Shown here piece by piece: positions 1 to 44,833 of a stretch of DNA of 44,833 nucleotides. Source of the DNA: Oscillospiraceae bacterium (GTDB taxonomy: Bacteria > Bacillota > Clostridia > Oscillospirales > Oscillospiraceae). The notes beneath the pieces are model-generated. The model saw only the letters and a list, made by a program, of their open reading frames with translations, did not search any database and was not told the origin of the DNA. Made by a program: the position numbers and the translations under genes. The stretch covers positions 1 to 44,833 of the forward strand of contig JAFXAW010000024.1 in the NCBI GenBank assembly GCA_017522015.1. Reading direction: 5' to 3'. Each line of letters starts with the position of its first letter. Positions within the stretch are counted from its first letter, which is position 1.

Positions 1-208
1 GTTCTACTGTATCTTTTCCTGTTTGTTTTAGGTAAAGAAAACCTACTGGTTTTTCATCTTTATATGCACAGAAGAATATTTTACCAACACTATCTTCTAT
101 ATATTCTTCTCTTGATTCAGGAATTCCAAACCAATCAGGTAGTGCTTCAAGTATATATCTCGTTATATTCTTTTTCTCTATATCATTTGATATTTCTAAT
201 ATATCCAT
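1..208 (-). CDS. GNAT family N-acetyltransferase, N-terminal part (runs off the window)
   Basis: The first 69 codons of a minus-strand gene are visible, from an ATG at 208 down to the window edge. A GGAG ribosome binding site lies about 12 bases upstream of the ATG. The peptide starts MDILEISNDIEKKN, contains ALPDWFGIPESREEYIED and then a strand reading KIFFCAYKDEKPVGFLYLK, the usual layout of the first helices and the beta2-beta3 region of small GNAT acetyltransferases of about 150 residues. The acetyl-CoA binding loop would lie outside the window. The substrate cannot be told. The gene is very AT-rich, with codons such as ATA, AGA and TTA, unlike everything to its right, which suggests recent acquisition. 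Confidence 0.7.
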   Translation of the reverse strand, partial: MDILEISNDIEKKNITRYILEALPDWFGIPESREEYIEDSVGKIFFCAYKDEKPVGFLYLKQTGKDTVE

Positions 209-306
209 AAGTAAGTTATCTCCATAAAATTCTTATCTCTTCGACCAATTCAAGTTTCTCTGACTGTTTGATGTATTTTATCACGAAGTTGCCGTATATA
301 CAAGAA

Positions 307-336
307 CAGTCCCGGCGGAGGATCCAGCCGGGACTG
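307..336 (-). terminator. Hairpin downstream of the MATE gene
   Basis: A 10-bp perfect stem (CAGTCCCGGC at 307-316 with its complement at 327-336) lies beyond the stop of the MATE gene. Read on the minus strand it is followed by a moderately T-rich stretch (TTCTTGTATAT), so it is a plausible but weak terminator. Confidence 0.45.
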
Positions 337-355
337 AAATGTTTTGCGGATGCCC

Positions 356-378
356 GCCGTGCCCTGCACGGCTTTTTT
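356..378 (+). terminator. Short intrinsic-terminator-like hairpin, plus strand
   Basis: GCCGTGC (356-362), a 3-base loop and GCACGGC (366-372) are followed by six T residues at 373-378. This is a plus-strand terminator shape, yet no plus-strand gene lies upstream inside the window. It may mark the edge of the region that meets the AT-rich segment at 1-290. Confidence 0.4.
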
Positions 379-392
379 GTTTGGCGATTCTT

Positions 393-1805
393 TTATTCAG
401 CAGGTTCGGGTGCTGCGGTGGATTGCGCAGCGGCGTTTAACATCTCGTAGCGCCGCTTTCCTGCCTTGCGCCAGAAGCCGCCCCAATAATAGGTGGCGAA
501 GATGATGTCCGCACCGACCGGCGCGACAGCGGTTGCAAAGATAATGCCGAAAAGACCCATATCAAACACACGGGTGAACAGCAGGCACAGCGTGAGCCGC
601 AGGAACACACCGTCGGTGAGATAGGCGATGGCGGACAGCGTTGTGTTGCCGACGCCGGTGCAGGCCGCGCCGTGCGAGCTGAAGATGGCCATGGAGGCGT
701 TGTGGATGATGTGCAGCCGCAGATACAGGCGGCAGATGTCCACAACCTCCGGATTCTTGTCAAAGAGGTGGATGATCGGATCCGGGCAGAAGACGATGAC
801 CACCGTGGTGACTGCCGTGATGCAGAAGTTGATGAGCATGGTGGTGTCAATGGTCTTCTTCACGCGGTCAAGCTTGCCCGCGCCGACACACTGTCCACAG
901 ATGGAGCCCGCGGCGGTGCTGACGGCAAAATAGGGCATGCAGCAGACGTTGATGAGCTTACCGCCAATGCCGACAGCGGAGGAAGCGGCAACGCCGTAAA
1001 CATTGACCAGCGAGAGGACATAGGACAGGGTCAGGTTGATGACCGAGGACTGCAGCGCAAGCGGGATGCCAAGGCGCAGATATTCCTTCAGCCAGCGCGG
1101 CAGAAGCAGAAAGCTTCTGCGCTTGAAGTCAAAGGAGAAATGCTCTCTTCTGCGGTAAAGATAGACAAGCGCAAAGAGGACGGAGCAGACAATGGCGAGC
1201 ATGGTCGCAAGGCCTGCACCGAAGGCGCCCATGTGCAGCGGTCCGACAAAGAGAAAGTCCAGCACGACGTTGATGCCGGCGGAGATGGCGGTAAAGAGCA
1301 GGGGACGCTTGGAGTCGCCAAGCCCGCGCATGATGGCACTCAGCGCAAGGTTGAGGAACATAAACACAAGACCGATGCTGGTGATCTGCATGTAATCCGT
1401 CGCACCCTCGAGCGCCTCGGCAGGCGTGTTGAGCAGCCGAAGCCCGAGCTGCGTGCCGAAAAGGCCGACAACACTCAGAAGCAAACCGATGATGGTGCAC
1501 AGCGTGAGCAGGGAGCCGATGGCGGAGTTGAGAGACTTCTGATCCCGCGCGCCCTTGAGCTGGGAGATGAGAATCTGTCCGCCGTTGGAAAAGCCCATGC
1601 CGACCGTGGTGAGCAGGTTGAGAATCTGTCCGCCGGTTGTCACGGCGGAGATGCCGACGCTTCCGTCAAACATGCCGATGATGAGCGTGTCAACAACATT
1701 GTAGAACGTGGTGAGCATGTTCGCCAAAAAGAGCGGCCATGCGAACTTGACCATCGTTTTCAGAACACTGCCTTCGGTGAAATTGTTTTCCAATGTGTTG
1801 CTCAT
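393..1805 (-). CDS. MATE family efflux transporter
   Basis: A 470-residue polytopic membrane protein of the multidrug and toxic compound extrusion family, which exports organic cations or other small molecules using a Na+ or H+ gradient. The N-terminus (FTEGSVLKTMVKFAWPLFLANML, interrupted by no gap) and the NVVDTLIIG motif of helix 2 are typical. Two MatE halves of about six helices each can be followed, and the length matches the family. The ATG overlaps the TGA of the upstream gene in an ATGA arrangement, so the two genes are translationally coupled. The C-terminal tail is short and Ala/Pro/Glu-rich. The substrate cannot be predicted. Confidence 0.9.
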   Translation of the reverse strand: MSNTLENNFTEGSVLKTMVKFAWPLFLANMLTTFYNVVDTLIIGMFDGSVGISAVTTGGQILNLLTTVGMGFSNGGQILISQLKGARDQKSLNSAIGSLLTLCTIIGLLLSVVGLFGTQLGLRLLNTPAEALEGATDYMQITSIGLVFMFLNLALSAIMRGLGDSKRPLLFTAISAGINVVLDFLFVGPLHMGAFGAGLATMLAIVCSVLFALVYLYRRREHFSFDFKRRSFLLLPRWLKEYLRLGIPLALQSSVINLTLSYVLSLVNVYGVAASSAVGIGGKLINVCCMPYFAVSTAAGSICGQCVGAGKLDRVKKTIDTTMLINFCITAVTTVVIVFCPDPIIHLFDKNPEVVDICRLYLRLHIIHNASMAIFSSHGAACTGVGNTTLSAIAYLTDGVFLRLTLCLLFTRVFDMGLFGIIFATAVAPVGADIIFATYYWGGFWRKAGKRRYEMLNAAAQSTAAPEPAE

Positions 1806-2362
1806 GCCTGGCCTCCGTTGGTTTCATCCGGGTATTCCGCTCTTGCCCCGCCGATCAGCTTCGGGCGTGTGCGCGCGGCGAGCAGGATCGCTTCGCCGAT
1901 GTGCTTAACGCGCAGGCGAACCGGAACGGCCACATCCCGCAGATGCATGCCGATCAGCGTTCCGCCGATGTCCATTCCAGCATCTGCGCGCACATGCTCC
2001 ACCGCGACGGGGTCGCGCATGGCCTCGTATACGGCGGTGGCAAAGGAGCCGCCGGCTTTCGGGCGCGGGCGGACGCTTACGATCTCATACCCGAACTTCT
2101 CGGCGGCGGCGCGCTCCACAATCAGCGCGCGGTTGAGATGTTCACAGCACTGCGCTGCAAGGAAGAGTCCGCGGGCTTCCAGTGCGGCCATGGCGGCCTT
2201 TGCGACGGTTTTTCCCGTCTCGGGACTGGAGCCTTTTCCGATCTTTTCGCCGAGAATTTCGCTGGAAGAGCAGCCGATCACGACCAGCCCTCCCGGCCGG
2301 ACGGCCGCGATGTCCAGCAATTCACCGAGCGCAGCGCGAACCTGATTTTCAATTTCTGTCAT
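1802..2362 (-). CDS. UPF0340 / TIGR01440 family protein
   Basis: A 186-residue protein of the TIGR01440 (UPF0340, YwlG-like) family, conserved in Firmicutes and without an established function. The sequence shows the family hallmarks: an early segment VVIGCSSSEILGEKIGK, then GKTVAKAAMAALEARGLFLAAQCCEHLNRAL, and a late MDIGGTLIGMHLRDVAVPVR segment. It is the first gene of a two-gene unit with the MATE exporter, sharing four bases with it. It starts at the ATG at 2362, with GGAG about 12 bases upstream. Confidence 0.85.
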   Translation of the reverse strand: MTEIENQVRAALGELLDIAAVRPGGLVVIGCSSSEILGEKIGKGSSPETGKTVAKAAMAALEARGLFLAAQCCEHLNRALIVERAAAEKFGYEIVSVRPRPKAGGSFATAVYEAMRDPVAVEHVRADAGMDIGGTLIGMHLRDVAVPVRLRVKHIGEAILLAARTRPKLIGGARAEYPDETNGGQA

Positions 2363-2447
2363 AAAAACTCAACTCCAAAAAAGTGCAGAGGGGAATTGCT
2401 CCCCGGGTGATTCCGTGCGTGGAGTTTCAGATAACTCCAACTTTTTT

Positions 2448-2475
2448 ATTATAGCACGCCGGATAGAAAACACAA
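2448..2475 (-). promoter_or_regulatory. Sigma-A promoter for the UPF0340-MATE unit
   Basis: Read on the minus strand: TTGTGT (2475-2470), 16-base spacer, TATAAT (2453-2448), with an upstream TGC giving an extended -10. The leader between it and the ATG at 2362 is about 80 bases and can form two small stems (GGAGTT/AACTCC and GGGGA/TCCCC). Confidence 0.6.
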
Positions 2476-2556
2476 GGAAAATTTCTTTGTATGCGAAAAA
2501 TATCTTCCCTGCGTGCGGGATGGAAAAGAAAGACAGAATTTTTTTCGACATGAAGT

Positions 2557-2585
2557 TTGACATTTCGACACGCAGGAAGTATGAT
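2557..2585 (+). promoter_or_regulatory. Consensus sigma-A promoter for the DUF3048 gene
   Basis: TTGACA at 2557-2562, a 17-base spacer and TATGAT at 2580-2585. The start codon follows 50 bases downstream. Confidence 0.8.
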
Positions 2586-2634
2586 ACAATCTAAGGGCAA
2601 TATGTTGTCATTGACCAAAGTGGAGGAATACAAT

Positions 2635-3744
2635 ATGAAGCGATTTTTGAGCATTTTGCTGGCATTGGCATTGGTGCTTTGCTTGGCGGCCTGCGGCACG
2701 GCGCAGCCGGAGCCGACGGCGGAACCCACGCCGGAGCTGAGCCAGACGCCCGAACCGACGCCGGAGCCGACACCCGAACCGACGCCGGAGCCGACGCCCG
2801 AGCCCACGCCGGAGCCGACACCGGTGCTCTATACGCACCCGCTCACCGGTGAGAGCAGCGAGACGCCTTTTGGCAACGCGCGGCCCTATGCCGTGATGAT
2901 CAACAATATTGACGTTGCACAGCCGCATTGCGCGACTTCGCAGTGTGACATTCTTTATGAGGTCCTTGTGGAGGGCGTGACGCGGATGATGGCGGTCTTC
3001 TCCGATCTGCAGGATGTGGGTAAGATCGGCAGCATGCGCTCCCTGCGCCCCTATTATCTGGACATTGCCACGACCTATGATGCGATTATGATCCACGCGG
3101 GTGGCAGCGAACAGGCCTATTACGATGTCGCTGTGCTTGGTTGGGAAAATATCGACGGCGTGCGCGGACCGGGATCCTATGCTTTCTACCGCGATCCGAA
3201 CCGGATGACTTATGGCATTGAGCACAGCCTGTTTACAACGGGCGAGCAGATTCTCTCCACCACGCAGGATCTAGAGTATCGCACAGAGCATGAGCAGGAG
3301 GACTTTGATTACGGTCTGCAGTTCGTGGACGACGCCACCCCGGACGGAGGGATTGCAGAGCAGGTGACTGTCCAGTTCGGCGGACTCTACGGAAAAACGA
3401 CGACGTTCAGCTATGATGCGGAGACGAAGCGCTACTACCCCGCGCAGTATGGCAGCGATTACATCGACGGCAACAACGGGGAGAAGGTTGGCTTTACCAA
3501 TGTGCTGGTGCTCTATGCGGAGACACAGATGGTTGACGAATACGGCCGCCTTGCCGTGACGCTCACGGGAGAGAACGAGGGCGTGTTCATCTGCGGCGGA
3601 AAGTCCGGCGATATTACCTGGAGCCGTGAAGACCACAATTCGCAGTTCCGTTACACCAAGGCGGACGGAAGCCCGCTGGCTTTCGGCGTCGGCAAAACGT
3701 ACATCTGCATTGTTCCTGTGGGAAGCAAGCTGGAAATGAGCTGA
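2635..3744 (+). CDS. DUF3048 domain lipoprotein (YerB-like)
   Basis: A predicted 369-residue lipoprotein. The ATG at 2635 is chosen because TGGAGGA lies 8-14 bases upstream and the protein then opens with a clean lipoprotein signal (MKRFLSILLALALVLCLAAC, lipid-modified Cys at residue 20). Residues about 24-65 form a low-complexity Pro-Glu-Thr linker of PEPT units, probably spanning the cell wall. The rest matches DUF3048, seen in Bacillus YerB: an early block RPYAVMINNIDVAQPHCA and VGKIGSMRSLRPYYLDIA, and a C-terminal block with FTNVLVLYAETQ. The role of the domain is not settled. It is transcribed alone from its own promoter and ends at a strong bidirectional terminator. Confidence 0.85.
   Translation: MKRFLSILLALALVLCLAACGTAQPEPTAEPTPELSQTPEPTPEPTPEPTPEPTPEPTPEPTPVLYTHPLTGESSETPFGNARPYAVMINNIDVAQPHCATSQCDILYEVLVEGVTRMMAVFSDLQDVGKIGSMRSLRPYYLDIATTYDAIMIHAGGSEQAYYDVAVLGWENIDGVRGPGSYAFYRDPNRMTYGIEHSLFTTGEQILSTTQDLEYRTEHEQEDFDYGLQFVDDATPDGGIAEQVTVQFGGLYGKTTTFSYDAETKRYYPAQYGSDYIDGNNGEKVGFTNVLVLYAETQMVDEYGRLAVTLTGENEGVFICGGKSGDITWSREDHNSQFRYTKADGSPLAFGVGKTYICIVPVGSKLEMS
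2690..2822 (+). repeat. PEPT-unit low-complexity repeat inside the DUF3048 gene
   Basis: An imperfect tandem 12-base unit of the form GAGCCGACGCCC encodes consecutive Pro-Glu-Pro-Thr units. Such tracts change length by replication slippage, so the linker length probably varies between strains. Confidence 0.75.
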
Positions 3745-3765
3745 AAAAAGCGGTAAGAAAAAGCA

Positions 3766-3811
3766 AAGAGGCTGCAGCGAAAATTCGCTGCAGCCTCTTG
3801 ACTGTTTTTTT
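3766..3811. terminator. Bidirectional terminator between DUF3048 gene and rpsU
   Basis: A 16-bp perfect stem (AAGAGGCTGCAGCGAA at 3766-3781, complement 3784-3799) is followed by a run of seven T at 3805-3811. On the opposite strand it is followed by TTTGCTTTTTCTT, so it serves both converging genes. It overlaps the end of rpsU by two bases. Confidence 0.85.
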
Positions 3812-3995
3812 AATAAGAACGCTTGTTCTTATTCTTGCGTGCGGCTTCGCTCTTCTTGCGACGCTTGACGCTGGGGCTCTGGTAATACTCCTTCTTGCGA
3901 AGGTCGGCCAGCACGCCGGCTTTGGCGCAGTTACGCTTAAAGCGTCTCAGCGCGGCATCCAGAGACTCGTTTTCCTTGACATGGACTTCAGACAT
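3810..3995 (-). CDS. rpsU: 30S ribosomal protein S21
   Basis: A 61-residue basic protein matching bacterial S21: [20 protein letters not shown] near the N-terminus and a Lys/Arg-rich tail. It sits on the small subunit near the anti-Shine-Dalgarno end of 16S rRNA. The ATG at 3995 is preferred over an in-frame ATG six codons upstream, because GGAGGGAGGG precedes it at the correct distance and S21 proteins start with this M-(S/x)-E-V pattern. It is transcribed alone from a consensus promoter at 4052-4080. Confidence 0.95.
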
Positions 3996-4051
3996 TTTAT
4001 TCCCTCCCTCCAATTTGTGCCTTGAGGGGTATCTTTGCTTTTAACACAGGC

Positions 4052-4080
4052 ATTATAATCGTTTTCCACTGCGTTGTCAA
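4052..4080 (-). promoter_or_regulatory. Perfect consensus sigma-A promoter for rpsU
   Basis: On the minus strand: TTGACA (4080-4075), 17-base spacer, TATAAT (4057-4052). Both hexamers match the consensus exactly, which fits a strongly expressed ribosomal protein gene. Confidence 0.88.
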
Positions 4081-4283
4081 GTATTACTTTGCTCTGCATC
4101 TTTCTTGCATCATAACCGCACATAACTGCACAATTCCGAATGTATTGCGCGCGGGGTGGAAATTCGTGCCCCGGGGCGGTTTTGGGCTCGGTCTCCCGCC
4201 CCTGATGCGGGAAGAACCGACACAATGCCCAAAAAAAGTGCATTTCTGCGCCTTGGTTTCATGATAAAAATTCGGATTCATAC

Positions 4284-4312
4284 TTTTCTTTTGTAAATTG
4301 TGTTGTTATAAT
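4284..4312 (+). promoter_or_regulatory. Extended -10 promoter for prs
   Basis: TATAAT at 4307-4312 is preceded by TGT (4304-4306), giving an extended -10. The -35 position at 4284-4289 reads TTTTCT and is poor. The leader to the GTG start is about 58 bases. Confidence 0.55.
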
Positions 4313-4376
4313 GACAATAGGGCAATATGCCCGTGTTCTTGTGAAACAGAAATAGATATAAGGAGAGGAACATCAA

Positions 4377-5336
4377 GTGATTGCACATGGTAAAGAAGTA
4401 AAGGTATTTGCCGGGAACTCCAACCCTGCACTCGCCGAGGGCATCTGCGCGTATCTGCACAAGACGCTCGGCAAATCCGAGTCGAAGAGGTTTGCCGATG
4501 GGGAATGCTCCATCTCCGTGTATGAGAGCGTGCGTGGCGTGGATGTTTTCATTGTCCAGTCCACCTGCAAGCCCGTGAACGACAACCTCATGGAGCTGCT
4601 CGTCATGATCGACGCGATGAAGCGCGCCAGCGCCGGACGTATCACCGCCGTTATCCCGTATTTCGGCTATGCCCGTCAGGACCGCAAGACCAAGAGCCGT
4701 GACCCGATTTCCGCCAAGCTCGTGGCAAACCTGCTCACCGAGGCCGGCGCGGACCGTATTCTGACGATGGATCTGCACGCCAATCAGATTCAGGGATTCT
4801 TTGACATTCCGGTGGACAACCTGCTTGGCGCACCGCTTTTTGCAAACTATTACTTAAACCGCTTCGGCAAGGGCAACGAGGACCTTATGGTCGTTTCTCC
4901 GGACGTGGGCAGCGTTTCCCGCGCGCGCAACTTCGCGCTGAAGCTCAATGTCAACATGGCCATCGTGGACAAGCGCCGTGAGAAGGCCAACCAGTCCGAA
5001 GTGATGAACATCATCGGTAACGTTGAGGGCAAGACCGTCGTTCTGCTGGACGATATGGTGGACACGGCCGGCTCTCTCTGCGGCGCGGCCAAGGCGCTTG
5101 TGGAGATCGGCGGCGCGAAGGAGATCTATGCCTGCGCGAGCCATGGCGTGCTCTCCGGTCCTGCGATCGAGCGTATCCGTGACAGCTACATCAAGGAGCT
5201 TCTGCTTCTCGACACGATTCCCTATCCGGGTGCTGAGCCCTGCGACAAGATCAGCTATCTGCCTGTTGCATCCGTGTTCGGCGAGGCGATCAACCGCATT
5301 TACGAAGAAGAGGCCATGTCCACGCTGTTTGAATAA
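4377..5336 (+). CDS. prs: Ribose-phosphate pyrophosphokinase (PRPP synthetase)
   Basis: A 319-residue class I PRPP synthetase, which makes 5-phosphoribosyl 1-pyrophosphate from ribose 5-phosphate and ATP for purine, pyrimidine, His, Trp and NAD synthesis. It shows the N-terminal substrate region (KVFAGNSNPALAEGIC, FADGECSISV), the YFGYARQDRK segment, the LTMDLHANQIQGFFDIPVDNL loop and the PRPP-binding motif VVLLDDMVDTAGSL. It starts with GTG; AGGAGAGG at 4361-4368 lies 8 bases upstream. The length matches the family. A perfect 12-bp hairpin follows it before pth. Confidence 0.96.
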   Translation: MIAHGKEVKVFAGNSNPALAEGICAYLHKTLGKSESKRFADGECSISVYESVRGVDVFIVQSTCKPVNDNLMELLVMIDAMKRASAGRITAVIPYFGYARQDRKTKSRDPISAKLVANLLTEAGADRILTMDLHANQIQGFFDIPVDNLLGAPLFANYYLNRFGKGNEDLMVVSPDVGSVSRARNFALKLNVNMAIVDKRREKANQSEVMNIIGNVEGKTVVLLDDMVDTAGSLCGAAKALVEIGGAKEIYACASHGVLSGPAIERIRDSYIKELLLLDTIPYPGAEPCDKISYLPVASVFGEAINRIYEEEAMSTLFE

Positions 5337-5346
5337 CAGAAAACCG

Positions 5347-5373
5347 TACCGCGCACCGTTTCGGTGCGCGGTA
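5347..5373 (+). other. Perfect 12-bp hairpin between prs and pth
   Basis: TACCGCGCACCG (5347-5358), loop TTT, and its complement (5362-5373). No T-run follows, so it is not a normal terminator. It may stabilise the prs 3' end or reduce read-through into pth. Confidence 0.6.
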
Positions 5374-5393
5374 TGAACAAGGATGGAAACCTT

Positions 5394-5981
5394 ATGCTGT
5401 TCAAAAAACCGTCCGGCGTGAGCTGGCTGCTGGTGTTTCTGGGAAATCCCGGAGCGAAGTTCAGCGGCAGCCGCCACAACGTCGGATTCATGACGGCCGA
5501 CGTGCTGGAAAAACGCCTGAACGTGCGCATCGAGCGTCTTCGCTTCAAGGCGATGACCGCGCAGGCCGAGCTCGGCGGACAAAAGGTGCTGCTGATGAAG
5601 CCGCAGACCTATATGAATCTCTCCGGAGAAGCTGTGCGTCCCGCCGCGGCATTTTATAAAATTCCGCCTGAACGGGTGCTTCTTGTTTCGGACGATGTGA
5701 CTTTGCCGACCGGCAAACTGCGCATTCGCACCTCCGGCTCCGCCGGGGGGCATAACGGGCTTAAAAGCATCATCGCCTGCCTGGGCTCGGATGCTTTCCC
5801 GCGCGTGAAGATCGGCGTGGGCGCGCCGCCAAACAAGGAATATGATATGGCGGACTGGGTGCTCTCGGGCTTCCACGGCCAGGACGCAAAGACGATCGAC
5901 GAGGCGGTGCTCCGCGCAGCGGACGCGATCGAGTGCATCCTCTCTGAGGGCGCCGAGCGCGCCATGAACAAGTTTAACTAA
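5394..5981 (+). CDS. pth: Peptidyl-tRNA hydrolase
   Basis: Releases peptides from peptidyl-tRNA that has dropped off ribosomes. Family features: LLVFLGNPGAKFSGSRHNVGF at the N-terminus, with the catalytic His and the conserved Asn in RHNVG; MKPQTYMNLSGEAV; a DDVTLPTGKLRIR strand with the catalytic Asp; SAGGHNGLKSI; and GVGAP near the end. From the ATG at 5394 it has 195 residues, the usual length. This start is preferred because AAGGATGG lies just upstream and outside the hairpin at 5347-5373. An in-frame ATG at 5373 and GTG at 5364 fall on the hairpin. Confidence 0.93.
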   Translation: MLFKKPSGVSWLLVFLGNPGAKFSGSRHNVGFMTADVLEKRLNVRIERLRFKAMTAQAELGGQKVLLMKPQTYMNLSGEAVRPAAAFYKIPPERVLLVSDDVTLPTGKLRIRTSGSAGGHNGLKSIIACLGSDAFPRVKIGVGAPPNKEYDMADWVLSGFHGQDAKTIDEAVLRAADAIECILSEGAERAMNKFN

Positions 5982-6001
5982 TTTGTTGCAGATCAGATCG
6001 G

Positions 6002-6032
6002 ACGGCCGCCGATTCTTCGGCGGCCGTTTCCG
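6002..6032 (+). terminator. Hairpin downstream of pth
   Basis: ACGGCCGCCGA (6002-6012), loop TTCT, complement (6017-6027), then TTTCCGTAT. The stem is strong but the T tail is poor, so termination may be incomplete. Confidence 0.55.
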
Positions 6033-6092
6033 TATCCGGAACATAACTCTGCAATACGGATTTCCTCTCCAAAGGAGAAAGGGGACAGACAG

Positions 6093-8261
6093 ATGATCCA
6101 ATATTCTTCCAGACAGGTCATCATTTCCGGCGGTGTCCCGGTGGAGACACAGGCCGACGCCCGTCAGGGGCGCGAGAAGACCATGGCGTATTCCATCCTG
6201 CGTGCGCACGATACGGGGGATGGCGGACGCATGCGCATAAGCTTTGACGCGATGGTCAGCCACGACATCACCTATGTCGGCGTGATTCAGACGGCGCGTG
6301 CTTCCGGGATGCAGGAATTTCCCATCCCTTATGCGCTGACCAACTGCCACAACAGCCTTTGCGCTGTGGGCGGCACGATCAATGAGGATGACCATGCCTT
6401 CGGTCTTTCCGCCGCGATGAAATACGGCGGCATTTATGTCCCCGCCAATCAGGCAGTAATCCACCAGTATGCCCGCGAGAAGCTGACGGCCTGCGGCAAA
6501 ATGATTCTCGGCAGCGACAGCCACACCCGTTACGGCTGCTACGGCACCATGGGCGTCGGTGAGGGCGGCGGTGAGCTGGCCAAGCAGCTGCTGCGCAACA
6601 CATGGGATATTGAAGCGCCCGAGGTGATCCTCGTCTGGGTGGAGGGCAAGCCGCGCCGCGGCGTCGGCCCGCACGATGTGGCCATCGCGCTGGTTGCGGA
6701 GGTCTTCCCGGAGGGGCGCGTGAAAAATAAGGTTCTGGAGTTCGCGGGACCGGGCATCCGGAACCTCTCCATGGACTATCGCATCGGCATTGATGTCATG
6801 ACCACGGAAACGAGCTGCCTCAGCTCGATCTGGGAGACGGATGAGACGGTGCGCGATTTCTATGCCTGCGTCGGCAGAGCGGAGGATTATGCGCCTCTGC
6901 GCATTCAGGACGGCGCTGTGTATGACGGACTGATTACGATTGATCTGAACAAGGTGGAGTGCATGGCGGCGCTGCCGTTCCACCCCTCCAAGGCCGTGAC
7001 GATCCATGAACTGCAAAAGAATACCGAGCTGCTTGCTGAGCTGACGCAGGGCAGCGGCAAACCGGAGCAGGGCGTGATCGTCGGCTGCGCAGGCGGCATG
7101 TATGAAAACATCGTCGAGGCCGCCGCGATTCTCGAGACCGGAAAACTCGGCAACGGCTATTTTGACCTCTCAGTCTATCCCAGCAGCGCGCCCATTGCAA
7201 CGGCGCTGGCGGCAGACGGCACCATGACGAAGCTGCTTCGTGCCGGTGCGGTCGTCAAACCAGCTTTCTGCGGCCCCTGCTTCGGCGCGGGAGACTGTCC
7301 GGCGAATGCCACGCTTTCGCTGCGGCATTCCACGCGCAACTTCCCGAACCGTGAGGGCTCCAAGCCCGGCGAGGGACAGAGCGCCTATGTTGCGCTGATG
7401 GACGCGCGTTCCATCGCCGCGACCGCCGCAAACGGCGGTGTCATCACGGCGGCGAGCGACGTAGACTATGAAGTGCCGGAATTCCACTATGAATATGATG
7501 AAAGCGCTTATTTTGAGCGAGTTTATAACGGCTTTGGAAACCCGAAGCCGGAAACGGAGCTGCGCTTCGGCCCGAACATCACGGACTGGCCGAAGATGCC
7601 GGCGCTGAAAGAAAATCTGCTCGTGCGTCTTTGCGCCGTTATTCACGACGAGGTGACCACGACGGATGAGCTGATCCCCTCGGGCGAGACTTCGTCCTAT
7701 CGCTCCAATCCGGTGGGGCTGGCTGAGTTCACGCTCTCCCGCAGAGAGCCGGAGTATGTAAACCGCGCGAAAGCGGTTGCAGCCCTTGCCCGCAGCGTGG
7801 AGGCGGAAGGCCCGGCGCCCGAGCTGGCCGAGGTGCTCTCTGCAGTCGGTGCGGATGCGTCCGAAACCTGCGTCGGCTCCTGCATCTTTGCCCGCAAGCC
7901 GGGTGACGGCAGCGCCCGCGAGCAGGCGGCGTCCTGCCAGAAAGTGCTTGGCGGCTTTGCAAACCTCTGCTATGAGTACGCCACAAAGCGCTATCGCTCC
8001 AACTGCATCAACTGGGGCATCGTGCCCTTTACACTTCCGGAGGGAACGGAGTTTGCGGGACAGGTCGGTGACTGGGTCTATGTGCCCGGCCTGCGGGACG
8101 CGATCCTCTCCGGCAAAGAAACAATGGAAGCAAAACTGTTCTCCAAGGGAGAAACGGTTGACATAACGCTGAACTGCGCCGGTCTGGGCGAGGAGGAGAA
8201 AGAAATCCTCACCGACGGTTGCCTGATCAACTATTATGCGCGAAAGATGAGGGAAGCGTAA
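6093..8261 (+). CDS. Aconitase-family hydratase (YbhJ-like)
   Basis: A 722-residue protein of the aconitase superfamily. The iron-sulfur cluster ligands appear as a Cys in GVIVGCAGGMYENI and the pair in FCGPCFGAGDCPAN. The swivel domain near the C-terminus carries KRYRSNCINWGIVPFTLP. The segment GSDSHTRYGCYGTMGVGEGG, where substrate binds, is also present. The order and length resemble the uncharacterised hydratase YbhJ of E. coli more than AcnA or AcnB. Its stop overlaps the start of icd by one base, so in this genome it most likely isomerises citrate to isocitrate for that enzyme. This is inference from context. AAAGGAGAAAGGGG precedes the start. Confidence 0.85.
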   Translation: MIQYSSRQVIISGGVPVETQADARQGREKTMAYSILRAHDTGDGGRMRISFDAMVSHDITYVGVIQTARASGMQEFPIPYALTNCHNSLCAVGGTINEDDHAFGLSAAMKYGGIYVPANQAVIHQYAREKLTACGKMILGSDSHTRYGCYGTMGVGEGGGELAKQLLRNTWDIEAPEVILVWVEGKPRRGVGPHDVAIALVAEVFPEGRVKNKVLEFAGPGIRNLSMDYRIGIDVMTTETSCLSSIWETDETVRDFYACVGRAEDYAPLRIQDGAVYDGLITIDLNKVECMAALPFHPSKAVTIHELQKNTELLAELTQGSGKPEQGVIVGCAGGMYENIVEAAAILETGKLGNGYFDLSVYPSSAPIATALAADGTMTKLLRAGAVVKPAFCGPCFGAGDCPANATLSLRHSTRNFPNREGSKPGEGQSAYVALMDARSIAATAANGGVITAASDVDYEVPEFHYEYDESAYFERVYNGFGNPKPETELRFGPNITDWPKMPALKENLLVRLCAVIHDEVTTTDELIPSGETSSYRSNPVGLAEFTLSRREPEYVNRAKAVAALARSVEAEGPAPELAEVLSAVGADASETCVGSCIFARKPGDGSAREQAASCQKVLGGFANLCYEYATKRYRSNCINWGIVPFTLPEGTEFAGQVGDWVYVPGLRDAILSGKETMEAKLFSKGETVDITLNCAGLGEEEKEILTDGCLINYYARKMREA

Positions 8262-9454
8262 TGGCAAAGATTCAGATGAAGACGCCGATCGTCGAGATGG
8301 ACGGCGACGAGATGACGCGCATCCTGTGGCGGATGATTAAGGACACGCTGATTCTGCCCTATGTGGAGCTGAAAACGGAGTATTATGACCTCGGTCTGCT
8401 CAACCGCAACGCGACGAAGGATCAGGTGACGGTGGACGCAGCGGAGGCGACGAAAAAGCTTGGTGTTGCAGTCAAGTGCGCAACGATCACGCCGAACGCG
8501 CAGCGCATGGAGGAGTATCCGGAGCTGACCGAAATGTGGAAAAGTCCCAACGCCACGATCCGATCCATCCTTGACGGCACGGTTTTCCGTACGCCGATTC
8601 TGGTGGACAGCGTAAAGCCGGTCGTGCGCAATTGGGAAAAGCCCATCACGGTGGCGCGGCACGCCTACGGAGATATTTATAAGGCGGTCGAGCTGCACAC
8701 GGCGGAGCCGGGTACGGCGAAGCTTGTCTTCACGGGCGAGAGCGGTGCGGTGCAGGAACTGACGGTGCAGAAAATGGCCGGACCCGGCGTTCTGCAGGGC
8801 ATGCACAACCGGGAAAGCTCCATCGAGAGCTTCGCGCATGCCTGCTTCCGCTTCGCTATCGACACGAAGCAGGATCTGTGGTTCTCGGCGAAGGATACCA
8901 TCTCCAAGGTCTATGACGGCACGTTCAAGGAGATCTTCGATCGGGTGTTTGCCGACTATAAGGCGGAGTTTGAGCGGCTGGGCATCACCTATTTCTACAC
9001 GCTGATCGACGATGCCGTAGCGCGCGTGATGCGCTCCCGCGGCGGCTTTATCTGGGCCTGCAAGAACTATGACGGCGACGTGATGAGCGACATGATCTCC
9101 ACGGCCTTCGGGTCTCTGGCGATGATGACGAGCGTTCTGGTGTCACCGGACGGAAATTATGAATACGAGGCCGCACACGGCACGGTCACGAAGCATTACT
9201 ATCGCCATCTGAAGGGCGAGGAGACAAGCACGAATCCTGTCGCCACGATCTTTGCCTGGACGGGCGCGCTGCGCAAGCGCGGCGAGCTGGACGGCACGCC
9301 CGAGCTTTGCGCCTTCGCTGACCGGCTGGAGCAGGCCTGCCTGGATACGATTGAGGCGGGGGAGGTCACGGGTGACCTTGCTTCTCTTGCGGAGCGGGAA
9401 AGCAAAGCGCTCACAAGCGCTGCGTTCCTCAAGGCGGTTGCATCGAGGCTGTAA
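8261..9454 (+). CDS. icd: NADP-dependent isocitrate dehydrogenase
   Basis: A 397-residue enzyme of the homodimeric, eukaryote-like class of NADP isocitrate dehydrogenases, oxidising isocitrate to 2-oxoglutarate. Hallmarks: TPIVEMDGDEMTRI at the N-terminus, the substrate loop KSPNATIRSILDGTVFR, the metal-binding segment LIDDAVARVMRSRGGFIWACKNYDGDVMSD, and EAAHGTVTKHYYRHLKG for NADP. The ATG shares its A with the TAA of the hydratase gene, and GAGGGAAG lies just upstream, so the two are coupled. Together with pyruvate carboxylase downstream, it suggests the oxidative branch to glutamate. Confidence 0.95.
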   Translation: MAKIQMKTPIVEMDGDEMTRILWRMIKDTLILPYVELKTEYYDLGLLNRNATKDQVTVDAAEATKKLGVAVKCATITPNAQRMEEYPELTEMWKSPNATIRSILDGTVFRTPILVDSVKPVVRNWEKPITVARHAYGDIYKAVELHTAEPGTAKLVFTGESGAVQELTVQKMAGPGVLQGMHNRESSIESFAHACFRFAIDTKQDLWFSAKDTISKVYDGTFKEIFDRVFADYKAEFERLGITYFYTLIDDAVARVMRSRGGFIWACKNYDGDVMSDMISTAFGSLAMMTSVLVSPDGNYEYEAAHGTVTKHYYRHLKGEETSTNPVATIFAWTGALRKRGELDGTPELCAFADRLEQACLDTIEAGEVTGDLASLAERESKALTSAAFLKAVASRL

Positions 9455-9517
9455 GGCGTTTTTCTGCAGGAAAAGCGAAATTGCGCCCGCGCAAAGGACG
9501 AAAAGACGGATTTCCTG

Positions 9518-9547
9518 TTGCCATTTGCCGGGATGCTGAAGTATAAT
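9518..9547 (+). promoter_or_regulatory. Promoter for pyruvate carboxylase
   Basis: TTGCCA at 9518-9523, an 18-base spacer and TATAAT at 9542-9547. The leader is about 140 bases and contains a 9-bp hairpin (GCGTGGGAG at 9567-9575 with its complement at 9591-9599) that may control message stability. Confidence 0.65.
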
Positions 9548-9692
9548 AACACAGAAAAAAGAAAAAGCGTGGGAGGGGAAAAGTCTCTTTCTCCCACGCC
9601 GCAGCGCTGCTTTTCGCCGGAACGGACGGAGAAAGTGCTGCGCATGAACTTGAAAAACAGCAATGGATTATATATCTGGGAGGGGAACACAG

Positions 9693-12600
9693 GTGGAAAC
9701 GAGAGAATTCAAGAAGATCCTCGTCGCCAACCGCGGCGAGATCGCAACCCGCGTGCTGCGCGCCTGCAATGACCTCGGCATTGCAACGGTGGCGATCTAC
9801 TCCAAGGAGGACATTTACAGCGCACACAGAACCAAGGCGGACGAGGCCTATTTGATCGGCGAGACGCTCAGCCCGCTTGGCGCTTACCTCGCCATCGACG
9901 AGATCGTGGCGCTTGCCAAGCGTAAGAACGTGGACGCCATCCATCCGGGCTATGGCTTCCTGTCGGAGAATGCGGATTTCGCGAAAGCCTGCGAGGCGGC
10001 AGGCATTGAGTTTATCGGACCGCCCTCCGATGTGCTTGGCAAAATGGGCGACAAGCTCTCCGCCAAGGAGATGGCCGATGCCTGCGGTGTGCCCACAATT
10101 CCCGGCAGCTCTGATCCGCTCACCGGACCGGAGGAGGCGCTGGAAAAGGCGCGGAGCTACGGTTTTCCGGTCATCCTCAAGGCGGCCGCCGGCGGCGGCG
10201 GACGCGGTATGCGCGCCTGCTGGTCGGAGGAGGAGATTGAGCCTGCCTTTGAGCTGGTTCGCTCCGAGGCGAAGAAGGCCTTTGGCAACGACGCCATCTT
10301 TATCGAAAAATACCTTGTTGAGCCCAAGCACATCGAGGTGCAGATTCTGGCCGACAAGGAAGGCAACACCGTGCATCTGTATGAGCGTGACTGCTCGCTG
10401 CAGCGCCGTTACCAGAAGGTAATTGAGTATACGCCCGCATGGTCTCTGCCCGAGGAGCTGCGTGAACGGCTGTGCGAGGACGCCGTCAAGATTTCCAAGC
10501 AGGTCGGCTATGTCAACGCAGGTACTGTGGAGTTCCTGGTCGACAAGTCCGGCGCGCATTATTTCATCGAGATGAACCCGCGCATTCAGGTCGAGCACAC
10601 CGTCACCGAGATGATCACGGGTGTCGATCTCGTGCGCGCGCAGATCCTTGTTGCCGGCGGCTTCCCGCTGAGCCATCCGCTGATCGGCATTGCATCGCAA
10701 AAGGATGTGCAGCAGCGCGGCTATGCAATCCAGTGCCGTGTCACGACGGAGGACCCCGCCAACAATTTCGCGCCCGACACCGGCACGATCACGGCATACC
10801 GCTCGGGCGGCGGCAACGGCATTCGTCTGGATGGCGGCAACGCCTATGAGGGCGCGACCATCTCCCCGTATTATGACAGTTTGCTCGTTAAGATCACGAC
10901 CTATGACATCAGCTTCCAAGGTGCTGCGCGCAAGGCACGCCGTGCCTTGGCCGAGACCCGCGTGCGCGGTGTGAAAACCAATATGCCCTTCCTTGGCAAT
11001 ATCCTGACGCATCCGGTGTTTTTGGAGGGCAGATGCCACACCCGCTTTATTGATGATACGCCGGAGCTCTTTGAACTCAAGGACTCCAAGGACAGAGCAA
11101 CAAAGATGCTCAAATACATCGGCAACATCGTGGTCAATGACCCGACGGCGGGCATGAAGATGTATGACACCCCCCGTTTCCCGACTGTCCGGGGCGAGTG
11201 CAGGGATGGCCTGAAGCAGCTTCTGGACAAAGAGGGCCCGATCGCGGTGCGCGATTTCGTCCTTGCCCAGAAGAAGCTGATGATCTGCGACACGACGATG
11301 CGCGACGCGCATCAGAGTCTGCTGGCGACCCGCGTGCGTACGCGCGACATGGTCAAGGGCGCAGCGGGCATGGCGGAGATTTATGCCGACGCCTTTTCGC
11401 TGGAAATGTGGGGCGGCGCGACCTTTGATGTGGCCTATCGCTATCTGCACGAGGATCCGTGGGAGCGGCTTGAGTGGCTGCGGCGCGAGATTCCGAACAT
11501 CCCGTTCCAGATGCTGCTGCGCGGCGCGAATGCGGTTGGCTATGCGAACTACCCGGATAATCTCATCCGCGCTTTCGTGAAGGAAGCTGCGCGCAGCGGT
11601 ATTGACGTGTTCCGCGTGTTTGACTCGCTCAACTGGATTCCCGGCATGGAAATCGCGCTTGAGGAGGCTGCTTCTGCCAACAAGATCGCGGAGGCGACGA
11701 TCTGCTACACGGGCGACATCTCCGATCCCAAGCGCGACAAATATACACTCAACTACTATGTCAACATGGCCAAGGAACTCGAAAAGCGCGGCGCGCATAT
11801 CCTGGCCATCAAGGATATGTCCGGTCTGCTTAAGCCCTATGCAGCCAAAAAGCTGGTCAAGGCGCTCAAGGAGGAAGTGGGTCTGCCGATCCACCTGCAT
11901 TCCCACGATACCAGCGGCAACCAGGTTGCGGCCTATCTGATGGCGGCGGAAGCCGGCGTGGATATTGTCGACTGCGCAGTGAGCAGCATGTCTTCGATCA
12001 CCAGCCAGCCGAGCGTCAACTCCATCGTCTCCGCCCTGCAGGGCACGGAGCGGGACACCGGGCTTGATCTGGACCGCCTGGAGGAGCTGAGCGAGTACTG
12101 GGAGGATGTCCGCAAGCGCTACGACATCTTTGAGTCCGATCTGAAGACCCCGCTGACGGAGATCTACAAATATGAGATCCCGGGCGGACAGTATACGAAC
12201 CTGCGTCCGCAGGTGCAGAGCCTCGGCCTCGGCCATCGCTTTGACGAAGTGCGCAAGATGTTCTGCACGGTCAACGAGATGCTGGGAGACATCGTGAAGG
12301 TTACGCCGTCCTCCAAGATGGTTGGCGACCTTGCGATCTTCATGGTGCAGAACGATTTGACGCCGGAGAACATTGTGGAGAAGGGCAAGAACCTCTCCTT
12401 CCCGGACAGCGTGGTCAGCTACTTCAAGGGCATGATGGGTCAGCCCGCATGGGGCCTGCAGCCGAAGGAGCTGCAGGAGGTCGTGCTCAAGGGTGAAGAG
12501 CCCATCACCTGCCGTCCCGGCGAGCTGATGGAGCCTGTGGACTTTGATGCAGCCCGCGAACACCTCAAGCAGTTCACGCCCGAACCGACGATGCAGGATG

Positions 12601-13118
12601 TGCTCGGCTGGTTCATGTATCCCAAGGTTGTGGAGGAATACTTCCGGCAGAAGCAGGAGCACGGCTACATTGTGCGCCTTGGAAGCCACGTCTTCTTCCA
12701 CGGGCTTGCCGTTGGCGAGACGAACAAGGTCAACATTGAAGACGGCAAAACGCTGGTCATCAAGCTGCTTGGCACCGGTGACATCGACGATGAGGGCTAT
12801 CGCACGGTGCATTTCGAGCTCAACGGTGCGCGGCGTGATGTCAAGGTGCGCGATATGTCGCAGACCTTTACCGGCGTAAAGGCGCGCATGGCGGATCAGA
12901 ACGATCCGAGCCACATTGCGGCCTCCATCCCCGGCGCGGTCAGCAAGCTGAACATCAAGGTTGGCGACACGGTTGAGGAAAACCAGGTCATCGCGATCAT
13001 CGAAGCCATGAAGATGGAAACCAGCGTTGTGGCACGCGCAGCGGGCACGGTTGAGGAACTGCTCATCGACGTCGGTGAGACGGTCAAGGCCGGCGAGCTG
13101 CTCGCAATCATCAAATAA
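9693..13118 (+). CDS. pyc: Pyruvate carboxylase
   Basis: A 1141-residue biotin enzyme that carboxylates pyruvate to oxaloacetate. In order: a biotin carboxylase domain (residues about 1-450; ILVANRGEIATRVLRA, the ATP loop KAAAGGGGRGMRA, EMNPRIQVEHTVTE); the carboxyltransferase TIM barrel (about 520-800; MICDTTMRDAHQSLLATRVRT and the metal-site HLHSHDTSGNQ); a tetramerisation/allosteric part; and a C-terminal biotinyl domain with EAMKMET, whose central Lys carries biotin. All domains are on one chain, so this is the four-domain form. The start is GTG at 9693, because GGGAGGGG ends 7 bases before it. An ATG ten codons upstream has no such site. Confidence 0.96.
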   Translation: METREFKKILVANRGEIATRVLRACNDLGIATVAIYSKEDIYSAHRTKADEAYLIGETLSPLGAYLAIDEIVALAKRKNVDAIHPGYGFLSENADFAKACEAAGIEFIGPPSDVLGKMGDKLSAKEMADACGVPTIPGSSDPLTGPEEALEKARSYGFPVILKAAAGGGGRGMRACWSEEEIEPAFELVRSEAKKAFGNDAIFIEKYLVEPKHIEVQILADKEGNTVHLYERDCSLQRRYQKVIEYTPAWSLPEELRERLCEDAVKISKQVGYVNAGTVEFLVDKSGAHYFIEMNPRIQVEHTVTEMITGVDLVRAQILVAGGFPLSHPLIGIASQKDVQQRGYAIQCRVTTEDPANNFAPDTGTITAYRSGGGNGIRLDGGNAYEGATISPYYDSLLVKITTYDISFQGAARKARRALAETRVRGVKTNMPFLGNILTHPVFLEGRCHTRFIDDTPELFELKDSKDRATKMLKYIGNIVVNDPTAGMKMYDTPRFPTVRGECRDGLKQLLDKEGPIAVRDFVLAQKKLMICDTTMRDAHQSLLATRVRTRDMVKGAAGMAEIYADAFSLEMWGGATFDVAYRYLHEDPWERLEWLRREIPNIPFQMLLRGANAVGYANYPDNLIRAFVKEAARSGIDVFRVFDSLNWIPGMEIALEEAASANKIAEATICYTGDISDPKRDKYTLNYYVNMAKELEKRGAHILAIKDMSGLLKPYAAKKLVKALKEEVGLPIHLHSHDTSGNQVAAYLMAAEAGVDIVDCAVSSMSSITSQPSVNSIVSALQGTERDTGLDLDRLEELSEYWEDVRKRYDIFESDLKTPLTEIYKYEIPGGQYTNLRPQVQSLGLGHRFDEVRKMFCTVNEMLGDIVKVTPSSKMVGDLAIFMVQNDLTPENIVEKGKNLSFPDSVVSYFKGMMGQPAWGLQPKELQEVVLKGEEPITCRPGELMEPVDFDAAREHLKQFTPEPTMQDVLGWFMYPKVVEEYFRQKQEHGYIVRLGSHVFFHGLAVGETNKVNIEDGKTLVIKLLGTGDIDDEGYRTVHFELNGARRDVKVRDMSQTFTGVKARMADQNDPSHIAASIPGAVSKLNIKVGDTVEENQVIAIIEAMKMETSVVARAAGTVEELLIDVGETVKAGELLAIIK

Positions 13119-13126
13119 AAAGAATA

Positions 13127-13163
13127 AAAAAACGGAGCGGACGATGTGTCCGCTCCGTTTTTT
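13127..13163. terminator. Strong bidirectional terminator after pyc
   Basis: AAAAAACGGAGCGGAC (13127-13142) pairs with its complement ending in six T (13148-13163). The flanking A6 and T6 make it work in both directions, which suits the converging serpin gene. Confidence 0.85.
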
Positions 13164-13302
13164 GCCTTTGTATGGGGAATATGCTGTGCGGTTCATATAT
13201 GGGGGAGAATAGAGCTTTCCCCGTGTGAATTTGCGCGTGCGATGGACTTCAAAGCTGCGGTTTTGAGTAAGCGTTCGCGATACGTCGGAGTTTCGGACGC
13301 CG

Positions 13303-14766
13303 TCACGGCTGATGGACGATGCCGGCGAAAAGCGGGATGCCATCCTCGCTCGTGATCGCGAACAGGAAAGGACGGTCCAGCGTGAAATCAATCGGCTCGT
13401 CCGGCATGAAAGCGGCGTTGCGCAGCATCAGCACGGTGTATGCAGCGGCGGTTACGCCCTCCTCGTCCACGACGACACGCACGCCGTGCAGCGCGTCGGA
13501 GAGATAGGGGAGAAGCTCGTCCTCCATTTCGCCAAAGACAGGCGAGAAATCTGCACGCTCCGGGGAAAAGACGTCCGTGATGCCCAGACTCTTCAGCGGC
13601 GCTGTGAGATCCGTCTGCGCAGAAACATCAAACTTCGGCAGGGAGAGGTCGATCCGTGTGGATTTGCCTTGGTTCTGCGCGTCGGGCGTATACAGGAGAG
13701 AGACAAGCTGTGTGTTTTCGGGCAGCGTATCAACGGATACGCCCTCGTCCGGCAGGAAGAACCACATCTTTCCGCCGCCGTTGCCCAGCTGCTTTGTCAC
13801 GGCGCGGAAACCGTCGCCCTCAAAGTATTCCCCGGAGTAGGTCTGATGCATGAAGTCATGCGTCAGGTCGCCGGAGAGCGCGTGAAAGGTGTCGGGAGCT
13901 GTGTTTTCTGCGGAAAACGCGTCCTCCCAGCTTGCCTGGAAATAGACAGTCGTGGCAAGGGCAAGCAGCGTGCTTGGGTCAAAGCCCAGGTCGCTGACCT
14001 GGTCGGAGAGCAGATTGCCGGTGTTTTCATTGAGCCATTTGCGGAAGAGCTCGTTGTATTCTTCCGAGCCCATGCTGCCGCTGTAAGCGGAGGCGTAGTA
14101 GTGCTCGGCAAGCGATTGGAGCGCCGTCTCCACATAAGGCAGATCATCACGCAGCCAGAGCGAGCTGGCCAGAATGTCCGTCACCGTTCCGTCGTTCCGA
14201 TAACAGGCGCGCCAAAGGGCGCTTGCCTGCGCACGGAGGCTTTCAATGTCCTCTGCCCCGAGCAGAGACAGAATCTGCTCGCGGCTTTCTCCGGCAGCGC
14301 ACTCGGCAAGCATGGCCAGCGCCATATATACATTCACCGGCGAGCAGGCGCGGTTTTTCCCGGCCTCACCTTCGAGCAGCGCGGAAAGGCTGGCCTTCCA
14401 ATAGTTTTCCAGCCCGTCTGCAAAGCCGGCCTCCGGACGAAGCGCGGACAGATTGTCCTGCCAGAGTTTGTATTGCTCCTGCGCATCGCTCGCATCCCAA
14501 TCCGGAAAGGGGACGGTTTCGGGATAAGCCGCAAGCGAAATTGCCTTGGGGGCGTTGCCGGACATGAGCGAAGTGTCCGAAGTCGTCTCCGGCGTTATAT
14601 CCGGCGCAGCATCGGGCGCAGCATCCGGAGCCGGGGTGGCGTTTTCTGCAGCGGGCAGGTTCGCGCCGCAGCCCGTCAGCAGCGCAAGCGCCAGCAGGGC
14701 GGATGTGGCAATCATTCCGCGTGAATGGCGGCGCGCTGCGCGAGCGTTCCGATCCTTAGATTTCAT
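13303..14766 (-). CDS. Serpin family lipoprotein (serine protease inhibitor)
   Basis: A 487-residue secreted protein with an extended n-region, hydrophobic core and lipobox (ALLTGC), then an Ala/Pro/Asp/Thr-rich linker to about residue 75, and a full serpin domain. Serpin features: VYMALAMLAECAAGESREQIL, a late SLPKFDVSAQTDL strand, and the reactive-loop hinge DEEGVTAAAYT followed by VLMLRNAAFM and the C-terminal DRPFLFAI signature. The small residues in the hinge are those of inhibitory serpins, so it should trap a serine protease by loop insertion. The reactive bond probably lies near NAAF, suggesting an elastase-like target, but this is uncertain. AGGAGG precedes the ATG. In gut bacteria such proteins are thought to protect against host or bacterial proteases. 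Confidence 0.92.
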   Translation of the reverse strand: MKSKDRNARAARRHSRGMIATSALLALALLTGCGANLPAAENATPAPDAAPDAAPDITPETTSDTSLMSGNAPKAISLAAYPETVPFPDWDASDAQEQYKLWQDNLSALRPEAGFADGLENYWKASLSALLEGEAGKNRACSPVNVYMALAMLAECAAGESREQILSLLGAEDIESLRAQASALWRACYRNDGTVTDILASSLWLRDDLPYVETALQSLAEHYYASAYSGSMGSEEYNELFRKWLNENTGNLLSDQVSDLGFDPSTLLALATTVYFQASWEDAFSAENTAPDTFHALSGDLTHDFMHQTYSGEYFEGDGFRAVTKQLGNGGGKMWFFLPDEGVSVDTLPENTQLVSLLYTPDAQNQGKSTRIDLSLPKFDVSAQTDLTAPLKSLGITDVFSPERADFSPVFGEMEDELLPYLSDALHGVRVVVDEEGVTAAAYTVLMLRNAAFMPDEPIDFTLDRPFLFAITSEDGIPLFAGIVHQP

Positions 14767-14850
14767 ATTCCGTTTTCCTCCTGAATGGATATTTCACTTG
14801 ATCAGACGCTTTTTTGGGAAAAAAGTTCCCGCTTCAGCCGAAATTTTTGA

Positions 14851-14898
14851 AAAAACAGGCGATACGCGGATCAAAAACCCGGTATCGCCTGCTTTTTT
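14851..14898 (-). terminator. Terminator for the FAD oxidoreductase transcript
   Basis: CAGGCGATAC (14856-14865) pairs with 14882-14891, flanked by A6 on one side and T6 on the other. On the minus strand it follows the small Cys-rich frame that ends at 14922. Confidence 0.75.
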
Positions 14899-14921
14899 AA
14901 GTTTTAGCCGGGGTGTGCAGC

Positions 14922-15107
14922 TTAGCGCTCGCATCTTCCGCAGTTGTCACAGTATCCCTTGCTCTTGCACGCGGGGAGATGCAGCAGCGCACGGAAATAG
15001 TCGGCAGAAAGCGGCTGCTCCGTTTTGGAGGCAGGCGCAGCGGAGCTGCTGTTTTCCTCAGGTGCAGAAACCGGGGAACGCTCCGGCATTTTTTCGGGGC
15101 TTACCAC
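14922..15107 (-). CDS. Small Cys-rich ORF overlapping the end of the FAD oxidoreductase
   Basis: A 61-codon frame beginning with GTG that overlaps the last seven bases of the FAD oxidoreductase in the -1 frame. It has a Ser/Pro/Glu/Ala-rich linker-like first half, then LSADYFRALLHLPACKSKG and YCDNCGRCER. Four Cys lie in the last 15 residues, a possible metal site. It lacks its own clear ribosome binding site and stops 24 bases before the terminator. It could be translated by coupling, could be a C-terminal extension reached by a -1 frameshift, or could be chance. I do not recognise a family. Confidence 0.35.
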   Translation of the reverse strand: MVSPEKMPERSPVSAPEENSSSAAPASKTEQPLSADYFRALLHLPACKSKGYCDNCGRCER

Positions 15108-16600
15108 TGACGATAAGCGTCAAACTTCTCGCGATCCTCTCTGGCCTTTTTCGCCATCGCGGTGTAGAGACCGTACTGATGCTCTTCGACGCACTCCTGA
15201 TAGCTCGGATCCTTGGCGTGGAACTTTTCGTTGCGCGGCAGCGGCACATCCTGATCGACCAGGATATCCTGCACGCGGCGGATGTCCACATTGTGCACCG
15301 TGGTGCCCTGCTGCGCAGCGACAGCGGCGGCAACACCGGCGGCCTGGCCGGTACCGACGCACTGCGGGATCAGGTTCAGCCAGTCAATGGCAACGGCGTC
15401 CGCGGAGAGGTGACGGCCGGGGCAGAGCAGGTTTTCAACATTGCGCGGCAGAATGGCGCGGTAGGGAATCTCAACCGGGCCGCAGTCGTTGATCTGGGAG
15501 ATGGTGGAGTGCCAGGCGATGACATCGTCAAACTTGCTGGCAAAGGCAAAGTCGTTGGCGGTCATGATGTACTCACCGGCCAGACGGCGGCTGCAGCGCG
15601 TGCCGAGCTGCGGGGCGATGTCGTAAATATAAGCGTCCTTGAAGGCGATCGGAATCGTCTCGCGGAGATACTCCACCACGTCACGCATGGTGTTGCGGGT
15701 GTTCATCTCGGTCTCGGTCTGGTCGGAGATCTTTGTGCAGTCACGGTCGGCGTGCCAGTTGTTGACCCAGCAGATGTCATTGCGGGGCGTGGGCAGGGGA
15801 GAGGTGCGGAATCCGGCAACCGCCTGCAGACGGCCGCGCAGCGCGGCCTCCTCGGCGGGGTGCGCCTGCTTCCACTCATAGAAAGCGTTCCAGTCAATGC
15901 CGCCGATGCGCCAGACGAGCGCGGTTGTGCTGGAGCGGCCCTCGCCGTCGGAGAGAGAGGCACAGGGCGTGCCGGTCTGGGAGAAGAGGTCGCCGTCGCC
16001 GGTGGCGTCGATGACGATCTTGGCGAGGACGGCCTTGCGGCCTTCCTTACTCTCGAAGATGACGCCGGTCATCTTGTCGCCCTCCATGAGCGGACGCGTG
16101 CCCCAGCTGTGATAGAGAACACGGATGGCGTCGCGGTGCTCGAGGAGCATCTTGTCCATCTCGATCTTGAGCTGGTTGGGCTCATAGTAGACAGCGCGCA
16201 CGAGGCAGGAGGGCTTTGCGCCTTCATAGCCGCCGCGGCTGACACAGTCATGAATGCTGCGCCATGCCTGCAGCATGAGCGGATCCGTGTCGCCGATCCG
16301 GTCGAGAGAGGGAGCCTTCACCGTGTTGGGATATTTGGAAAGACGGGTGAACCACTCTTCCTGCAGACCGCGGACGAAGGACTTGTTATACCAGCTCAGG
16401 TTCGGAACCATGACCACGTAACCGCCGGTCACGTCGCCGCCCATGTAGCCGTAACGCTCCATGAGGATGATGTTTTTGGCTCCGGCTCTCGCCGCTGCAA
16501 CCGCTGCAGAGTGTCCGGCAGCGCCGCCGCCGACTACGAGAATGTCACATTCCGCATAGACGGGGATGTCCCGGCCGGTTTCATAAATCGTCGTGTTCAT
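15101..16600 (-). CDS. FAD-dependent oxidoreductase (FAD_oxidored, PF12831-like)
   Basis: A 499-residue flavoprotein. The N-terminal dinucleotide-binding motif is ILVVGGGAAGHSAAVAAARAG, and a second FAD signature DATGDGDLFSQTG lies near residue 215. The C-terminal part has the GRHLSADAVAIDWLNLIPQCVGTGQAAGVAAA segment typical of PF12831 proteins, a family whose substrates are mostly unknown. No iron-sulfur motif is present. GGAGG lies 8 bases before the ATG. It is transcribed from its own promoter, divergently from uppP. The substrate cannot be inferred. Confidence 0.85.
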   Translation of the reverse strand: MNTTIYETGRDIPVYAECDILVVGGGAAGHSAAVAAARAGAKNIILMERYGYMGGDVTGGYVVMVPNLSWYNKSFVRGLQEEWFTRLSKYPNTVKAPSLDRIGDTDPLMLQAWRSIHDCVSRGGYEGAKPSCLVRAVYYEPNQLKIEMDKMLLEHRDAIRVLYHSWGTRPLMEGDKMTGVIFESKEGRKAVLAKIVIDATGDGDLFSQTGTPCASLSDGEGRSSTTALVWRIGGIDWNAFYEWKQAHPAEEAALRGRLQAVAGFRTSPLPTPRNDICWVNNWHADRDCTKISDQTETEMNTRNTMRDVVEYLRETIPIAFKDAYIYDIAPQLGTRCSRRLAGEYIMTANDFAFASKFDDVIAWHSTISQINDCGPVEIPYRAILPRNVENLLCPGRHLSADAVAIDWLNLIPQCVGTGQAAGVAAAVAAQQGTTVHNVDIRRVQDILVDQDVPLPRNEKFHAKDPSYQECVEEHQYGLYTAMAKKAREDREKFDAYRQW

Positions 16601-16654
16601 TTTCTACCTCCAGCAATATATTTGAGTTTCTCAAAATATAAAATATGATACTTT

Positions 16655-16683
16655 ATCTTAGCACAGCTTTATTCTTTCGACAA
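16655..16683 (-). promoter_or_regulatory. Promoter for the FAD oxidoreductase
   Basis: On the minus strand: TTGTCG (16683-16678), 17-base spacer, TAAGAT (16660-16655), followed by an AT-rich leader of about 50 bases. Confidence 0.55.
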
Positions 16684-16730
16684 GCGTTATTTTATGCGAA
16701 CACGGCCCGGTGCTTTTGCTCTTGTCCTTT

Positions 16731-16758
16731 TTGACGGACTGTGGTAATATAATACATT
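16731..16758 (+). promoter_or_regulatory. Possible promoter for uppP
   Basis: TTGACG at 16731-16736, a 16-base spacer and TACATT at 16753-16758. A better hexamer TATAAT lies at 16748-16753 but is only 11 bases from TTGACG, so the exact -10 is unclear. Confidence 0.45.
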
Positions 16759-16798
16759 AAGACATTAAGATCATGCGCATGGAAGGGAGGGAAAGGCC

Positions 16799-17641
16799 GT
16801 GAAGCTATGGAATGCCATCGTGCTCGGTCTCGTGCAGGGCATTGCCGAGTTTTTGCCCATCTCCAGCTCCGGACACCTTTCGATTTTGCAAAACTTTTTC
16901 AATATGCAGAGCGCAGAGCAGGGACATATGTTCTTTGACGTACTGCTCCATCTCGCCACGCTCGTCTCTGTATGCATTGCATACCGCGAAGAGATAAGAG
17001 ACATCGTTCGGGAGATTATTTCATGGTTCCGAAAAAAGACGCCGGTGGACAAACAGCCGAGAGAACCGCTGACCACCAGACGGCTGATTCTGATGATCGT
17101 GATGGGCACATTGCCGCTTGTGGTGATGGTGCTTCTCAAGCGCTTTGTGGAGCCGCTGTATATGAGCACGGTGTTCATCGGCATTGCGCTCATCCTGACG
17201 GGATTCATTCTCTATGTTGCCGACCGCATGGTGCCGGGGCGCAGAAACGAAAAGAACATGCGCATCCGGGATGCGCTGGTGGTGGGCGTGTGCCAGGCGA
17301 TCGCCGTGATCCCCGGCCTCTCCCGCAGCGGAACGACCATCACAGCGGGCATCGCCACCGGGCTTGACCGCGAGTTTGCGGTGAAGTATTCTTTCCTGCT
17401 CTCCGTTCCGGCGGTGCTGGGCGCCAATCTGCTTGAGCTGATTGATGTGATCCGGGAGGGCGTGGATTTTTCGCTGCTGCCGGTCTATCTCGTCGGTATG
17501 GTGGTTGCGGGCGTGGTTGGCTATTTTGCCATTTCCCTGATCCGCCGCATCGCAAAGAAGGGCAGCTTCGGCGGTTTTTCCTACTACTGCTGGGGCGTCG
17601 GCATAATCACGGTTTTTGTTAGCCTGATTAATCTGATTTAA
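16799..17641 (+). CDS. uppP: Undecaprenyl-diphosphatase
   Basis: A 280-residue integral membrane enzyme (BacA/UppP family) that removes a phosphate from undecaprenyl pyrophosphate, recycling the lipid carrier for cell-wall synthesis; extra copies give bacitracin resistance. The two catalytic regions are present: GIAEFLPISSSGHLSI near residue 20, and AVIPGLSRSGTTITAG near residue 175. Seven or eight hydrophobic helices can be followed. It starts with GTG after GGAAGGGAGGGAAAGG. The next gene, ftsK, begins 46 bases later without a visible terminator. Confidence 0.95.
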   Translation: MKLWNAIVLGLVQGIAEFLPISSSGHLSILQNFFNMQSAEQGHMFFDVLLHLATLVSVCIAYREEIRDIVREIISWFRKKTPVDKQPREPLTTRRLILMIVMGTLPLVVMVLLKRFVEPLYMSTVFIGIALILTGFILYVADRMVPGRRNEKNMRIRDALVVGVCQAIAVIPGLSRSGTTITAGIATGLDREFAVKYSFLLSVPAVLGANLLELIDVIREGVDFSLLPVYLVGMVVAGVVGYFAISLIRRIAKKGSFGGFSYYCWGVGIITVFVSLINLI

Positions 17642-17687
17642 CAAATCGCAAATCTCTGCTGAGTGATAAAATTGAGGAGTGTACTGC

Positions 17688-20381
17688 ATGGCAAATACCT
17701 CAAGCAAAGCAATTAAGAAAAAAAGTACGGCAAAGAAGAGCACGGCAAGCGCCAAGACTCCGGAAAAGAAGCCCATCCGCCGGGAAATCGGCGCGGTGGT
17801 GTGCCTGTTTTTGGGCCTGTTCTCCGTGATCGGCTATTTTCGTGTTGATGCGTGGTTCATCAACTTTTTCAGCAATTTCGTCAAGGGGCTGATCGGCTGG
17901 GGATATTGGATCTTCCCGCCGGCGCTGCTGTATTGCGCGTATATTCTGGCTTCCCACAAAGGGAAACCCGTCACGCTCCGGCTCACGGCTACGCTTTTGC
18001 TGCCGGTGACGCTTGGCGCGATCATTCAGGCCTTTGCCTCAAAAGCGCAGGCGCTGCCCCAGAATGCCGGCGAGTTCATCGGAACGCTTTACCGGACGGG
18101 TAAGGTGATGACCTCGGGCGGTCTACTTGCCGGTTCAATTGGCGAGTTGTTCAGAAAACTCTTTAGCGTATACGGTGCAGCACCGCTGATGATCGTGGCG
18201 TTCGCAGCATTTCTGCTGCTGGCGCTGCGTATCCGGCCGGAGGAGATCATCGAGAAGATCAAGGCGCGGCAGCGTGTGGCGTATGAGCCGATTCCGGAAG
18301 TCGAGCCGGAGCAGCGCGTGCCGGCTAAGCCCGAAACGCCCGCGCCCGTTGTCACGAGTGCGGCGGCCGGACGCAGAACCCGCAGCAAGATTGACATCCC
18401 GCTCGACGGGGAGCAGCCGCCTGTGGACGAATATGCGGATACCCGCATCGGTCTGTTCAACGCCAAGCCGCGCGTGCGCACGCCGGATCAGGTCTATACC
18501 GACGCGGAGAAAACCGCTGCGGCATCGGAGACGCCGCAGCAGCCGGATGCGTCTGCCCAGAGCGAACTGCCTCCGTTTTTCCGGACCGAGCCGCGCAAGG
18601 GGCAGAGAGAAGCGGTGAAAGCGAAAAACACCGGCATCGCCCCCGGCACGAGTCAGGCGGGAGGCATTGCCTTTACGCAGGATTCCACGCCGGAAGAGGA
18701 AGCGACAACGGCAGTGGAAATTGCCGACCCGCCCATCTTGCCCGGCAAGCTGAAAGCCGAGGACGTTGCCAAGGAGACGGCGAGCATCGCCCGGGAGATC
18801 GAGAGCGAGAAACAGGAAGAAAAACCGGTTTACGAGTTCCCGCCGCTGGAGCTGCTGAAGATCGAAGCGCAGAGCATTGCGGATTCGCGCGGCGAGGTCA
18901 GCATGAACCGCGAGCGTTTGGAATCGACCATCCACAGCTTTGGCGTCAATGCCAATATCTGCGGTGTTACGCGCGGACCGACCGTTACGCGTTACGATCT
19001 GGAGCTGGAAGCGGGCGTTAAGCTCAACAAGCTCACGAATCTGTCCAACGACCTGGCGCTCTCCCTTGGCGTGAGCAGTGTGCGCATCGCGCCCATTCCG
19101 GACAAGATCTCCACCGTCGGCATCGAGGTGCCCAACAAGCTGGTGAGCATGGTCTACCTGCGGGAGATCATCGCGTCCAGAGAGTTTCAGAACGCCGCAT
19201 CCAAGCTCAGCTTTGCAATCGGTAAGGACATCGGCGGCAATCCTGTTGTCGGCAACATCTCCAAGCTGCCGCACCTGCTGATCGCGGGTACCACCGGCTC
19301 CGGTAAATCCGTGTGCATGAACAGCCTGATTCTGAGCCTCATTTATAAGGCCTCGCCGGATGAGGTGCGCCTAATTATGATCGACCCGAAGATGGTCGAG
19401 CTCGGCATTTATAATGGCATTCCACATCTGTATATCCCGGTTGTGACCGACCCGAAGAAGGCGGCCGGCGCGCTGCAGTGGGCGGTTGTGGAGATGATGA
19501 AGCGCTATCGCCTGTTCTCGGAGATCGGCGTGCGCGATCTGGCCGGCTACAACGCCTATCAGAAGCGGAACAACGGTGAGACCATGCCGCAGATCGTGGT
19601 TGTGATCGACGAGCTGGCGGATTTGATGCTGGTGGCCAGCAAAGAGGTGGAAGAGAGCATCTGCCGCGTGGCACAGATGGGCCGCGCCAGCGGCGTGCAT
19701 CTGATTATTGCAACGCAGCGTCCCTCCGCGGACGTGATCACGGGCCTGATGAAGGCCAATATCCCCAGCCGCATCGCCTTTGCGGTGTCGAGCGCGATGG
19801 AATCGCGCATCATTCTGGACACGCAGGGAGCGGAGAAGCTGATCGGACAGGGCGATATGCTCTATGCTCCGCTCGGCGCGGGTAAGCCGCTGCGCATTCA
19901 GGGCGCTTTCGTCTCGGACGAGGAGCGCGAGGAAGTCATCCGCTTCGTCAAGGCGGGCGCGGAGGCAAATTATTCCGAAGAGATCCTCAGTCAGATCGAG
20001 CTGGCGGCGGAAAACAGCGGCAAGAACGGCAAAGCCGCTGCGAAACCGGCGGAAGCCGATTCCTCGTCCGCAAACGATTACGACGAGCTGCTTCCGCAGG
20101 CGGTGGAAGTGATTCTGGAAACCAAGCAGGCGAGCGTGTCCATGCTGCAGCGAAGGCTGAAGCTGGGCTATTCCCGCGCTGCGCGCCTGGTGGATCAGAT
20201 GGAGGAGATGGGTGTTGTCGGCCCCTTCGAGGGCTCCAAGCCGCGCCAGCTTCTCATTACGAAGGAACAGTGGCAGGAGATGCAGCTTCGCGGCAGTTCT
20301 GCCGCGGAGGACAGTGCCGACCGGTTTGAGCCGGAGGTTTACGGCTTTGCTGCAGAGGATGAAGAAAATGAAGACTTTTGA
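17688..20381 (+). CDS. ftsK: DNA translocase FtsK/SpoIIIE
   Basis: An 897-residue DNA pump for chromosome segregation at the division or sporulation septum. A basic N-terminal tail leads into about four membrane helices (residues 30-170), a long Pro/Glu/Ala-rich linker (about 180-380), and the motor: GTTGSGKSVCMNSLILSLI (Walker A), VVVIDELADLMLVASKEVEE (Walker B) and ATQRPSADVITGLMKANIPS. The C-terminal gamma winged helix, which reads the orienting DNA sequence, ends it (ASVSMLQRRLKLGYSRAARL). The ATG at 17688 is chosen because GAGGAG lies 8 bases upstream. It overlaps mrnC by 14 bases. Confidence 0.95.
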   Translation: MANTSSKAIKKKSTAKKSTASAKTPEKKPIRREIGAVVCLFLGLFSVIGYFRVDAWFINFFSNFVKGLIGWGYWIFPPALLYCAYILASHKGKPVTLRLTATLLLPVTLGAIIQAFASKAQALPQNAGEFIGTLYRTGKVMTSGGLLAGSIGELFRKLFSVYGAAPLMIVAFAAFLLLALRIRPEEIIEKIKARQRVAYEPIPEVEPEQRVPAKPETPAPVVTSAAAGRRTRSKIDIPLDGEQPPVDEYADTRIGLFNAKPRVRTPDQVYTDAEKTAAASETPQQPDASAQSELPPFFRTEPRKGQREAVKAKNTGIAPGTSQAGGIAFTQDSTPEEEATTAVEIADPPILPGKLKAEDVAKETASIAREIESEKQEEKPVYEFPPLELLKIEAQSIADSRGEVSMNRERLESTIHSFGVNANICGVTRGPTVTRYDLELEAGVKLNKLTNLSNDLALSLGVSSVRIAPIPDKISTVGIEVPNKLVSMVYLREIIASREFQNAASKLSFAIGKDIGGNPVVGNISKLPHLLIAGTTGSGKSVCMNSLILSLIYKASPDEVRLIMIDPKMVELGIYNGIPHLYIPVVTDPKKAAGALQWAVVEMMKRYRLFSEIGVRDLAGYNAYQKRNNGETMPQIVVVIDELADLMLVASKEVEESICRVAQMGRASGVHLIIATQRPSADVITGLMKANIPSRIAFAVSSAMESRIILDTQGAEKLIGQGDMLYAPLGAGKPLRIQGAFVSDEEREEVIRFVKAGAEANYSEEILSQIELAAENSGKNGKAAAKPAEADSSSANDYDELLPQAVEVILETKQASVSMLQRRLKLGYSRAARLVDQMEEMGVVGPFEGSKPRQLLITKEQWQEMQLRGSSAAEDSADRFEPEVYGFAAEDEENEDF

Positions 20382-20787
20382 GCTTTTGCATCCGGTGATG
20401 GAGGAGGAAAAGCTCGGCGGCATTACGAATCTCGGCCTCGCGCACATGGGAGACGCGGTGTATGAAGTGCTGGTGCGCACCTGGCTTTGTATGCACGGGA
20501 GGGTGACCTCCCGCGGACTGCACAAGGAGACGGTGGCCTATGTCGCCGCTCCTGCGCAGGCGCGCGCCATGGAGAAAATTATGCCGCTTCTGAGCGAACA
20601 GGAGCTTGCTGTGTACAAGCGTGGGCGCAACACGCGGGTGAAATCCGTTCCGCAGCACGCGGAAATCGCGCAGTACCACGCCGCAACAGGGCTGGAATGC
20701 CTTTTCGGCTGGCTGTGGCTGCGCGGCGAGACGGTGCGCATTGAGGAGCTTTTTGCGAGTATAATGGAGGAAGACGATGCCTCTTGA
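20368..20787 (+). CDS. mrnC: Mini-ribonuclease III
   Basis: A 139-residue RNase III catalytic domain lacking the double-stranded RNA binding domain. In Bacillus, Mini-III matures 23S rRNA ends. The active-site helix reads LGLAHMGDAVYEVLVR, and a second conserved segment YKRGRNTRVKSVPQHA follows; C-terminal Glu residues (RIEELF) complete the acidic set. The ATG at 20368 is preferred over one at 20359, because GAGGA is 8 bases upstream of the former and abuts the latter. It overlaps ftsK at its 5' end and rqcH by 11 bases at its 3' end, so the three are coupled. In many Firmicutes this gene sits beside cysS instead. Confidence 0.92.
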   Translation: MKTFELLHPVMEEEKLGGITNLGLAHMGDAVYEVLVRTWLCMHGRVTSRGLHKETVAYVAAPAQARAMEKIMPLLSEQELAVYKRGRNTRVKSVPQHAEIAQYHAATGLECLFGWLWLRGETVRIEELFASIMEEDDAS

Positions 20788-22534
20788 TGCGGTATGCCTC
20801 GCAGGTCTTGCGGAAGAACTGCGGGGCATGATTCTTGGCGCGCGGATTGAAAAAATCCAGCAGCCGGAGCGGGACATGCTGCTTTTCACCCTGCATGTCG
20901 GGCGGGAAAATGCCTCCCTGCTGCTCAGCGCAGGGAGCGGCAGCGCCCGCGTTCACCTGACGCGGGAACGCTACGAGCAGCCGGCGCAGCCGCCCATGTT
21001 CTGCATGCTGCTGCGCAAGCATCTCACAGGCGCGCGGATTGCGGAGATCTCGCAGCCGCCGTTTGAGCGCATTTTGCGTCTGGAGCTCGATGCGCTCGAC
21101 GAATTGGGTGCGAGCGTAAAGCGCAGCCTGGTTGCCGAGCTCATCGGAAACAGCGCCAATCTCATTTTGCTGGATGCGGACGGACGCATTATTGACTGTC
21201 TGCGCCGCGTGGGCGGGGAGCTCAGCGATAAGCGCCAGGTTCTGCCGGGGCTGTTCTACCGGCTGCCGCCGGCGCAGGAGAAGCCCTGCTTTTTCACGCT
21301 GACAAGCGAACAGAGAAAGCGCATGTGGGAAGCCGCACCGGCGGATATGCGGGCAGACAAGTGGCTGCTCGGCAGCTTCAGCGCGCTTTCCCCACTCGTC
21401 TGCCGGGAACTGTGTTTCCGCGCCTTTGGGGAGGTTTCGCCCGTGGTGGGCGAGATCGGAGAGCGGTCAAATCTGCTCTTTGCCATGGACGCGCTGGCGC
21501 AAACGGTGGAAGCGGGGGAGTATGCCCCCACCTTGCTGATCGAAAACGGCGTGCCGAAGGACCTGAGCTTCCTTGCCATCGGGCAGTATGGCACGGGGAT
21601 GGAGACAGAGCGCTGCGGAAGTTTTTCCGCGCTGCTGGACGCCTTTTACGGACGCAGGGAAAAGGCCTTGCGTATGCAGCGGCGCGCGCAGGATTTGACG
21701 AGAACCGTCAAAACTGCGCTGGACCGATTGACGCGCAAGCTTGCCCTGCAGCGTGAGGAGCTGCGAAGAACCGGGGAGCGGGAGACGTTTCGTCGCCGCG
21801 GGGATTTGATCACGGCGAATATGTGGCGCTTGGAAAAGGGCGCGCGCGTGCTGGAGTGCGAAGATTATTATCAGGACGAGTGCCCGACGGTAGAAATTCC
21901 GCTCGATCCGCTCAAAACGCCGCAGCAGAATGCGGCAAAATATTATAAGGAATACAACAAACTCAAGGCGGCTGAAACGCACCTCACCGCGCAGATCGAG
22001 AAGGGCGAAAAAGAGCTGGACTATCTCTACAGCGTCCTCGACCTTCTCTCCCGCGCAGAGAGCGAGAAGGATTTGTCCGAGTTTCGCCGCGAGCTGACGG
22101 AGACGGGTTACCTCCGCGCGCAGAAGCAGAAGAAAAAGGAAAAGCCGGTCACGACGAAGCCGCTTCGCTTCCTCTCCGGCGCGGGGCTGGAGATCGCGGT
22201 CGGACGCAATAACGCGCAGAACGACCACTTGACGCTGCGCGACGCGCGGCGCACGGACTATTGGTTCCATACGCAGAAGATCCACGGCTCCCATGTGATC
22301 CTGCGCTGCGGGGACGCACAGCCGGACGAACAGAGCGTTCATGAGGCGGCGCTGCTGGCGGCATGGTATTCGCAGGGACGCATGAGCGGCAAGGTGGCTG
22401 TGGACTATACGATGGTGCGCTTTGTCCGCAAGCCGGCGGGCGCGCTGCCCGGCAAGGTGATCTACACCGATTACAGGACGCTTTTCGTCGAGCCGACGGA
22501 GGTACAGATCGAGGCGCTGCGCAGGCTTTCTTAG
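20777..22534 (+). CDS. rqcH: NFACT family protein RqcH (Rqc2 homologue)
   Basis: A 585-residue ribosome-quality-control factor; RqcH binds stalled 50S subunits and recruits Ala-tRNA to add C-terminal alanine tails. The N-terminal NFACT-N domain begins MPLDAVCLAGLAEELRGMIL and GARIEKIQQPERD. A coiled-coil middle (about 300-430; LALQREELRRTGERETFRRR) and the NFACT-R domain follow, with the signature NDHLTLRDARRTDYWFHTQ and GSHVILR. Older annotation calls these fibronectin-binding proteins. GGAGGAAG lies upstream and inside the end of mrnC. Confidence 0.93.
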   Translation: MPLDAVCLAGLAEELRGMILGARIEKIQQPERDMLLFTLHVGRENASLLLSAGSGSARVHLTRERYEQPAQPPMFCMLLRKHLTGARIAEISQPPFERILRLELDALDELGASVKRSLVAELIGNSANLILLDADGRIIDCLRRVGGELSDKRQVLPGLFYRLPPAQEKPCFFTLTSEQRKRMWEAAPADMRADKWLLGSFSALSPLVCRELCFRAFGEVSPVVGEIGERSNLLFAMDALAQTVEAGEYAPTLLIENGVPKDLSFLAIGQYGTGMETERCGSFSALLDAFYGRREKALRMQRRAQDLTRTVKTALDRLTRKLALQREELRRTGERETFRRRGDLITANMWRLEKGARVLECEDYYQDECPTVEIPLDPLKTPQQNAAKYYKEYNKLKAAETHLTAQIEKGEKELDYLYSVLDLLSRAESEKDLSEFRRELTETGYLRAQKQKKKEKPVTTKPLRFLSGAGLEIAVGRNNAQNDHLTLRDARRTDYWFHTQKIHGSHVILRCGDAQPDEQSVHEAALLAAWYSQGRMSGKVAVDYTMVRFVRKPAGALPGKVIYTDYRTLFVEPTEVQIEALRRLS

Positions 22535-22600
22535 AATGACAGGGAGGCACTGCGTAAGCTTTCTTAGCGAAAATTGAGCACATTGACCAAAATGCGACAG

Positions 22601-22635
22601 AATAAACCGCACGCAATTTGTGCGGTTTATTTATT
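22601..22635 (+). terminator. Terminator after the ftsK-mrnC-rqcH unit
   Basis: AATAAACCGCAC (22601-22612) pairs with its complement at 22620-22631 and is followed by TATTA. The stem is perfect with a 7-base loop. The T tail is interrupted by A. Confidence 0.65.
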
Positions 22636-22644
22636 AAAAAACGC

Positions 22645-22672
22645 TTGCTTTATTTCGCTAATGTGTTATTAT
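22645..22672 (+). promoter_or_regulatory. Promoter of the amino-acid-type ABC transporter operon
   Basis: TTGCTT at 22645-22650, a 16-base spacer and TATTAT at 22667-22672, with TGT directly upstream making an extended -10. A TATGAT at 22670-22675 is an alternative. Confidence 0.55.
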
Positions 22673-22681
22673 GATAACACA
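22662..22681. promoter_or_regulatory. Palindromic operator candidate over the -10 of the ABC operon
   Basis: TGTGTTAT (22662-22669), four bases, and the exact complement ATAACACA (22674-22681). It covers the -10 hexamer, where a bound repressor would block initiation. The regulator is not in view. Confidence 0.5.
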
Positions 22682-22711
22682 ATCAACGAAACAACATGGA
22701 GGAAAACCAAA

Positions 22712-23497
22712 ATGAAGAAGTTTATAAAAGTTCTGTCTCTGCTGCTTGTTCTGACAATGTGCCTGGCGCTGGCTGCCTGCGGCGCCAAGGATCCCGACAA
22801 GATGGTTTATGCTGTTGAGTCCGGTTCTGCCGGTGAAGCGGCTGCGCTGGAAAAGGGCTGGGAGACTGTCGGCGTGGACACGCAGGCCAAGGCGCTCATG
22901 GAAGTGGCCGCCGGCACCTCTGACGCGGCGATCATTGACCTGCTCATGGCCGGTGCTATGATCGGTGAGGGCACGAGCTATCCGGATCTGGTCTACACCG
23001 ATAAGCTGACTACCGAAGAATACGGTGTCGGCTGCCGCAAGGGCAGCGACCTGGCGGCTTACATCAATGCCGTGTTTGCCGAGACTTATGCAAGCGGCAA
23101 GATGCAGGAGATCGCCAAGACCTACGGCGTGCAGGAGTCCCTGCTGGAGCAGTCTGCTCCGGAGTACGTTCCCGGTGATGGCGATGTGGCCTATATTCAG
23201 GAGAAGGGCGAACTGATCGTCGGCATTACGAACTTTGCGCCGATGGATTTCCCGGGCGATGACGGCGAGTGGATCGGCTTTGACGCTGACATGGCGCGCC
23301 TCGTTGCCGAAAAGCTGGGTGTTGAGTGCGTCTTTGTCGAGATCGAATGGGGCAACAAGATCATGGAACTCGATGCCAAGAGCATTGACGTCGTCTGGAA
23401 CGGCATGACGCTGACCAGCGAGGTCACCTCCGCCATGGAGTGCACCAACGCCTATTGCAACAACGCGCAGGTCGTTGTCGTGCCCGCCGAAAAGTAA
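22712..23497 (+). CDS. Circularly permuted solute-binding lipoprotein of an amino-acid-type ABC transporter
   Basis: A 261-residue lipoprotein with signal and lipobox ending at Cys23. In ordinary cluster-3 (polar amino acid) binding proteins the order is lobe I (IVGITNFAPMDF, GFDADMARLVAEKLG, IDVVWNGMTLT, NNAQVVVV), hinge, then lobe II (AVESGSAGEAAAL, ALMEVAAGTSDAAIID, EEYGVGCRKGSDL). Here lobe II comes first (residues about 31-147), then a linker SAPEYVPGDGD (148-158), then lobe I (159-261), and the chain stops right after VVVVPAEK, where the hinge would continue. All pieces of one complete domain are present once, so it is a permutation and not a truncation. The ATG at 22712 has GGAGG 9 bases upstream. 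Ligand probably an amino acid. Confidence 0.88.
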   Translation: MKKFIKVLSLLLVLTMCLALAACGAKDPDKMVYAVESGSAGEAAALEKGWETVGVDTQAKALMEVAAGTSDAAIIDLLMAGAMIGEGTSYPDLVYTDKLTTEEYGVGCRKGSDLAAYINAVFAETYASGKMQEIAKTYGVQESLLEQSAPEYVPGDGDVAYIQEKGELIVGITNFAPMDFPGDDGEWIGFDADMARLVAEKLGVECVFVEIEWGNKIMELDAKSIDVVWNGMTLTSEVTSAMECTNAYCNNAQVVVVPAEK

Positions 23498-23528
23498 GAA
23501 TAACCGCTTACCCAAATCCGAAAAGAGT

Positions 23529-23560
23529 AAAGGCAGAGGGCTGGGAAGCCCCCTGCCTTT
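23529..23560 (+). other. Intra-operon hairpin between binding-protein and permease genes
   Basis: A 14-bp stem with one mismatch (AAAGGCAGAGGGCT at 23529-23542, loop GGGA, partner at 23547-23560) followed by TGCC, not T-rich. Such hairpins commonly protect the upstream binding-protein message, giving excess binding protein over permease. Confidence 0.65.
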
Positions 23561-23587
23561 GCCCGTCTTGATAACAGGAGCGATCTT

Positions 23588-24241
23588 ATGTTTTGGACTG
23601 TAACGCTCAGCCTGTTTCGCGGCATGGGTGAGGCTTTGGAGATTTTCTGCCTCACGCTGCTGTTCTCCCTGCCGCTCGGGCTCGTAATTGCTTTCGGCTC
23701 CATGAGCCGGTTTAAGCCGCTTGCAAAGCTCGTGAACCTCATCATCTGGGTTATCCGCGGCACGCCGCTGATGCTCCAGCTTCTCATCATCTTTTACGGC
23801 CCGGGCCTTTGGATGGAAAACAACATCTGGGCCTTTTCGTCCGGCCGTATGGTTGCGTGCATCGTTGCCTTTGTCATCAACTATGCCTGCTACTTCTCGG
23901 TGATTTACCGCGGCGGCATTGAAGGTGTCTCGCGCGGACAGCGCGAGGCCGGACAGGTGCTTGGCATGACGAAGAGTCAAATTTTCTTCAAGGTCACGCT
24001 GCTGCAGATGGTCAAGCGCATCGTGCCGCCCATGTCCAACGAGATCATCACGCTTGTCAAGGACACCTCACTCGCGCGCGTTATTGCCATCACGGAGATC
24101 ATCAAAGCCGGTGAAAATTTCATAAAGAGCGACGGTATTATCTGGCCGCTTTTCTACACGGCGGTGTATTATCTGATTATGGTCGGCCTGCTGACCATCC
24201 TGTTCAACGCAATCGAGCGCAAGCTGAGTTATTTCCGTTAA
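23588..24241 (+). CDS. Amino acid ABC transporter permease
   Basis: A 217-residue membrane protein of the HisM/GlnP type with about five helices. N-terminal [20 protein letters not shown] and [18 protein letters not shown] are family signatures. The EAA loop that docks on the ATPase reads [21 protein letters not shown] (about residues 117-138). [15 protein letters not shown] follows, close to the substrate region. Only one permease gene is present, so it probably works as a homodimer. AGGAG lies 7 bases before the ATG; the ATPase gene begins 14 bases after its stop. Confidence 0.93.
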
Positions 24242-24255
24242 AGGAGGGGAGAAGC

Positions 24256-25011
24256 GTGTCCATTCTGGAAGTATGCAATCTGGAAAAGCATTTTGGCGAT
24301 GTCGAGGTGCTGAAAAACATCAGCTTCTCTCTGGAAAAGGGCGAGGCCTTATCCATTATCGGCTCCTCCGGCAGCGGCAAGACGACGCTTTTGCGCTGTC
24401 TGAACTTTTTGGAGACGCCAAACGGCGGACGGATTCTGATTAACGGCAACCCGATCTTTGACGCCGCGGATCACGCCTCGCGCAGCGATGAGGAGATTCG
24501 CAAAAAGCGGCTGCATTTCGGCCTGGTGTTCCAAAGCTTTAACCTGTTCCCGCAGTATACCGCACTGGACAACGTGACGCTGGCGGTCAAGCTCCAGAAC
24601 AAGGGGCGGCCGGTTTCGGAGATCAATGCCGAGGGCATGGCACTGCTGGAGCGGATGGGTCTTGCCGACCGTGCCGGGCACTATCCCCACCAGCTCTCCG
24701 GCGGACAGCAGCAGCGCGTGGCGATTGCAAGGGCGCTGGCGCTCTCGCCGGATATCCTGTGCTTTGACGAACCGACCAGCGCGCTCGACCCCGAGCTCAC
24801 CGGTGAGGTGCTCAAGGTGATCCGCGCGCTCGCCGAACAGGAAACGACCATGATTATCGTCACGCATGAGATGAGCTTTGCGCGCGATGTCTCGGATAAG
24901 GTCATCTTTATGGATGAAGGCGTGATTGTTGAGCAGGGTACGCCGGAGGATGTTTTTGTCAATCCTTCTTCCGAGCGGACGCGCCAGTTCCTTTCGCGTT
25001 ACGGCGAGTAG
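24256..25011 (+). CDS. Amino acid ABC transporter ATP-binding protein
   Basis: A 251-residue ATPase subunit of the GlnQ/HisP type. Visible motifs: Walker [10 protein letters not shown] (about residues 36-44), Q-loop [21 protein letters not shown] signature [16 protein letters not shown], Walker [21 protein letters not shown] and the H-switch [20 protein letters not shown]. It starts with GTG after AAGGAGGGG. It is followed by a GAAA-loop hairpin and then the second, differently permuted binding-protein gene. Confidence 0.95.
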
Positions 25012-25080
25012 AGAGCGGCTTTTCGCCTGCGGACGAAAATTCACAAAAGAGACTTGCTTTGCCTTGTCCGATACGATATG

Positions 25081-25110
25081 ATAAAAGCTGCCCGAAAGGG
25101 CGGCTTTTAT
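25081..25110 (+). terminator. GNRA-loop hairpin between ATPase gene and second binding-protein gene
   Basis: Thirteen pairs including one T-G wobble (ATAAAAGCTGCCC, loop GAAA, GGGCGGCTTTTAT) followed by TATGTTTT. It has the form of an intrinsic terminator, but the next ribosome binding site is only 10 bases on and no separate promoter is obvious. It may be leaky, so the downstream gene receives read-through. Confidence 0.6.
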
Positions 25111-25131
25111 TATGTTTTACGGAGGATTATC

Positions 25132-25914
25132 ATGTTCCGCAAAAGAATTTTTGCGCTTGTGCTTTGTCTGCTGGCCTTGCTTTCTATGGCGGCCTGCGGA
25201 GAAAAGCGCGGCGGCTGCTATATCACTTCCGTCGGGCTGGATGCCCGCACAATCGCCGTGAGCTGCCGGGAGGGCGACCCGCTGTTCGAAACGCTGTATG
25301 CCGCGATGCAGGTGCGCATTGCGGACGGCACGGCGGCGCAGCTCTCGACCCGGTGGTTCGGGGAAAATCTTGTGAATATGGATGGGAACATCGATGCGCT
25401 GGCCGGTATGGAAGTCCAGCCGGGGCGCGTTCTGGTCGTCGGCTATGAGGCGTCTGCAATGCCGCTCTCGGGCAGAGATGAGAAGGAAGAGCCGCAGGGC
25501 TTTGAGGTGGAGCTTGCAAAAAGCGTCTGCGAGCTGCTCGGCTGGGAATACCGTGCCATTCCGATCTCCTCGCAGGACCTTGTCATAGAGCTTGCCAGCG
25601 GGGAAGTGGACTGCGTCTGGGGCGGCATCGGCGCGTCATCCGATACCGGCGTGCAGTCTTTCACCTATATGCAAACGGAATATGTCCTTGTTTCGATGCG
25701 GGATGCGCGGGTTAAAAAGGCCAAAGCCCTCAAGGAAAAGGCGGTTTGCTATCCGCAGTTTGCCGAGGCTGCGGCAGAGACGCTGCAGCTCGCGGACAGG
25801 GCGACGACGGCTGTTGCACTCCAGAATACGGAGGACTGTATTGCGGCGCTGAAAGCCGGACGCTGTGATGCGGTGCTCACGGACAGCATCGCCGCGGCAT
25901 ATTATGCAAGATAG
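25132..25914 (+). CDS. Second circularly permuted solute-binding lipoprotein
   Basis: A 260-residue lipoprotein (lipobox SMAAC, Cys22). The mature N-terminus (residues about 40-82) reads TIAVSCREGDPLFETLYAAM and ADGTAAQLSTRWFGE, which in cluster-3 binding proteins is the very last segment of the chain. From residue 99 a normal lobe I begins (RVLVVGYEASAMPL, GFEVELAKSVCELLGW, EVDCVWGGIGAS), then the hinge (EYVLVSM) and most of lobe II (ALKAGRCDAVLTDSIAAAYY), where the chain stops. The permutation point therefore differs from that of the gene at 22712. GGAGG lies 6 bases before the ATG at 25132. Probably works with the same permease and ATPase. Confidence 0.83.
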   Translation: MFRKRIFALVLCLLALLSMAACGEKRGGCYITSVGLDARTIAVSCREGDPLFETLYAAMQVRIADGTAAQLSTRWFGENLVNMDGNIDALAGMEVQPGRVLVVGYEASAMPLSGRDEKEEPQGFEVELAKSVCELLGWEYRAIPISSQDLVIELASGEVDCVWGGIGASSDTGVQSFTYMQTEYVLVSMRDARVKKAKALKEKAVCYPQFAEAAAETLQLADRATTAVALQNTEDCIAALKAGRCDAVLTDSIAAAYYAR

Positions 25915-25948
25915 ACTTTGTATGAAATTACAAATTCTGCGTAAATGC

Positions 25949-25977
25949 TTGAAAGCCGGGGAGAAGTGCTGTATGAT
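25949..25977 (+). promoter_or_regulatory. Promoter for the corrinoid protein gene
   Basis: TTGAAA at 25949-25954, a 17-base spacer and TATGAT at 25972-25977; leader about 58 bases. Confidence 0.75.
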
Positions 25978-26040
25978 AACAGCAACAAACTGTGTATCGG
26001 GTCAACGGTATGCAGAATACAGATTTTGGAGGATATACCT

Positions 26041-26667
26041 ATGCTTAACGCAGTAGCAAGTGCTGTCGAGTCCGGCAAGCTGAAGAAGATCGAAGGCATC
26101 GTGCAGGAGGCCGTCGACGCTGGCGTTCCCGCTGGTGAGATTCTGGACACCATGATCGCCACCATGGGCGTTGTTGGTGACAAGTTCCAGCGCAACGAGA
26201 TTTTCGTTCCCGAGATGCTGGTTGCCGCTCTGACCATGAAGAAGGGCGTTTCCGTCATTCAGCCCCTCCTCGCTGGCGACGCCGGCGCGAAGTACGGCAA
26301 GTTCATCCTGGGCACCGTCGCTGGTGACCTGCATGACATCGGCAAGAACCTCGTCGGCCTGATGGTCGAGTCCGCTGGCTTCGAGGTCATCGACCTTGGC
26401 GTCGACGTGCCCGCCGAGAAGTTCGTCGAGGCCATCAAGGCCAACCCCGACTGCAAGGTCGTTGGTGTTTCCGCCCTGCTGACCACCACCATGGAAGCCA
26501 TGAAGGTCACCGTCGAGGCGATCAAGGCTGCTGGTCTGTGCTCTCAGGTTAAGATCATGGTTGGTGGCGCCCCCATCACCCCCGAGTTCGCCGCCGAGAT
26601 CGGTGCGGACGCTTACACTCCCGATGCCGGCTCCGCCGCGCAGAAGGCTGTCGAGCTCGCTCAGTAA
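26041..26667 (+). CDS. Corrinoid protein of a methyltransferase system
   Basis: A 208-residue cobalamin carrier of the MtaC/MtbC/DhaC-like kind that ferries a methyl group between two methyltransferases. Residues about 1-85 form the helical cap (B12-binding 2), and residues 88-208 the Rossmann B12-binding domain with D96-x-H98-x-x-G101 in GDLHDIGKN; His98 is the expected cobalt ligand. SALLTTTM and VGGAPITPEFAAEIGADAY, which hold the nucleotide tail, are also present. Codon use is strongly biased to GTC, GGC and AAG, a sign of high expression. GGAGGA is 7 bases before the ATG at 26041. It is monocistronic. The five UroD-family proteins 8 kb downstream are the likely partners. Confidence 0.92.
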   Translation: MLNAVASAVESGKLKKIEGIVQEAVDAGVPAGEILDTMIATMGVVGDKFQRNEIFVPEMLVAALTMKKGVSVIQPLLAGDAGAKYGKFILGTVAGDLHDIGKNLVGLMVESAGFEVIDLGVDVPAEKFVEAIKANPDCKVVGVSALLTTTMEAMKVTVEAIKAAGLCSQVKIMVGGAPITPEFAAEIGADAYTPDAGSAAQKAVELAQ

Positions 26668-26688
26668 TCGAACAGTTCTGACAAAGTT

Positions 26689-26719
26689 AAAACAGGGTGG
26701 AATTTTCCACCCTGTTTTT
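26689..26719 (+). terminator. Terminator after the corrinoid gene
   Basis: A perfect 14-bp stem (AAAACAGGGTGGAA at 26689-26702 and complement 26705-26718) ending in five T. Confidence 0.88.
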
Positions 26720-26745
26720 CTTATGCCCAAAATGAAGGCCGTATC

Positions 26746-27027
26746 CTATAGCCATTTTCTCTTTCTGCCCGGCTTGCAGCGTTGACATTCCCCGGGTACA
26801 TTGACAAGAATGATATCCTTTCCGATGCGCTCGATGCATCCCCAGGGCAGATAGAAGTCGTCTTCGTGTCCGAGCAGTCCGAAAAACCGGTAGGGGCCCG
26901 GAACGATCAGTGCGGTGGCTCTACCGTCTTTTGTGTCCAGTTCTATGTCGCAGACGTAACCCAGACGAAATCCGGTACAGATGTTGATTACTTCTTTGCA
27001 TTGAAGCTCTGCAATACGGCAGAACAT
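26746..27027 (-). CDS. YlmC/YmxH family sporulation protein
   Basis: A 93-residue protein with a PRC-barrel-like fold: CRIAELQCKEVINICTGFRL, GYVCDIELDTKDGRATALIV and LPWGCIERIGKDIILV are the family pattern. YlmC/YmxH proteins are linked to sporulation in Bacillus and Clostridium, but their action is not known. The C-terminus adds ECQRCKPGRKRK, a basic tail with a CxxC pair. Its ribosome binding site (AGGGGGGAGCGCT before ATG) is wholly inside one arm of a perfect 17-bp inverted repeat, suggesting translational control. Confidence 0.85.
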   Translation of the reverse strand: MFCRIAELQCKEVINICTGFRLGYVCDIELDTKDGRATALIVPGPYRFFGLLGHEDDFYLPWGCIERIGKDIILVNVPGECQRCKPGRKRKWL

Positions 27028-27070
27028 AGCGCTCCCCCCTCATAATTCAAGGATATGAGGGGGGAGCGCT
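27028..27070 (-). promoter_or_regulatory. 17-bp hairpin that buries the ylmC ribosome binding site
   Basis: TATGAGGGGGGAGCGCT and its exact complement AGCGCTCCCCCCTCATA occupy 27028-27044 and 27054-27070, with a 9-base loop. The arm next to the ylmC ATG contains the Shine-Dalgarno sequence. No T-run follows in either direction, so it is not a standard terminator. On the minus strand a TATAAT (27086-27081) and a TATGAT (27077-27072) lie just upstream, so a transcript may begin close to the hairpin. Confidence 0.7.
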
Positions 27071-27145
27071 TATCATACGGATTATATTGTTCGGCGTTTC
27101 AAAAGAAGAACCGAATCAGCACACAACGCGCCGATCTGTGCGTTT

Positions 27146-27439
27146 TCAGCGTTGTGCAAGCGCACGGTCAAGCCATACGCTGGCGACGTCCATTGCGGAG
27201 AAAAGACTGTCCTTCTCGCTCTTTTTGACTACGCGATCCCGGCTCTTGAGGTCGGGCGCTGTGAGCTGGAGCTGGACGGAGACTTTTGTTGCGACGTCCA
27301 AATCCTTAATCTTTTTGGTCTCCAGAACCTGCATCATGATGATATATTTATCCGCCATGCTGCCGAAGTAAATCAGATTGTCCTTGCGGCGCAGAGGATG
27401 GCCGCGATACTCCAGCACTTTTTCGGGCTGCTTTGCCAT
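27146..27439 (-). CDS. Conserved hypothetical protein
   Basis: A 97-residue soluble protein I cannot assign. It has an N-terminal EKVLEYRGHPLRRKDNLIYF with strand-turn character, then KYIIMMQVLETKKIKDLDVA and a charged C-terminal helix ending in SVWLDRALAQR. There are no Cys and no membrane segments. AGGAG lies 9 bases before the ATG, and a near-consensus promoter overlapping a palindrome is upstream, so the gene is real and probably regulated. It resembles, from memory, small proteins seen in related clostridia. Confidence 0.7.
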   Translation of the reverse strand: MAKQPEKVLEYRGHPLRRKDNLIYFGSMADKYIIMMQVLETKKIKDLDVATKVSVQLQLTAPDLKSRDRVVKKSEKDSLFSAMDVASVWLDRALAQR

Positions 27440-27472
27440 TGCTTATCACTCCTATCGTGCATACATAACCGA

Positions 27473-27501
27473 ATTGTAACACATTGTTGACAAAACGTCA
27501 A
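27473..27501 (-). promoter_or_regulatory. Promoter of the 97-residue protein gene
   Basis: On the minus strand: TTGACG (27501-27496), 17-base spacer, TACAAT (27478-27473). Confidence 0.75.
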
Positions 27502-27505
27502 CAAT
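27483..27505. promoter_or_regulatory. Operator-like palindrome over the -35 of the 97-residue protein gene
   Basis: ATTGTTGAC (27483-27491), five bases, and its exact complement GTCAACAAT (27497-27505). The 9-bp arms overlap the -35 hexamer and spacer. The arm sequence recalls BirA- or Rex-like sites, but the 5-base spacing fits neither. Confidence 0.55.
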
Positions 27506-27663
27506 CTTTGCCGTCGGACCCGTTCAAATGGCCCAAAACATGGGAAATACTTGGAAAGTGGGGAAGAAAACTGGGGAAAATGCAGGGAAGCGGAAAGAAA
27601 AACGAATAACGGAAAGTGCAAAAGAATCGGGAAGCGGGGATGTCGGGAGGAAAGCGCCGGGTG

Positions 27664-29721
27664 TCAGTTGAACTGGCCGTTCTGCACGGCGAGAAGACGC
27701 TCAACCTGCGTACGAAGCGGCGCGTGTTCCGGCAGCGACAGGCTCGGGTCGCGGTCGAGAATGGCTTTGGAGGCAGCCTGCGCGCTGGTCAGTACGTCCA
27801 TATCCGTGCAAAAATCAGCGATGCGCATCTCCGGCAGGCCATGCTGCCGCTGGCCGAAGAAATCACCGGGGCCGCGAATGCGCAGATCCTCGCCGGCGAT
27901 GCGGAAGCCGTCCGTCGTCTCGTGCATGACGGACAAACGCTTGCGCGCCTCCTCGCTGCTTGCGCCCGAAACGAGCACGCAGTAGCTCTTGTGCTGCCCG
28001 CGTCCTACGCGGCCGCGCAGCTGGTGCAGCTGGCTCAGACCAAAGCGGTCTGCGTTTTCCACAATCATCAGCGCGGCGTTCGGAACGTCCACGCCGACCT
28101 CAATCACGGTGGTGGACACGAGCACGTCCATCTCGCCTTTGGAGAAGCGGAGCATGATGTCCTCCTTGTCCCGGAGCTTCATCCGCCCGTGAATGCAGCC
28201 GATGCGCAGTTCCGGCAGCTGCTTTTCCTGCAGCTCGACGGCAAAGGCTTCTGCGGATTTGACGTTTTCCGGCAGCGCCTCGCTCTCCTCGACCATGGGG
28301 CAGACAACGAAAACCTGCCGTCCCTCGCCGACCAGCTTGCGGATGAAGGCGTTGAGACGCGCGCGGTAACGCTCGTCCACAACGAAGGTATCCACCTTCT
28401 GCCGGCCCGGCGGCAGCTCGTCAATGACAGAAATGTCCAGCTCACCGTAGATCATCAGCGCGAGCGTGCGCGGAATGGGCGTGGCGGACATGACCAGCGT
28501 GTGCGGGCGTTCGCCCTTCTGCCCGAGCGTGTTGCGCTGTTCGACGCCGAAGCGGTGCTGCTCGTCGGTGATGACAAGCGCGAGATCCCGGAAGCACACG
28601 TCTCCGGTCAGCAGCGCGTGCGTGCCGACGGCAACATCAACCTCGCCGCTTTGCAGCGCCTCCCGTGCGAGACGTTTTTGCTTTGCTGTCATGGAACCGG
28701 TCAGCAGGAGCACGCGCATGCCGAAGGGCTTGAGCAGGGAACTGAGCGTGCGGAAATGCTGCTCGGCAAGAATCCCGGTCGGCGCCATGAAGGCGGCCTG
28801 TTTTCCGCATTTGCAGCAGGCCCAGATGCAGGCGGCGGCAACAAGGGTTTTGCCGCTGCCGACGTCGCCCTGAACGAGACGGTTCATCGGCGCACCGGAG
28901 GCCATGTCCCGCAGCGCGTCGTCCACCGCGCGACGCTGTGCCGCGGTCGGCGAATAGGGAAGCGAGTCATAAAAGGCCTGCGGCGATAACTCCGGCAGCG
29001 GTGCGCACGGCTCTTTCGCCCGGCGGCCGCGCAGGAAGCCAAGCGCGCAGGTGAGTGTAAACAGTTCCTCAAAGATCAGCCGCCGGCGCGCGATGTCCAG
29101 CGCGGAGTAATCGGCTGGGAAGTGGATGTTTTCGTAGGCGTAGAGCGCGTGACAGAGCTGATACTGTTCCCGTGTGCTTTCCGGCAGCGCCTCGGGCAGC
29201 TTGTCGCCGCAGGCGGCAAGTCCGCTGCGCACGGCGTCCGCGATCAGCTTCTGGGAGATGCCGGAGGAGAGTCGATAGACGGGCATAATCCGGCCTGTGA
29301 CCCGTCCGGCGGCCGCTTCCGGCTCGAAGAGCGGGTTAATCAGCGTCAGACGCTGCGCCGTGCCGCCAAGCCTGCCGTAAAACACATAGCTCTCGCCCCT
29401 GTGCAGCTGCGTTTTGTAGTAGCTCTGGTTGAAATAGGTCACGTCAACCGCGCCGCCCTCGTCCACAATGCGGAATTTCAGAAGCTCCATGCCGCGACGG
29501 ACATGGCTGAGAACGGGTTCGTTTGCGATGATGGCGCGGATGCAGATGGTTTCGTCCGGCAAACACTCGGCGATCGGCTTGAAGCTTGTGCGGTCCTCGT
29601 AAGCGCGCGGGAAATAGCCCACGAGAGAGCCGAGATCCGTGACCCCGAGTTTGGAGAGCAGCTTGGCGCGCTTTTCCCCGATACCCTTGATGTACTGCAC
29701 GCTCGTATCCAGCTCCGCCAC
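27664..29721 (-). CDS. recG: ATP-dependent DNA helicase RecG
   Basis: A 685-residue helicase that reverses stalled replication forks and processes branched DNA. The N-terminal wedge domain (OB fold) lies at residues about 45-150. The motor follows: Walker A QGDVGSGKTLVAAACIWAC, motif II as DEQHRFGVEQRN (DEQH box), motif III SATPIPRTLAL, and the C-terminal VIEVGVDVPNA and QLHQLRGRVGR. GTG at 29721 is chosen because AAGGGAGG lies 7 bases upstream and RecG proteins begin at this point (SVQYIKGIGEKRAKLL). An in-frame upstream ATG would add 39 atypical residues. Confidence 0.95.
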   Translation of the reverse strand: MAELDTSVQYIKGIGEKRAKLLSKLGVTDLGSLVGYFPRAYEDRTSFKPIAECLPDETICIRAIIANEPVLSHVRRGMELLKFRIVDEGGAVDVTYFNQSYYKTQLHRGESYVFYGRLGGTAQRLTLINPLFEPEAAAGRVTGRIMPVYRLSSGISQKLIADAVRSGLAACGDKLPEALPESTREQYQLCHALYAYENIHFPADYSALDIARRRLIFEELFTLTCALGFLRGRRAKEPCAPLPELSPQAFYDSLPYSPTAAQRRAVDDALRDMASGAPMNRLVQGDVGSGKTLVAAACIWACCKCGKQAAFMAPTGILAEQHFRTLSSLLKPFGMRVLLLTGSMTAKQKRLAREALQSGEVDVAVGTHALLTGDVCFRDLALVITDEQHRFGVEQRNTLGQKGERPHTLVMSATPIPRTLALMIYGELDISVIDELPPGRQKVDTFVVDERYRARLNAFIRKLVGEGRQVFVVCPMVEESEALPENVKSAEAFAVELQEKQLPELRIGCIHGRMKLRDKEDIMLRFSKGEMDVLVSTTVIEVGVDVPNAALMIVENADRFGLSQLHQLRGRVGRGQHKSYCVLVSGASSEEARKRLSVMHETTDGFRIAGEDLRIRGPGDFFGQRQHGLPEMRIADFCTDMDVLTSAQAASKAILDRDPSLSLPEHAPLRTQVERLLAVQNGQFN

Positions 29722-29759
29722 AGGCCACCCTCCCTTCCGGTTCGTACTCTTTATAATAT

Positions 29760-29788
29760 AGAATAGCACAGTGAGCGGGAAAAAGCAA
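29760..29788 (-). promoter_or_regulatory. Promoter for recG
   Basis: On the minus strand: TTGCTT (29788-29783), 17-base spacer, TATTCT (29765-29760) with TGC just before it (extended -10). Confidence 0.5.
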
Positions 29789-29828
29789 AGCAATTTACGT
29801 CGAGACGCTGCGGAATGCAGATTCACTC

Positions 29829-29857
29829 TTGAATTCATGCGGCAGTTCGGTTAAAAT
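29829..29857 (+). promoter_or_regulatory. Promoter for the small membrane protein gene
   Basis: TTGAAT at 29829-29834, a 17-base spacer and TAAAAT at 29852-29857. Confidence 0.6.
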
Positions 29858-29929
29858 GTTAAGCATGGCTTTCTGCCGCACAATTCCGGATCTGCCGCGC
29901 GCAGACCGGAGAACGGAAAGGGACAGATC

Positions 29930-30310
29930 ATGGCATACGTATTTCTTATCCTTGCGATATATTGCATATTCATCTCGATCCGGCGTTTTTCCGGAAAAAA
30001 GCTGCCCGTGTACGTGGCAAAAGATCCGGATCTCTCGCGCGGACAGATTGCGTTCTGGGGCCGCAACAACGGCTATTCGATGCTGTTCTGGGCGGGCTTT
30101 TCCGTGACGATGAGCGCGTGGATGCTGTTTGGCCATTGGGTCATCCTGATCCCGCTTGTGCTTTTGGCTGTGGGCGGTTTCTTCTTTTCCCTGCGCGGCT
30201 CCAATGCGCTGCGCAACAGAACCGGCAAATACGATGCGCCGGAAGATAAAAAGCCGGGAAAAGGTGTTGCCGTGCGCAAAAAGAAGAGAAAGAAGAAAAA
30301 GAAAAAATAA
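29930..30310 (+). CDS. Small membrane protein with poly-lysine tail
   Basis: A 126-residue protein with no family I recognise. It has an N-terminal membrane helix (YVFLILAIYCIFISI), a short loop with YVAKDPDLSRGQIAFWGR, and two further helices around SMLFWAGFSVTMSAW and WVILIPLVLLAVGGFFF, followed by a cytoplasmic-type basic tail that ends KKKRKKKKKK. GGAAAGGGA precedes the ATG. A basic tail of this density would bind nucleic acid or acidic phospholipid, but that is a guess. It has its own promoter, divergent from recG. Confidence 0.7.
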   Translation: MAYVFLILAIYCIFISIRRFSGKKLPVYVAKDPDLSRGQIAFWGRNNGYSMLFWAGFSVTMSAWMLFGHWVILIPLVLLAVGGFFFSLRGSNALRNRTGKYDAPEDKKPGKGVAVRKKKRKKKKKK

Positions 30311-30453
30311 TACGAGTGCGTTGGCGGATGAGAAGCGTGTTTTGTCCATCTGCGGGGTTCTTGCGATTGCAGCAACGGAATAAATCTGATGCATTGCAAT
30401 AGTATTTTATCTGTGACGGACTTCGTTACATTCTGTTTTGGAGGCGGCGCAAC

Positions 30454-31296
30454 ATGAAATTTACAAAAATGCAGGGCGCTGGTAACGACTATGTTTACGT
30501 CAACTGCTTTTCAGAGGATTTGCCGGAGGAGGCGCGAAGCGCGCTCGCGGTGAAGCTCTCAAACCGGAACTTCGGCGTCGGCAGTGACGGACTCATCTGT
30601 ATTTGCCCGTCCGACAAAGCGGACTTCCGGATGGACATGTATAACGCGGACGGTTCGCGTTCCGGTATGTGCGGCAACGGCATCCGCTGTGTGGGAAAAT
30701 ATGTCCACGACCGCGGGCTGACGGACAAGACCGAACTTGTAATCGAAACCGGAGCCGGTTTGCGCAGGCTGTCGCTTACGCTGACGGACGGTCAGGTCAG
30801 CGCGGTGACGGTGGATATGGGCGCGCCGATCTTTACGCCGGCGGAGATCCCGGTTCTTGCCGAGGGGGAGAGTTTCATTGCCCAAACTGTAGAGGTGGAT
30901 GGGCGTGCGTGGAAGGTGACGGCGCTTTCCGTCGGGAATCCCCATGCGGTCATCTTTGTGGAAGAGGACGTAGAGGAGCTCGACCTGCTGCGGCTCGGGC
31001 CGCTATTTGAAAACCATCCGCTGTTTCCGCAGCGCGTCAATACGGAATTTGTGAATGTCCTGCCGGACGGCAGGCTGAAAATGCTTGTCTGGGAGCGCGG
31101 GAGCGGCGAAACGCTGGCCTGCGGCACCGGCGCCACGGCAACCCTTGTCGCCGCCACGCTCTGCGGCTTTGCCGACGGGGAGGCGGACGTTCTTCTGCGC
31201 GGCGGCACCCTGCACATCCGCTGGGACCGCGAGAGCAACACGGTGTATATGACCGGCCCTGCCGCCTTTGTGTTTGACGGCGAGCTTTGCGAATAG
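30454..31296 (+). CDS. dapF: Diaminopimelate epimerase
   Basis: A 280-residue enzyme converting LL- to meso-diaminopimelate for lysine and peptidoglycan. The two catalytic Cys are in MCGNGIRCVGKYV (first Cys about residue 73) and LACGTGATATLVAA (about residue 223). N-terminal KFTKMQGAGNDYVYVN is the family start. TTGGAGGCGG precedes the ATG. It is the first gene of a dapF-dapL-glmS cluster with 37- and 44-base gaps and no terminators, and the next gene makes its substrate. Confidence 0.96.
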   Translation: MKFTKMQGAGNDYVYVNCFSEDLPEEARSALAVKLSNRNFGVGSDGLICICPSDKADFRMDMYNADGSRSGMCGNGIRCVGKYVHDRGLTDKTELVIETGAGLRRLSLTLTDGQVSAVTVDMGAPIFTPAEIPVLAEGESFIAQTVEVDGRAWKVTALSVGNPHAVIFVEEDVEELDLLRLGPLFENHPLFPQRVNTEFVNVLPDGRLKMLVWERGSGETLACGTGATATLVAATLCGFADGEADVLLRGGTLHIRWDRESNTVYMTGPAAFVFDGELCE

Positions 31297-31333
31297 CCGA
31301 CATTTCGGCGCACAAAAAGGGAGCTGAATAAAA

Positions 31334-32542
31334 TTGATTAAAATCAACCAGAACTACCTGAAACTGCCGGGAGGCTATCTGTTTCCGGAGATCGGCCGCC
31401 GCGTGCGTGCCTTTGAAAATCCGTCCAAGCCGCTGATCCGTCTCGGCATCGGCGATGTGACGCGTCCGCTTGCACCGGTCGTGATTGAGGCCATGCACAA
31501 GGCAGTCGAGGAGATGGGTCATAAGGACACTTTCCGCGGCTACTGTGAGGAGACCTGCGGAGCTTACGATTTCCTCCGCTTCGCCATCCGGGACGATTAC
31601 CTGCGGCGCGGCGTGGACATTGCCGACGATGAGATCTTTGTTTCCGACGGCGCGAAGAGCGACTGCGGCAATATTGGGGATATTCTGGACGCGGACAACG
31701 TGGTTGCCGTGTGCGACCCCGTGTACCCCGTCTACGTGGACACAAGTGCCATGGCCGGCCGCGCGGGCGAATACAACGGCACGCACTGGACGAACCTGAT
31801 CTATATGCCCTGCACGGCGGAAAACGGTTTTATTCCCGAACTGCCCGAGCGCGTGCCGGACATCATCTATCTTTGCTTCCCGAACAACCCCACGGGCGCG
31901 GTTGCAACGAAGGAGCAGCTGAAAGCCTGGGTGGATTATGCCCGCAGTCATGGCTCTCTGATTCTGTTCGACGGCGCTTATGAGGCCTTTATTTCCGAGC
32001 CGGAGATTCCGCACAGCATCTTCGAGATCGAGGGCGCGAAGGAATGCGCGATTGAGTTCCGCTCCTTCTCCAAAACGGCGGGCTTCACCGGCACGCGCTG
32101 CGCGTACACGGTGATCCCGAAGGAGCTTGAGCTCGGCGGCGGCAACCTCAACGCCATGTGGAACCGCCGGCAGAGCACGAAATTCAACGGTGTGCCCTAT
32201 GTGATTCAGCGTGCTGCGGAAGCCACGCTCACGGAGGCCGGCCGTGCGCAGACGCGCGAGACGATTCAGTATTATATGAACAACGCGCGGGTGATTCGGG
32301 ACGGACTTTCCAAAGCGGGCCTGCAGGTTTACGGCGGCGTCAATGCGCCCTATATCTGGTTCCGCACGCCGGACGGCATGGACTCCTGGAAGTTCTTTGA
32401 CCGTCTGCTGTACGAGGCCTGCGTTGTCACAACGCCGGGTGCGGGCTTCGGTCCGAGCGGCGAGGGCTATATCCGCGTGACCGCATTCGGTGATGCGGAT
32501 GCCACGCATGAGGCGGTGGAGCGCATTCTCTCCGTCATGTAA
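31334..32542 (+). CDS. dapL: LL-diaminopimelate aminotransferase
   Basis: A 402-residue PLP enzyme (class I/II aminotransferase) that makes LL-diaminopimelate from tetrahydrodipicolinate in one step, so this organism uses the aminotransferase route to lysine. The N-terminus [21 protein letters not shown] is characteristic. [17 protein letters not shown] and the PLP-lysine motif [14 protein letters not shown] follow. The start is TTG at 31334, with GGGAGCTG about 8 bases upstream; no ATG is closer to the family start. It directly follows dapF. Confidence 0.95.
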
Positions 32543-32586
32543 GCACAGCACCGAGAGAACGGGAAAAAAGCTGGAGGTATTACCGT

Positions 32587-34413
32587 ATGTGCGGAATTGT
32601 TGGATATACGGGGGATAAGCAGGCAGCGCCCATCCTGCTGGACGGGCTGGAAAAGCTGGAATACAGAGGCTATGACTCTGCCGGAATTGCGGTGGAAAAT
32701 GGCGATGCGCTCACGGTTTCAAAGACGAAGGGACGCCTTGCCCTGCTGCGGGAGAAGACGGATAACGGCGTGGCTGTGCCGGGCATGACCGGAATCGGAC
32801 ACACGCGCTGGGCCACGCACGGAAAGCCCTCTGAGGAAAACAGCCACCCGCATGTGAGTGAGAGTGGGCGCGTGGCGATTGTACATAACGGCATCATCGA
32901 AAATTATATGGAGCTTAAGCAGATGCTCCTCAACCGCGGTCGCAGCTTCGTTTCGGAAACGGACACGGAGGTTGCCGCGCAGCTCATTGACTACTACTAT
33001 GAGGGCGATATTTTGCAGGCCGTGGCAGCGGCGGTGCGGGAGTTTCAGGGCAACTATGCCCTTGGCATCCTCTGCGTGGATGAGCCGGGTAAGCTCATCG
33101 CGGTGCGCAATCACGCACCGCTCATCGTGGGTTATGCTCCGGACGGCAACTATTTTGCCTCCGATGTTATGGCGCTTCTGGCGCACACGCGCTCGGTGAC
33201 CTATCTTGCAGACGAGGAGATCGCCGTGCTGGAAAAGACACAGGTGCACTATTATTCTTCGTTCCTTGACCCCATCGAAAAAAAGGTCGAGCGGGTGGAG
33301 TGGGATAGCACCGCGGCGGACAAAGGCGGCTATGAGCATTTTATGTTCAAGGAGATCATGGAGCAGCCGGAGGTAATCCGCCGGACGGTGCTTCCGTTGA
33401 TCCGAAATGGACGTGCGGAGCTGGAGCATATCATCAGTAAGGAACTGGTGGCCAATATGCAGCGGCTGTTCATTGTGGCCTGCGGTTCCTCCTATCACGT
33501 TGGCATCATTGCAAAATATAACATTGAGAAGCTCGCGCGTATCCCCGTGGAGGTCGTGCTGGCCAGTGAGTTCCGCTACTGCGATCCGATTGTGGACAAA
33601 AACACGCTTGTCATCCTCATCAGCCAGTCCGGCGAGACGACGGACACGCTGGAGGCGCTGCGGGAGGCCAAGGAACGCGGCGCAACGACGCTTGGCATCG
33701 TGAATGTGGAGGGCTCTTCCATTGCCAAGGCCGCAGACCTGGTGCTTTACACCAAGGCGGGGCCCGAGATTGCCGTTGCCACAACCAAGGCTTACAGCGC
33801 ACAGCTTGCGCTGACCGTGCTCATCGCAATCTATCTGGCCGAGCAGCGGGGCGCCATCAGTCAGACGGCTTATGACGAGATTCTCGACGGTCTGCTGGCG
33901 GTGCCGGAGCAGATGGGAACCATTCTGGAGCAGAAAGCGTACATCCAGTATCTTGCCTATAAGCATTTCCATAATGACGATATCTTCTTCATCGGCCGCA
34001 ATGTGGACTATGCGCTGTCTCTGGAGGGAAGTCTGAAGCTCAAGGAGATCAGCTACATCCATTCCGAGGCTTACGCCGCAGGCGAGCTCAAGCACGGCAC
34101 AATCTCGCTGGTGGAGGACGGGACGCTGGTCATCGCCATCGCCTCCTGCCGCCGCCTCACGGAAAAGACGCTCAGCAACGCCATGGAGGTGCGCGCCCGC
34201 GGCGCGCAGGTTCTGGCGCTCGCGGCGGAGAGCGTGAAGGAAGAGGTCAGCCACGTGGCGGATCAGGTCATGACCATTCCGGATACGCACGATGTGCTGC
34301 TCCCGTCTCTGGCCATTCTTCCACTGCAGCTCTTTGCCTATTATGTGGCGCTCTACCGCGGCTGCGATATTGACAAACCCCGCAACCTCGCCAAGAGCGT
34401 GACGGTTGAATAA
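32587..34413 (+). CDS. glmS: Glutamine-fructose-6-phosphate aminotransferase (isomerizing)
   Basis: A 608-residue enzyme making glucosamine 6-phosphate for peptidoglycan and exopolysaccharide. The N-terminal glutaminase has Cys2 as nucleophile (MCGIVGYTGDKQA), TRWATHGKPSEENSHPH and HNGIIENY. Two SIS domains follow with the sugar-phosphate loop ISQSGETTDTLEAL, and the C-terminus is KPRNLAKSVTVE. TGGAGG precedes the ATG. Only 44 bases separate it from dapL, so no glmS ribozyme can be present; control must lie elsewhere. Confidence 0.96.
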   Translation: MCGIVGYTGDKQAAPILLDGLEKLEYRGYDSAGIAVENGDALTVSKTKGRLALLREKTDNGVAVPGMTGIGHTRWATHGKPSEENSHPHVSESGRVAIVHNGIIENYMELKQMLLNRGRSFVSETDTEVAAQLIDYYYEGDILQAVAAAVREFQGNYALGILCVDEPGKLIAVRNHAPLIVGYAPDGNYFASDVMALLAHTRSVTYLADEEIAVLEKTQVHYYSSFLDPIEKKVERVEWDSTAADKGGYEHFMFKEIMEQPEVIRRTVLPLIRNGRAELEHIISKELVANMQRLFIVACGSSYHVGIIAKYNIEKLARIPVEVVLASEFRYCDPIVDKNTLVILISQSGETTDTLEALREAKERGATTLGIVNVEGSSIAKAADLVLYTKAGPEIAVATTKAYSAQLALTVLIAIYLAEQRGAISQTAYDEILDGLLAVPEQMGTILEQKAYIQYLAYKHFHNDDIFFIGRNVDYALSLEGSLKLKEISYIHSEAYAAGELKHGTISLVEDGTLVIAIASCRRLTEKTLSNAMEVRARGAQVLALAAESVKEEVSHVADQVMTIPDTHDVLLPSLAILPLQLFAYYVALYRGCDIDKPRNLAKSVTVE

Positions 34414-34555
34414 GGCGTGGCGCTTTTTGAAAGCGGGCGCAGTTCCCGAACGGAGCCATGGTTTTGTGCGCCTCTGCATAAAAATTGCGCTGTTGAGAAG
34501 AAAAGACTTGACTTTTTGACGAAAAAGAAGAAAATAAGAGTATACGAATAGGATG

Positions 34556-34596
34556 GCGTTTTTTGCAAATCCGACTGGGTCGGAGATGCAAAACGC
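34556..34596 (+). promoter_or_regulatory. Leader stem-loop before the first UroD-family gene
   Basis: An interrupted stem: GCGTTTT with AAAACGC, GCA with TGC, and TCCGAC (34570-34575) with GTCGGA (34579-34584) around a TGG loop. TTGACT and TTGACG hexamers lie at 34508-34521 and a TATACG at 34541, giving only a poor promoter (19-base spacer). It may be an attenuator or a protective 5' structure. Confidence 0.45.
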
Positions 34597-34630
34597 GCGG
34601 CTGCGATGTTAGGAAAGCGAGGGGATCGGG

Positions 34631-35641
34631 ATGACAGAGAAAGAAAACTATTTGCGGGTTGTCACCGGAGAGATGCCGGAGTGGCTGCCGCTTGATTGCG
34701 CCAGTACATATCCAACGCACCTGTTCCCGCGCGCCGTCTGCGGCGTGATGCCGGAGCCTTATTTCAGCGGGCATGACGGCGGCAAGGACATTTTCGGTGT
34801 TGAGTACACGAACACGGACAGCACGGGCGGTATGTCGCTGCCCACGCCCAACAAGTTTATCCTCAAGGACATCCACGATTGGCGAAAGGTCATCAAGGTT
34901 CCGGACATCAACGATTATGATTTCAAGGAGATGGCCAGAAAGCAGCTTGCCAACATTGACCGCACGCAGTCTGCCGTGCTGCTCAATTCCCACCTTGGCT
35001 ATTTCCAGCTGCTCATGTCGTTCATGGGCTTCTCCGAGGGCCTGTTTACCATGGCCTGCTACCCGGAGGAGGTCTATGACCTGTTCGAGTATATGGCGGA
35101 CTTTTTCGATGAGTGCGCCCTGCGTACCATTGACGCTTACCGTCCCGATATCTTCGGAATCTGCGATGACGTTGCCTCCGCGCAGAGCACATTCATGTCT
35201 CACGATATGTATGTGGCGCTCATCAAGCCTTTCCAGATGCGGCTGACGGAGCAGGCCCGCAAGCTTGGCCTGCCGATTGATATGCACTGCTGCGGCAAGT
35301 GCGAGAGCCTGATCGACGATTGGCTTGACCTCGGCGTGACCTGCTGGAACCCGCCGCAGGATATGAACGATCTGGTCGGCATCAAGAAAAAATATGGCCG
35401 CAGGATTGCCATGAGCGGCTGCTCCTCCTCGAAGGACCCCGCAAACTTCAGCTGGTCTACGGAGGAAGAGGTGCGCGCGGAAGTCCGCAGGTGCATTGAT
35501 ACCTATGCCCCGGGCGGCGGCTTCATCTTCCGCGGCAACATCCTCGGCGAAGTGGGCGACCCGACGCTTCCGCAGCGCAGGGAGTGGGTTGTGGATGAAT
35601 TCCTGAAATACGGTCGTTCGTATTATCAGACGCACGCCTGA
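34631..35641 (+). CDS. UroD-family methyltransferase-like protein, paralogue 1
   Basis: A 336-residue member of the uroporphyrinogen decarboxylase superfamily (COG0407), which also includes corrinoid-dependent methyltransferases MtaA, MtbA and CmuA. It starts MTEKENYLRVVTGEMPEW. The likely zinc site is IDMHCCGKCESLIDDW (His and Cys) with a later Cys in AMSGCSSSKD, as in MtaA-type enzymes. It shares WNPPQDMNDL with paralogue 5, and the two form a subgroup apart from 2-4. Methyltransfer is more likely than haem synthesis because of the tandem copies and the corrinoid gene. GAGGGGAT lies before the ATG. Confidence 0.85.
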   Translation: MTEKENYLRVVTGEMPEWLPLDCASTYPTHLFPRAVCGVMPEPYFSGHDGGKDIFGVEYTNTDSTGGMSLPTPNKFILKDIHDWRKVIKVPDINDYDFKEMARKQLANIDRTQSAVLLNSHLGYFQLLMSFMGFSEGLFTMACYPEEVYDLFEYMADFFDECALRTIDAYRPDIFGICDDVASAQSTFMSHDMYVALIKPFQMRLTEQARKLGLPIDMHCCGKCESLIDDWLDLGVTCWNPPQDMNDLVGIKKKYGRRIAMSGCSSSKDPANFSWSTEEEVRAEVRRCIDTYAPGGGFIFRGNILGEVGDPTLPQRREWVVDEFLKYGRSYYQTHA

Positions 35642-35724
35642 TCGGGCTGTGCAGAAACTCAATTTGTGATTTTTCCGCTTTATGGCGGGTGAGAATCTAC
35701 ATATTTTTATGGGAGGAATCAAAC

Positions 35725-36723
35725 ATGACAGAAAAAGAAAACTTTATGAGGATGCTTAGAGGCGACATGCCCGAGTGGTTGCCTTTTGATTCTCTTGGCA
35801 TTAAGCATGAGGGAATCGAGCCGTTCATGGCCGGCGTTCATGCTGACATTTTGGGTCGTAAGGGTAACCGGGACATCTTCGGTGTCGAGTACGAGTCCAC
35901 GGACAGCACCGGCGGCGCGTCCATGCCTGCACCCCGTAACTTCATCCTCAAGGACATCAGCGATTGGCCGGAAGTCATCAAGGTTCCGGACATCAACGAT
36001 TATGACTTTGCTGAGATGGCCAGAAAGGGTCTCGAGCGCATTGACCGCAACAAGACCGCTGTTTCCGTCGGCGTGTTCGGCGGCTACTTCCAGCAGCTGA
36101 TGGCCTTCATGGGCTTCTCCGAGGGTCTGTTTGCCATGGCGGCTGATCCGGAAGAGTGCTACAACCTGTTTGAGTACCTGGCCGACTTCTTTGATGAGGT
36201 CGCCGTGCGTATGATCGATGCCGTTCGTCCCGACGTCTTCGCGCTGACCGATGACGTGGCTTCCGCGCAGAACACCTTCATGTCCTACCCCATGTGGTGC
36301 GAGCTCGTTAAGCCCTTCCAGGTCCGTCTGGCCAAGCACGCCAACGAGCTGGGCATTCCGATTTCCATGCACTGCTGCGGCAAGTGCGAGCATCTGGTCG
36401 ACGACTGGATGAGCTACGGCGTCAAGATCTGGGATCCGGTTCAGACCATGAACGACATCCCGGCCATCAAGGCGAAGTATGGTCGCAGCCTGATCCTCAA
36501 CGGCTGCGGCTCCCACGCGGATGCCTTCCTCTTCAGCTGGAGCACCGAGGAAGAGGTTCGTGAGTGCATGCGCAAGAAGATCGACAGCTATGCTCCGGAC
36601 GGCGGCTACATCTGCCGTGGCTACGTGGTTGGACCTAAGTCTGACCCGACTGTCGAGCTGCGCCGCAAGTGGGTTGGCGACGAGTACCTGAAGTACGGCC
36701 GCAACTGGTATCAGAATCACTAA
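35725..36723 (+). CDS. UroD-family methyltransferase-like protein, paralogue 2
   Basis: A 332-residue paralogue. Residues His216 and Cys218 (SMHCCGKCEH) and Cys261 (NGCGSHAD) are the possible zinc ligands. It shares YGVKIWDPVQTMNDIPA with paralogue 4 and nearly so with 3, and an 80-base identical stretch with paralogue 3. GGGAGGA precedes the ATG at 35725; an in-frame ATG 12 codons upstream is not used by the other copies, which all begin M-(T/N)-E-K-(E/D)-N. It ends in KYGRNWYQNH, and a terminator-like hairpin follows. Confidence 0.87.
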   Translation: MTEKENFMRMLRGDMPEWLPFDSLGIKHEGIEPFMAGVHADILGRKGNRDIFGVEYESTDSTGGASMPAPRNFILKDISDWPEVIKVPDINDYDFAEMARKGLERIDRNKTAVSVGVFGGYFQQLMAFMGFSEGLFAMAADPEECYNLFEYLADFFDEVAVRMIDAVRPDVFALTDDVASAQNTFMSYPMWCELVKPFQVRLAKHANELGIPISMHCCGKCEHLVDDWMSYGVKIWDPVQTMNDIPAIKAKYGRSLILNGCGSHADAFLFSWSTEEEVRECMRKKIDSYAPDGGYICRGYVVGPKSDPTVELRRKWVGDEYLKYGRNWYQNH

Positions 36724-36740
36724 GTTTTAAGCTTTCCAGG

Positions 36741-36772
36741 AGCACGGCGTCTCTTTCGGGAGACGCCGTGCT
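36741..36772 (+). terminator. Hairpin after paralogue 2 (recurrent CACGGCGT type)
   Basis: AGCACGGCGTCTC (36741-36753), loop TTTCGG, exact complement (36760-36772), then TGTATGCTTTG. Only moderately T-rich. The arm sequence recurs after paralogues 3 and 5. Confidence 0.75.
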
Positions 36773-36800
36773 TGTATGCTTTGTATTTTGCTGCTTTTGG

Positions 36801-36842
36801 GCGGTTTGAGTGTTTAGACATTATTTTTTGGAGGATACGCAC
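36801..36842 (+). repeat. Duplicated leader, copy A
   Basis: These 42 bases before paralogue 3 match the 42 bases before paralogue 4 at 36 positions without gaps, including ATTATTTTTTGGAGGATA. The upstream leader was duplicated along with the gene. Confidence 0.75.
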
Positions 36843-37844
36843 ATGACAGAAAAAGACAACTTGATGAAGATGCTCAAGGGCGACATGCCGGAGTGGCTGC
36901 CCTTTGACACTCTCGGTGTGAAGCATGAGGGGATTGATCCGGTCATTACCGGTGCCCGCATCAACATCATGGGCCGTGCCAGCGGTAAGCCAGACATTTT
37001 CGGCGTTGAATACACCGGATCGGACAGCACGGGCGGTGCGTCCATGCCTGCGCCCAACAACTTCATCCTCAAAGACATCAGCGATTGGCCGAAGATCATC
37101 AAGGTTCCGGACATCAACGATTACAACTTTGATGAGCTGGCGAGAAAGGGTCTGGAGGGCATTGACCGCAGCAAGACGGCTGTTTCTGTCGGTATCTTTA
37201 ACGGCTATTTCCAGTCTCTGATGGCCTTCATGGGCTTCTCCGAGGGCCTGTTTACCATGGCCTGCGATCCGGAAGAGGTTTACAACCTGTTTGAGTACAT
37301 GGCCGGCTTCTTTGATGAGGTTGCCGTGCGCCTGATCGACGCCGTGCGTCCCGACATTTTCAACATCTCTGACGACGTGGCCTCCGCGCAGAACACCTTC
37401 ATGTCTTACGACATGTGGTGCAAGCTCGTCAAGCCCTTCCAGATCCGTCTGGTCAAGCACGCCAACGAGCTGGGCATTCCGATTTCCATGCACTGCTGCG
37501 GCAAGTGCGATCATCTGGTGGACGACTGGGTGGACTTCGGCGTCAAGATCTGGGATCCGGTTCAGACCATGAACGACATCTCCGCTATCAAGGAAAAGTA
37601 CGGACGCAGCCTGATCCTCAACGGCTGCGGCTCCCACGCGGATGCCTTCCTCTTCAGCTGGAGCACCGAGGAAGAGGTTCGTGAATGCATGCGCAAGAAG
37701 ATCGACAGCTATGCCCCGAACGGCGGTTACATCTGCCGCGGTTACGTAGTTGCCGCCAAGGGCGATGAGACCGTTGCGCCGCGCCGCTACTGGGTTGGCG
37801 ACGAGTATCTCAAGTACGGCCGTAACTGGTATCAGAATCACTAA
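36843..37844 (+). CDS. UroD-family methyltransferase-like protein, paralogue 3
   Basis: A 333-residue paralogue very close to copy 2: starts MTEKDNLMKMLKGDMPEW, shares the MHCCGKCDHLVDDW zinc-site motif and GCGSHADAFLFSWSTEEEV, and ends KYGRNWYQNH. It differs most in the N-terminal third (GARINIMGRASGKPDIFG), the part that may shape the substrate pocket. GGAGGATA lies 7 bases before the ATG. It is flanked by hairpins of the CACGGCGT type on both sides, so it could be a separate transcript. Confidence 0.87.
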   Translation: MTEKDNLMKMLKGDMPEWLPFDTLGVKHEGIDPVITGARINIMGRASGKPDIFGVEYTGSDSTGGASMPAPNNFILKDISDWPKIIKVPDINDYNFDELARKGLEGIDRSKTAVSVGIFNGYFQSLMAFMGFSEGLFTMACDPEEVYNLFEYMAGFFDEVAVRLIDAVRPDIFNISDDVASAQNTFMSYDMWCKLVKPFQIRLVKHANELGIPISMHCCGKCDHLVDDWVDFGVKIWDPVQTMNDISAIKEKYGRSLILNGCGSHADAFLFSWSTEEEVRECMRKKIDSYAPNGGYICRGYVVAAKGDETVAPRRYWVGDEYLKYGRNWYQNH

Positions 37845-37860
37845 GCTTTCCGTTTTTAAG

Positions 37861-37895
37861 AAGCACGGCGTCTTCACAAAAGAAACGCCGTGCTT
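37861..37895 (+). terminator. Hairpin after paralogue 3 (recurrent CACGGCGT type)
   Basis: AAGCACGGCGT (37861-37871) pairs with 37885-37895, followed by GTATTGCTT. It is the same stem core as the hairpin at 36741-36772. Confidence 0.72.
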
Positions 37896-37938
37896 GTATT
37901 GCTTGCACTCCAACGATTTAGAGTGGCACAGATTCTGA

Positions 37939-37980
37939 GCGGTTTGAGAGTTTGAAAATTATTTTTTGGAGGATATGCAA
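37939..37980 (+). repeat. Duplicated leader, copy B
   Basis: The counterpart of 36801-36842, directly before paralogue 4, with six mismatches. Confidence 0.75.
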
Positions 37981-38982
37981 ATGAACGAAAAAGACAATTT
38001 GATGAAGATGCTCCGGGGCGAAATGCCTGAGTGGCTGCCTTTTGACGGCTACGGAATGGAGACGCCCGGAATTGAGCCGATGATTACGCAGGTGAACTGC
38101 AGCGCGTTTGTGCGTCACGACAACAAGGATATGTTCGGCGTGGAATATACGGCGACGGACAGCGCCGGCGGCGGTTCTCTGCCCACCCCCAACTATTTCA
38201 TTCTCAAGGATATCCACGACTGGCCGGATGTCATCAAGGTGCCGGATCTGAGTGACATTGACTTTAATGAGCTCGCCAGAAAGGATATGGAAGGCATTGA
38301 CCGCAGCAAAACGGCCATCAAGATCCGTCCGGGCGGCGGCTATTTCCAGCTCCTGATGTCCTTTATGGGCTTCACGGAGGGTCTGTTTACGCTGGCTGTG
38401 GATCCGGAAGAGGTTTACAACCTGTTTGAGTACCTGGCCGATTTCTATGATGAGCTCGCCGTGCGCATGATCGACGCCTACCGGCCTGACATTTTCGGCC
38501 TGGGTGATGACGTTGCCTCTGCGCAGAACCTGTTTATCTCCTATCCGATGTGGAGTGAGCTTGTCAAGCCCTTCCAGCAGCGTTTCGCCAAGCACGCCAA
38601 CGAGCTGGGCATTCCGTGCTCGATGCACTGCTGCGGTAAGTGCGACGTGCTGATTGACGACTGGATGAGCTACGGCGTCAAGATCTGGGATCCGGTTCAG
38701 ACCATGAACGACATTCCCGCCATCAAGGAGAAGTACGGACGCAGCCTGATCCTTGCCGGCTGCGGCTCGCATCAGGATGCTTTCCTCTTCAGCTGGTCCA
38801 CGGAGGAAGAGGTGCGCGAGTGCATGCGCAAGAAGATCGACAGCTATGCCCCGAACGGCGGCTACTTCTGCCGCGGCTACGTGGTAGGCCCGAAGGACGA
38901 CCCGACCGTCGCGCTGCGCCGCAACTGGGTTGTGGACGAGTATCTGAAGTACGGCCGCGACTGGTATCAGAGAAACGCATAA
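37981..38982 (+). CDS. UroD-family methyltransferase-like protein, paralogue 4
   Basis: A 333-residue paralogue of the copy 2/3 subgroup: MNEKDNLMKMLRGEMPEW, SMHCCGKCDVLIDDW, YGVKIWDPVQTMNDI, GCGSHQDAFLFSW. Its N-terminal third (GYGMETPGIEPMITQVNCSA) and TAIKIRPGGGYFQLL differ from the others, suggesting a different substrate. Its end is DWYQRNA. GGAGGATA precedes the ATG. It lies 34 bases before paralogue 5 without a hairpin, so 4 and 5 are probably on one message. Confidence 0.87.
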   Translation: MNEKDNLMKMLRGEMPEWLPFDGYGMETPGIEPMITQVNCSAFVRHDNKDMFGVEYTATDSAGGGSLPTPNYFILKDIHDWPDVIKVPDLSDIDFNELARKDMEGIDRSKTAIKIRPGGGYFQLLMSFMGFTEGLFTLAVDPEEVYNLFEYLADFYDELAVRMIDAYRPDIFGLGDDVASAQNLFISYPMWSELVKPFQQRFAKHANELGIPCSMHCCGKCDVLIDDWMSYGVKIWDPVQTMNDIPAIKEKYGRSLILAGCGSHQDAFLFSWSTEEEVRECMRKKIDSYAPNGGYFCRGYVVGPKDDPTVALRRNWVVDEYLKYGRDWYQRNA

Positions 38983-39016
38983 GCAGACGTTATAATTTTT
39001 GGGGAGGTGTAAACGC

Positions 39017-40021
39017 ATGACAGAAAAAGAAAACTTTTTAAGAATGCTCAGAGGCGATATGCCGGAGTGGCTGATTTTCCAGGGCTCCGGGGAGCTGCCT
39101 CCCGAGATCAAGCCTGCAACGGCAATGTGCCGCGGCCCGGTGTTCCGTCAGGGTGGCAGGGATATTTTCGGCATCGAGTACACAGCAACGGACAGCACGG
39201 GTGGCATGGAGCTGCCTACTCCCAACAACTTCATCCTCAAGGACATCCACGATTGGCCGGACGTCATCAAGCTGCCGGACATCAATGATTTCAACATCGA
39301 AGAGATTGCCAGAAAAGAGCTTGCGAAGATCGATCGCAATGAAGTGGCGGTCAGCCTGAGCGCGCCGAGCGTTGTCCAGGGCTATTTCCAGACGCTGATG
39401 GCCTTTATGGGCTTCTCTGAAGGCCTGTTCACGATGGCCTGCTATCCGGAAGAGGTTTATAACCTGTTTGAGTATCTGGCCGATTTCTTTGACGAGCTTG
39501 CCGTGCGGATGATTGACGCCTACAAGCCCGACATTTTCGGCATTGCAGATGATGTCTCCTCTGCCCAGAACACCTTCATGTCCTACGACATGTGGTGCGA
39601 GCTCATCAAGCCCTTCCAGGTGCGGATGACCAATCACGCCAACAAGCTGGGTATTCCGATCTCCATGCACTGCTGCGGCAAGTGCGAGCATCTGATCGAC
39701 GACTGGAGAAGCTTCGGCGTTATCATGTGGAATCCGCCGCAGGATATGAACGATCTGGATGCCATCAAGAAAAAGTATGGCCGCAGCCTGATTCTCAATG
39801 GCTGCTCCTCGCCCAAGGATCCTTACCTCTTCAGCTGGAGCACGGAGGAAGAGGTTCGCCAGTGCATGCGCGACAAGATCGACAGATTTGCCCCGGACGG
39901 CGGCTACATCTGCCGCGGTTTCGTAGTCGCTGCCAAGGACGATCCGACGGTTGAACAGCGCCGCAACTGGGTTGCGGATGAGTATCTGAAGTACGGCCGC
40001 AACTGGTATCAGAAGCACTAA
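39017..40021 (+). CDS. UroD-family methyltransferase-like protein, paralogue 5
   Basis: A 334-residue paralogue: MTEKENFLRMLRGDMPEW, SMHCCGKCEHLIDDW, MWNPPQDMNDL and LNGCSSPKDPYLFSW. It shares the WNPPQDMND subgroup motif with paralogue 1, although its C-terminal part (KYGRNWYQKH) resembles copies 2 and 3. GGGGAGG lies 10 bases before the ATG at 39017. Transcription ends at the hairpin at 40039-40075. Confidence 0.87.
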   Translation: MTEKENFLRMLRGDMPEWLIFQGSGELPPEIKPATAMCRGPVFRQGGRDIFGIEYTATDSTGGMELPTPNNFILKDIHDWPDVIKLPDINDFNIEEIARKELAKIDRNEVAVSLSAPSVVQGYFQTLMAFMGFSEGLFTMACYPEEVYNLFEYLADFFDELAVRMIDAYKPDIFGIADDVSSAQNTFMSYDMWCELIKPFQVRMTNHANKLGIPISMHCCGKCEHLIDDWRSFGVIMWNPPQDMNDLDAIKKKYGRSLILNGCSSPKDPYLFSWSTEEEVRQCMRDKIDRFAPDGGYICRGFVVAAKDDPTVEQRRNWVADEYLKYGRNWYQKH

Positions 40022-40038
40022 ACCGAAATTTAGCAAGT

Positions 40039-40075
40039 ACACGGCGTTTCCCTTTTGGGAAGCGCCGTGTTTTTT
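40039..40075 (+). terminator. Terminator at the end of the UroD-family array (CACGGCGT type)
   Basis: ACACGGCGTTTCCC (40039-40052), loop TTTT, partner at 40057-40070 with one T-G wobble, then a run of T to 40075. It is the best terminator of the three related hairpins. Confidence 0.85.
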
Positions 40076-40115
40076 CATGTCGGCAAAAGCGGCAGAATGC
40101 GGACTTGCGTATTCG

Positions 40116-40124
40116 GAATACAAT
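40116..40124 (+). promoter_or_regulatory. Possible sigma-E type -10 for sigK
   Basis: GAATACAAT resembles the mother-cell sigma-E -10 (CATACAAT), which would fit a sigK gene. The -35 region is not convincing, and no sigma-A promoter with proper spacing is seen. Confidence 0.3.
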
Positions 40125-40153
40125 AAAGCATTCGAAAAGGGAGGAATGCATGT

Positions 40154-40501
40154 ATGATCGCGAGTGCAATTTTGCTGCTGCTCAGCAGCGCATTCTGGAT
40201 GCTGCGCATTGGGAATGGGGTCGGGTCATTCCCGCGCCCACTCAGCGCACAGGAGGAGCGCGAGTGCATTGACCGTGCGCTTGCCGGGGACATGGAGGCG
40301 CGCAATAAGCTCATTGTGCACAATTTGCGCCTTGTCGCCCACATTATGAAGAAATACTACACCCAGACGTCGGATCAGGAGGATCTCATCTCCATCGGCA
40401 CGATCGGGCTGATTAAGGGGATATCGTCCTATCGCCCGGAGCGCGGCGTGCGCCTTGCAACCTATGCGTCCAAATGTATAGAAAATGCTATCCTCACATG
40501 A
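40154..40501 (+). pseudogene. sigK: RNA polymerase sporulation sigma factor SigK, N-terminal part only (interrupted)
   Basis: A 115-codon frame covering the start of sigma-K: a hydrophobic pro-sequence-like N-terminus ([15 protein letters not shown]), then [33 protein letters not shown] and region 2 ([35 protein letters not shown]). Regions 3 and 4 are missing: it stops after CIENAILT, and nothing like the C-terminal half appears in the rest of the window. In Bacillus subtilis and Clostridioides difficile sigK is split by a skin element, in B. subtilis within the equivalent CIEN-E codons. GGGAGGA lies 8 bases before the ATG. Either a skin-like element is inserted here or the gene is broken for good. 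Confidence 0.85.
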
Positions 40502-40513
40502 GCGACTTTAAGA

Positions 40514-40651
40514 ATGGCGGAGCATGCGCCGGCTGACACAGTGCCGTGGTGTTACAATTACAGATTCTACAAGCTACTCTTTGCATGGCGGACAAAATGC
40601 GAAGATCTGCGGCTGTTTGTGATTGACGGTGGCAGAAAGAACCCGGAATAA
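40514..40651 (+). CDS. Short frame directly after the sigK stop, unassigned
   Basis: Forty-five codons in the same frame as sigK, four codons beyond its TGA, starting MAEHAPADTVPWCYNYRFYK and ending DGGRKNPE. It has no good ribosome binding site and I recognise nothing. It might be a remnant of a longer protein joined at the insertion point. Confidence 0.2.
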   Translation: MAEHAPADTVPWCYNYRFYKLLFAWRTKCEDLRLFVIDGGRKNPE

Positions 40652-40695
40652 AAAATAAAGCAAGGACAGGCTGCTTCTTATGCCTGATCCTTGCT
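40650..40695 (-). terminator. Terminator for the minus-strand 71-residue gene
   Basis: AGCAAGGA plus CAGGC (40659-40671) pairs with GCCTG and TCCTTGCT (40682-40695) with one bulged base. On the minus strand it is followed by TTTATTTTTTATT. It overlaps the end of the small gene. Confidence 0.75.
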
Positions 40696-40893
40696 CCGTT
40701 CTTTTGCTGTTTCAATGACGGCATCCAAAAGATCTGATTTTTGTTTTGTCGGGCAGCTCAACGAATTGATGTGCTGCGTAATTGCGGATGCATGAACATC
40801 GGATACTCGCCTGGCCAATTCCTCCCGACTGGCTGCGGTTTGGGGATGATGTACGGTCAAGATGATCGGTGCTGCACTTCGGATGACGGTCAC
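40678..40893 (-). CDS. Small protein, possible accessory gene of a site-specific recombinase
   Basis: A 71-residue frame starting with GTG: IILTVHHPQTAASREELARR, then VSDVHASAITQHINSLSC and a charged end KERSKDQA. The GTG overlaps the TGA of a short upstream frame ending in ANSFPIPKQSARR, and AAGGAG abuts the GTG, a layout typical of coupled genes. It ends in a good terminator. From memory, proteins of this kind sit next to large serine recombinases in clostridial mobile elements. No recombinase is visible here. It converges on sigK, as spoIVCA does in the Bacillus skin element. Confidence 0.5.
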   Translation of the reverse strand: MTVIRSAAPIILTVHHPQTAASREELARRVSDVHASAITQHINSLSCPTKQKSDLLDAVIETAKERSKDQA

Positions 40894-41312
40894 CTCCTTG
40901 CACTTTGCTTCGGAATGGGGAAGCTGTTTGCCATTACGGGGTAAAGAAAAACTTAGCTTATAGAAAACGCGGGGTTGAGACGTTAAAGCCGCTCAATATA
41001 GCGGTGAGAACCTGAATAAGCATATGTGTAAGTGTCTGCGGGAATGCCTGGGGCGGTCGGCGCATTTCTTGAGGGAAGTATTTAGCGGTGGTGAAATATT
41101 AATGCTGGACTTCATGAGAAAAATGAGGTACAATAATCTTTATAACAAAAGTGTGAGCTGCGTTGTTTTGGAGAATAACGATCCATGCTCGGTGCATTTG
41201 CGGCGTAAGACGCTTTGATCTGTTTAATATGCTGTCCGTTGAGGACTTTTTCTTCGTTACAGCATATGATCTGAAGCGGTGCAGGTCGTGAATGTGGAAA
41301 AGAGGTTACCAG
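40894..41312. other. Gene-poor segment between the element remnant and the glycosyltransferase
   Basis: It holds the end of a short minus-strand frame (FLYPVMANSFPIPKQSARR, about 40894-40952, preceded by a stop) that may be the tail of a deleted gene, and the promoter at 41106-41134. A 64-codon plus-strand frame at 41024-41218 has no ribosome binding site and looks like chance. Confidence 0.45.
41106..41134 (+). promoter_or_regulatory. Promoter for the glycosyltransferase gene
   Basis: TGGACT at 41106-41111, a 17-base spacer and TACAAT at 41129-41134; the leader is about 170 bases. Confidence 0.5.
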
Positions 41313-42137
41313 ATGGGTGGATACTCCGTCTTGATGTCTGTATATCCGGGGGAAAAACCGGCGTATTTTGAACAATCGCTGGAAAGCATGATTAAGCAAA
41401 CGGTGGTAACGGATGACTTTGTCGTTGTCTGTGACGGGCCGCTGACGCCTGAACTGGATGCTGTTTTGGAAAGATATCAACAGCAATATCCCGGGATTTT
41501 TCATATTGTGCGGATGGAAAGCAACATGGGAATCGGCAGCGCTGCCAATGTAGGTTTGCAGCATTGTAAAAATGACCTGGTTGCGAAAATGGATACAGAT
41601 GACATCGCGGTTCCGACCCGCTGTGAAGCGCAGCTGAAGCGATTTGCCGAATGTCCGGAGCTGACCGTGCTGGGTGGATATATTGAAGAATTTGATGAAG
41701 ATCCCGCTTGTCCGACCTCTGTTCGAAGCGTGCCCCTGAGCAACGAGAATATCCGGAAATTTGCCCGCCGAAGACAGCCCTTTAATAATATGACTGTCAT
41801 GTACCGCCGGGAGGCGGTCATGCAGGTGGGTGCTTACCGGAATTTGCGTCGGGCTGAGGATTTTGATCTGTATATTCGCCTGCTGCATGCGGGGTACTAT
41901 TGCGAGAATATGGATCAGGTGCTGGTGCGGGCTCGGGTGAACAGCGCTGCGTTTGCGCGCCGCGGTTCTGTTGCAACCCTGAAAGGCTGCGTACAGTCCC
42001 GGTGGAACTCCTATAAGCTGGGTTATGCTTCTTTTCTGGATGTTTGCGTGTGCGTATGCGGCGGAATTGTTATGCTGCTGAGCAATCCTGCTATTTGCAA
42101 ATTCATCTATAAGCTTTTCCTGAGAGATAAGCCGTAA
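41313..42137 (+). CDS. Family 2 glycosyltransferase
   Basis: A 274-residue GT-A fold enzyme transferring a sugar from a nucleotide donor onto a glycan or lipid acceptor. N-terminal YSVLMSVYPGEKPAYFEQSL, nucleotide-binding VVVCDGPLTPEL, the metal-binding KMDTDDIAVP and the later RRAEDFDLYIRLLHAGY are standard. The C-terminus has one hydrophobic segment (VCVCVCGGIVMLL), perhaps a membrane anchor. The ATG at 41313 (AAGAGG 8 bases upstream) is preferred over one seven codons earlier, since homologues begin at this YSVLMSVY block. The codon mix (more AT-rich) differs from the housekeeping genes. Followed by a terminator. Confidence 0.9.
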   Translation: MGGYSVLMSVYPGEKPAYFEQSLESMIKQTVVTDDFVVVCDGPLTPELDAVLERYQQQYPGIFHIVRMESNMGIGSAANVGLQHCKNDLVAKMDTDDIAVPTRCEAQLKRFAECPELTVLGGYIEEFDEDPACPTSVRSVPLSNENIRKFARRRQPFNNMTVMYRREAVMQVGAYRNLRRAEDFDLYIRLLHAGYYCENMDQVLVRARVNSAAFARRGSVATLKGCVQSRWNSYKLGYASFLDVCVCVCGGIVMLLSNPAICKFIYKLFLRDKP

Positions 42138-42253
42138 AGCCTTCTTATCCGAGGATGGCGCTCGTGGGTGAGCGTACAGGAAAACCGTGTGTACTTATTT
42201 GCAGAAATTTGATTTACGGCAAAGAGGGCGGCGTCGCCTGAAATGAGTGAATA

Positions 42254-42293
42254 GAAAACGACAGGGGCACATTTACGGGCACCTGTCGTTTTC
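42254..42293 (+). terminator. Terminator after the glycosyltransferase
   Basis: GAAAACGACAGG (42254-42265) pairs with CCTGTCGTTTTC (42282-42293), loop 16 bases with some inner pairing. The A4 and T4 flanks lie inside the stem. Confidence 0.7.
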
Positions 42294-42324
42294 CTATGTA
42301 AAAAGGCGCTCGCATAGAAAATGA

Positions 42325-42354
42325 TTGAAATTGCACAATGTGGTGTTGTATAAT
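42325..42354 (+). promoter_or_regulatory. Promoter of the polysaccharide ABC exporter
   Basis: TTGAAA at 42325-42330, an 18-base spacer and TATAAT at 42349-42354. Confidence 0.7.
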
Positions 42355-42383
42355 AGTAATATTAGATTTTAGGAGCTGTTTGG

Positions 42384-43166
42384 GTGCTTAACAGGCTGTT
42401 TCTGGATATAAAGAAATATTATCAGTATTCTATGGCTTCTGCAAAAGCGAAGCTGAAGGCAGAGGTGGCCAATTCCTATTTGAATTGGCTTTGGTGGATT
42501 TTGGATCCGCTGTGCTTTATGCTGATCTATACCATTGTGTTTGGATATGTGTTCAATTCCAAAGAATCGTATTTCTGCATTTTTATTTTTATCGGCATCT
42601 CGATGTGGGACTTCATGAATAAAACGCTGGTATCCAGCGTGAAGAGCGTGAAGCTCAATAAGGCCGTTGTTTCCAGAGCGTATTTCCCCAAATACATTCT
42701 GATTCTGATAAAAGTGTGGATCAACGGGTTCAAAATGCTCATTTCCTTTGGCGTTGTTGGGGTTATGATGATCATTTTCCGCGTTCCGGTGTCCTGGAAT
42801 ATCCTGTATTTTATTCCGATTTTGTTGACGCTGGGACTGTTTACCTTTGGCTGCGCCTGCTTTTTGCTGCATTATGGCGTATATGTGGAAGATTTGAGCA
42901 ACGTTTTGAACGTGGTTTTGCGCTTTGTATTCTATGCCACAGGCATTTTCTATAATGTCTCTACCCGCATTCCAAAATTCGGGGAATTGCTCAACAAAAT
43001 CAATCCCATGGCCTTTCTGATCAGCGCGATGCGGCAGGGCTTGCTTTACGGACAGCGTCCGGATCTGGGGATTCTGGCCGCATGGTTTGGCTTCAGCCTG
43101 CTTTTGGCGCTGGCTGGTATCCGCAAGATTTACAAGGCAGAAAACAGTTATGTAAAAGCCATTTAA
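42384..43166 (+). CDS. ABC-2 type permease for polysaccharide/teichoic acid export (Wzm/TagG-like)
   Basis: A 260-residue membrane protein with six helices in the ABC-2 fold: an amphipathic N-terminus (DIKKYYQYSMASAKAKLKAE), LNWLWWILDPLCFMLIYTIV, a GISMWDFMNKTL loop, and the C-terminal NKINPMAFLISAMRQGLLYG that marks this family. It forms the channel passing undecaprenyl-linked glycan across the membrane. It starts with GTG; AGGAG is 8 bases upstream. The ATPase gene begins 15 bases after its stop. Confidence 0.92.
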   Translation: MLNRLFLDIKKYYQYSMASAKAKLKAEVANSYLNWLWWILDPLCFMLIYTIVFGYVFNSKESYFCIFIFIGISMWDFMNKTLVSSVKSVKLNKAVVSRAYFPKYILILIKVWINGFKMLISFGVVGVMMIIFRVPVSWNILYFIPILLTLGLFTFGCACFLLHYGVYVEDLSNVLNVVLRFVFYATGIFYNVSTRIPKFGELLNKINPMAFLISAMRQGLLYGQRPDLGILAAWFGFSLLLALAGIRKIYKAENSYVKAI

Positions 43167-43181
43167 GAAAAGGGAAAGCCG

Positions 43182-43910
43182 ATGAGCGAATATGCAATAG
43201 AGGTTGAAAACCTCAGTATCTCCTATAAGGGACTGAAATCCTATTCCATAAAAAGAAACTTTCTGCTGGGAAAGAGAAACAAACCGGCGACCTTTTTGGC
43301 GCTGAAAGACATCAGCTTCCGGTTGGAAAAAGGCGAGATTTTGGGTCTGGTGGGCAAAAACGGCAGCGGAAAAAGCACCTTACTGAAGGCAATCGCCGGT
43401 ATTTTCACGCCGGATAGCGGCACGGTGAATCTGCACGGCAATACGGTTACCCTGCTGGCCATCGGTGTCGGTTTCCAAAAGGAACTGTCGGGCCGGGAGA
43501 ACATTCTCCTTTCCGGTATGCTGATGGGGTTTTCCAAAAAGGAAATCCTCAGCAAGTCCGATGAGATTATTGAGTTCTCTGAACTGGGAGAGTTTATTGA
43601 CAAGCCTGTGAGTACATATTCCAGCGGCATGTACTCCAAACTGTCCTTTGCCATTACGGCGATTTTGGAGACGGATATTATTTTGATTGATGAAGTGCTT
43701 AGCGTGGGCGATGCCCGTTTCAAAAAGAAGAGCTACCAGAAAATGAAAGAGCTGATAGGGCAGAAAAACCGCACAGTAATCATTGCCTCACACGACCGTA
43801 AGGCGGTTGCGGAGCTTTGCGATAAGGTCCTCTGGATCAATGACAGCCAGCTTATGCAGATTGGAGAAACGGCGGAAGTTCTGCGTGCCTATGACGCCTT
43901 CATGGACTAA
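43182..43910 (+). CDS. Polysaccharide ABC exporter ATP-binding protein (Wzt/TagH-like)
   Basis: A 242-residue ATPase partner of the permease. Motifs: Walker A GLVGKNGSGKSTLLKAIAG, the family-typical GVGFQKELSGRENI, signature STYSSGMYSKLSFA, Walker B IILIDEVLSVGDARF and the H-switch IASHDRKAV. It lacks the C-terminal carbohydrate-binding domain of long Wzt proteins, so it should export without end-group recognition. GGGAAAG precedes the ATG. A perfect 19-bp terminator follows. Confidence 0.94.
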   Translation: MSEYAIEVENLSISYKGLKSYSIKRNFLLGKRNKPATFLALKDISFRLEKGEILGLVGKNGSGKSTLLKAIAGIFTPDSGTVNLHGNTVTLLAIGVGFQKELSGRENILLSGMLMGFSKKEILSKSDEIIEFSELGEFIDKPVSTYSSGMYSKLSFAITAILETDIILIDEVLSVGDARFKKKSYQKMKELIGQKNRTVIIASHDRKAVAELCDKVLWINDSQLMQIGETAEVLRAYDAFMD

Positions 43911-43918
43911 CCGGACAG

Positions 43919-43963
43919 AAAATGCAAGGGATATGAAGTGTTCATATCCCTTGCATTTTGTTT
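43919..43963. terminator. Perfect 19-bp terminator after the exporter genes
   Basis: AAAATGCAAGGGATATGAA (43919-43937), loop GTG, exact complement (43941-43959), then GTTTT. Confidence 0.85.
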
Positions 43964-43972
43964 TACCCAAAG

Positions 43973-44003
43973 AAAAATCTCCCGACAGTGTCGGGAGATT
44001 TTT
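43973..44003 (-). terminator. Terminator of the FN3-repeat protein gene
   Basis: AAAAATCTCCCGA (43973-43985), five-base loop, complement (43991-44003). On the minus strand the T5 is inside the stem and is followed by CTTTGGG. It lies five bases beyond the gene's stop codon. Confidence 0.8.
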
Positions 44004-44008
44004 GGCTG

Positions 44009-44833
44009 TTAAGGAACGGTTACCTTGACAATATTACTGAACTGACCGGCCACATTGCTTGCATCAATGGCCCGAACCTTGTAGTAGTAAGTGTTGGCCT
44101 TGGGGGAGTTGATGCAATTAAGCTTGGTGGTGGTGATCAGCTTGGAATAGGTTCCGTTTTCGCTGGTGGCACGCCAGACTTCATATTTTACAGCGCCGGA
44201 AACGGTGTTCCAGGAGATGACGGCCTTGTTGTTGGTGTTGAGCTTGCCGGTGATGACGGGCACAACGTCTTCCTGTCCGGGAACTGTGACGCAGACGATG
44301 TTGCTGTATGCGCCGACATTGCCGTTAGAATCAATGGCGCGAACCTTGTAATAGTAGGTGTCGGCCTTGGGGGAGTTGGTGCAGGAAAGCTTGGTGGTGG
44401 TGATGAGCCTGGAATAAGTTCCGTTTTCGCTGGTGGAACGCCAGACCTCATATTTTACAGCACCGGAAACGGTGTTCCAGGAGATGACAGCCTTGTTGCT
44501 GGTGTTGAGCTTTCCGGTGATGACAGGCACAGCGCTTGACTGTCCGGGAACTGTGACGCAGACGATGTTGCTGTATGCGCCGGTGTTGCCGTTCGAATCA
44601 ATGGCGCGAACCTTGTAGTAGTAGGTGTCGGCCTTGGGGGAGTTGGTGCAGGAAAGCTTGGTGGTGGTGATGAGCCTGGAATAAGTTCCGTTTTCGCTGG
44701 TGGAACGCCAAACTTCATATTTTGCAGCGCCGGAAACGGTGTTCCAGGAGATGACAGCCTTGTTGCTGGAGTTAAGCTTGCCGGTGACACTGGGGGTGCC
44801 GGGAACAGCAGGAAGGCCGCTGTCTAAGCTGCA
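44009..44833 (-). CDS. Fibronectin type III repeat protein, C-terminal part (runs off the window)
   Basis: 274 codons remain open to the window edge. They encode three repeats of 89 residues, the pattern being ITGKLNTSNKAVISWNTVSG, AVKYEVWRSTSENGTYSRLI, TTTKLSCTNSPKADTYYYKV and RAIDSNGNVGAYSNIV. These are fibronectin-III-like modules common in secreted or surface enzymes and adhesins of clostridia. The last repeat ends AGQFSNIVKVTVP and has no anchor motif such as LPXTG, so the catalytic or binding domain and the signal must lie beyond the window. The real start is not visible. Confidence 0.85.
   Translation of the reverse strand, partial: CSLDSGLPAVPGTPSVTGKLNSSNKAVISWNTVSGAAKYEVWRSTSENGTYSRLITTTKLSCTNSPKADTYYYKVRAIDSNGNTGAYSNIVCVTVPGQSSAVPVITGKLNTSNKAVISWNTVSGAVKYEVWRSTSENGTYSRLITTTKLSCTNSPKADTYYYKVRAIDSNGNVGAYSNIVCVTVPGQEDVVPVITGKLNTNNKAVISWNTVSGAVKYEVWRATSENGTYSKLITTTKLNCINSPKANTYYYKVRAIDASNVAGQFSNIVKVTVP
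44012..44833. repeat. Tandem 267-bp repeats (three copies)
   Basis: A landmark such as CGAACCTT recurs at 44073, 44340 and 44607, exactly 267 bases apart. The copies are nearly identical at the DNA level, the two right-hand ones most of all, which points to recent amplification. Copy number may be underestimated by short-read assembly. Confidence 0.85.

What the first reader, a model, noticed from the sequence alone, without database searches (positions are those of the whole stretch)
40154..40501. sigK interrupted at the classic skin-element position
The frame encodes the pro-sequence and region 2 of sigma-K and breaks off right after CIENAIL. In B. subtilis the skin element splits sigK in the same conserved CIEN-E codons. 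The C-terminal half is not in the following 4.3 kb. If a developmentally excised element is present, excision should restore GAA-AAT-GAR-ATC-CTC here.
Basis: partly seen in the sequence, partly recalled or inferred. Interest (0 to 1): 0.85.

Follow-up and report, generated by a model that had tools for sequence, protein, structure and literature searches.

The report
Split sigK with excisable surface-gene element
A sporulation control gene in an uncultured gut bacterium is cut in two by a DNA element of about 28.5 kb that carries its own cutting enzyme and cell-surface genes, and that is probably removed, rejoining the gene, only in the cell that dies while making a spore.

Summary
Window 40154-40501 is the 5' half of sigK (TIGR02846 positions 2-114). 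The 3' half lies in the same genome on contig C12 (110401-110757, minus), just behind a 586-aa large serine recombinase. The right ends of the two contigs overlap (99% over 274 bases, the only other full-length match in the genome), so both halves flank one element of about 28.5 kb. Joining at the shared AAATG gives a 229-aa SigK over the NF004471 SigK cut-off (under that of TIGR02846). The element ends form a near-palindromic attP. Same-genus relative G001 has this site uninterrupted. attL or attR signatures occur in 34 of 400 genomes of the family; a complete element lies in one closed genome. Among the element pieces compared, only the recombinase and a family-less ~70-aa protein (window 40678-40893, minus) clearly recur; I propose the latter as directionality factor. 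Cargo differs: here a polysaccharide exporter, glycosyltransferase, LicD and giant surface proteins; in one relative, its only panB with panC and panD. Excision itself was not observed. This is a new variant of a known kind (skin-like elements).

The parts
40154..40501 (+). 5' half of sigK (pro-sequence and region 2), ends CIENAILT*
40475..40495 (+). attL: chromosomal left half plus element right arm GCTATCCTC; crossover inside AAATG at 40483-40487
40678..40893 (-). ~71-aa ORF conserved in sigK elements; candidate recombination directionality factor (start codon uncertain)
   Evidence: no Pfam or PHROG match
40487..44833 (.). left 4.35 kb of the element; it continues on contig C12 from 135274 down to about 110745 (total about 28.5 kb)
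41292..42137 (+). cargo: family 2 glycosyltransferase
   Evidence: PF00535
42384..43166 (+). cargo: ABC-2 exporter permease; no match in same-genus G001
   Evidence: (PF01061)
43182..43910 (+). cargo: ABC exporter ATPase
   Evidence: PF00005
44009..44833 (-). cargo: 3' part of a secreted fibronectin-III-like repeat protein; its 5' part is C12:133979-135274 (L034 11979-13274)

Best explanation
sigK is interrupted at codons N-E of CIENE by a skin-like integrative element of about 28.5 kb. Shown by sequence: both gene halves in the genome; matching cores; a recombinase gene ending in the attR core; an intact reading frame after joining in silico; the site uninterrupted in a relative; a family of such elements in related genomes. 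Inferred: the element entered when its own large serine recombinase recombined a near-palindromic attP (GAGGATAGC-AAAT-GCTATCCTC) with an attB inside sigK (GAAAATGAAATCCT). In the mother cell, sigma-E (probably with SpoIIID) turns on the ~70-aa protein encoded beside attL; that protein acts as directionality factor and makes the recombinase join attL to attR; the element leaves as a circle; sigK is restored and pro-sigma-K is made. The forespore keeps the element, so its cargo (polysaccharide export, glycosyl and surface-protein genes) is inherited through spores. My estimates: split gene with element about 0.97; excision in the mother cell about 0.85; the ~70-aa protein as directionality factor about 0.7.
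For: 3' half C12:110401-110757 (TIGR02846 108-226), directly behind a 586-aa recombinase with Resolvase, Recombinase and zinc-ribbon domains. Window end 44560-44833 matches C12:134945-135218 at 99%; its four further matches are shorter repeat copies on these same two contigs. In-silico joining gives 229 aa scoring 264.9 bits against the 252-bit cut-off of NF004471 (SigK). G001, same genus, reads GAAAATGAAATCCTC uninterrupted. attP arms, which lie kilobases apart in the integrated state, are inverted repeats matching at 8-13 of 13 positions in 8 of 8 rebuilt elements (2-3 innermost positions are fixed by my search pattern). attL pattern in 29 and attR pattern in 19 of 400 genomes, both in 14, reversed-pattern controls zero. 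Complete elements in single contigs, one in closed genome G102. The ~70-aa protein is in 25 of 34 att-positive genomes against 8 of 366 others; without the five genomes that supplied the query, 20 of 29. SigE and SpoIIID are present in this genome, above cut-off.
Against: No reads, PCR or expression data: excision is not shown. The contig join runs through fibronectin-III-like repeats, so exact length and repeat number are uncertain. The joined SigK is under the TIGR02846 cut-off (258.8 against 298.65), as are 59 of 60 genomes. The window's own ~70-aa ORF has no sigma-E-like promoter by my crude matrix, built from a recalled consensus (p 0.67); of 20 non-redundant members, the window's own included, 7 reach p <= 0.05 (combined p 1e-5). 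That ORF was not detected in 9 of 34 att-positive genomes. The layout is not uniform: G025 has the recombinase at the attL end, G024 has it away from attR, G006 has a variant attL core (AAATCC), and G102's attR did not fit the pattern. SpoIVFB was not identified by name: three places with M50 peptidase matches only.
Confidence: 0.9

Rival explanations
1. Dead fragment: the element is a decayed remnant and the organism no longer sporulates, so sigK is a split pseudogene.
For: The genome is a draft of 1.87 Mb at 91% completeness and excision was not observed.
Against: Both sigK halves and the 586-aa recombinase are open; the joined protein passes a SigK cut-off; att cores match; SpoIIID and SigE are above cut-off.
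Confidence: 0.05
2. Assembly or binning artefact: a contig end or chimera splits a normal sigK.
For: The halves lie on two contigs of a draft assembly and the contig ends fall in repeats.
Against: The break is at an att core, not at a contig end; split sigK with both ends lies within single contigs of G024, G025, G102 (closed), G114 and G155; G006 and G030, also split, have recombinases 74% and 60% identical.
Confidence: 0.02
3. The element is real but the ~70-aa protein is not the directionality factor (for example a repressor or accessory DNA-binding protein), and another factor drives excision.
For: No family match; not detected in 9 of 34 att-positive genomes; predicted only as a two-helix hairpin (mean pLDDT 78).
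Against: Apart from the recombinase it is the only gene clearly shared between this element and the pieces of others compared. It lies within 1.5 kb of a sigK half or the recombinase in 26 of 30 loci. Known factors of this kind are small (Skr 64 aa, CD1234 72 aa; PMC6957869 and PMC5025042, passages).
Confidence: 0.3

Closest known systems
skin element of Bacillus subtilis (SpoIVCA, Skr)
   Same: Splits sigK; large serine recombinase inside; reported recombination site AATGA, as in AAATGA of attR here (PMC10745906 section 3.1); small directionality factor (PMC6957869 passages).
   Different: 48 kb with many phage-like genes and the recombinase beside the 5' part (passages); here the recombinase is beside the 3' half and the cargo is cell-surface genes.
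skin element of Clostridioides difficile (CD1231, CD1234)
   Same: Recombinase directly upstream of the sigK 3' part; small (72 aa) directionality factor in the element; inverted repeats at its att sites (PMC5025042 passages).
   Different: Reported as 14.6 kb, prophage-like and at a different sigK site from B. subtilis (passages); [quoted passage not shown] Homology of CD1234 to the ~70-aa protein was not tested.
sigK island IV of Bacillus cereus biovar anthracis
   Same: Non-phage genomic island in sigK, excised during sporulation (PMC10745906 passages and section 3.1).
   Different: Inserted at position 195, with restriction-modification genes; AATGA not identified there.
gin element in gerE of Bacillus cereus ATCC10987
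   Same: Described as a non prophage-like sporulation-gene interrupter (PMC5595907, search listing with title and start of abstract only).
   Different: Different target gene.

Membership tests
skin-like developmentally excised sigK intervening element | sigK split into 5' and 3' parts in direct orientation flanking one element | tested here: met
   (contig join through repeats)
skin-like developmentally excised sigK intervening element | Element encodes a site-specific (large serine) recombinase | tested here: met
skin-like developmentally excised sigK intervening element | Precise joining at a shared core restores the reading frame | tested here: met
   In silico
skin-like developmentally excised sigK intervening element | Directionality factor encoded in the element | tested here: inconclusive
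   Conserved ~70-aa candidate, function inferred
skin-like developmentally excised sigK intervening element | Excision occurs during sporulation, in the mother cell | not testable with these tools
   No reads or cultures; sigma-E-like promoter signal in some relatives only
B. subtilis skin (defective prophage) | Phage-derived gene content | tested here: not met
   Pfam names no phage structural gene in the cargo proteins scanned; PHROGs was run only on the recombinase and small ORFs
B. subtilis skin | Recombinase beside the sigK 5' half | tested here: not met
   It is beside the 3' half here; G025 has it beside the 5' half

The most novel reading that the evidence does not exclude
In this gut family sigK is a recurrent docking site for a distinct lineage of recombinase plus ~70-aa-factor modules that often carry ordinary host cargo (surface glycan export here, a sole panB with panC and panD in one relative). 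The cargo is kept in the spore line and discarded only in the dying mother cell. In 13 of 19 attR loci the recombinase's stop codon is itself made by integration (AAA-TGA in attR), so the excised circle would encode a longer recombinase; this could act as a built-in switch on re-integration.
Probability: 0.35. Interest if true: 0.75.

Novelty: new variant of a known kind. Interest (0 to 1): 0.62.

Why it matters
It suggests that programmed sigK rearrangement is not a curiosity of a few model spore formers: 38 of 400 sampled genomes, in 25 genera of one family, carry signatures of the same type of split. It offers recombinase, att-site and candidate directionality-factor sets for testing how excision is tied to cell fate. 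It also shows that metabolic or surface genes of the host can ride in such elements. Elements split over contigs may make sigK look broken or absent in draft genomes, which could lead to wrong calls of 'non-sporulating' (inference).

Tried and rejected
Rejected: second intact sigK (the other match of full-length score is SigE); assembly artefact (closed genome G102); prophage for this element (no phage structural domain named in its cargo). G102's element, by contrast, holds repressor-like, resolvase-like and tyrosine-recombinase-like ORFs by eye, so cargo in the family is not uniformly non-phage. Rfam search of window 39900-44833 gave nothing. The sigma-E promoter scan was weak for the window itself: ~70-aa ORF p 0.67, sigK p 0.31, recombinase p 0.053. 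The two-helix model of the ~70-aa protein was not searched against folds, since such hairpins match widely. In the classification of 80 named loci (the 80 best of a capped list), 8 were flagged split; reading the printed junctions, I discount L110 (contig edge) and L123 (reads on normally), which leaves 6 of 80; L109 and L132 of these have a different core spelling. I first took G001 as a fully intact sigK; its last codons turned out to be displaced, though the middle site is uninterrupted. Partial SigK matches in G031, G032 and G059 (a capped list) were not followed up.

Full report
OBSERVATION. ORF 40154-40501 (+) encodes 115 aa. It matches SigK models over the pro-sequence and region 2 (TIGR02846 2-114 of 227, E 9.4e-41; NF004471 E 2.3e-40), well ahead of SigE (E 8.8e-30), and ends CIENAILT*. 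The window is all of contig C24 of a 1.87-Mb, 49-contig genome, 91% complete. The nearest named loci are mainly uncultured Oscillospiraceae and Clostridia, many from animal guts (the own record may be left out there), so I infer an uncultured gut Oscillospiraceae-like bacterium.

THE OTHER HALF. A Sigma70_r4 search of the genome gave 15 matches; one, on C12 at 110407-110559, sits in a 148-aa frame without region 2. It is the sigK 3' half (TIGR02846 108-226). Directly upstream lies a 586-aa large serine recombinase with all three expected domains (PHROG integrase, E 1.4e-110). Its stop codon TGA is formed inside the attR core, AAA-TGA.

ONE ELEMENT. The right ends of C24 and C12 face each other and overlap inside one secreted fibronectin-III-like repeat gene (339 bases at 95%). 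Window 44560-44833 matches C12:134945-135218 at 99%; its other four matches in the genome are shorter repeat copies on the same two contigs. Joined there, the element is 28,546 bp, subject to the true number of repeats. Flanks were compared with same-genus G001: window 40069-40496 (sigK 5' half and about 85 bases before it) is 88% identical to G001 C16; the gene upstream (39779-40122) matches at 94% but lies about 9 kb further upstream there; the gene downstream of the 3' half (aldose-epimerase-like by eye) follows the sigK tail of G001 at 94% identity.

SITE. attL is GAAAATG-CTATCCTC, attR is GATAGCAAATG-AAATCCTTATG, and G001 has GAAAATGAAATCCTC uninterrupted. Crossover within AAATG restores CIENEILMYFR; the joined 229-aa protein scores 264.9 bits against the 252-bit cut-off of NF004471, though 258.8 is under the 298.65 cut-off of TIGR02846, which 59 of 60 genomes also miss. 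attP is GAGGATAGC-AAAT-GCTATCCTC. Of nine elements tried, eight could be rebuilt (G102's attR did not fit the pattern); outer arms differ between elements yet largely pair with each other, 8 to 13 of 13 positions symmetric, of which 2-3 are fixed by the search pattern. Since these arms lie kilobases apart when integrated, this is good evidence that the two ends belong to one recombination site. G006, not among the nine, has a variant attL core, GAAAATCC.

DISTRIBUTION. In 60 genomes scanned for SigK (own included, listing capped), both halves were seen apart in G000, G006, G023, G024, G025, G030 and G033, and only a 3' half in G035. Patterns for attR and attL were drawn from these. In 400 genomes of the family (a sample of a larger group), the exact attR pattern is in 19 and the attL pattern in 29; 14 have both, the union is 34, reversed-pattern controls are zero. 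Adding four genomes where the ~70-aa gene lies beside a sigK half gives 38 genomes in 25 genera. I did not inspect each one, and strict patterns miss others (G023 and G030 lack the exact attR). Complete elements inside one contig include closed genome G102 (5' half, ~70-aa ORF, recombinase, 3' half in order; about 10.9 kb), G155 (10.7), G024 (11.7), G025 (9.0) and G114 (6.9 kb); coordinates of attL and attR on one contig and strand imply elements also in G129, G173, G276, G306 and G398, up to about 35 kb (subtraction only).

CORE AND CARGO. This element's ORFs were compared with those of pieces of six others (G006, G023, G024, G025, G030, G033; several pieces are short; of G035 only 170 bases). 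Apart from a 27% ABC-ATPase match to G025 and small ORFs overlapping the two genes, only two genes recur: the recombinase (44-74% identity in five) and the 71-aa ORF at 40678-40893 (33-65% in four). The latter has no Pfam or PHROG match, is predicted as a two-helix hairpin (mean pLDDT 78), and is found in 33 of 400 genomes: 25 of 34 att-positive against 8 of 366 others (Fisher p 2e-25; relatedness not corrected, and five of the 25 supplied the query). Of the 30 loci returned (36 matches listed), 23 have a sigK half and 3 a recombinase within 1.5 kb; 4 have neither. In the circle it would lie across attP from the recombinase. I therefore propose it as the directionality factor; known ones are 64 aa (Skr) and 72 aa (CD1234) (passages). 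A sigma-E-like promoter is enriched before these genes as a set (20 non-redundant, 7 at p <= 0.05, combined p 1e-5; matrix from a recalled consensus) but not before the window's own copy (p 0.67). Cargo here: glycosyltransferase, ABC exporter pair, fibronectin-III-like repeat protein, two TupA-like ATP-grasp proteins, asparagine-synthase-like, cytidylyltransferase, LicD, LGT-like, and a surface protein of about 4,900 aa with a phosphodiester glycosidase domain (length by adding frames). The exporter permease has no match in G001. In G155 the cargo includes msrA, msrB, panB, panC and panD by Pfam, and that panB is the only one found in its genome. G102's element looks partly phage-like by eye.

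RECOMBINASE STOP CODON. In 13 of 19 attR loci a recombinase-matching frame ends at the core TGA; a fourteenth (G035) is cut by the contig end, and five differ (tallied by reading its rows). In the circle the frame of G000 would run 16 codons further, 602 aa. Whether this matters is open.

COMPARISON AND NOVELTY. It works like the skin elements. Site AATGA is as reported for B. subtilis; the recombinase position is as in C. difficile; non-phage content has a precedent in island IV of B. cereus biovar anthracis. Seven paper searches showed, in their capped listings, no account of sigK elements in Oscillospiraceae or of this small protein; subscription journals are mostly not held, so this is weak evidence of novelty. 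I rate it a new variant of a known kind. Not shown: excision, its timing, and the role of the small protein.

Noticed in passing
L065 10060-10130 and L230 (G001); L067 about 17019-17046 (G024); L228 about 9363-9400 (G114); L066 5376 (G025): A second recurrent break in sigK, just after GISRSYVSR/K near the 3' end. In G001 the missing last codons and the downstream gene lie on another contig (C14) next to an ORF that looks, by eye, like part of a conjugative ATPase. G024, G025 and G114 show a break there as well as at the middle site, so their sigK may be in three pieces.
   Followed up: partly
L217 8844-11131 (G155): panB, panC and panD sit inside a sigK element; panB has no second copy in that genome. 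The mother cell would delete these genes on excision.
   Followed up: partly
L066 (G025): The recombinase is at the attL end, antisense to sigK, and the small ORF at the attR end, although the att cores keep the usual orientation: the interior appears inverted.
   Followed up: no
L212 13198-15297 (G102): The recombinase frame runs without a stop into the sigK 3' half (699-aa ORF), a possible fusion protein.
   Followed up: no
window 35689-40021: Four tandem paralogues of about 340 aa (methyltransferase or uroporphyrinogen-decarboxylase-like, by eye) lie directly upstream of sigK.
   Followed up: no
L100 (Ruminococcaceae bacterium D5): A named relative whose sigK breaks off at the same codons, with no 3' half in the next 10 kb; a possible laboratory model.
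   Followed up: no
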